Shown: positions 1-25,396 of the stretch, piece after piece
Position numbering within the stretch: the stretch's first letter is position 1
How the letters are laid out: every line of letters begins with the position of its first letter
IMG/VR virus record: IMGVR_UViG_3300028188_000023
Coordinates: 1 to 25,396 of that record
DNA from: a virus
Length of the DNA: 25,396 bases
Reading direction: 5' to 3' (one strand)
Translations under genes and position numbers: made by a program
The notes under the pieces: model-generated
What the model was told of the DNA's origin: nothing
The model's database searches: none
Seen by the model: only the letters and a program-made list of their open reading frames with translations

Positions 1-62
1 ATCCGGAAGATGATGTACCAAGCGGGACCACCTTTGAGCTGTCGCTTGATGACGCTTCCCAT
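1..62 (-). CDS. int: Integrase, N-terminal fragment (runs off left edge)
   Basis: Only about 20 codons are inside the window. The reading begins MGSVIKRQLKGGPAWYIIFR, which resembles the opening arm-binding segment of phage tyrosine recombinases (a basic start followed by a K-G-x-x-W-Y-I strand). The start is supported by a strong Shine-Dalgarno run, GAGGAG, a few bases before ATG at 62. The gene lies at the far end of the leftward early operon and begins inside the open reading frame of the excisionase-like gene, in another frame. The family call rests on this short N-terminus and the neighbour; catalytic R-H-R-Y residues are outside the window. It would integrate and excise the phage genome at its att site. 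Confidence 0.6.
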   Translation of the reverse strand, partial: MGSVIKRQLKGGPAWYIIFR

Positions 63-235
63 GTGCTCTCCTCCTCGATAGCAGACCGATGGATGCGCAG
101 CAGGCCGCCGACGTAGCGGTGCTGCATCTGATCTCGCCGGCACATCCTATATACAGTCTGCCGAGAAATCTGTAAAGCAGCGGCTACCTGCTGAGGAGTG
201 AGCCACTGGGGGCGGAGATCAATAGTTTTTCTCAT
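1..235 (-). CDS. xis: Excisionase-like helix-turn-helix DNA-binding protein (end outside window)
   Basis: The frame from ATG at 235 reads about 78 codons without a stop to the window edge. Residues about 12-52 form a typical HTH_17/excisionase domain: LTPQQVAAALQISRQTVYRM, followed by a basic turn and a wing ending RIHRSAIEE. Such small proteins bend att DNA and steer the integrase toward excision. It sits directly before int, and its frame overlaps the int start, so the two are probably translationally coupled. After the HTH domain the residues become Ser-rich and low in complexity, so the last part may be overlap with int rather than a structured domain. The Shine-Dalgarno site (AGAAGA) is weak. 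Confidence 0.6.
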   Translation of the reverse strand, partial: MRKTIDLRPQWLTPQQVAAALQISRQTVYRMCRRDQMQHRYVGGLLRIHRSAIEEESTWEASSSDSSKVVPLGTSSSG

Positions 236-277
236 GTCTATCTTCTGGTTTTGGGTGATTATCTGTAGTTTTGCTTC

Positions 278-745
278 TCACTCGTATCGACAGGCGACAC
301 CCACTCTCACCCCGATCGGCCGCTCCGGATCAACATCATAGCATACCAGGTCATACCGCGCAGGCCGGCGCACCAGGTGCCAGGGAGAGAGCTTCCGCCA
401 GTATTCGTAGCGGGTGATGACGCGCTGGCGAGTGGCCTCTTCGAACACATTTCCTTCCGTTGCTGATAGCAGCACGTCAATTTCTTCCTGGCTCAATATG
501 GGTGGACGTTTGCTGGTCGGCTGGGGTTCGGGCGTTGGTCCGCCTTCTTCCTCCATCGCCTTGAGCATTTCCATTTCCATCATGCGCTCTACATCCGGAT
601 CACTGTCGCACTCTTCGCCCCCTTCCTCTTCCATCATCTTCAACATCTCCACCGCCAGGGGGTCCATCTCTCGCTCCTCTTCGTCGCCACAGGCCGCCGT
701 TTCGAGGGCATCCAGATCGTCCAGGACATCATCTTCGTCAGTCAT
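278..745 (-). CDS. Acidic early protein with a FliM-like N-terminal motif
   Basis: The 155-residue product is not recognised as a whole. I chose ATG at 745 because it overlaps the stop of the previous gene as TGATG and has AAAGGA before it; the frame stays open to 865 but that part is antisense-like. The N-terminal half is very acidic and holds a short duplication, EMLKMMEEEGG and EMLKAMEEEGG. Near residue 84 it has ILSQEEIDVLLSA, which closely matches the conserved N-terminal segment of flagellar switch proteins FliM/FliY that binds phosphorylated CheY (LSQ-x-EIDALL). The C-terminal half is basic and aromatic (YEYWRKLSPWHLVRR). No FliM core domain is present. Function unknown; see findings. 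Confidence 0.7.
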   Translation of the reverse strand: MTDEDDVLDDLDALETAACGDEEEREMDPLAVEMLKMMEEEGGEECDSDPDVERMMEMEMLKAMEEEGGPTPEPQPTSKRPPILSQEEIDVLLSATEGNVFEEATRQRVITRYEYWRKLSPWHLVRRPARYDLVCYDVDPERPIGVRVGVACRYE

Positions 746-942
746 CAGTTTCCTTTCTTCGCCTCGTGCATCTTGCATCCCATCGCATACCGGTAGCTCC
801 TCAAGAAGCCGACGAAAGAGCCGTCTGTGTATTCGATCCCTCTCCAGCTGAGGGGATGATGGCACTCGGCCGTCTCGTCGCCCTCCTGGCCCTGCCAGTG
901 GACGCAGGCCTCGCAGGTGAGGTGTCGCCAGCGGTAGAGCAT
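745..942 (-). CDS. Small cysteine/histidine-rich protein
   Basis: A product of about 65 residues with paired Cys and His: CEACVHW near residue 11, CHHP near 28 and CKMHE near 57. This spacing suggests a single zinc-binding fold of a kind common in small phage proteins, but I do not recognise the family. ATG at 942 overlaps the stop of the upstream gene (TGATG); a GTG one codon earlier at 945 is also possible. The stop overlaps the next gene in the same way. The tight coupling at both ends supports real expression as part of the early operon. Confidence 0.65.
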   Translation of the reverse strand: MLYRWRHLTCEACVHWQGQEGDETAECHHPLSWRGIEYTDGSFVGFLRSYRYAMGCKMHEAKKGN

Positions 943-1325
943 CACTGCACCGAGCAGTCCTTGCGATCGCCTGACCCTCCGCAGTTTGGGCAGGTGATAA
1001 GGTGGTTTACTTCCGACGGGCAGTCTTCGCCCCAGGCCTCCGGGCAGTCCGAATACTCGGCGAACCCTTGTCCTCCGCAGGTGTGACAGGAGGGTTCGTC
1101 TGGATGATCCATATCGTCGTCGGGCTGGGCGTCGTCCCCGCGGTTGATCAGGAGGTCGATCACCTCGGCGATCTCTCCCAGCGCCTGGTGGTCCGTGGGG
1201 AGCTTCAGAGTGGTGTCTTCCAAGCCGTCGATGAGGTAGACATCCCCCTTATCCACGACGTGGATGTTGCACGGGCCGTCTACGGAGTCTTTCAGGTGGA
1301 TGTCGAAGTGGATTTCTCTGTTCAT
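942..1325 (-). CDS. Zinc-finger protein with DnaJ-type CxxCxGxG repeats
   Basis: The 127-residue product has an acidic N-terminal part of about 80 residues, then two Cys pairs of DnaJ type: CHTCGGQG near residue 80 and CPNCGGSG near residue 112, with further cysteines (DCPEAW, EDCP) between. In DnaJ proteins pairs of such motifs hold zinc and contact unfolded protein; in phages the same motif occurs in small proteins of unknown job. No J domain is present. The start has a good ribosome site (GGAGGAA), four bases after the methyltransferase stop. Function unknown. Confidence 0.7.
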   Translation of the reverse strand: MNREIHFDIHLKDSVDGPCNIHVVDKGDVYLIDGLEDTTLKLPTDHQALGEIAEVIDLLINRGDDAQPDDDMDHPDEPSCHTCGGQGFAEYSDCPEAWGEDCPSEVNHLITCPNCGGSGDRKDCSVQ

Positions 1326-1328
1326 CGT

Positions 1329-2630
1329 CTATTCCTCCAGTAGGCTCAGCTGAGCAGCGTCTGTAAGCATTCGGAATGCAACTGCCACCACCAACGGAAC
1401 GACTCCATTTCCACCGAGCCGGAGTTGATCCACCCGGGAGGAAGGCCCATAAGCCACTCCTGAAATCGCGGGTTCAAGGTGCGGCCATCGCTCGAGGATG
1501 TGGAGCCATCTGGCGTAGTCTCCTCTTCCAGGAGGGAAGGGAAGAGGCTGGCCTGGTCCCTCAGTCGGCTCTTGGTCTGCGCCTTCTCCGTGTTGCTGGT
1601 TGCACCGCCGGTTTCCCTCGCAGCGGGCGTTCCCCATCTCCATGCCGCAGAGGGGAGCGTCAGATCGCTCTTGCTGCCCACCTGATGGGCCCCACCCTTG
1701 GCCCCGTCGCTGGCCCGAGCCGCGGCCAGGTCTGTCCCCGCGCAGCGCCGACCAGAGATTGCCCCCGTCGTCCGTCCGGTTCGTTCTGTCCCTGCTTCTC
1801 CTGGTTGGCTGTGGGGGTCGGCCACAGCTTGACGGCATGGTGGAGGCTGAGTTGATGCATGGTGGAGGCTGAGTTGATGCATGGTGCCCCGTTCCGCGGC
1901 ATTCTGGCCGTGCTTCCGGTCTGATTTGCGGAGTTGGCCCTCCATCAGCGCATCGAATGCATTGGGCGTTGGCCAGTTCCCCGCCTGCAAGCTCAGCGAT
2001 GTCCCCCCTTGGGCATATGAGGTGTTCCGTTGATTCCGATCGTCGGCTGTCGGAGTGGTCCAGTTCCCCGCAGCGCCTACCAGGCCATTCCGTTTGTCGT
2101 CCGCCCGTGCGGTGGGCCAGGATGAAGACTCGCTCCCGCCGATGTGGTGCGCCAACATCTCCCGCGCGGAGGAAGAACGGATCTTCGATCTCGTAACCCA
2201 GCTCGCATAGTTTCTCTCCAGCAGGCCGAAACCATCCCCGGGTAACGAAAGTTGAGACGTTCTCGATGAAGACCAAGGGGGGGCACACTTCTCCGACGAC
2301 GCGCACGAACTCGGGCCAGATAGCTCGATCGTCGGCGTTGCCTTTTTGGGTTCCTGCGAGGGAGTAGGGCTGGCAGGGCAGTCCTGCAGCGATGAGATCC
2401 ACCGCTCCACGCCACGGGCGGCCATCGAAGGTCGACAGATCGTCCCAGATAGGCGCTTTATCCAAGGTCTGTTCTTCCATTCTGGCCACGAGAGTGGCCG
2501 CTGCGCAGGCTTCCCGCTCAACGAAACAAACAGTACGGGCGCCGGGGACGGCGAGTCGGATACCGAGGTCGATTCCTCCAACGCCGGCGCAGATGGACAA
2601 TATTCTGGGGGGACATATAGCCACATTCAC
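1329..2630 (-). CDS. dcm: DNA cytosine-5 methyltransferase
   Basis: The 433-residue enzyme would transfer a methyl group from AdoMet to C5 of cytosine in a short DNA site, probably shielding phage DNA from host restriction. Motif I is LSICAGVGGIDLG (11-23); motif IV is GLPCQPYS with catalytic C86; motif VI is FIENV (121-125); motif VIII is APHRRERVF (161-169); motif X is GGNGVVP (406-412). The start is GTG at 2630, overlapping the previous stop (GTGA) after GGAGG; GTG at 2624 is possible. The stretch between motifs VIII and X, which holds target recognition, is odd: repeat-like methyltransferase sequence also appears in the +1 frame, open from ATG 2626 to 1346, and a 22-bp tandem duplication lies within it. 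The main frame is open throughout, but the target-recognition part may be altered. Confidence 0.85.
   Translation of the reverse strand: MNVAICPPRILSICAGVGGIDLGIRLAVPGARTVCFVEREACAAATLVARMEEQTLDKAPIWDDLSTFDGRPWRGAVDLIAAGLPCQPYSLAGTQKGNADDRAIWPEFVRVVGEVCPPLVFIENVSTFVTRGWFRPAGEKLCELGYEIEDPFFLRAGDVGAPHRRERVFILAHRTGGRQTEWPGRRCGELDHSDSRRSESTEHLICPRGDIAELAGGELANAQCIRCADGGPTPQIRPEARPECRGTGHHASTQPPPCINSASTMPSSCGRPPQPTRRSRDRTNRTDDGGNLWSALRGDRPGRGSGQRRGQGWGPSGGQQERSDAPLCGMEMGNARCEGNRRCNQQHGEGADQEPTEGPGQPLPFPPGRGDYARWLHILERWPHLEPAISGVAYGPSSRVDQLRLGGNGVVPLVVAVAFRMLTDAAQLSLLEE
1837..1880. repeat. 22-bp tandem duplication inside the methyltransferase gene
   Basis: Two perfect head-to-tail copies of a 22-bp unit beginning ATGGTGGAGGC occupy 1837-1858 and 1859-1880, followed by the first six bases of a third copy. 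Because 22 is not a multiple of three, the duplication shifts the reading frame by one. Removing one copy on paper joins two otherwise separate frames into a continuous methyltransferase-like reading (HHAVKLWPTPTANQEK). Confidence 0.9.
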
Positions 2631-2959
2631 GCCGCCTCCAGCAGTTTCCGCAGTCCCGGTGCCATCTCGGCCACCAGCTGCAGCGCCGCTTCCTTTACCT
2701 CCCGCTGCCGCATCTCCTCGGCCATCCTCTGCTGCTCCTCTCGCTCTCGTCGCATCTGCTCCATTGCCCGTCTCGTCTCTGCTCCTCCTGCTATGATGGC
2801 CTCTCTCCGCTCTCTGATGGCCGCACAGCGACGACAGAGGGAACGGGGTGCGTCGAAGGACTCCTCGGCGTCGAGGGTGAGAGGACGGCCGCAGAGGGTG
2901 GTCTCGCCGGCAGTCTCGTGATAGGTGCCAGAGGGGGTGAGCTGGACGTAGAGGATCAT
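2627..2959 (-). CDS. Small protein with Cys motif and coiled coil
   Basis: The 110-residue product has an N-terminal part with TLCGRPL (near 21) and SLCRRCAAI (near 40), a Cys arrangement seen in small zinc-binding proteins of actinobacterial and phage origin. A long charged helix follows, rich in Arg, Glu and Gln (residues about 48-90, RREREEQQRMAEEMRQRE), probably a coiled coil. The start codon overlaps the stop of the upstream gene as ATGA, and its own stop overlaps the methyltransferase start. Role unknown; coupling suggests co-expression with the methyltransferase. Confidence 0.65.
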   Translation of the reverse strand: MILYVQLTPSGTYHETAGETTLCGRPLTLDAEESFDAPRSLCRRCAAIRERREAIIAGGAETRRAMEQMRREREEQQRMAEEMRQREVKEAALQLVAEMAPGLRKLLEAA

Positions 2960-3564
2960 GAATTGATAGCAGCGGTGACGTGCGCCAGCACCCGCCCCTG
3001 GGCGAGGGGGGCCAACTCCTGCAACGCCGTGACGATCTTCTGCAAGGCGCAGGCCTCCGCCTCGAGGGCGACGACCGGACCCATCCTCTTGGGCAGCATC
3101 GGGGGATTCTTCGCCTGGAGCTCGACCGGTGCAGTCGCCGGCGCTTTCTTCTTCGGTGTAGTCTTCTTCTTCGCCGTCGTCTTTCCATTCCGCTGTGCCG
3201 GCGTGGGGATCCCGTGGGTTTTGCAGCGGGTGGCGATGGCGCCGCTACTGACGCCCAGTTCGTCGGCCGCTTCCTGGTTGGTCAAGGCACGATTGATGAC
3301 CTCCTCGAACTTCTCCTGCGGGATGGGCTTTTTCTTTGCGGTCTGCTCCGGTTTCTTCTCTTCAGTTGCGGCGCTATTTTGCTCGGTCATGGGGTATTCC
3401 TTTCGTTGGGTTTGCTCCTGGCGGGATGCCAGGGTGTAATGCTTCAGACAGTATCCTTTCCAGCGGCCGTCTTCTTTGCAGCCGTCGACGGCGCAGCGGC
3501 CGGGTTTGTAGCTGCCCAGGGGGCCCGCTTTGGGGTCTGGCTGGAGAACATCGAGAGTGCTCAT
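2956..3564 (-). CDS. Zinc-finger and helix-turn-helix protein with Lys/Ala-rich linker
   Basis: From ATG at 3564 (ATGA overlap with the sigma factor stop) the product has 202 residues. Residues about 23-42 (RCAVDGCKEDGRWKGYCLKH) look like a short CxxxxC...CxxH zinc finger. Residues about 95-125 contain an HTH (TNQEAADELGVSSGAIATRC), followed by a basic KKKTTPKKK stretch and a helical C-terminus. An in-frame ATG at 3390 has a strong AAAGGA site eight bases upstream, so a shorter 144-residue form without the zinc finger may also be made. The domains suggest a DNA-binding regulator; the target is unknown. The frame stays open upstream to 3753, but that part lies inside the sigma gene and is probably not coding. 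Confidence 0.65.
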   Translation of the reverse strand: MSTLDVLQPDPKAGPLGSYKPGRCAVDGCKEDGRWKGYCLKHYTLASRQEQTQRKEYPMTEQNSAATEEKKPEQTAKKKPIPQEKFEEVINRALTNQEAADELGVSSGAIATRCKTHGIPTPAQRNGKTTAKKKTTPKKKAPATAPVELQAKNPPMLPKRMGPVVALEAEACALQKIVTALQELAPLAQGRVLAHVTAAINS

Positions 3565-4430
3565 CCAGCGGCCTCCTGGATTCGCTTCCATTTCGTCTCC
3601 TTGGCCCGATCGATCATCACCTCCTTCAGCTCTTCCAGCGCCCGGTTGCGCAGCTGGCGTACCCGCTCCCGGGTGATGTTCAGTTCGTCGCCGATCTCCT
3701 CTAGCGTCATGGGCTCCTCGCCGGCCAGGCCGAAATATTTCTCGAGGATCCACTTGTCCCGAGATTCGAGGGTATCGAGCATACCATCGATCATCTCCCG
3801 CAGTTCGGCATGGTGCAGTTCGTCGTCGGCTGCCGGAAAGGTCTCCTGCTCATACCGGCCCAGAAAGCTGATAGGGTCGTGTTCGTCGGTTTCGAGGGGG
3901 CTGTCCAAAGAGCAGCTGGCGTTCCGGATGGTCTGACCCCGCAGGGCACGGTCCTCGGATATGCCGGCATTCGCGGCGATCTCATGCAGGGTCGGGTAGC
4001 GGCCCATCTGCTGCATCAACTTTTCGCTCTTGCGATCGACGGCATAACTATCCATCACGACGGTCAGGGGCGGGCGGACGGTTTTGTTTTCGCCCAAGGC
4101 TTTTTTCATTCTTTGGCGCAGCCACCAAACTGCGAACGAGATGAGCTTCAGGCCGCGGCTGGCGTCGAACCGGTTCAGCGCCTCGATGAACCCATCCACG
4201 CCTTCGGAAATCAGATCGTCGAGAGGGAGGAAGCGGTTCTCGTATTCCTGAGCGATGGTGAAGATGAAGCGGAGATTGGCGTGGATGAGGGTGTCCCGGG
4301 CGTCCAGGTCGCCATCCTGCTGGTAGCGACGGATCAGGCGCTGCTCCTCGTCGCGGGGGAGGGGATCGATCGTGTGCGGGTAGAGCATTTTGAAGGGGCG
4401 TTCGTCGGTTCTGCGGACGGCTGTGATCAT
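3561..4430 (-). CDS. Phage-encoded sigma-70 family RNA polymerase sigma factor
   Basis: The 289-residue protein would bind host core RNA polymerase and redirect it to phage promoters. Region 2 spans about 45-110: DTLIHANLRFIFTIAQEY resembles the core-binding helix of RpoD, and LISFAVWWLRQRM matches the -10-reading helix (YATWWIRQAI in RpoD). Region 3 is around 140-165 (GRYPTLHEIAANAGISEDRA) and region 4 around 212-270, with the -35 HTH NITRERVRQLRNRALEELKE. Region 1.1 is missing, as in small primary-like and phage sigmas. It starts at ATG 4430 after AAAGGAT. Its place in the early operon suggests a middle or late transcription switch, but I could not identify its promoters. Confidence 0.9.
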   Translation of the reverse strand: MITAVRRTDERPFKMLYPHTIDPLPRDEEQRLIRRYQQDGDLDARDTLIHANLRFIFTIAQEYENRFLPLDDLISEGVDGFIEALNRFDASRGLKLISFAVWWLRQRMKKALGENKTVRPPLTVVMDSYAVDRKSEKLMQQMGRYPTLHEIAANAGISEDRALRGQTIRNASCSLDSPLETDEHDPISFLGRYEQETFPAADDELHHAELREMIDGMLDTLESRDKWILEKYFGLAGEEPMTLEEIGDELNITRERVRQLRNRALEELKEVMIDRAKETKWKRIQEAAG

Positions 4431-4451
4431 CTTGGGGGGATCCTTTCTGGC

Positions 4452-5036
4452 TCAGGCCGCGGCTTCTGCGGCTGCAACAGGATTTTCTGCCTGCCTATAA
4501 CGCATTTCCTTGACGGGTATTTTCTCAAGGTCTCCGTCTGCATCGCCCAGTATTCTCTCGGCCACGGTCAGCGCTTCATCGACGGTTCCCAGGCCGCGAT
4601 CGCCCTGGACGTTGAAGAGCGTTTGCTGCAGGAGGCGATTTTCGCCCGGGGTTTTGAAGGTGAATCCAAACCGCCGGCCGATGGCCTCCCTGATCTCTTT
4701 GCCACGCTTCAGTTCTGCCTTCCAACTGGGGGAGTTCATGGCTCGGACGTAGGTGGTGTCTGATTCTTCCCGGCGTTTGCGGCCTTCCTCGTCTTCCCGT
4801 TTCCGGATCCGTTCGATGTGGAAGGCCTGCAGGTGGCGCTCAATATCGGCCGGCCGGGGAGGGAATGTCCCACGCTCTGGATCGTGGATGTGCCGGCGGA
4901 TGGCTTCGATATATTCTTCGTCTGTCACCTGTTCGCGGAATTCATCCCAGAGAGCGAAGGTCTGCTCTGAGGTCATCGACTGGTAGTGAGTGCGCAGGCG
5001 ATGGGAAACTTTGTCTGCTGTTTGTTTGGTTACCAT
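4452..5036 (-). CDS. Replication accessory protein, candidate helicase loader (G39P-like)
   Basis: The 194-residue product follows the initiator gene with a short overlap (ATG at 5036 within its last codons). Residues about 20-70 fit the pattern of the SPP1 G39P family of helicase loader/inhibitor proteins: a helical start, WDEFREQVTDEEYIEAIRRH, then GTFPPRPADIERHLQAF, where the FPPxPADI turn is the most typical part. The middle is a charged helix and the C-terminus is Ala-rich. In SPP1 the order initiator, loader, helicase is known; here no helicase gene follows, so the host helicase would be recruited. The assignment is by pattern and context only. Confidence 0.5.
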   Translation of the reverse strand: MVTKQTADKVSHRLRTHYQSMTSEQTFALWDEFREQVTDEEYIEAIRRHIHDPERGTFPPRPADIERHLQAFHIERIRKREDEEGRKRREESDTTYVRAMNSPSWKAELKRGKEIREAIGRRFGFTFKTPGENRLLQQTLFNVQGDRGLGTVDEALTVAERILGDADGDLEKIPVKEMRYRQAENPVAAAEAAA

Positions 5037-5869
5037 GTTTTTTTCTCCAGCCAGGTATCGATGTCGATCTCTTCTTCTTGTGGCCTGGTGTGATTGGTGC
5101 CATTCCGCCGGTTCCGGGCGAACCAGAGGCAGGCTTCCCAGTTCGGGACTTCCATGCTGGGATGCTCATCGAAGAGTTGGTGCGGCTTCAGGGGCCGGCC
5201 GAACTCCATCCAGTTCGAGAGGATCAGCTGGATGTCTTCTGATCCAAGGCGCGGCTCGATGGTGGGATCCCTGTGGAGCACCTGAATGGCGCGGCGGACC
5301 TCCATGTCGAGGAAGCGGGTGCGATGGTGCTTTTGCTTTTCGGCCAGGTAGTGGTGGAAGCAGGCCTCCTCGTCGAAGTCCGGAGCGGGTGGGCGGAGGT
5401 CGGTGTCTGAAAGAGAGATCGGATTTCCTTCGTGCGCGTGCGCGACTCTCTCTCTCTGTACTTCTTGTACTTCTTGTACATTCTTGTTATGGAGGCATTC
5501 TGTGTTACCAGCCTTTGAGTATTCTGTGTTACCAGCTTGTTGTTCGGTAGATTGATAAGTTGACCAATTGCATATAGTTAAGATCTGATATTGTGTGTTA
5601 CCAGCACCCTGCGCACTCTGTGTTACCATTCCTTTTCGCACAAGCCATTCCATAATGGCCTTCATGGTGCGAGCATGGGGAACCCGTAGGGCATTATTCT
5701 CCGTCCATGCTACCTCTTGAGCGATTCCACGGAGAGACCGACGCACGGTGCCGGTATTTTTATCTGCGTTCATCAGTAGCCACGACCACACCTTGAAATA
5801 CAGAGGTGGACGCTCCCATATTTCTGACTCCACCGTCTTCCTGTATTGCTTGATCCAGCCTCGGTGCAT
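5030..5869 (-). CDS. Replication initiator, DnaD/phage replisome-organizer type
   Basis: The 279-residue protein starts RGWIKQYRKTVESEIWERPP, followed by YFKVWSWLLMNADK and a winged-helix segment up to about residue 95. This is the usual N-terminal DNA-binding domain of phage replisome organizers, which bind the origin and bring in the helicase loader. Residues about 81-137 are a low-complexity linker (repeated AGNTEY, then VQEVQEVQ). The C-terminal part (about 165-275) is alpha-helical and ends WLEKKTW. The linker DNA contains four copies of TGTGTTACCA and an AT-rich stretch, suggesting the origin lies inside this gene, as in lambda O and SPP1 gene 38. It is coupled to the loader candidate downstream. 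Confidence 0.75.
   Translation of the reverse strand: MHRGWIKQYRKTVESEIWERPPLYFKVWSWLLMNADKNTGTVRRSLRGIAQEVAWTENNALRVPHARTMKAIMEWLVRKGMVTQSAQGAGNTQYQILTICNWSTYQSTEQQAGNTEYSKAGNTECLHNKNVQEVQEVQRERVAHAHEGNPISLSDTDLRPPAPDFDEEACFHHYLAEKQKHHRTRFLDMEVRRAIQVLHRDPTIEPRLGSEDIQLILSNWMEFGRPLKPHQLFDEHPSMEVPNWEACLWFARNRRNGTNHTRPQEEEIDIDTWLEKKTW
5458..5629. other. Candidate replication origin: iterons and AT-rich stretch
   Basis: The plus strand has four direct copies of TGTGTTACCA at 5501, 5525, 5595 and 5620; the first two share a longer 16-base unit (5497-5512 and 5521-5536). About 50 bases of clearly AT-richer DNA (about 5543-5594) lie between the second and third copies, a possible unwinding element. 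Beside them are tandem 9-base copies of GTACTTCTT from 5458. All sit in the linker-coding part of the initiator gene. Origins with iterons inside the initiator gene are well known (lambda O, SPP1 gene 38); here the origin role is inferred. Confidence 0.5.
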
Positions 5870-5872
5870 CCC

Positions 5873-6244
5873 TTACACTCCCGCCATCTCGAACAGGTTG
5901 GCCTGTTTCGCCGGCCGACGCATCCAGGCCTGTTGGATGTGCTCATTCTGCAGTTCCTCGAGCACTCGGTCCCGATCCAGGGTCGGCTTGATGTGGTGCC
6001 AGAGACAGCGGCGGGCGATCTGAAAATCCAAGTCGTCGTCGCAAATGAAATACCCGAATTTCGGATCGGAGCCGATCTGGCAGCGGTAGTCTGTCACCAG
6101 TTCGGCCACCGCCTTCCGCAGCTGGCGTTCGGGCAGATCGCAGAGGGTGGCCAGATCGGCAAACCGGATCCCGTTCTTGCGCCCTACGTGGCACTGTAGG
6201 CGATTCCAGACGGACTGGTGTAGTTCGGGCAAGCTGTCGCTCAT
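5873..6244 (-). CDS. Winged-helix protein of the replication module
   Basis: The 123-residue product begins at ATG 6244 (ATGA overlap with the upstream gene). Residues about 8-70 read as a winged helix: VWNRLQCHVGRKNGIRFADL, then LPERQLRKAVAELVTDYRC and a strand FGYFICDDDLDF. This resembles small phage wHTH proteins that commonly sit before or within replication genes. The C-terminal half is a helix (RDRVLEELQNEHIQQAWMRR) ending in a short QANLFEM segment. It lies four bases before the initiator gene. The likely job is DNA binding in replication or its control; the exact role is unknown. Confidence 0.6.
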   Translation of the reverse strand: MSDSLPELHQSVWNRLQCHVGRKNGIRFADLATLCDLPERQLRKAVAELVTDYRCQIGSDPKFGYFICDDDLDFQIARRCLWHHIKPTLDRDRVLEELQNEHIQQAWMRRPAKQANLFEMAGV

Positions 6245-6405
6245 GCGGCTTTCCTCGTCTCCTCTGGTGCGATCCTGGCCATCCGGGCGTAGAAGTGGTT
6301 CAGCCAGGCCTGGTGGCGGCGATCGTCCTGCTGCTGGCGCTGGCGCACCTGGCGGGTCTGTTGCTGCATGAAGCGCCCGATGTCGGCTTTCTCGAATTCC
6401 ATCAT
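6241..6405 (-). CDS. Small Gln/Arg-rich helical protein
   Basis: A 54-residue product starting MMEFEKADIGRFMQQQTRQV, predicted by eye to be one long charged helix. ATG at 6405 follows GGAAAC; the frame is also open to ATG 6474, which would add 23 residues and read through a perfect 13-bp palindrome. The extended start overlaps the stop of a possible short ORF as ATGA, so it cannot be excluded. The stop overlaps the next gene (ATGA). Not recognised. Confidence 0.5.
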   Translation of the reverse strand: MMEFEKADIGRFMQQQTRQVRQRQQQDDRRHQAWLNHFYARMARIAPEETRKAA

Positions 6406-6422
6406 GAGTAGGTTTCCTGTAA

Positions 6423-6450
6423 GCCCGGGATGGCTGGAGCCATCCCGGGC
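6423..6450. repeat. Perfect 13-bp palindrome before a small gene
   Basis: GCCCGGGATGGCT (6423-6435) is perfectly inverted at 6438-6450 with only two bases between. On the leftward transcript it lies about 18 bases before the ATG at 6405, right before the ribosome site, with no U-run after it. It may be an operator or an RNA hairpin that affects translation. If the longer start at 6474 is used, it is coding. Confidence 0.7.
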
Positions 6451-6470
6451 GGTGCGAGATCGTTGCCGAA

Positions 6471-6629
6471 TCATGGGTCCATACCAGGCCCATTACCTGG
6501 CGGTACCAATCTTTCCAGGGCTACGGATTTAGAGGATCGATCTCGCAATGGCGGGGCTCTCTCTTGTCGAGTCCAGGTTTCGCATTCCTCGACAATAACC
6601 CCCCAGGGTGTCCAGATGATGATGAGCAT
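6471..6629 (-). CDS. Possible short ORF, 52 residues (doubtful)
   Basis: ATG at 6629 follows GAGGA and opens 52 codons starting MLIIIWTPWGVIVEECETW. Its stop overlaps an ATG at 6474 as ATGA, the join used by many real genes in this operon. Against it: the frame carries inverted repeats, the sequence resembles no family I know, and the composition of its second half (SKSVALERLVPPGNG) is not informative. Listed because it would fill part of an otherwise unusual gap. Confidence 0.25.
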   Translation of the reverse strand: MLIIIWTPWGVIVEECETWTRQERAPPLRDRSSKSVALERLVPPGNGPGMDP

Positions 6630-6710
6630 TCATTCCTCGTTGATTTCCCGGCCCGGGGCCAAAAGGGAGGAGCCCCAGGCCGGCCGTTCTCGCGCTGAGC
6701 GGCGCGAATG

Positions 6711-7364
6711 TCAGAAGGGCAGATCGTCCTCGGTGGGAGGAGCATTATCCGGCGGGGGTAGCTGCTCGCCAGCCCAGGGGGCATCGTCGCCACCACTCGC
6801 CGGAACGGTGGCGGGTTCTTTCGGTTGCTGGACAGCTTCCCGCGCTTGCTTGGCTGCCTGGCCCTGTTCGGCCGGCGTCCAGGTCACCAGGTTGGCGTAG
6901 GTCTGGCCGTTGTCGCCAAAATTGTGGGTGACCATGTAGCGCACCTTACGGCCCACCATCTCTTCAGCGTCGAAGGACTTCCGCTCTTCGTCCGAGAGAG
7001 GGCGGCGCAGGAGCTTTTGCCGCAATTCGACCAGCTTGGCCTTCGAGCCGGAACTGAGCGTCACCCAGACCCACAGAGCGAAGGGCTCGTCGTCGTCCTT
7101 GAGGGCGGTCTGGCTCTCGATGATGATGGTCAGCTTGTGCTTATCACCATAGCGCGTTTCCTTGATGCCCTGGTCGATCACCTCGGTGATGGTGCCGAAG
7201 TGTTCACCTTCGGGATGGGGCTGGAAATCGTTCTCGGGGATGTCGTATTTGGCCATTTTCTTTTTCTCCTGTTTGAGGTTGAGAGGTTGGCCGTTGTACT
7301 CGCCGCTCCATTCGTCCAGGGGGCGGTTGAGCGCCTGTTCGTAGAGCGGGTCGAAGTGACTCAT
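6711..7364 (-). CDS. ssb: Single-stranded DNA-binding protein
   Basis: The protein ends in the acidic tail TEDDLPF, the hallmark peptide by which SSBs bind replication partners. The tail is preceded by a Pro/Ala/Gln linker (about 45 residues) and a beta-rich OB-type domain (GTITEVIDQGI, KLTIIIESQ, FALWVWVTLS, GRKVRYMVTHN). It would coat single-stranded DNA at the phage replication fork. Two starts are possible. ATG 7364 overlaps the stop of the upstream small gene as ATGA and gives 217 residues with a 36-residue extension (MSHFDPLYEQALNRPLDEW). ATG 7256 has a good GGAG site and gives 181 residues starting MAKYDIPENDF, the more usual length. I list the longer form; both may be made. Confidence 0.75.
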   Translation of the reverse strand: MSHFDPLYEQALNRPLDEWSGEYNGQPLNLKQEKKKMAKYDIPENDFQPHPEGEHFGTITEVIDQGIKETRYGDKHKLTIIIESQTALKDDDEPFALWVWVTLSSGSKAKLVELRQKLLRRPLSDEERKSFDAEEMVGRKVRYMVTHNFGDNGQTYANLVTWTPAEQGQAAKQAREAVQQPKEPATVPASGGDDAPWAGEQLPPPDNAPPTEDDLPF

Positions 7365-7453
7365 TGGGACAGCAAGGCCGGAACGATCCGGCCGAACAGG
7401 TAGGCAGCGCCCACCAGGGCCAGAGCCAGCGAGATGCGCTCGTAGCGTTTCAT
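7361..7453 (-). CDS. 30-residue single-span membrane peptide
   Basis: MKRYERISLALALVGAAYLF is the start of a 30-residue product with a basic N-terminus and one hydrophobic segment (about residues 8-28). Its ATG overlaps the stop of the upstream gene (ATGA), and its stop overlaps the ATG at 7364 the same way. The double coupling is the main support for such a short gene. Role unknown; it would lie in the inner membrane. Confidence 0.55.
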   Translation of the reverse strand: MKRYERISLALALVGAAYLFGRIVPALLSQ

Positions 7454-7620
7454 CGGGCCATCTCCCTTCGCTGCGCCTGGCGCATCCGACGCAGGTTCCA
7501 CAGGACACGCTGGCGCTCCCGAGGCGACAACGGCCCCAGGAGCACCTCGCGGAATTCCGGCTGATACATGATTTCGAGGGCGACTTCGCGGGCCGTGCGG
7601 CGGTAGGAAGGCATGGTCAT
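7450..7620 (-). CDS. Small basic protein, 56 residues
   Basis: Starting at ATG 7620 (ATGA overlap with the upstream stop), the product reads MTMPSYRRTAREVALEIMYQ and ends in an Arg-rich helix (RQRVLWNLRRMRQAQRREMAR lies at the C-terminus). It is probably all helical and may bind nucleic acid. No family recognised. The frame remains open upstream to 7683, but that part lies inside the previous gene. Confidence 0.55.
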   Translation of the reverse strand: MTMPSYRRTAREVALEIMYQPEFREVLLGPLSPRERQRVLWNLRRMRQAQRREMAR

Positions 7621-7862
7621 GCCTCCGTCCGATCCAGCTGCTGGTGGATCTCGGTCAGGCCGGCAAAGCCCTGCTCGCGCCACAGGCTGGCAGCGGCTGC
7701 GGCGTTGTACCTATTGGCGCGGATCTGTCTGTCGGAGAGGGTGATGCGCGAGCTCTGCGAGCGGGATACGGCGCGGCGGGATGCCATCCGGCGACGGCAA
7801 TCGGCCAGGGCGGCGCGGGACTTGGCTCTTGGAGCCCATTTTGCTATATTGTCAGTAGACAT
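7617..7862 (-). CDS. Small basic protein, 81 residues
   Basis: ATG at 7862 follows AAAGG with suitable spacing. The product starts MSTDNIAKWAPRAKSRAALA and is rich in Arg, Ser and Ala, with a basic middle (RRRMASRRAVSRSQSSR) and a helical C-terminus. It is the first gene of the leftward operon after the terminator-like hairpin, a position often held by regulators or antiterminators in lambdoid phages. No motif confirms such a role. Confidence 0.5.
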   Translation of the reverse strand: MSTDNIAKWAPRAKSRAALADCRRRMASRRAVSRSQSSRITLSDRQIRANRYNAAAAASLWREQGFAGLTEIHQQLDRTEA

Positions 7863-8004
7863 AGAAAAAACCTTTCGCTGTGCCCCGTCGCCGGGATGCA
7901 CGGAGAGGGGGCTTTTCTGTGGAGCGTTCTGCTACTGGCCGCGAAACCTGACAGCAGAGCGCGGGAATTAAGCCGCTATCGTTTACGCGATAGCGGCTTT
8001 TTAC
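7863..8004. other. Leader between the Cro-like gene and the early operon
   Basis: No convincing coding frame. It contains the hairpin at 7970-7999 and, toward 7862, the ribosome site of the first operon gene. I find no clear -10/-35 pair on the minus strand here, so the operon is probably read from the promoter upstream of the Cro-like gene, through the hairpin. Confidence 0.5.
7970..8002. terminator. Perfect 12-bp hairpin after the Cro-like gene
   Basis: AAGCCGCTATCG (7970-7981) pairs perfectly with 7988-7999 across a six-base loop. Read rightward it is followed by TTT after the closing TT; read leftward it ends in TTAATT. It lies immediately after the stop of the Cro-like gene. On the leftward transcript it would act as a terminator or a regulated read-through point (compare lambda tR1). 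The better U-run is on the plus strand. Confidence 0.7.
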
Positions 8005-8211
8005 TTAGGCGAGTATGGACCTCTCGTCAGGGAAGAGTTCGGTCACGCGCTTCCCAACTTTCCGGGCGATGAAAGTTCTCAGCCGAAATGAGCGACTCTT
8101 GCCAGAAATGGCTTGATTCAAAGCGGATGGAGTGCAGCCATACTCCCTGGCAAGTTCAACCTGGGTAGAGCCGGTCATCCGGACCAGTTTTTTGATTTGC
8201 TCAGAGTCCAT
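8005..8211 (-). CDS. Cro-like helix-turn-helix regulator
   Basis: The 68-residue protein is almost entirely an HTH domain: STQVELAREYGCTPSALNQA is the helix-turn-helix (about 15-34), followed by SRSFRLRTFIARKVGKRV and the ending TELFPDE typical of small Ner/Cro/XRE regulators. It is transcribed away from the repressor across a 63-base AT-rich spacer, the classic layout of a lysis-lysogeny switch. It probably blocks repressor transcription and sets the lytic path. ATG 8211 follows AAGG with seven bases between. Confidence 0.75.
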   Translation of the reverse strand: MDSEQIKKLVRMTGSTQVELAREYGCTPSALNQAISGKSRSFRLRTFIARKVGKRVTELFPDERSILA

Positions 8212-8274
8212 GATTGGCCTTATCTTGCGATTGAGAGATGAATAATAAACTTTAACTAAATTTAAGTTTCTATT
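8212..8274. promoter_or_regulatory. Divergent promoter/operator region of the switch
   Basis: This spacer is markedly AT-rich compared with its surroundings. It contains an imperfect palindrome from 8247 to 8269 with outer arms AAACTT (8248-8253) and AAGTTT (8264-8269), a candidate operator. Leftward, TATTAT (8247-8242) could serve as -10 for the Cro-like gene, with no good -35. Rightward, TTGAGA (8231) and TAACTA (8253) at 16-base spacing could drive the repressor, giving a very short leader before GTG 8275. These elements are read by eye and are weak matches. Confidence 0.45.
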
Positions 8275-9213
8275 GTGTCAAAGTCAAACGAAAACTTAAA
8301 AGAAATTAAAGAAATTTCCGGACTCGCAGAACGAATGAGTGAAATCATTGGCGAGGGGCGAGGAAGGAAAAAGCTGTTTGCTGATGAGCTTGAGCTATCT
8401 CAAGCATCTATTTCTCAATATCTTAGCGGGAAGATCACTCCTCCAGTAAAAACAGTGATACGATTTGCTGAGATCGACAATATTTCTCTGGATTGGCTTC
8501 TAACTGGCCGTGGCTTCAAATATCGACTTTTACAGGAGAAACGGGGGATACGGCACGCAGAGGACGGAACTGTTTCTGTGCCTCTTCTTGACGACGAGGG
8601 GAATGCCCTATCCCGGGTAAGCCTGGAACCAAACGAAGGGGCCCCGACTCGGATTCCCATCCTCGGCAAAGTTCCAGCTGGCAAACCCGGAGACGGCGGC
8701 CGTCGTTGGAGCCAGTACGATGCCCCTGATTTCATCGAGCGCCACCTCTCCTCAGACGATCCGGATCTGATCGCTTTAGCTGTCTCTGGCGAGTTGATGT
8801 TCCCGACGCTGTACCCAGATGACCATGTGATCGTCAGCCCAAACGCAGCCTGGGACGCGGGGGATATGGTGGTGGTGGAGATCGACGATTACAACGAGGA
8901 TTACTTGGTGAAGCGCCTGGGCCCGACGGTAGGAGATCGGGTGATGCTGTTCAGCGATAACTGGATCTGCTACGAACCGATGGAGGTGGAGGTAGACCGC
9001 ACCAACGTCCGGGGGAGAGTCCTGGGTATCTACCGGACGCCCAGTCGTCGGCAGGATCCACAGATGTACGGTGATGCGGGCATTGTCGAGTACCACCGAG
9101 ATCCGGCCGTGCAGAAGATCATCGAGCTACTGCCCACCCTCGACGAGGGGCATCGGCAGGCCATCATCGAGATGATCCGGTCGCTGAATAAGGCCGTGGG
9201 GAAAGAACTGTAA
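8275..9213 (+). CDS. CI/LexA-type repressor with an altered S24 peptidase site
   Basis: The 312-residue protein has an N-terminal HTH (ADELELSQASISQYLSGKIT, about 36-55) for operator binding and a C-terminal S24 fold. The usual self-cleavage site is present as VPAG (A135-G136), and the general-base lysine is in LVKRL (K213). The catalytic serine of the usual G-D/E-S-M motif is absent: the sequence is SGELMFPTL with Leu174 (codon TTG at 8794-8796), one base from a Ser codon. The protein should bind DNA and dimerise but should not cleave itself when RecA is activated. The start is GTG at 8275, with no clear ribosome site, perhaps a leaderless transcript. The C-terminus is about 60 residues longer than in most CI-type repressors. 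Confidence 0.85.
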   Translation: MSKSNENLKEIKEISGLAERMSEIIGEGRGRKKLFADELELSQASISQYLSGKITPPVKTVIRFAEIDNISLDWLLTGRGFKYRLLQEKRGIRHAEDGTVSVPLLDDEGNALSRVSLEPNEGAPTRIPILGKVPAGKPGDGGRRWSQYDAPDFIERHLSSDDPDLIALAVSGELMFPTLYPDDHVIVSPNAAWDAGDMVVVEIDDYNEDYLVKRLGPTVGDRVMLFSDNWICYEPMEVEVDRTNVRGRVLGIYRTPSRRQDPQMYGDAGIVEYHRDPAVQKIIELLPTLDEGHRQAIIEMIRSLNKAVGKEL

Positions 9214-9225
9214 ATCCTTCCTACA

Positions 9226-10086
9226 TCATCGGCTGAGTTGGGATTTTACGTGACCCCACGTAGCCGATCGTACCAGCGTGGGGGAGGTATCCACTCGGCT
9301 CCAAGTGGCTCCGCCCTGGGTCTGAAACCCTACGTCCGTCGCTTTTATCTCGATCGTGCTCCTTCCACTGGCGCCGGCCTCATTGGCGATGATATCCCCC
9401 AATTGTCCACCGAACCCGGACAACCGGGCATAGTAACTGACATCATCCGTCGTCTGGTAGAGGCCCGGCATTATATCGACTCCAACGATCCAGAAGCCAT
9501 CCCCGAAAAGAGTTCTCAACTCTGGCCGGTACGAGTCATCGACGATACTCCAGTACCCCTCGCCCGAAGAATGAAAAGCGACATCCCCAGATTTTATCTC
9601 CACCACTATCGGACCATCGGAGAAGGCCTCATTTGCCAAAATATCCCCAAGTTCGCCCCCGACTCCGGATAGCCGTTCGTGGTAGCTGATTCCAACCTCT
9701 GAGCGATACAACCCTGGCTTGATGTCTTTTCCAACGAGCCACCAACCTGGCCCGAATGATGTCTGTTGTTCTGGTTGATAGGAGTCGTCGAGAAGATACC
9801 ATTCTCCATCCCCATTTGACTCGAAGGCCACATCACCCTCTTTGATTTCTACCAGGACGGGTCCATCGTCCGGAGTTTCATTGGCGATGATGTCACCAAA
9901 TTCTCCACTGACTCCAGACAGCCGGGCGAAGTAGCGGACTTCACCCTCGGTTCGGTAGACCCCAGGCTGGATGTCTGTACCGACGAGATGAGTCCCCTCG
10001 CCGAAGCGGGTGGCAGGTTGCGCTGAGATCGTGGCTGCAGTTGCGATCAGGATGGCTGCCGCGATAGCGAATCGGTTTCTTTTCAT
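9226..10086 (-). CDS. Secreted protein with three tandem 83-residue repeats
   Basis: The 286-residue product has a signal peptide (MKRNRFAIAAAILIATAATI, probable cleavage after ISA at 22). Three similar units start near residues 28, 111 and 194. Each contains VG-x-DI-x-PG-x-YR, RLSG-x-x-GE-x-GDI-x-ANE, a VEIK or IEIK strand, then DVAF and a Trp. I know this pattern from secreted or lipid-anchored proteins of Actinobacteria and Chloroflexota; the function is not established. It is transcribed toward the repressor, outside the lytic operons, with its own strong ribosome site (AGGAGG). This is typical of a gene expressed from the prophage that changes the host surface. The repeats lack the cysteines I recall in actinobacterial members. 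Confidence 0.75.
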   Translation of the reverse strand: MKRNRFAIAAAILIATAATISAQPATRFGEGTHLVGTDIQPGVYRTEGEVRYFARLSGVSGEFGDIIANETPDDGPVLVEIKEGDVAFESNGDGEWYLLDDSYQPEQQTSFGPGWWLVGKDIKPGLYRSEVGISYHERLSGVGGELGDILANEAFSDGPIVVEIKSGDVAFHSSGEGYWSIVDDSYRPELRTLFGDGFWIVGVDIMPGLYQTTDDVSYYARLSGFGGQLGDIIANEAGASGRSTIEIKATDVGFQTQGGATWSRVDTSPTLVRSATWGHVKSQLSR

Positions 10087-10214
10087 GGGGCCCCTCCTGT
10101 TGGCTTACGTATTTTCTTCGGCCTTGGAAACAATATACGAAATTTGGAGAGCGATTACTGTATCGGATTTTTTACGCTAACGTGAGGTTTTGTCTGAAAA
10201 AGGCCGACTATGGG

Positions 10215-10243
10215 TTGACTTTTTGCCTCAGCCCCAATAAAAT
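10215..10243 (+). promoter_or_regulatory. Strong sigma-70-type promoter, rightward
   Basis: TTGACT (10215-10220) and TAAAAT (10238-10243) each match consensus at five of six bases with an optimal 17-base spacer. Transcription would start near 10250 and run toward the lysis and structural genes, first passing the direct repeats and two hairpins. It is the best promoter match found in the window. Confidence 0.65.
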
Positions 10244-10276
10244 ACCGACAACGGACGTAACGCGAGCGCGATAATC

Positions 10277-10362
10277 GGGAGGCGCTCATCATGTAACCAA
10301 CAGCGTTTTTGATCGACGACAAGGGAGGCGCTCACATGTAACCAAGCGCTTTTGATCGACGA
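10277..10362 (+). repeat. Two imperfect 40-43-bp direct repeats
   Basis: Copy one (10277-10319) and copy two (10323-10362) share GGGAGGCGCTCA, CATGTAACCAA, GCG, and TTTTGATCGACGA, differing by a few small indels; the period is 46 bases. They lie just downstream of the candidate promoter and before the first hairpin. They could be binding sites for a regulator or repeated RNA elements. No coding frame uses them. Confidence 0.75.
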
Positions 10363-10402
10363 TATCGAAATATCCTGCCGGTCCTGTCCGGCGGCGCAAA
10401 TT

Positions 10403-10440
10403 GAAACGGGAGCCCTAACTCACGTAAGGGCTCCCGTTTC
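10403..10440. terminator. 14-bp perfect hairpin in the late leader
   Basis: GAAACGGGAGCCCT (10403-10416) pairs perfectly with 10427-10440 across a 10-base loop. The trailing sequence GTGTTCTT is only partly U-rich on the plus strand. It lies about 155-190 bases after the likely transcription start, as a leader terminator would. Part of the arm (GAGTTAGGGCTCC) recurs downstream at 10460-10472, so a second pairing partner is available. Confidence 0.6.
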
Positions 10441-10486
10441 GTGTTCTTGGGATCGCAAGGAGTTAGGGCTCCGAACGATTCCACTG

Positions 10487-10530
10487 GAGGGGGAGGGCGG
10501 CTGGAAAGCCTTCGGCGAGCCCTCCCCCTC
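10487..10530. terminator. 12-bp G/C-rich hairpin before the endolysin gene
   Basis: GAGGGGGAGGGC (10487-10498) pairs perfectly with 10519-10530 across a 20-base loop, which itself can form a small GGCT/AGCC pairing. No U-run follows, so it may be a structure guarding the start of the lysis transcript rather than a classic terminator. It ends 28 bases before the endolysin ATG. Confidence 0.5.
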
Positions 10531-10557
10531 ATACTTCAACACTTCACGGGAGCCGGA

Positions 10558-11103
10558 ATGTCACTTTTCGGCCGGATTTTCGGCAGGAAAAAGCCGCGCA
10601 CCCCGGCCCTGGAGCCGATCGAGCCCCAGGCCGAAGCGCCGACTGTGCCTAACGTGTCGAAAAACCACCCCATCTCACCCGTACATCCCAACTTCAGTTT
10701 TGTTAGCAGCGACCGGCTGTCCTGCCCCTGCTGCGGAGAGATCATCCTCGACTATCGCTTCTGGCAGCACATGGACGCCGAGCAGCAACTGCGCACCTGG
10801 TGGGACGCCCCCCTGGCGATAACCAGCGGCCATCGCTGCGCCGGCCACAACAAAGCTGTCGGCGGGGCCGAGAAATCCCAGCACCTCCACTTCGCCACCG
10901 ACAACACCCCCTCGCTGAATTCCCCCCGTATCGCCGCCATCACTGGATCCGGCGACCGCCGCATGGCCATCGCCCTGGGACTACTCGCCCGGGAAGCCGA
11001 ACGGCTGGGCTTCACCGGCATAGGCCACTACGACAGCTGGCTGCACCTCGATCGCCGACCGGGGGATCTGGTCGAGTGGGACGAAAGAACGCGTTCGGTA
11101 TGA
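10558..11103 (+). CDS. Endolysin, peptidase M15 family (zinc peptidase)
   Basis: The 181-residue protein would cut peptide cross-links in the host cell wall at lysis. The catalytic part is residues about 45-174: LAITSGHRCAGHNKAVGGAE with KSQHLHFATD following, and HYDSWLHLDRRPG near the end. The zinc ligands fit H109, D115 and H163, as in the M15_3 (D-Ala-D-Ala carboxypeptidase-like) group. Residues 1-45 are a Pro-rich, basic lead without a signal peptide, so release would need a holin. A Cys pair (CPCC, 56-59) is unusual for this family. ATG 10558 follows GGGAG. The next gene starts inside its stop codon (ATGA) and encodes a membrane protein, consistent with a lysis cassette. Confidence 0.8.
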   Translation: MSLFGRIFGRKKPRTPALEPIEPQAEAPTVPNVSKNHPISPVHPNFSFVSSDRLSCPCCGEIILDYRFWQHMDAEQQLRTWWDAPLAITSGHRCAGHNKAVGGAEKSQHLHFATDNTPSLNSPRIAAITGSGDRRMAIALGLLAREAERLGFTGIGHYDSWLHLDRRPGDLVEWDERTRSV

Positions 11104-11456
11104 CCGCCGAAGACTGCAAGCGCCTGGAAGAGCGGATCGACAAGGCCATCTCCGGCCAACGCTGGATGGTGGGCATTCTCATCACGGTCTTCCTGGCAGT
11201 CTTCGGATTGGGAATGACCTGGGTCAGTGATTCCATAGCGACGGTCTCGGAGGATTTTGGTCAGCATGAAAAGAAGGCATACCACGACGGCATGCCGGTC
11301 TACGTCGGCGAAGTGAAGGACAACATGGTCCAGGCCGACACGGAGATCCGCGAGCGCCACCATGACGACTACAACCGGCAGATGGAGTCCATCAGCGAGA
11401 TGAAGGCGTTGCTCAGGGTGCTGGAGGAGCGCAGTCGGAAGTGGGAACAGGAATAG
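11100..11456 (+). CDS. Membrane protein with coiled coil, probable lysis accessory
   Basis: The 118-residue product has one membrane helix at about 22-43 (WMVGILITVFLAVFGLGMTW), then a charged helical region up to the C-terminus (ISEMKALLRVLEERSRKWEQ). This layout fits a single-span holin or an inner-membrane spanin-like protein, but no outer partner is seen. Its ATG overlaps the endolysin stop. The neighbours on both sides support a role in lysis; the exact class is open. Confidence 0.65.
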   Translation: MTAEDCKRLEERIDKAISGQRWMVGILITVFLAVFGLGMTWVSDSIATVSEDFGQHEKKAYHDGMPVYVGEVKDNMVQADTEIRERHHDDYNRQMESISEMKALLRVLEERSRKWEQE

Positions 11457-11465
11457 GAGACCAAT

Positions 11466-11642
11466 ATGAAGAAGTTTCTGTCGAGAAAGCTGATCGCCGC
11501 CGTCGCCGGCACTGCCACGATCGTCATGGTCCAGGCTGGTCTCGATGAGCAGGTGGCGGCCAAGGTGTCCGAGCTGATCGCCGTGGTGGTCAGCGTCTAC
11601 ATCGTTGGCCAATCGGCGGTTGATCTTGCGGAGACGAGGTGA
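11466..11642 (+). CDS. Small holin-like membrane protein
   Basis: The 58-residue product (ATG 11466 after AGGAGA) starts MKKFLSRKLIAAVAGTATIV, has a short charged turn (GLDEQVAAK) and a second hydrophobic segment VSELIAVVVSVYIVGQSAVD. This pattern, a basic start, two short hydrophobic stretches and the YIVGQ ending, is common to small phage holin-like proteins found beside endolysins. It would form or help form the membrane lesion for lysis. Confidence 0.65.
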   Translation: MKKFLSRKLIAAVAGTATIVMVQAGLDEQVAAKVSELIAVVVSVYIVGQSAVDLAETR

Positions 11643-11649
11643 AGATTTG

Positions 11650-11751
11650 ATGCTCGGGCTATTGAAGGTTGTCCTGGCGTTGAGCGCCAAGCTGCCCCAG
11701 TTCGGCGGCGCGATGGCGAAGGTGATGCTCCGATTGACGTTAAAGAGTTGA
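11650..11751 (+). CDS. Very small amphipathic peptide, 33 residues
   Basis: ATG 11650 lies eight bases after GAGGTG, which is part of the end of the previous gene. The product, starting MLGLLKVVLALSAKLPQFGG, is hydrophobic and basic and could sit at the membrane. It fills the space between the holin-like gene and the next gene, with no room for anything else. It could be a third lysis peptide; there is no family evidence. Confidence 0.4.
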   Translation: MLGLLKVVLALSAKLPQFGGAMAKVMLRLTLKS

Positions 11752-11763
11752 GGAGAGGTAGCA

Positions 11764-12033
11764 ATGGAAGGGACCACCCCGACAACGCAGCCTGAGCCCA
11801 CCCAGGTCGAGAAGGAGCTGGCCGTCAGAAATGCGGAAGTCCGGAAGATCCTGGGCATGAGGGCCGACCAGTTCGTCACCGAGCGGCACGTTGCCAGAGC
11901 TCGCAACAGGATTCGCCGGCGGGAGATCAAGGCCAAGCAGAGCATGGACGTCAAGACGATGGTGGCGCATTTCGGAGAGCGGGCAGAGGAAGGGCAGAAG
12001 AAGGGAACCACGTTCCGGAAAGAAGTGGCGTGA
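11764..12033 (+). CDS. Basic helical protein upstream of terminase
   Basis: The 89-residue product starts at ATG 11764 after GGAGAGG. It has a short Thr/Pro-rich start and a long basic helical part (ERHVARARNRIRRREIKAKQ). Its stop overlaps the GTG start of the terminase small subunit. It might bind DNA or assist packaging. Not recognised. Confidence 0.6.
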   Translation: MEGTTPTTQPEPTQVEKELAVRNAEVRKILGMRADQFVTERHVARARNRIRRREIKAKQSMDVKTMVAHFGERAEEGQKKGTTFRKEVA

Positions 12034-12533
12034 GCGAGACGACCGAACCCCGCCCCGTCGGACGCCCGACCCGCTACAAGAGGGGGCTGGCCAACGAGAT
12101 CTGCGACCGGATCGCCCTGGGGGAGACCCTGCGGAAGATCTGCGAAGAAGAGGAGATGCCGGATCGCCGGACGGTCTTCCGTTGGCTCGAAAAACATGAT
12201 GAGTTTCGTCACCAATACACGCGCAGTAGAGAGCTGCAGCAGGAGCACTTCGCCGACGAGATCCTCGATATCGCCGACGATGGCCAGAACGACTGGATGG
12301 ATACTAACATCGGCCCAATGGTCGACAAAGAGGCGGTCCTCCGGTCCAAGCTACGCGTAGATACCCGGAAATGGTTGATGGGCAAGGTGGCACCGAAGAA
12401 GTATGGCGACCGGACGGCCGTCGAGCACTCAGGCCCAGGTGGTGGACCGATCGAATACCTGGACCAGCAGCGCCAAGCCGATGCCGAACTGGACGAGTGG
12501 GAGAAGGAAAACGAGCCTGCCGATGAGGAATGA
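12030..12533 (+). CDS. terS: Terminase small subunit
   Basis: The 167-residue protein would recognise the packaging site on phage DNA and hand it to the large subunit. GRPTRYKRGLANEICDRIAL opens an HTH domain (to about 65: RRTVFRWLEKHDEFRHQYTR), then LADEILDIADD-like helices, and RSKLRVDTRKWLMGKVAPKK followed by YGD, the signature end of this TerS group. The start is GTG 12030, overlapping the previous stop (GTGA). Its stop overlaps the large-subunit ATG. Confidence 0.85.
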   Translation: MSETTEPRPVGRPTRYKRGLANEICDRIALGETLRKICEEEEMPDRRTVFRWLEKHDEFRHQYTRSRELQQEHFADEILDIADDGQNDWMDTNIGPMVDKEAVLRSKLRVDTRKWLMGKVAPKKYGDRTAVEHSGPGGGPIEYLDQQRQADAELDEWEKENEPADEE

Positions 12534-14068
12534 AGCGCAAGAAGGAGCTCTCCAAGGAGGCGCGATTCCTGCGGATGTACCGACAAAAGCCATCGATCTG
12601 GCTGCAGCAGAAGATACGGATCGAGCCGGCACGGTACCGCTCGCAGGAGGAGCTGCAGGCGTGGCTCGATCGACAGCCCGCCGACTCGCACAGCTGGGCG
12701 CGGGAACAACTGGGACAGGGACGGCTAAAGCTCGACAGCACCCGGTCCTACCAGACGCAAGCCCTGGACATGATGGCCGTACCGGGCTGGTATGCCTTTC
12801 AGTGGTGCAACGGGGCCGCCAAGACAGCCACCGCGGCACTGTTCGTCCATTGGTTCCTCGACTGCTTTCCCGGGGGGAAGGTGCTGACCACGGCCGGGAC
12901 CTGGTCACAGCTCAAGGAGCAACTGTGGCGCGAGATAGCCAGCTGGGCGACCCGGACAAAGATGCCGATTGCAGCCAACTCAGCACCGCAGGGCATCGGC
13001 AAGACGCAGATCGACATCGCCCCCGACTGGGCAGCGTTCGGTCGAGCAGCCGACCAGGGGGCCACCTTCGAGGGGGTGCACGCCCAGCATGTCCTGGTCC
13101 TGATGGACGAGGCCAAAGCGATCAAGCCGGAGATCTTCGAGTCGGTTCGGCGTATCCTGCGCGGCAATCCCGGCGCTCATTTTTGGTGGGTCTGTCTGTC
13201 CAGCCCTGGTTCGCCCTCGGGGCCGTTCTTCGACATCACCAATGGCGAGCAGGCGCACCGCTGGACCACTTTGCGCATGTCGGCCTACGAGGCTTCCCGA
13301 GTCGATCTGAGCGTAGTAAAGCAGGATGCGGAAGACCTGGGCGAGAGTTCGCCGTTGTTCATCTCGATGGATCTGGGCGAATTCCCAGAAGAGGGCGACG
13401 ACGTCATCATCCCACTTTCTCTGGCGCAGTCGGCTGTAGGGAGGATAGTCAACACCTCTGGTCGTCCAGTCTTAGCGGTCGATGTGGCGCGACTGGGAGG
13501 AGACGAGACGGTCTTTGGGCGGTTCCGCAATCGGGCGTTCGATATGCCGTTGATCTACCAGGGGAAGCGGACGACCGAGACGGCCGGCCATCTGGTGCGG
13601 ATGCGGCACGAATACGGGACGATGGCTATCGACGATGGGGGCGTGGGTGGGGGCGTGGTAGATATGGCACTGGAGGAGAATCTCAACGTGTTGGCTATCA
13701 ACGCCGGCAGCAAGTCCCCGGATCCGCACTACTTCGATCTGGGGACGAACATGGCGTTTGCCGTTCGGCGCGAGTTGGAGCTGGGGCAGGAGAGCCAGGA
13801 TGATCCGGACGTCGGGATCAGCCTGCCGGAGGATAAGCGGCTCCTCCACCAGCTGGCAGCGCGCAAATACGAGGTGCGACGGAACGGCCAATTGAAAGCA
13901 GAGAGCAAGGCAGATATGCGCAAGCGCGGCGAGAAATCCCCCGATCGATCAGACACCCTCAATATGGGTTGGTGGGTGCGTGCGGGTGAAGTCGTTGGGA
14001 GCTCGCTGTCTGCCAATTCGGAAGATCAGCGCACCACCTTCGGCGGTTTACGGGAGCAGGCATTGTGA
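12530..14068 (+). CDS. terL: Terminase large subunit
   Basis: The 512-residue motor would pump DNA into the prohead and cut concatemers. ATPase part: Walker A region QWCNGAAKTA (91-100), Walker B VLVLMDEA (188-195), and a coupling SSPGSPSG segment near 224-231. Nuclease part: LAVDVARLGGDET (315-327) with D318 and D325, AIDDGG near 367-371, and PDRSDTLNMGWW close to the C-terminus, which together give the acidic metal-binding set of the RNase H-like fold. Walker A is unusual in having Ala where Gly normally precedes the Lys. It starts within the TerS stop codon, and its own stop overlaps the portal gene. Confidence 0.88.
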   Translation: MKRKKELSKEARFLRMYRQKPSIWLQQKIRIEPARYRSQEELQAWLDRQPADSHSWAREQLGQGRLKLDSTRSYQTQALDMMAVPGWYAFQWCNGAAKTATAALFVHWFLDCFPGGKVLTTAGTWSQLKEQLWREIASWATRTKMPIAANSAPQGIGKTQIDIAPDWAAFGRAADQGATFEGVHAQHVLVLMDEAKAIKPEIFESVRRILRGNPGAHFWWVCLSSPGSPSGPFFDITNGEQAHRWTTLRMSAYEASRVDLSVVKQDAEDLGESSPLFISMDLGEFPEEGDDVIIPLSLAQSAVGRIVNTSGRPVLAVDVARLGGDETVFGRFRNRAFDMPLIYQGKRTTETAGHLVRMRHEYGTMAIDDGGVGGGVVDMALEENLNVLAINAGSKSPDPHYFDLGTNMAFAVRRELELGQESQDDPDVGISLPEDKRLLHQLAARKYEVRRNGQLKAESKADMRKRGEKSPDRSDTLNMGWWVRAGEVVGSSLSANSEDQRTTFGGLREQAL

Positions 14069-16215
14069 ATCTGAGAGAATTTGTCAGAAGCTGGCTTTTT
14101 GCCGATGCGCCGGGACAACCTGCGGGCTTGGAAAGCTACCAGGGCGCCTCCGGCGTGCGTTTCTCCGGTGGTGTCATCGATGCCGGCGAGTTCAACACCG
14201 ACCTGAAGGGCACCAAGGGGGCCAAGGTGTACGATCAGATGCGCCGGGAGGCGATGGTCAAGGCCCCCATCCAGCTGATAAATCTGCCCATCCTGGGAGC
14301 CAAGTGGGACATCGAGGCCGAGGACGATGCGGTGCGCGACTTCCTTGTCGAGGCTTTGTTCGAGCGCATCGACTGGGAGCAGTACCTCCGCCACTGCCTG
14401 CTGACCTACACTTTCGGCTTTGAGGTGCTGGAGAAGATATGGGTGAAAGAGGGAGGCAAGCTCTGGTATGAGGCGCTGGAGCATCGATCGCAACGGTCGA
14501 TCGCCAAGTGGCACGCAGACCCGGAGACGGGCGCCCTGGCCGGCATCGAGCAGCAGGCCTGGAAGGGGAGCGAGTGGGGCACGTTCAAGATCCCCGACGA
14601 ACAGAGCCCTATGGATGCCCGGTTTAAGCTGGTGCACCTGGCCCTCGATCAGGAGGGCAACAACTTCGAGGGCATTTCCGGTTTGCGCGGCGCCTATCCC
14701 TACTGGAAGGGCAAGACCGAGCTGTTCAAGTTCGGGCTGATGGATGCCGAGCGTTTCTCTGTGGGTATCCCCGAGGCGGAGCCACCCCTGGATGAGAGCA
14801 GTGGGGCTCCTCGAGGACGGTTCAGCCCCGAAGACAAGAACGAAGCCATCAGCATGCTGCAGCGCATCCGTGCGGGCGCTCAGGCCTACATCTGGAACCC
14901 CGGCGGGTGGAAGTTCAAGGTGTTTGGCAAGGAGAAGGAGAAGCAGTTCGATCCTATCCCGCTGCTGCAGTACTGCGACGAGATGATCGCCCTAAACAGC
15001 CTTGCCGAGTTCCTCAACCTGGGGCGCACCGCCACCGGGGCCCGGGCCGTGGCCGATCCGCAGACGGCGCTCTTCATGTTGGCATTGGAGTCGATGGCCG
15101 AGTTGATCCGTATCCGGACAGAGCAGTGGGTCATCCGGCCGCTGATCGAGCTCAACTATCCGAATCCGCAGAATATCAAGGCCGGCCTGCGGTGGTCTGA
15201 CCTGGAGACCAAGCACCCGGAGAAGGTGGCCGAGTATATCACCAAGATGACGGCCGCCGGCCTGCTGACGCCCGATGAGGATCTCGAAGATCATGTCCGC
15301 GAGGTGGGCGACCTGCCACCCAGGGAGGGCGAGGTATCCAAAGCGGCAGGGGAGCGCCCCCACCGGAACCGCATCTCCCTGGCGGTCTCTTCCTACTGGC
15401 GCGATCTGACGCCGGCAGAGAAGACGGTCTCCCTGCGCGAGATCGACGGCAAGCAGGACGATGCCGAGGAGCGTATAGGCGACCAGGTCGATCAGCTCAA
15501 GAAAGTCTGGATCGACGACTTGGTTGGCCAGATCGACACCGCCCTGGCCGATGGGGATGTCCGGGATGTAGCCGATATCTCGATCGACAAGAAGCTCCGG
15601 TATACGGAAGTCTCCGAGACCATCAGCCAACTGCGTGACCTGTTCCGGTTTGGGCGGCGCACCGTCCGGGAGGAGAAGGCGCGGCAGGCCAAGCAGGCGA
15701 CCGATGGCGCAGGGAGGGCCCTGCGCGACGACGACATCACCGACAAAGAGATCACCGACGGCCTCTGGGTGCGCGTCCGCAGATACTTCGACAATCTGGC
15801 CGCCCGCCTCACCTCGGTGGCTGTCGAGAGGGGTCTCAACCTCTCCCGGACGAAGGGGACCGACTACGACGAGGCCGACCTGGAGGAGATCAGTGCCAGC
15901 CTGGATGATATGTTCGGCCCGACCGCCCGGATAGAGGCGCGGGTGCTGATCGCCGAAGCGTTCACCCTGGGCCGCAACAGAGAGGCAGAGATACAGGCCG
16001 ACGATATCGCCCGGGTTGAGTACTCGGCCATCCTGGACACCAACGTCTGCTCTGTGTGCGAGTCTGACGATGGCCGGACGTTTGTGATGGGCAGCGCTGA
16101 CTATTATGCCCACATGCCGCCGAACGCTTCCTGTCTGTCGACCGCGTCCGGATCTAACAGATGCCGTTGTCTGTACGTCTACATCTTCACCACTGAACAA
16201 GAGGCGGTACGCTGA
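14065..16215 (+). CDS. Portal protein (Mu gp29/DUF935-like) fused to a MuF-like domain
   Basis: At 716 residues this is longer than a single portal. Residues about 1-400 resemble Mu-type portals (YDQMRREAMVKAPIQLINLP; YTFGFEVLEKIWVKEGGKLW; then LNLGRTATGARA and a helical stem), which form the vertex channel for DNA. The last 120 residues fit the Mu gpF/SPP1 gp7 minor head family: VEYSAILDTNVCSVCESDDG with C662 and C665, then PPNASC and NRCRCLYVY (C690, C700, C702). The final cysteine cluster has an insert (LSTASGSNR) where the family usually has a compact HPNCRC. The join suggests that portal and ejected head protein are made as one chain. Start GTG/ATG: GTG-type codon at 14065 overlapping the TerL stop. 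Confidence 0.82.
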   Translation: MNLREFVRSWLFADAPGQPAGLESYQGASGVRFSGGVIDAGEFNTDLKGTKGAKVYDQMRREAMVKAPIQLINLPILGAKWDIEAEDDAVRDFLVEALFERIDWEQYLRHCLLTYTFGFEVLEKIWVKEGGKLWYEALEHRSQRSIAKWHADPETGALAGIEQQAWKGSEWGTFKIPDEQSPMDARFKLVHLALDQEGNNFEGISGLRGAYPYWKGKTELFKFGLMDAERFSVGIPEAEPPLDESSGAPRGRFSPEDKNEAISMLQRIRAGAQAYIWNPGGWKFKVFGKEKEKQFDPIPLLQYCDEMIALNSLAEFLNLGRTATGARAVADPQTALFMLALESMAELIRIRTEQWVIRPLIELNYPNPQNIKAGLRWSDLETKHPEKVAEYITKMTAAGLLTPDEDLEDHVREVGDLPPREGEVSKAAGERPHRNRISLAVSSYWRDLTPAEKTVSLREIDGKQDDAEERIGDQVDQLKKVWIDDLVGQIDTALADGDVRDVADISIDKKLRYTEVSETISQLRDLFRFGRRTVREEKARQAKQATDGAGRALRDDDITDKEITDGLWVRVRRYFDNLAARLTSVAVERGLNLSRTKGTDYDEADLEEISASLDDMFGPTARIEARVLIAEAFTLGRNREAEIQADDIARVEYSAILDTNVCSVCESDDGRTFVMGSADYYAHMPPNASCLSTASGSNRCRCLYVYIFTTEQEAVR

Positions 16216-17489
16216 TGGCCAAGAAGAAGAAACAGCAGCAGAAGCTCGAGCTGACGCCCACGCGGTTCAAGGAGCGGCTGGCCAACCTGGACGAGCAACG
16301 CGGTCGCCTGGTGGCCCGGGCTCGTGAGGAGATCGGCACCTACTACACCGCCCTGGTGGGCGGACAGGCCCAGCTGGTCGAGTCCCAGCAGGATATCCCG
16401 TACGTCGAGATGTGGGCGGAGGTGCACTGGACGGAGAAGGCGGCGGAGATGATCCGCAACGACGAGTTCCGCTACATCTCGCCCGAGTTCGATCTGGACT
16501 ACACCGACGTGGGGACGGGCGATCGTATCGGCGCTGCGCTGTTGGCCGTTGGTCTGGTCAACCGGCCGTTTCTCAAAGGGATGGCCAAGGTCGAGGATCC
16601 CGATGAGGACAATGTCTCGCACGTCCAGGTCTTTGCCACCGGCGAGTATTTCCACCCGTGGTATGGACGTTTCTCTATCCTGCCCAGCCACCTGCAGGAG
16701 ATGATCGACAATATCGACGCGGTCTTCAGCTCTGTGCGCGAGGAGAGCGACCATCCACCGACCGAGATGATGGTCGATTTCAATCACAATAGCCTCTTTG
16801 GCAGTCCCGACGAGAGTCTGGCCGCTGGCTGGGTCCGTGGAAAGGGCATCTACACCCAGGAAACATCTGAGAGCAAAGCAGCATCTGAACCGCCAAATCA
16901 CCCCTCCACCACTCCCTCACAAGGAGTTATCACCATGAAGGAAGAAAGAATCCGCGAGATCCTCCAGCTGGGGGAAGACGTGGAAACTATCACCGATGAG
17001 CACCGCGACCAGGCACTCGACGCGCTGGACGCCCAGCTGGCCGAGAAGCCGGCAGACGAGTCCCAGCAGGCCAGCGAGCCGGCCTCGGGCACCGTGCAGT
17101 TGTCCGAGGAGCAGCACACCCAGCTGCAGACGCAGGCCACGGCCGGCGAAGAGGCGCTGAAGAAGCTCCAGGAGCGGGATGCTCGGGACGCCGCGGCCAG
17201 TGCGCTCAGCGAGGGCAAGCTCACCCCGTCGCAGAAGGACTGGGCGGAAAAGTTCGCGCTGAAGGATCCGGAAGGGTTCGCCGAGTTCGTCGCTTCGGCC
17301 CCGGTCGTCGTCGACACCACCCGCCACGGGTCCAACCAGGAGGACACCCGGGCGGAGTCGGAGAAGATCCAGACGTTTCTCGACGAGAAGGTCGCCGGTG
17401 GGATGGATCTGGCCGATGCTCAGGGAGCAGCGCAGAAGCAGTTCGGCGAGGAGGCGTTCACCGCCTACCGCAACCGCAACAAGAAATAG
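16215..17489 (+). CDS. Head maturation protease/scaffold (Mu gpI-like) with swapped halves
   Basis: The 424-residue protein joins protease-like and scaffold parts. Residues about 66-123 (WAEVHWTEKAAEMIRNDEFR, YISPEFD, GLVNRPFLKGM) match the C-terminal half of Mu gpI-like proteases. Residues about 142-208 (TGEYFHPWYGRFSILPSHLQ, MMVDFNHNS, SLAAGWV) match their N-terminal half. In the Mu family as I know it the order is the reverse. Residues 241-424 are a helical, acidic scaffold, with LSEGKLTPSQKDWAEKFAL as in gpI C-termini. A strong internal start at 16935 would produce the scaffold alone. The gene follows the portal and precedes the decoration and capsid genes, as expected. Confidence 0.75.
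   Translation: MAKKKKQQQKLELTPTRFKERLANLDEQRGRLVARAREEIGTYYTALVGGQAQLVESQQDIPYVEMWAEVHWTEKAAEMIRNDEFRYISPEFDLDYTDVGTGDRIGAALLAVGLVNRPFLKGMAKVEDPDEDNVSHVQVFATGEYFHPWYGRFSILPSHLQEMIDNIDAVFSSVREESDHPPTEMMVDFNHNSLFGSPDESLAAGWVRGKGIYTQETSESKAASEPPNHPSTTPSQGVITMKEERIREILQLGEDVETITDEHRDQALDALDAQLAEKPADESQQASEPASGTVQLSEEQHTQLQTQATAGEEALKKLQERDARDAAASALSEGKLTPSQKDWAEKFALKDPEGFAEFVASAPVVVDTTRHGSNQEDTRAESEKIQTFLDEKVAGGMDLADAQGAAQKQFGEEAFTAYRNRNKK
16935..17489 (+). CDS. Scaffold protein from an internal start (Mu gpZ-like)
   Basis: An in-frame ATG at 16935 lies eight bases after AAGGAG (16921-16926), one of the best ribosome sites in the window, inside the protease gene. The 184-residue product (MKEERIREILQLGEDVETIT at its start) is acidic and helical, rich in Gln, Glu and Ala, as expected for a capsid scaffold. 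In phage Mu the scaffold Z is likewise made from within gene I. A Ser/Pro/Thr linker lies just before the start. Confidence 0.65.
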   Translation: MKEERIREILQLGEDVETITDEHRDQALDALDAQLAEKPADESQQASEPASGTVQLSEEQHTQLQTQATAGEEALKKLQERDARDAAASALSEGKLTPSQKDWAEKFALKDPEGFAEFVASAPVVVDTTRHGSNQEDTRAESEKIQTFLDEKVAGGMDLADAQGAAQKQFGEEAFTAYRNRNKK

Positions 17490-17567
17490 ATCCGATCAGC
17501 TCTGGTTGATCGGCTGTCCACACCCCGGACAACGAGATGAACCGCAACCTTTTGAATGGAGAGTATC

Positions 17568-17954
17568 ATGCCTGATGGAGCTGTCACCATCGATCTCGGG
17601 CAGAACAAATCTGCCGTCGATCTGTCCGGGAAGCAGTATTACGCCGTCCGTCTGGACGAGACCAGCGGACAGGCGAGGCTGGCCGTCACCGCATCGGTCA
17701 ACGCAGGGATCCTGCAGAACAAGCCGGTCACCGGCCGACCGGCCGCCATCCGCGTTTTTGGCGAGTCGTTCGGCGTGTGCTCGGGGGCGGTCACTGCAAT
17801 GGATCGCCTGGCGCCCGACGATAGCGGGCACCTGGTCGTCTCGACCACCGACACCGACGAGGTCATCGCTTTCGCGATCGAGGCCGGTGGCACGGCTGGC
17901 GCCTCCTCGATCCTGAACGTGGTCGCCATCGGCCCGCAGACGATCGCCGGCTGA
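17568..17954 (+). CDS. Capsid decoration (cement) protein
   Basis: The 128-residue product, starting MPDGAVTIDLGQNKSAVDLS, then QYYAVRLDETSGQARLAVTA and GILQNKPVTGRPAAIRVFGE, follows the pattern of small beta-rich cement proteins: a YAVKLD strand, an xGILQN turn and a repeated Ala/Gly/Val-rich core. They bind the capsid surface after expansion. ATG 17568 follows GGAG; ATG 17556 is in frame but has no good site. It sits between scaffold and major capsid, where such genes usually lie. The 78 bases before it contain only a short 7-bp inverted repeat, CCGATCA/TGATCGG. Confidence 0.7.
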   Translation: MPDGAVTIDLGQNKSAVDLSGKQYYAVRLDETSGQARLAVTASVNAGILQNKPVTGRPAAIRVFGESFGVCSGAVTAMDRLAPDDSGHLVVSTTDTDEVIAFAIEAGGTAGASSILNVVAIGPQTIAG

Positions 17955-18037
17955 TAGGGCACGCCCCTTTCGTGATCACCCCGCAACGATTCCCATACTG
18001 GGGTGTTGCCCCAGCCTACTGAAAAGGAATTTCAACC

Positions 18038-18991
18038 ATGAGCAATCCTACCGCCTCCGACGTCCACATCGACGCCGCGCTGTCGGATCTGGCCATTGCC
18101 TGGGGCTCTCAGCAGTACGTCTGGGATCAACTCGCCCCGGTCGTGGATGTCCCCAAGCAGTCCGACAAGTACCACATCTTCACCCTCGACGACTTCCGCC
18201 GAGATGAGATTCCCGGCCCCCGAGCAGAGAAGACGCTGGCCGAGCGTGGGGAGTATGGCCTCTCCAACGACAGCTTCTACTGCGACGACTGGGCCTGGGG
18301 CAAATCCACGTCCAAGGAGGCCAAGAAAAACGCCGATGCTGCGCTCAACCTCGAGCAGGCGGACCTCCGTTACTGCCTCGGGGTGGTCAACCGCAGGATC
18401 GAGCTGCAGTGGGTGTCCGAGGTGTTCACTACCTCCGTATGGGACACCGACATCACCGGCGCCTCGTCCGTCTCGACCAACCAGGTGATCTACTGGTCCA
18501 CCGAGGCCACCTCGGAGCCGATCCAGGATGTGCGGGCGCAGGCCGACGCCATCCAGAAGGCCACCGGCGAACGGCCCAACCGGCTGGCGATGGGGCGCGA
18601 GGTGCTGACCGTCCTGCTCGACCATCCGGACATCGTCGATCGCCTGCCGGTCAACGCTATCCGCGAGGTGATGCTCAAGCACCTGGCAGCCTTGTTCGAG
18701 GTCGATGAGATCATCGTCGGCGTGGCCAGCTACAACTCGGCCAAGAAGGGCGCCACGGTCTCCAATAGCTTCATCTGGGGCAAGAACGCGTTGCTCTACT
18801 ACGTGCCGTCCAGTCCTTCCAAGGACGTCCCGTCGGCGCTCTACTCGTTCCGCTGGGGACCCCGCTCGGTGCTCAACTACGAGGATACCCCTGCGGGTAA
18901 GATGGCCGACGTCATCGAGGTGCACGACTACGTCGATGTGAAGGTCACCGCGTCGGAACTCGGGGTTTTCTTTTCTGGAATCGTCGAGTAA
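18038..18991 (+). CDS. Major capsid protein
   Basis: The 317-residue protein begins MSNPTASDVHIDAALSDLAI and contains segments typical of long-tailed phage coat proteins: LAPVVDVPKQSDKYHIFTLD, then QADLRYCLGVVNRRIE, a central GERPNRLAMGREVLTVLLDH helix-strand, and NSFIWGKNALLYYVPSSP near the end. These resemble a family of HK97-fold major capsids found in metagenomic phages. Strong ribosome site (AAAGGAA) for high expression. No delta-domain is present; the separate scaffold upstream would take that role. The 83 bases upstream contain CACCCC/GGGGTG pairing. Confidence 0.8.
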   Translation: MSNPTASDVHIDAALSDLAIAWGSQQYVWDQLAPVVDVPKQSDKYHIFTLDDFRRDEIPGPRAEKTLAERGEYGLSNDSFYCDDWAWGKSTSKEAKKNADAALNLEQADLRYCLGVVNRRIELQWVSEVFTTSVWDTDITGASSVSTNQVIYWSTEATSEPIQDVRAQADAIQKATGERPNRLAMGREVLTVLLDHPDIVDRLPVNAIREVMLKHLAALFEVDEIIVGVASYNSAKKGATVSNSFIWGKNALLYYVPSSPSKDVPSALYSFRWGPRSVLNYEDTPAGKMADVIEVHDYVDVKVTASELGVFFSGIVE

Positions 18992-19023
18992 ACCGACCTA
19001 ACCGGGTCAGAGAGGTATAGGTC

Positions 19024-19584
19024 ATGGGTATCAAGAGATTCAGACGGAAGCTGGTGGCGCCGGATGTCCAGACCGGCGCAGGCACCATCGGCACGACCGA
19101 ACTGGCCGACGATGCGGTCACGACCGCCAAGCTCTTGGCCGCCAACGTCACCACGGCGAAGATTGCCGACGATGCGGTCACTAATGCCAAGTTGGGGCCG
19201 GTCCTGCCCAAGGCGCTGAAGTTCCAGTACGACTTCGGCGATCTGGGTGGGGCGCAGGGGGCGATCACGCTGACCGACGAGGACGATGCAGCGCAGACGA
19301 TCCCCGACAATGCCCTGATCCTTCGGGCATATATCGAGGGGATCACGTCATCGACCTCCGGCGGATCCGCCACGGTTAAGCTGGGCATCACCGGCGATGA
19401 TGACGCTTTCATCGCGGCCACCGCTTTCGACAACGGCGAATTCGATGCGGGTGTGCTCACCGAGCTGGTGGCCGGTATTCCGATCAAGACGTCGGCCGCG
19501 GTATCGGTGCTGGCCACGATCGCCACCGCCGACCTGACGGCCGGCAAGTACAACATCTGGGTCGAGTACATGGAGGGAGATTGA
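19024..19584 (+). CDS. Fiber-like virion protein with repeat stalk
   Basis: The 186-residue product has an N-terminal stalk of repeated short units (LADDAVTTAKLLAANVTTAK, IADDAVTNAKL), the usual sign of a beta-stranded trimeric fiber shaft. A C-terminal domain of about 110 residues follows (ALILRAYIEGITSSTSGGSA, TVKLGITGDDDAFIAATA) that looks like a small all-beta head. It lies directly after the major capsid gene, so a head fiber or a surface-exposed capsid appendage is likely. It might bind host sugars. Confidence 0.6.
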   Translation: MGIKRFRRKLVAPDVQTGAGTIGTTELADDAVTTAKLLAANVTTAKIADDAVTNAKLGPVLPKALKFQYDFGDLGGAQGAITLTDEDDAAQTIPDNALILRAYIEGITSSTSGGSATVKLGITGDDDAFIAATAFDNGEFDAGVLTELVAGIPIKTSAAVSVLATIATADLTAGKYNIWVEYMEGD

Positions 19585-19631
19585 TCTAAGATGGTAAACA
19601 CCCCGAACTCTCTCGATCATCGTCTGGAGCA

Positions 19632-19663
19632 GCTGGGGGGAAGCCTTCGGGTCTCCCCCCAGC
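19632..19663 (+). terminator. 10-bp G/C-rich hairpin before the glycosyltransferase
   Basis: GCTGGGGGGA (19632-19641) pairs perfectly with 19654-19663 across a 12-base loop. A pyrimidine-rich stretch without a proper U-run follows. It may be a partial terminator that lowers expression of genes after the capsid block, or a stabilising mRNA 3' end. If the glycosyltransferase begins at 19591 it would be coding. Confidence 0.5.
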
Positions 19664-19704
19664 CCTCCAGCCCATCTCAACCCCAACCCTCCCAGAGAGA
19701 TGAT

Positions 19705-20352
19705 ATGAGCGGTATCCATATCGTTGTGCCGCTCTCCTGGGAGATGACCTACAAGCGGCACAACGCCAGCATGTTCGGTCTCCGCAAGGGAAATGCTACC
19801 ACGACGTGGATCCAGGCCGATACCATTGCTGGGATGCGCAATGAGGGGATCAGGCGGACCCGCGGGGAGGGAGCCAAGAAAGTGCTTTTCATCGATGCCG
19901 ACATGACCTTCGATATCGACGCCCTTGAGCGGCTTTTGAGCCACGATGTCCCGATCGTCGGGGGTCTATGCCGGCAACGGCGGGAGCCTTTCTCTGCCAC
20001 CCTCTGGCGACGGGAGGGCAAGGGGCACTTTATGGTGCCTCCAGAGGGCCACGGCCTGCAGGAGTATGATGCGACCGGCGGCGCTTTCCTCCTGGTAGAT
20101 ATGTCGGTCTTTGACGGTATCGACAAGCAGGTCAACGTCGAGGGTCGATACTTCGTCGATCAGCGTGATAATGTGGCGTTGCCCAAGGAGGAGCGCTGCT
20201 CGGAGGATATCTACTTCTGCAACCTGGTCCGCCATTGCGGCTTTCCTCTCTACGTCGATCTATCCTGTAAGATTGGACACCTGGTCATCGGTGAGGTTAT
20301 CGACGGCGACGATCACGAACCCCAGTTCAGATTAGAAAAAGGAGCACAATAA
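19705..20352 (+). CDS. Glycosyltransferase, GT-A (family 2-like)
   Basis: The 215-residue product has a GT-A-type core: GIHIVVPLSWEM at the start, KKVLFIDADMTFDIDALERL (58-77) with DAD as the nucleotide-sugar metal site, PIVGGLCRQRREPFSATLW after it, and SEDIYFCNLVRHCGFPLYVD near the end with a probable catalytic acid. It would move a sugar onto a target, likely a virion protein given that it is inside the structural operon. The start at 19705 is preferred because the earlier in-frame ATG at 19591 gives only a Pro/Ser/Gln-rich lead that carries a hairpin. The ribosome site at 19705 is, however, weak. Confidence 0.75.
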   Translation: MSGIHIVVPLSWEMTYKRHNASMFGLRKGNATTTWIQADTIAGMRNEGIRRTRGEGAKKVLFIDADMTFDIDALERLLSHDVPIVGGLCRQRREPFSATLWRREGKGHFMVPPEGHGLQEYDATGGAFLLVDMSVFDGIDKQVNVEGRYFVDQRDNVALPKEERCSEDIYFCNLVRHCGFPLYVDLSCKIGHLVIGEVIDGDDHEPQFRLEKGAQ

Positions 20353-20353
20353 T

Positions 20354-20551
20354 ATGCCCCGCGTAATGATTACCAAGACCCTCGGTCGGAACATCGTCGA
20401 GGGGACCGTCCGGAACCTATCGGGGGCCTCCATCCGGAAGTTGTCGAAGGAGCACGGCGACGACTGGTTCATCCAGCCCAAGGGCAGTCCCCGCAAGCGC
20501 TACATGCTGGAGACTGCCGGCGCAACCAGGAAGACAGGGAAGGACAAATGA
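20354..20551 (+). CDS. Small basic protein, 65 residues
   Basis: ATG 20354 follows AAAGGAG. The product starts MPRVMITKTLGRNIVEGTVR, with a basic C-terminus (GSPRKRYMLETAG). It may bind nucleic acid or be a minor virion part. Its stop overlaps the next start (ATGA). Not recognised. Confidence 0.55.
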   Translation: MPRVMITKTLGRNIVEGTVRNLSGASIRKLSKEHGDDWFIQPKGSPRKRYMLETAGATRKTGKDK

Positions 20552-20880
20552 GCAAGCCAACCCTTACCGAGACCCTGGCGGCTGCCGCGGCGGTTGACAC
20601 CGATCTGGACGTCCACGGCGGCCCGGTCGATCTGCTGGCACTGACCAACCTGTCTTTCTTCGTCAAGAATTCCGGTGCCACAGCGCTCAATGCCTGCTCG
20701 CTGGACTCATCGGCGGACGGCACCAACTGGGTGGTCGAGGATGCTGCGACCCTGGCCACCCTGGGCGCGGGAGTCACCAGCCAGATCAACGTGGCCAACA
20801 ACGGGCGGAAGTTCTGGCGGCTCAGAGCCTCCGTGGCATCGAGCACGACGACGCTGCTGATCATGGTCACTGGCAACTGA
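20548..20880 (+). CDS. Small beta-rich virion protein
   Basis: The 110-residue product has an Ala-rich start, then strands such as LLALTNLSFFVKNSGATALN, SSADGTNWVVEDAATLATL and FWRLRASVASSTTTLLIMVT. This looks like a one-domain beta sandwich, as in small decoration or fiber-tip proteins (the S-x-DG-x-x-W turn is typical). Coupled to the gene before by ATGA. Its place between capsid and connector genes suggests a surface virion protein. Confidence 0.55.
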   Translation: MSKPTLTETLAAAAAVDTDLDVHGGPVDLLALTNLSFFVKNSGATALNACSLDSSADGTNWVVEDAATLATLGAGVTSQINVANNGRKFWRLRASVASSTTTLLIMVTGN

Positions 20881-20889
20881 GGAGATGAC

Positions 20890-21171
20890 ATGGACACCCC
20901 GGAAAAAGAGACAGAAGTGCCCCTGGTCGAAGCGCAGGAGGAGCAGGAAGGACAGCCGCCGCAGGTGGTCGTCACCCTGAAAGAGACAGCCCCGGGCAGT
21001 TACGGGACGCACGTCATTTGCCCCACGGATTTATTGCTGACCATGCGGATGTTAGCCAGGGCGCAAGAGGCGATCGCCTGCAAGATGGGCCAGGTGTTGA
21101 ATGGGAAGGAGGAAGAGGTGGAGGAGCCGAGTCGGATCTACGTACCGCCACGTTTCGCGAGAGGAAACTAA
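20890..21171 (+). CDS. Small acidic protein, 93 residues
   Basis: ATG 20890 follows GGAG. The N-terminal part is very acidic (EKETEVPLVEAQEEQEGQPP); a short structured middle follows (HVICPTDLLLTMRMLARAQE, AIACKMGQVL). The TAA stop overlaps the next ATG (TAATG). Role unknown; its position suggests head assembly or head-tail joining. Confidence 0.5.
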   Translation: MDTPEKETEVPLVEAQEEQEGQPPQVVVTLKETAPGSYGTHVICPTDLLLTMRMLARAQEAIACKMGQVLNGKEEEVEEPSRIYVPPRFARGN

Positions 21172-21623
21172 TGTACGCGACGATTACCGAGGTGCAGCAC
21201 CTGCTCGGTCGGGTGTGCACCCCAAAGGAGAGGGAAGCGGTCGAGGGGGCTCTGGTTGATGTCGGCGAGACGATCAATCAGGCGATCAACGAGGCGGGCT
21301 TCCTGGCGCCCATCCCTCCGGAGGATGTTTTGCAGACCCGGGCGCTGCGCAACCTGCAGGCCACCGGCGCCGTCCTGGTGCTGGACGAGGCATGGAGGGA
21401 GTGCTTCGAGGATGGGATGGAGAAGCTGAAGGCTGGGAAGCTGCTCCCCAAATACCCGAACGTGGCGATGAAGCACGAGCCTGGCGATGGGGCCCCATCC
21501 GGAACAGTGACGGCGGCCGAGTTGACCGAGGAAGAGGAAGAGAAGCTGAAGGAGTCGCTGGCTGAGCTCCCGGAAGAGGTGCTGGATGCCCTGGCCGAGG
21601 TGAACGAGGAGACGGATAGCTGA
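21171..21623 (+). CDS. Head-tail adaptor-like protein, first of two paralogues
   Basis: The 150-residue product starts at ATG 21171 after GAGAGGAAA. Its helical core (VDVGETINQAINEAGFLAPI, then ALRNLQATGAVLVLDEAWRE) matches, at the level of pattern, the next gene's core, and both resemble small helical adaptor (connector) proteins that sit under the portal. The C-terminus is acidic (LTEEEEEKLKESLAELPEEV). The frame is open upstream to 21018 but that lies within the previous gene. Confidence 0.6.
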   Translation: MYATITEVQHLLGRVCTPKEREAVEGALVDVGETINQAINEAGFLAPIPPEDVLQTRALRNLQATGAVLVLDEAWRECFEDGMEKLKAGKLLPKYPNVAMKHEPGDGAPSGTVTAAELTEEEEEKLKESLAELPEEVLDALAEVNEETDS

Positions 21624-22099
21624 TGGCCGTCACCATCCCCACCGAGGGTTATTGCGACGAGGATGATGTCGTAGGGTTGACCGGTAAGGATTATTCTGCG
21701 ACCACAGCGCCCACCCTGGTCCAGCTGAAAGAGTTCATCACGCAAAAAGCGGACATGATCAACGGGGTGCTCGATGCCGTGGGGTTTGTCACGCCGATCA
21801 GCGCTGCTGCTGCTCGCTCGCTCAACATCCTGAAGAACCTGAACATGAAGGGCGCGGCCGCCGATGCCGAGAACGCCGTCCCGGGGATCTTCGAGGAAAG
21901 CGATCGCGCCCGGGCGTGGCGGCTCGAGTATGAGGCCGCACTGGTGATGCTCTCACGCCGGCGAATGACCCTGCCCGATGTGTCCGATTCGAACGACACC
22001 CCGGTGGCCGTCGATGATCAGAACCCGGCGGGGTCGTTCGATGTGGACAGCAGTGGCAATGAGAATGATCCAGCTTTTGGCAATGATTGGCAGATGTAA
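21623..22099 (+). CDS. Head-tail adaptor-like protein, second of two paralogues
   Basis: The 158-residue product (TGATG overlap with the previous stop) has a start GYCDEDDVVGLTGKDYSATT typical of connector proteins, then FITQKADMINGVLDAVGFVT and ARSLNILKNLNMKGAAADAE, which parallels the core of its neighbour (I-N-x-A-x-x-x-x-GF-x-x-PI, then LRNLxxxGA). The C-terminus is acidic and probably disordered. It would link the portal ring to the tail. Confidence 0.65.
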   Translation: MAVTIPTEGYCDEDDVVGLTGKDYSATTAPTLVQLKEFITQKADMINGVLDAVGFVTPISAAAARSLNILKNLNMKGAAADAENAVPGIFEESDRARAWRLEYEAALVMLSRRRMTLPDVSDSNDTPVAVDDQNPAGSFDVDSSGNENDPAFGNDWQM

Positions 22100-22102
22100 C
22101 CC

Positions 22103-22606
22103 ATGCCGACCCGTCAAGACCTATTCAACTTCACCTTCGAGGTCCACGGACAAAAGCAGCTCGACCGTGCACTCGGGCTCTACTCGGCGAACATCAAGGA
22201 TCTGCGCGGCGTATGGCCGGATATCCGTGATGACTTCCTCGAAGGGGGGCAGGCGCAGTTTGCCAGCCAGGGCAAGAGCGGATCAGGAGGATGGAAAGCA
22301 CTGTCTCCTGCCTATGCCGCCTGGAAAAACGCACACTTCCCGGGCAAGCCGATCCTGCAGCGCCAGGGAGATCTGATAGGTAGTCTGACCAACAAGAGCA
22401 ACAAGCGATTCATCTACCGGCCGTCGAAACTGGGGTTAGCGATCGGTACACGGGTGCCCTATGCCCGGTATCACCAGACGGGCACACCCGACATGCCGGC
22501 ACGGCCGCCGATCCAGCTGACCAAGGCCCAGCAGACGCGCTGGATGAAGCTCATACAGGAGCACATTTTCAACACCGGACAGGGTTACCAGAGAGCGATT
22601 ATCTGA
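22103..22606 (+). CDS. Virion morphogenesis/tail completion protein (Mu gpG-like)
   Basis: The 167-residue protein fits the phage virion morphogenesis family: GWKALSPAYAAWKNAHFPGK, then PILQRQGDLIGSLTN, LGLAIGTRVPYARYHQTGTP and PARPPIQLTKAQQTRW. The order G-W-x-L, L-x-x-x-GDL-x-x-S, YA-x-x-HQ-x-G and P-x-R-P is characteristic. It acts in joining or finishing the tail. It lies between the connector genes and the tail-terminator candidate. Confidence 0.8.
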   Translation: MPTRQDLFNFTFEVHGQKQLDRALGLYSANIKDLRGVWPDIRDDFLEGGQAQFASQGKSGSGGWKALSPAYAAWKNAHFPGKPILQRQGDLIGSLTNKSNKRFIYRPSKLGLAIGTRVPYARYHQTGTPDMPARPPIQLTKAQQTRWMKLIQEHIFNTGQGYQRAII

Positions 22607-23106
22607 TGGCCGGCAATCAGAACCCCCGCTATGCCCGCGTGGCACTCGAGTCGATGATGACCAACGATCTGCCGGCGTTCCTGGCAGCGATCGACACCGA
22701 GATCGACGATGGGATCACCCTCGAGCCTATCGCCAGGTATTACGAGGCGCCCCTGGCCGACTATGACACCTTCCCGGCGGCGCTCATCCTCTCGGAGAGT
22801 ACGCAATATCCCGACGAGGACCGGTCGGATGATATCCGCTTCCATGAGATACAACTGCAGGTCTTCATCTATTCGATAGAGAAGATCAACGGCCTGCTCC
22901 CCGGTGAGATCGCCAACGAGCGGCTCGAGCGCACCATGACGGCGATTGACCAGATGATTGAGGCCAATTCTACCCTCCTGGTGAGTGGCACGCACAATGC
23001 GGATATCTGCCTGCAGCAGAACGTAGCCTATTCAGATTTTACACCCCGTGAAGGGGGCGTGCTCCGTGCCGCCCTGATGAACCTTGAAGTTTATTTTTCT
23101 TCGTAA
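22606..23106 (+). CDS. Tail terminator candidate
   Basis: The 166-residue product begins at an ATG that overlaps the previous stop (TGATG). ALILSESTQYPDEDRSDDIR, then FHEIQLQVFIYSIEKIN and LERTMTAIDQMIEANSTLLV, ending ALMNLEVYFSS, give the alternating strand-helix layout and the final strand seen in tail-terminator proteins, which cap the tail tube and bind the head. The call is mostly from position (just before the tail tube gene) and size. Confidence 0.6.
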   Translation: MAGNQNPRYARVALESMMTNDLPAFLAAIDTEIDDGITLEPIARYYEAPLADYDTFPAALILSESTQYPDEDRSDDIRFHEIQLQVFIYSIEKINGLLPGEIANERLERTMTAIDQMIEANSTLLVSGTHNADICLQQNVAYSDFTPREGGVLRAALMNLEVYFSS

Positions 23107-23121
23107 ACAAGGAGCGTGAGC

Positions 23122-24276
23122 ATGGGAACCATTCAGTACGGTGATAAGCTGCAAGGCTTCATCAAGATGGAAACGGGCGGCAGTTACGGGGTGCCCAACA
23201 ACCCGACGACCGGCGACGGTTTCAAGGCGCGGATGATCAACCTGGAGGACTCCGATCGTCGACGGGAGGCCCCCGACGATGACGGCGGGACGTTCTCTGT
23301 CCTGGAGCGAGCCGAGGGGCGTCATATGGCCAAGTGGACGGCGACCGTCCTGTTGCGGCTGTCGGGCTCCCTGGGTGTCGCCCCCGACATTGGGGACTTC
23401 CTCAAGCTGGCGTTCGGCACGGAGACGGTCACCGGCTCCACCTCCGTCGTCTACACGCAGCTGGAGGACCGTAGTGCCCTCCATGCTGGTATCTGGGCCG
23501 ATCTGGGGGATGTGGTCGAGTTTGTCCGTGGGGCCGTCTGCTCGCAGCTCAAGATCACCTGGGGCGGTGATGATTGGATCGTCCTGGAGTTTTCGGGCCC
23601 GGCCAAGGAATTCGGGGAGACGTCGGAAAACACGACCGATGGATGGGGCACTGCCCAGACGACGATCACGATGGACGACATGGACTATTACGCGACCTAC
23701 TCGTTGGTGCAGCTGGGGACCAACACCAACGGCGGATCCGGTTTCTTTATGACCTCGCTGGACTTCAGTGCCGAGACGGCCGAGCTGGATACGTCGGAGA
23801 GCTGGCAGGATGAGATCACTGTCGCTCCCTACCTGCCCACGCCGGTCTTCACCGGGTCGCTGGTGCCCTTCGGGACGAAGGTGACCACGTCGATCGATGG
23901 CGGCTCAACCACGCAGCGGGCGCTGGGGGGTGAGATCGTCCTCGATACCGGCCTGGGGCTCCTCAACGAGGAGGAGGGGTCGGATTGCCCGACCGAAGTA
24001 ATCAACACGGGCAAGTGGAAGGTATCGGGCAATATGAAGATCGTCTGCCGCAAGTCCGACGTGAACCTGTTCAGCCAGTCGCGGCGCCAGGTGCAGAAGG
24101 ATGTGCGCTGGACGTTCGGGACGGCCTCTGGATACAAAATGCAGATCGACGCCGACCAGGTCGAGTTCGATCCGGTAGCCAAGGACATCCCCGATTCCGG
24201 GATGGTGACGGTCACCATGCCCTTCGAGGCGTTGGGATCGACTGGCGAAGACAACCTGTCGGCCACGCTTATCTGA
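23122..24276 (+). CDS. Major tail tube protein
   Basis: The 384-residue product starts at ATG 23122 after AAGGAG (a GTG at 23116 is in frame). GDKLQGFIKMETGGSYGVPN is the usual tube-protein opening (a strand, then an E-x-G-x-YG-x-P turn). Beta-rich segments follow (AKWTATVLLRLSGSLGVAPD; SQLKITWGGDDWIVLEFSGP). The C-terminal half repeats a similar layout (WKVSGNMKIVCRKSDVNLF; YKMQIDADQVEFDPVAKDIP), so it may be a two-domain tube protein. It forms the long tail tube. A structured non-coding element and the chaperone genes follow, the normal order. Confidence 0.75.
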   Translation: MGTIQYGDKLQGFIKMETGGSYGVPNNPTTGDGFKARMINLEDSDRRREAPDDDGGTFSVLERAEGRHMAKWTATVLLRLSGSLGVAPDIGDFLKLAFGTETVTGSTSVVYTQLEDRSALHAGIWADLGDVVEFVRGAVCSQLKITWGGDDWIVLEFSGPAKEFGETSENTTDGWGTAQTTITMDDMDYYATYSLVQLGTNTNGGSGFFMTSLDFSAETAELDTSESWQDEITVAPYLPTPVFTGSLVPFGTKVTTSIDGGSTTQRALGGEIVLDTGLGLLNEEEGSDCPTEVINTGKWKVSGNMKIVCRKSDVNLFSQSRRQVQKDVRWTFGTASGYKMQIDADQVEFDPVAKDIPDSGMVTVTMPFEALGSTGEDNLSATLI

Positions 24277-24290
24277 AAGAAAAACCCTTT

Positions 24291-24366
24291 TTGGCTGGGC
24301 GGCGCAGTTCACGGGGTGTCTGCATTCCCGGGCGTGGCCCGGGGTCGCCCAGCTAATACACCCCGT
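24291..24366 (+). ncRNA. Candidate mRNA pseudoknot between tail tube and chaperone genes
   Basis: Three perfect pairings lie in the 107-base gap. Stem 1: GCTGGGCG (24294-24301) with 24346-24353, extendable to 24291/24356. Stem 2: ACGGGGTGT (24311-24319) with 24358-24366. Stem 3, a hairpin: CCCGGGC (24327-24333) with 24337-24343 and a 3-base loop. Because stem 2 pairs a segment inside the stem 1 loop with a segment after stem 1, the set forms an H-type pseudoknot with an inserted hairpin. It ends four bases before the ribosome site (AGGAG) of the chaperone gene. Role inferred: translation control or mRNA end protection. Confidence 0.55.
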
Positions 24367-24383
24367 AGCAGGAGATTCGCAGA

Positions 24384-25091
24384 ATGGATTTTGGAACCGG
24401 TGGCGTAGAAAGCTGGAACGTCTTTGTCCCCGAGTATGGAGGCAATAGAGAACTGCCCCCTGATCAACGGCTCTCCCTGGAGATCCGTTTTTTGCGTTCG
24501 ATCGATCAGATGGCTTTTGCCCAGCAGACGGAGGACGGCCTTTTCCGTTGGCGCAAAGAGCATCTCAAGGAATGGCTCGAAAAGGACGAGTACAAGGATC
24601 GCATTCTTGCCCTGGGCCCGGATTTTCTGGGGACGATGAAACTGCTGGCCGAGCATACCCGGGCCTGGCAGAACTTCTTTTTTGACGGCGTCGAGGTGAC
24701 GGATCCGATCGAGCTGTTTATCCGTCTACCCCTACCCAAGCGGGAGAGCCTGCTCGTACAGCTGCTCACCCTGGCCGAGACGATCAACGACCAGGAATTC
24801 CGCGACGCCGATCATGCCTGGGCGTGGGCCGAAAAGCTCCAGGAGCAGACGCGGGAGATCATCAACCAGGAGGGCCAGGGTAAAGGGTTGATCGAGGAGG
24901 TGCGCGGTGCCATCGAGGCGACGGCCGGCCTAACCGGAGACGCGCTAAAAAACTTGATCTGCTCGTTCGCTGGGAGCTTCTCGGAGACCAGTACGATCCC
25001 CAAGGACGAGCCAACTGCCCTCGATGTACCGGAGGATGCGACCCCGCCGGCGTCTGCGGACATCTCTCCGGCGAAGGAAACGACCGTATAA
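24384..25091 (+). CDS. Tail assembly chaperone, short form (gpG-like)
   Basis: The 235-residue protein would coat the tape measure during tail assembly. It is helical: LSLEIRFLRSIDQMAFAQQT, FRWRKEHLKEWLEKDEYKDR, LAEHTRAWQNFFFDGVEVTD, LLVQLLTLAETINDQEFRD. This fits the alpha-helical chaperone G group by size, place and helix content, rather than by a strict motif. A canonical slip site lies at codons 188-190. Ribosomes that do not slip add a Ser/Thr/Pro-rich tail and stop at 25091. ATG 24384 follows AGGAG. Confidence 0.75.
   Translation: MDFGTGGVESWNVFVPEYGGNRELPPDQRLSLEIRFLRSIDQMAFAQQTEDGLFRWRKEHLKEWLEKDEYKDRILALGPDFLGTMKLLAEHTRAWQNFFFDGVEVTDPIELFIRLPLPKRESLLVQLLTLAETINDQEFRDADHAWAWAEKLQEQTREIINQEGQGKGLIEEVRGAIEATAGLTGDALKNLICSFAGSFSETSTIPKDEPTALDVPEDATPPASADISPAKETTV
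24947..24953 (+). promoter_or_regulatory. Slippery heptamer A AAA AAC for -1 frameshifting
   Basis: In the chaperone frame the codons are CTA AAA AAC TTG, so the heptamer A-AAA-AAC is placed exactly as X-XXY-YYZ. Slipping back one base leads to a frame that is open for 121 more codons, ending just inside the tape-measure start. A downstream stem can be drawn loosely (CTGG with CCAG around 24970-24990), but it is not strong. Confidence 0.85.
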
Positions 25092-25318
25092 TCGAGCTGG
25101 GCGAAGATATCCATTTTGGATGTCCCGCCCTGGAGATCACCCCGCAGAGCCGTCAACTCTATCAGCTCTATCGATTGCTCTGGAGGGATAGCAACGCCAC
25201 CCTGGCCGAACGCGCCCATCTTTCCATTTACTACCTAACCGCCTTTCAGCACCTCGAGCGTATCGAGCCGATCGTGAAGGAACAAGCCCAGAAAAGAGCG
25301 GGAAATGGCCAAGAGTAG
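24953..25318 (+). CDS. Tail assembly chaperone extension (gpT-like), read by -1 frameshift
   Basis: This frame has no suitable start of its own and would be joined to gpG by the slip at 24947-24953, giving a fusion of about 311 residues (gpGT). It begins LDLLVRWELLGDQYDPQGRA, passes a Cys-rich stretch CPRCTGGCDPAGVC, then IIELGEDIHFGCPALEITPQ and SRQLYQLYRLLWRDSNATLA, and ends AQKRAGNGQE. The later part is clearly coding. In lambda the GT form binds the tape measure; the same role is expected. The Cys cluster may bind a metal. The end overlaps the tape-measure start by 14 bases. Confidence 0.8.
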   Translation, partial: LDLLVRWELLGDQYDPQGRANCPRCTGGCDPAGVCGHLSGEGNDRIIELGEDIHFGCPALEITPQSRQLYQLYRLLWRDSNATLAERAHLSIYYLTAFQHLERIEPIVKEQAQKRAGNGQE

Positions 25319-25396
25319 ACAAGATCTCGACATCCTGATCAATGCCAAGGATAACGCATCCAAAGTTATCGGGGGCTTGAAAAAGGAAACGTCTGG
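25305..25396 (+). CDS. Tape measure protein, N-terminal fragment (runs off right edge)
   Basis: Only 30 codons are in the window. The start MAKSRQDLDILINAKDNASK continues VIGGLKKETSG, the typical opening of tape-measure proteins (an I-x-A-K-D-x-AS-x-V-x-x-G-L helix). It would set tail length and probably act in DNA entry. The ATG at 25305 overlaps the end of the chaperone extension; the ribosome site is weak, suggesting coupling to GT translation. Confidence 0.75.
   Translation, partial: MAKSRQDLDILINAKDNASKVIGGLKKETS

Follow-up and report, generated by a model that had tools for sequence, protein, structure and literature searches.

Can one stretch of phage DNA carry two full-length proteins in overlapping frames of the same strand, and do these proteins belong to a single enzyme? 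The question is raised by a methyltransferase locus in a 25,396-base IMG/VR record of a temperate tailed phage. The whole of this stretch, called the window here, was analysed; its genes include a portal protein, a major head protein, a head protease, a CI-like repressor, a DnaD-like helicase loader and a sigma factor. The first-pass annotation had noted family-like text in two frames of the locus and had offered two readings, either compensating frameshifts in the target-recognition part of one gene or two known methyltransferase types that are frame-shifted versions of each other. The simplest account of the sequence goes beyond both: two proteins, both of which would be made, appear to be complementary halves of one enzyme. 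With a probability of about 0.8, the locus is a two-subunit C5-cytosine DNA methyltransferase encoded by two fully overlapping genes, in frames A and B. Its features are the following.

1329..2630, minus strand: frame A gene, putative catalytic subunit of a C5-cytosine methyltransferase; start at GTG 2630 or GTG 2624, stop ending at 1329
1346..2626, minus strand: frame B gene, +1 to frame A, an ORF of 426 amino acids that contains WPTP modules as well as C5 motif IX, kept in more than 200 loci
2622..2630, minus strand: overlapping start cluster GTGAATGTG, made up of GTG 2630-2628 (A), ATG 2626-2624 (B) and GTG 2624-2622 (A)
2635..2639, minus strand: Shine-Dalgarno-like GGAGG, with DtoStart (the metric of PMC9841429) of 12 (first GTG), 16 (ATG) and 18 (second GTG)
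2627..2959, minus strand: upstream ORF of 110 amino acids, whose TGA (2629-2627) overlaps the frame A and frame B starts
2370..2378, minus strand: frame A motif IV with the catalytic PCQ, kept in 101 relatives
2108..2119, minus strand: frame B recognition-type module 1 (WPTA), from the frame B translation
1964..1975, minus strand: frame B recognition-type module (WPTP, in NWPTPNAFDA); the identical DNA gives LANAQ in frame A
1430..1477, minus strand: frame B motif IX, LNPRFQEWLMGLPPGW; the identical DNA gives LEPAISGVAYGPSSRV in frame A
1395..1412, minus strand: frame A motif X, GNGVVP, with G406 and N407 invariant in 101 relatives

Frame A has the catalytic features of the family. It is read without interruption along the entire gene (1329-2630) and carries motifs I (CAGVGGIDLG), IV (PCQPYS), VI (ENV), VIII (GAPHRRER) and X (GNGVVP), which confirms the earlier description of a main frame that is open throughout and holds motifs I-VIII and X. 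It matches PF00145 in Pfam (3e-28, residues 8-177) and PHROG 363 (7e-52), and has the characteristics expected of PF00145, namely motif I, the PCQ of motif IV, the ENV of motif VI, the RxR of motif VIII and the AdoMet fold. In the AlphaFold model (AF2, 101 relatives), residues 1-176 are confident, with pLDDT values of 91-98 for residues 11-170, and the C-terminus, which contains motif X, is also folded with confidence. Residues 177-352 have pLDDT values below 50 almost throughout, and a Foldseek search with the model aligns it to M.HhaI and M.HaeIII across only some 173 columns, which cover the catalytic domain and leave out the recognition domain. The long middle of frame A is probably a disordered, weakly constrained linker. 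In a single-chain enzyme, one polypeptide holds both motif IX and the recognition domain; in frame A the model has no such domain, and motif IX is found in frame B.

Frame B has 426 open codons, from ATG 2626 to a stop ending at 1346, and is co-extensive with frame A. Its text, which includes SSWPTARADD, NWTTPTADD, NWPTPNAFDA and LNPRFQEWLMGLPPGW, had been read correctly at the outset, as had its coordinates, and the double reading of the same DNA, LANAQ-type in A and WPTP-type in +1, is seen at 1964..1975. The core columns of motif IX in frame B are identical in 0.87-1.0 of sequence pairs, versus 0.15-0.53 under synonymous shuffles. In Pfam, frame B of the window has no match, and a scan of 104 frame B proteins gave no signal above noise. 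In PHROG, it matches phrog_1008 (‘DNA methyltransferase’, 3e-15) and phrog_27243 (1e-8), families that are matched by 104 and 103, respectively, of the 104 frame B proteins. Modelled alone, frame B has a mean pLDDT of 55.6 and is confident only at the motif IX helix and the C-terminal helix. A search of solved structures gave only the MS2 coat protein, a weak likeness over 31 residues that is judged to be due to chance. Frame B is most likely the target-recognition part of the enzyme.

Alternatively, the dual coding could be real and frame B could be something else, such as a regulator, an inhibitor or an anti-restriction protein overprinted on a complete enzyme. The first half of frame B would suit such a protein, since it has conserved residues of its own (L59, P66, W76, S79 and R155 among 57 divergent representatives) and no known fold. 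This is nevertheless improbable, because A has neither a foldable recognition domain nor motif IX, because B ends in a typical motif IX, and because sister phages have single-chain methyltransferases in which the modules of B are read in frame.

These modules, which point to frame B as the recognition subunit, can be found in either frame. The single-chain phage C5 methyltransferases of an actinobacterial type (L217, L319 and L326) have the same motifs and PTPxAxD modules as the window locus but, unlike it, have everything in one frame. Some actinobacterial-type phage enzymes carry WPTP modules in frame A and others carry them in +1, and the likeness of modules across frames reaches 70% identity over 87 amino acids (E 3e-33). 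That frame A of other phages contains these modules further supports the earlier suggestion of two frame-shifted methyltransferase types, which is right in substance: the WPTP/EWLMGFPxGW text of phrog_1008 and phrog_27243 is the +1 reading of the LADAN/RVDRLRxxGNGVVP family. The number of PTP-type modules varies from 0 to 9 per locus, and modules are shared between loci. Four low-GC phage loci (L284, L276, L310 and L267) have strings of PTP modules in +1 (such as PTPTxxHxxNHDEPIDxFxxRxxxSSTGQIGxSxGVALR); these recur in other phages in a different order, suggesting that target-recognition modules are shuffled.

In the actinobacterial type, motif IX sits in frame A, and the stop-free zone of the +1 frame opens at a conserved internal ATG near codon 80. 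Before this ATG, 99 stops are observed in +1 and 104.7 are expected; after it, the observed and expected numbers are 8 and 50.5 and then 0 and 26. In loci L247-L326 the ATG lies at A codons about 74-85 (GATGAGCGACAC), where A reads DERH and +1 reads MSDT. The single-frame relatives have few +1 stops between codon 84 and motif VIII (2 observed, 13.3 expected, n = 8) and no depletion from motif VIII to motif IX (16 observed, 15.7 expected). A catalytic-domain tree places the dual-coded loci on one side and the actinobacterial type on the other, with the single-frame forms scattered within the latter; the well-supported branches require at least three changes. Three loci labelled dual in this tree (L133, L136 and L153) belong by their anatomy to the actinobacterial side. 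Two of these, L136 (3107-4666) and L153 (3508-4945), have an A chain that ends after motif VIII, with the modules, motif IX and motif X in another frame or past a break; L153, in which B holds all of these, is an M.AquI-like third form. A different C5 methyltransferase family (VYYNEFDP...FAGIGGW) is found in the Enterobacter hormaechei plasmid pTO42E (L328, 2038-3063), where the +1 frame, open from an internal ATG, reads WPTPTASDVKG and LNPALPRWLMGFP; dual coding may extend beyond the present family.

The two frames also have linked starts. The window has both of the spacings that are conserved in the family, -2 and +4, in the arrangement GTG-A-ATG-TG. Across 190 distinct loci, 41% have a frame B ATG 2 nt before a frame A start and 42% have one 4 nt after such a start, while other offsets account for 0-7% each, except for -5 (19%), which is likewise in frame B. 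A frame B ATG at -2 or +4 (ATGTG or NTGNATG) is present in 125 of the 190 loci, and paired starts are present in 162 if GTG and TTG at -2 are counted as well. In the NTGNATG form, the A and B starts straddle the optimal Shine-Dalgarno spacing (modes 12 and 16); in the ATGTG form, the spacing has no single sharp value. The upstream ORF has no convincing family match in Pfam or PHROG, and the overlap of its stop with the A and B starts makes translational coupling possible. In E. coli, AUGUG and GUGUG sites initiate translation in both frames, in vitro and in vivo, in reporter tests (Kohl et al. 2022, PMC9841429). Those ambiguous sites have the same overlapping start codons as this locus; they represent a general phenomenon of starts, whereas here the site is conserved together with two long conserved products.

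A clade of 11 loci with 70-87% identity reveals which codon positions vary. Over codons 0-165, most of the variation is at position 3 of A (0.16-0.30). From codon 165 to about -55, most of it is at position 1 of A, which is position 3 of B (0.25-0.34), and there is little at position 3 of A, which is position 2 of B (0.05-0.10). Amino acid identity in the variable half is 0.87-0.89 for B versus 0.64-0.70 for A, while in the last 25 codons, which contain motif X, it is 0.96 for A versus 0.80 for B. In this clade, constraint therefore switches frame, from A over the catalytic half to B over the variable half. The switch is clear only in close clades, since the variable part of distant pairs is unalignable in frame A, and the flanking-gene control for this clade is left out because it is spoiled by false ORFs.

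Since B takes over from A as the constrained frame near codon 170, just past motif VIII, the two frames might be joined by programmed +1 ribosomal frameshifting into one fusion, with A through motif VIII followed by the recognition part and motif IX of B. Such a fusion is decidedly improbable. It would lose motif X, which is conserved in A at its very end, and it has no need of a stop-free first half of B or of a conserved start beside that of A. In the actinobacterial type, moreover, the stop-free zone opens at the internal ATG and not at the switch point.

In the window alone, the probability of a stop-free +1 frame over 425 codons is 0.0044, with 3.9 stops expected from 20,000 synonymous shuffles of A. 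Since this is only moderately unlikely, it is the comparative data that decide that frame B is real. Among 67 IMG/VR loci that were selected on frame A alone, with expectations taken from synonymous shuffles of A, +1 stops number 0 against 129.5 expected in codons 3-165 and 3 against 98 in the remainder of the gene (about 228 expected overall), counts that are not independent because the loci are related. The +2 frame of these loci is not depleted (392 observed against 393.7 expected and 496 against 520), nor is the +1 frame of 442 flanking ORFs (5617 against 5564). Among the 57 divergent representatives, frame B residues such as L59, P66, S79, R155 and FxEWLMGxP are conserved far beyond what A and its codon use would give, and this excess over synonymous shuffles is present in both halves, with a null that is imperfect in that the +2 frame too has excess column conservation and that the single-frame relatives also have few +1 stops between codon 84 and motif VIII. 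Stop depletion, codon positions, conservation of B and paired starts all place both frames under protein-level constraint. Selection confined to the main frame, with homologues devoid of the WPTP-type reading, was looked for and is not what these loci have; the double-frame observation is real and stronger than had been supposed.

The same data bear on the view that frame B is a shadow of frame A, in which a GC-rich methyltransferase leaves +1 open and WPTP and EWLMGFP are simply common codons for LADAN and RVADGLPxRVD read in +1. The window by itself, with P = 0.0044, leaves some room for this. In addition, GTGGCCGACGCCAACAGC reads both VADANS and WPTPT, and frame B therefore owes part of its appearance to A and its codon choice. 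A shadow is very improbable, however, since the 36 genes with less than 55% GC have 3 stops in +1 against 99 expected and 0 against 73.5, the paired starts are conserved, in one clade the variable part is better conserved in B than in A, the motif IX columns are far above the shuffle null, and the same modules occur in frame A elsewhere.

Decay or sequencing error, with compensating frameshifts in a formerly single-frame gene as first considered for the recognition part of the window gene, deserves almost no credence and is refuted for the family, because both frames of the window gene are intact and such pairs, with constraint on both frames, are conserved over hundreds of loci in many phyla, even though three loci (L063, 3911-4900; L234; L241) look frame-shifted. 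In these three, an apparent recent single indel shifts both readings at one point, and these indels may be errors or decay.

The dual-coded arrangement is widespread. Frame A with an open +1 frame is found in Acidovorax phage Alfacinha1, Synechococcus phage JY39, Pseudomonas phage phPA-G and one environmental myovirus; in these four, the +1 frame begins with MWLY or MSWLY and ends in motif IX. Stenotrophomonas phage S72 also has both frames, with stops near the start of +1. An IMG/VR search with the window's own peptides gave no close relatives. Among the IMG/VR matches listed (80 by alignment to A and 80 to B), nearly all have B exactly +1 to A, with starts and ends that nearly coincide. Bacterial genomes with the two frames belong to Pseudomonadota, Chloroflexota, Acidobacteriota, Planctomycetota, Bacteroidota, Armatimonadota, Verrucomicrobiota and Bacillota, and Acinetobacter and Leptospira plasmids with 47-49% GC have the same two frames and a third full of stops. 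Isolates, prophages, plasmids and metagenomes together supply over 200 loci in which both frames are intact, a lower bound from IMG/VR and genome loci for a family that is larger than the sample.

Dual coding also accounts for the fact that annotators differ between phages in whether they call frame A or frame B. Public records annotate A as a gene in L003, L007, L329 and L330. B is annotated, with A unannotated, in L002 (2001-3134), L004 (2002-3117), L006 (1939-2667) and L331 (1939-2625), as a ‘cytosine-specific methyltransferase’ in the first and a ‘hypothetical protein’ in the other three. Elsewhere in the window, two long plus-strand ORFs (12403-13803 and 12530-14068) overlap in different frames, and only the second has a family match, to phrog_5902; this is probably an ordinary shadow ORF.

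In the proposed two-subunit enzyme, subunit A would provide the AdoMet/catalytic domain with motifs I-VIII and the motif X helices, while subunit B, encoded in the +1 frame of that DNA, would provide the WPTPxAxD target-recognition modules and motif IX, which are absent from A. The A and B starts would share one ribosome-binding site through interlocking codons (ATGTG and/or NTGNATG), so that both chains could come from one mRNA. The chains would then assemble, as is known for split C5 methyltransferases; those described as functional in trans in PMC3404938 are the natural M.AquI and M.EcoHK31I and the engineered halves of M.HhaI, M.BspRI, M.BsuRI and M.SssI. We infer that A and B are both made in the cell and bind each other, and that the WPTP modules read DNA. 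The most likely role of the assembled enzyme would be to methylate phage DNA as a defence against host restriction. Since no restriction enzyme is recognised among the window ORFs checked, protection of phage DNA appears to be its likely use.

A split with motif IX in the second chain is already known, M.EcoHK31I, by its described motif layout, being the precedent. Its smaller chain is reportedly read in another frame inside the gene of the larger chain. Here, too, the second chain is in another frame, B being +1 to A in nearly all loci among the matches listed; unlike in M.EcoHK31I, frame B matches frame A in length and shares its starting place. According to the account in PMC3404938 (citing Lee, Kam and Shaw 1995), M.EcoHK31I (YGGCCR) consists of two polypeptides, the larger with motifs I-VIII and X and the smaller with motif IX, a division matched by A and B of the window. 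The recognition region is assigned to the larger chain in that account, whereas by constraint it lies in frame B here, and M.EcoHK31I is part of a restriction system, whereas the phage enzymes are apparently orphans. M.AquI (CYCGRG) also has two chains, described in PMC3404938 as a large (alpha) chain with motifs I-VIII and a beta chain with the distal variable region and motifs IX and X; the window differs in that motif X is in A. Literature on overlapping methyltransferase genes yielded only passing mentions of M.EcoHK31I. In the phage Rz/Rz1 spanins, a complete gene lies in the +1 frame of its working partner; these unrelated lysis proteins are much shorter than the pair described here.

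As far as the literature consulted shows, four features are new: the full-length overlap with a shared start, its spread over phages of many phyla, the placing of recognition modules in frame B, and the shift of these modules from one frame to the other. It is likely that these loci represent a large and ancient class of phage methyltransferases, dual-coded from end to end behind one ribosome-binding site, in which modules that move between frames have given rise to dual, split and single-frame forms. To our knowledge, long same-strand double coding has rarely been demonstrated for bacterial viruses, and current gene annotation conceals it. Two whole proteins that overlap for 300-500 codons on the same strand and have been retained in many bacterial phyla provide a strong natural case for tests of how one sequence encodes two proteins, and also for how ribosomes share one start site. 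The finding gives a likely function to phrog_1008 and phrog_27243, which are currently listed either as unknown or as the methyltransferase. Since the recognition modules sit in a frame that is often unannotated, searches for phage methylation specificity should change.

Follow-up and report, generated by a model that had tools for sequence, protein, structure and literature searches.

An apparently circularly permuted Mu gpI-type capsid-maturation protease, fused to a scaffold, in a clade of uncultured phages

The window analysed here is the whole of a 25,396-nucleotide stretch of viral DNA, positions 1 to 25,396 of IMG/VR virus record IMGVR_UViG_3300028188_000023. Between its portal and capsid genes lies a gene for a predicted capsid-maturation protease with a scaffold part. 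Its open reading frame (ORF) has no internal stop, and its start overlaps the stop of the portal gene in the sequence TGATG. The features of the locus are as follows:

14065..16215, + strand: portal gene (PF06074, by profile), directly upstream of the protease gene
16215..17489, + strand: whole gene, 424 amino acids; predicted circularly permuted Mu gpI-type maturation protease with C-terminal scaffold
16215..16391, + strand: N-terminal extension, residues 1–59, poorly conserved
16392..16595, + strand: canonical C-terminal half (β6, αB, β7, β8), placed first; residues 60–127, by profile and model
16479..16481, + strand: Ser89, putative nucleophile, in FRYISPEF, by column conservation
16560..16562, + strand: Asn116 in VNRPF, conserved at 99% among canonical rows; a candidate for the third active-site residue
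16560..16613, + strand: new linker, residues 116–133, from canonical C-terminal strand β8 to canonical N-terminal strand β1, according to the models
16602..16862, + strand: canonical N-terminal half (β1–3, αA, β4, β5), placed second; residues 130–216, by profile and model
16785..16787, + strand: His191, putative catalytic histidine, in VDFNH, by column conservation
16921..16926, + strand: AAGGAG, a Shine-Dalgarno-like signal 8 nt upstream of an internal ATG
16935..17489, + strand: nested scaffold frame from M241, the C-terminal part of the fusion; separate translation probable
17556..17954, + strand: small gene between the protease and capsid genes, a small head protein by position only
18038..18991, + strand: major capsid protein (phrog_1005, E 3.6e-67, by profile)

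The C-terminus of the portal has a weak MuF-like match, below cutoff. The N-terminal extension of the protease is modelled as two helices (residues 15–40 and 42–49) and a short strand (52–56).

The match of the whole protein to Pfam PF10123 (Mu-like_Pro) falls into three stretches and, at 109.1 bits (E 4.3e-31), lies far above the cutoff of 25.2; the protein also matches the head maturation proteases of PHROG 328 (phrog_328, E 1.1e-31). In canonical members of PF10123 and PHROG 328, the half carrying VDYxH and AAGW precedes the half carrying WT and YRYxSP, and the window protein departs from this order. The initial annotation had described the two blocks as reversed within one open frame; the ORF translation contains them in just that order, and the profile alignments agree. 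When each half was searched separately, the profile coordinates came out swapped: residues 66–127 of the first part (16215–16616) correspond to positions 78–134 of PF10123, while the second part (16617–16928) corresponds weakly to positions 27–68 (E 0.014, 15.4 bits, below cutoff) and matches PHROG 328 with an E of 0.11. A family profile of 143 positions, built from 32 canonical relatives, aligns columns 72–139 to residues 56–127 and then columns 5–70 to residues 130–209; the scores of the two halves in this swapped order are 78.5 and 36.3 bits, and positions 5–139 are covered once. A search of the whole window with the canonical alignment placed positions 71–139 at 16377–16595 (E 6.5e-25) and positions 5–70 at 16602–16841 (E 8.3e-12), with no third match to the protease domain anywhere in the window at E ≤ 10. 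The elements of the parent domain are thus present once each, cyclically shifted and with the old termini joined, as in a circular permutant. On its profile matches, the protein belongs with the Mu-like prophage I protein family (PF10123/PHROG 328), as a permuted variant rather than a canonical member.

Structure prediction, which had been proposed as a check, points the same way. AlphaFold2, applied to residues 1–240 as a monomer, gave block pLDDT values of 91–97 for residues 61–170 and 78–88 for residues 181–220, with residues 171–180 less certain (block mean 64) and a pTM of 0.71. A canonical relative, L030, was modelled with a pLDDT of 90.6 and shows the main elements of the window model in their unpermuted order; ten main elements agree after a cyclic shift, and each model has one short helix without a counterpart (residues 63–66 in the canonical model, 167–171 in the permuted one). 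Because canonical halves stood as separate rows in its input alignment, the window model does not test the homology independently. The canonical model matches the fold of herpesvirus assemblin and T4 gp21, aligning by VIA-align with VZV protease (Z 11.2, rmsd 2.3, 111 aligned) and with T4 gp21 (Z 9.0, rmsd 3.6, 115 aligned), and the permuted model has the same main elements. For the permuted model, searched with order-dependent aligners, VIA-align returned no herpes protease among the matches listed (best Z 3.6), Foldseek returned no match at E ≤ 0.001, and the best match in BFVD was aligned over 53 columns. The canonical model likewise had no Foldseek match at E ≤ 0.001 (best 1.7e-3, probability 1.00), and no meaningful match came from searching the sequences of solved structures with the canonical alignment (best E 0.66). 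The missing assemblin match is expected of a permutant, yet it leaves the permuted model with no positive structural match; in order-dependent searches, such a result is no evidence against the fold.

Eight other contigs have the swapped order: two are identical to the window over the parts compared, and six belong to two lineages (L107/L108 and L109–L112) that have diverged to about 40% protein identity and encode the domain in one open frame each. Each permuted contig gives two half-matches at E ≤ 0.001, although a Pfam search of L107 recovers the first block only. The two contigs with the exact peptide of the window, found in a scan of viral contigs, are identical to it over the 5521 and 9272 bases compared. 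Neither the window protein nor the permuted alignment found relatives among genome contigs. Of the best 80 loci of the first family scan (from 472 confirmed stretches), 77 are canonical, with the VDYxH/AAGW half first as the initial annotation described for normal relatives, and the three exceptions are members of the permuted group. The swapped order is not the standard of the family. A DNA pattern for the swapped junction found 11 contigs, six already known as permuted and five lacking the domain; the pattern misses L107 and L108, so this search is not exhaustive. The window clade has a UFBoot support of 99 in the full tree, and the permutation is common to a clade of uncultured phages.

Among reference records, tblastn with the window protein found 24 phage records, 18 of the 24 rows being confined to residues 60–138, and nine plasmid records; the L026 protein found 21 phage records. 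All 11 proteases inspected among these records (ten from phages and one of the nine from plasmids) are canonical and none is swapped, the order being assigned by profile in five (mushu, yong1, S-TIM5, S-TIM54 and Thioclava) and by eye and motif positions in the others. Several candidates for a swapped order were rejected on their profiles: yong1, whose match to query residues 49–168 includes an alignment tail that is a chance extension; S-TIM54, with a colinear match to L026 residues 49–175; and L130, found with the permuted alignment. A full-text literature search, over a collection with few subscription papers, showed no permuted maturation or prohead protease among the titles and abstract openings listed.

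Conservation at the putative active site extends to the permuted proteins. In an alignment with 76 canonical rows, the columns H57 (window His191) and S101 (window Ser89) hold histidine and serine, respectively, in every canonical row with a letter there, and both are retained in the window, L107, L109 and L114. The window keeps 13 of the 14 columns that are conserved at 90% or more in the canonical rows, among them those of H, S, N and P. A separate idea, that the N-terminal extension is the remnant of a duplicated β5 strand, was discarded: of 2000 shuffles, 1991 (window), 1610 (L107) and 1487 (L109) scored as high.

A join introduced during assembly within 16400–16870 could produce such an order in a single metagenomic contig, and the two supporting contigs, being identical to the window over the compared parts, could share a sample with it or stem from a related one. 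The same order is present, however, in one open frame in the contigs of other IMG/VR assemblies at about 40% protein identity, and the one pair examined shows strong purifying selection on the protease part. That separate assemblies should each have been misjoined at this same point is not credible, and a misassembled or chimeric contig is untenable even without reads; its probability is negligible. It is also very improbable that the domain is a decayed remnant, broken by the rearrangement and carried along while the scaffold alone is used. Such a remnant would be compatible with a protease activity that is so far only predicted and with the AAAW that replaces the canonical AAGW in L109-type members. 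Against it, the single pair compared, L026 and L109, has a dN/dS of 0.043 in the protease part and 0.225 in the scaffold part; 12 to 13 of the 14 conserved columns and an open frame are retained in all three permuted lineages; and no further match to the domain is present in the window (E ≤ 10) or in the nine other contigs (E ≤ 0.001; these contigs may be fragments).

Alternatively, the halves might act as separate modules, for instance by domain swapping between the two chains of a dimer, each A half being completed by the partner's B half. Herpesvirus proteases act as dimers, the 18-residue linker would permit the exchange, and the window model was built as a monomer only. That confident monomer model nevertheless has all main elements in one chain, and L114, a further locus, keeps the β8–β1 junction while being cut elsewhere, which is what circular permutants would show. 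An arrangement of this kind is unlikely, if somewhat less so than a decayed domain.

The reading preferred here is that the gene encodes a capsid-maturation protease fused to a scaffold, in which the protease domain is, very probably, a natural and working circular permutant of the Mu gpI-type (herpes-assemblin-like) domain. The chain would be arranged as if it had been closed into a ring and opened at another place: the old termini, after β8 and before β1, would be joined through the linker of about 18 residues, and the new ends would lie in the tight β5–β6 hairpin. Profiles and the predicted model give the element order β6–αB–β7–β8–β1–β2–β3–αA–β4–β5. Owing to this order Ser89 precedes His191 in the chain, and, judging from the fold and from conservation, the two should meet in the folded active site. 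By analogy with known prohead proteases, the protein would enter the prohead via its scaffold part, become active, cleave the scaffold and capsid-protein precursors and free itself. The scaffold would leave the domain after β5 rather than β8. The initial annotation's view, a circularly permuted or rearranged gpI-like protease followed by an undamaged scaffold region, is supported by the swapped profile alignment, the diverged contigs, the canonical order in most of the family and the predicted models. The scaffold part has a putative ribosome-binding site and start of its own: an in-frame ATG at 16935 (M241) follows AAGGAG by 8 nt in the window. The other permuted members checked also have internal starts, with AAGGAG in L107 and L108, and with GGAGG in L109 and L025–L027. 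A second, scaffold-only product probably begins at M241; in Mu, the scaffold part is likewise also translated on its own, as Z.

L114, represented by one contig, may show a second cut point, between β3 and αA, with the same β8–β1 junction. Here the evidence is weaker: the displaced segment matches only weakly (13.5 bits, E 3.6e-4; 11.2 to 17.3 bits in the canonical-relative profile search), Pfam reports a single stretch in normal order, and an exact-peptide scan found no second contig with the L114 peptide. In the full tree L114 stands apart from the window clade, with canonical loci at UFBoot 68, and in a reduced set it stands beside canonical L102 with a support of only 23. An AU test did not reject a single permuted clade (p 0.097), so L114 and the window clade may derive from one permutation event or from two. 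That the assemblin-like maturation protease was permuted at least twice, with cuts in the β5–β6 hairpin (window clade) and between β3 and αA (L114), the same closure of the old termini and a moved scaffold tether in both, is put forward tentatively, with a likelihood somewhat short of even.

Compared with Mu gpI and the canonical PF10123/PHROG 328 proteins, the window protein shares the conserved H, S, N, AAGW and WT, the C-terminal scaffold and the position between portal and capsid genes, but its halves are reversed, with the cut in the β5–β6 hairpin and the scaffold after β5 instead of β8. Phages RDJL1 and KPP23 have capsid proteins related to that of the window (34–35% identity), and their protease genes lie in the same block. 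RDJL1 gp71 and KPP23 ORF084, which we take to be XkdF/S78-like proteases, differ in that the protease and scaffold-like genes are separate; their His region comes before GFS(I/V)GG, a motif assigned by eye. SPN3US gp245 has a triad of H77, S153 and D178 by alignment to T4 gp21, with H before S in the chain, whereas Ser precedes His in the window protein (PMC5694885). The BPP-1 major capsid protein, with its permuted HK97 (‘Johnson’) fold, is likewise a phage head protein of ancient fold and altered chain order, but that permutation, in a capsid protein, is described as non-circular, while the one proposed here is circular and affects a protease (PMC3863775). Circularly permuted NlpC/P60 papain-like enzymes likewise represent a natural permutation of a catalytic domain in which the nucleophile has moved in the chain, though in a cysteine-enzyme fold unrelated to the window protease (PMC3142127).

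Four hallmark proteins are named for Duplodnaviria, and the capsid-maturation protease is among them (PMC12451611). Order-dependent structure searches miss the assemblin fold in the permuted model and profile searches split the permuted domain into pieces, so more permutants may sit unannotated. From a natural permutant it would follow that an assemblin-like fold tolerates the joining of its old termini and that its active site does not require a His-then-Ser chain order. If the domain was permuted twice, the scaffold tether would follow β5 or β3 instead of β8, and, if true, the moved tether would alter how scaffold and protease stay connected and come apart as the head matures. The permutant makes the role of the place of the scaffold tether in prohead maturation testable.

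The window's protease-scaffold protein holds a single, complete protease domain whose two halves stand in swapped order within one frame, as the initial annotation had read from motifs. Pfam Mu-like_Pro (PF10123) matches the protein at E 4.3e-31 in three stretches; searched separately, the first part of the protein falls on profile positions 78–134 and the second on 27–68, the latter weakly (E 0.014, below the cutoff). With A6, a 143-position profile from 32 canonical relatives, positions 72–139 lie at residues 56–127 (78.5 bits), ahead of positions 5–70 at residues 130–209 (36.3 bits). A six-frame search of the whole window returns these two half-matches and no other at E<=10; the domain is therefore complete, present once and reversed in order. 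The gene lies among other structural genes, its ATG overlapping the TGA of the portal gene:

14065-16215, portal gene (PF06074), upstream of the protease
16215-17489, protease-scaffold frame, open over 424 codons
17556-17954, small gene between protease frame and capsid gene
18038-18991, capsid gene (phrog_1005)

Judged from frame position, size and reading, without profiles, the order portal, protease, small gene, capsid appears common to two contigs with the window's domain order, L026 and L107. The portal region of L107 (L107:1188-3287) has two frames (1188-1919, 1926-3287) against one in the window and L026, either a real split or a sequence error.

Elsewhere in the window, 1329-3188 (-) is a long frame with a C-5 cytosine DNA methylase domain (E 6.9e-28), 3561-4430 (-) a sigma-70 family factor with Pfam regions 2, 3 and 4, and 8275-9213 a CI/LexA-type repressor (helix-turn-helix and peptidase S24), which suggests that the phage is temperate. 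At 9226-10086 (-) lies a 286-residue protein in which three imperfect repeats can be made out by eye, with a signal-peptide-like start and no Pfam match at E<=0.01; 19591-20352, within the structural block, matches glycosyltransferase family 2 weakly (E 7.8e-4, below the cutoff).

Two IMG/VR contigs (L105, L106) do not differ in DNA sequence from the window over the stretches compared, and taken alone this pair would be compatible with a shared misassembly, the artefact that the initial annotation had set against its reading. The swapped order also occurs in diverged contigs, with 42% (L107) and 39% (L109) identity to the window protein, and is not an artefact. Nor is it the family standard. 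Scanning with the WT/FRYISP half confirmed 472 stretches, of which the 80 best were examined with an N-half profile derived from 14 of them: 77 have the VDYxH/AAGW half in front, some of these low-scoring (down to 13 bits) or near-duplicates, and three (L025–L027) have it behind. A second scan used aligned permuted members as the query and gave 24 loci. Eight have the window's order (L105, L106, L107, L108 and L109–L112; L110–L112 come from the contigs that carry L026, L025 and L027). Another 15 were judged canonical from the N-half profile together with reading, or from reading for L126, L127 and L128, which score below 7 bits; the remaining one, L114, has a different order. Over each whole contig (possibly a fragment), all eight and L114's contain exactly two half-matches to the family profile at E<=0.001.

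Two canonical relatives have additional parts. In Microcystis phage yong1 a single 848-residue frame (L001:2743-5289) comprises protease, scaffold and 400-odd further residues (phrog_22848, unknown function), possibly a protease-scaffold-capsid fusion. The protease at L010:9028-10488 carries an N-terminal HNH_3 domain, as if part of a homing endonuclease had been fused to it.

AlphaFold2 confidently predicts a fold for window residues 1–240 (mean pLDDT 82.1, pTM 0.71) from 53 alignment rows, which included four permuted relatives, two L114 pieces and 23 canonical relatives entered as separate halves. Block means are 91–97 for residues 61–170, 64 for 171–180 and 78–88 for 181–220. The canonical relative L030 was modelled at pLDDT 90.6 and pTM 0.85. 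Predicted elements (E, strand; H, helix) are:

Window, ahead of the domain: helices 15-40, 42-49; short strand 52-56
Window, first part: E64-72, H74-81, E87-97, E104-115
Window, second part: E134-141, E143-147, E151-155, H157-165, H167-171, E184-189, E203-216
L030, up to beta5: E7-14, E17-21, E25-29, H31-43, E49-53, H63-66, E68-78
L030, from beta6 on: E81-88, H90-97, E103-113, E120-131

Begun at E81-88 and wrapped round, the L030 list becomes the permuted one, save for two short helices without counterpart (canonical 63-66, permuted 167-171). In the models the chain is cut in the turn of two residues that links beta5 to beta6, and residues 116–133 would join the old termini. The L030 model resembles the proteases of VZV (Z 11.2, rmsd 2.3, 111 aligned) and pseudorabies virus (Z 10.9) and T4 gp21 (Z 9.0); Foldseek alone reaches herpesvirus-protease/T4 gp21 folds at best E 1.7e-3. 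The permuted model, in contrast, has no herpesvirus protease or T4 gp21 among the matches listed (best Z 3.6) and no Foldseek match at E<=0.001, and its best BFVD match is aligned over 53 columns only. This contrast is what a permutant should give with an order-dependent aligner, and is not a positive match.

The rearranged domain is conserved and, in the one pair compared (L026 and L109), under selection: its protease part (residues 46–200) has a dN/dS of 0.043, with 0.056 for residues 1–45, 0.456 for the linker and 0.225 for the scaffold part. In a domain alignment of 80 rows (76 canonical, the window, L107, L109 and L114; near-duplicates and rows with <90 columns dropped), 14 columns are at least 90% conserved in canonical rows, of which the window keeps 13, L107 12, L109 13 and L114 14. 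In the columns of His191, Ser89 and Pro118 every canonical row that has a letter has the same one; the Asn116 column is 99% conserved. The conserved residues are putatively catalytic because a Ser/His-dependent mechanism is described as common to prohead and herpesvirus proteases (PMC7411985) and SPN3US gp245 is assigned the triad H77, S153, D178 (PMC5694885). Ser89 and Asn116 are 27 residues apart, nearly the spacing of 25 between S153 and D178 in that account; Asn116 as a candidate active-site residue is a guess.

A second cut point may exist in L114 (L114:4821-5957; IMG/VR 3300008470_000347), where profile positions 33–142 lie at residues 15–129 of the open frame and 6–41 follow at 131–167, so that strands beta1 to beta3 apparently follow beta8 here. 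In this single contig the cut would fall between beta3 and alphaA, and the moved segment matches weakly (11.2 bits, or 17.3 when the N-half profile is used; E 3.6e-4 in the whole-contig search); Pfam finds one stretch only, in normal order. The preceding portal frame stops 15 bases short of the protease start codon, so no lost N-terminus is hidden there. The window clade (UFBoot 99) adjoins canonical L030, L034 and L029 in the domain tree, and L114 falls among other canonical loci with support 68, a position unstable in the reduced-set tree. A single permuted clade is not rejected by the AU test (p 0.097); two independent permutation events are tentatively favoured. L114 is one contig.

Duplication followed by trimming may have produced the permutation; traces of a second beta5, sought at the N-terminus, were not found. 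Full-text literature searches, with subscription journals thinly covered, yielded no description of a permuted maturation or prohead protease among the papers listed. The nearest precedents found are the BPP-1 capsid protein, with a non-circularly permuted fold (PMC3863775), and the permuted forms of NlpC/P60 enzymes (PMC3142127).

From residue 228 on, the window protein has matches to C-terminal regions of further phage proteases (phrog_2976, phrog_3894). The Mu scaffold is made from an internal start within gene I. An in-frame ATG at 16935 (M241) has AAGGAG 8 nt upstream, a signal that recurs in L107 and L108 and is replaced by GGAGG at the corresponding place in the L109 type, pointing to a probable internal scaffold-only product. 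As the nested frame and its start signal are kept, the rearrangement left the scaffold frame intact and moved its tether: in the model, the scaffold would now depart the protease after beta5. By analogy, the window protein most likely acts like other prohead proteases: the scaffold part would carry it into the prohead, where the protease, activated during assembly, would cleave scaffold and capsid precursors and then free itself.
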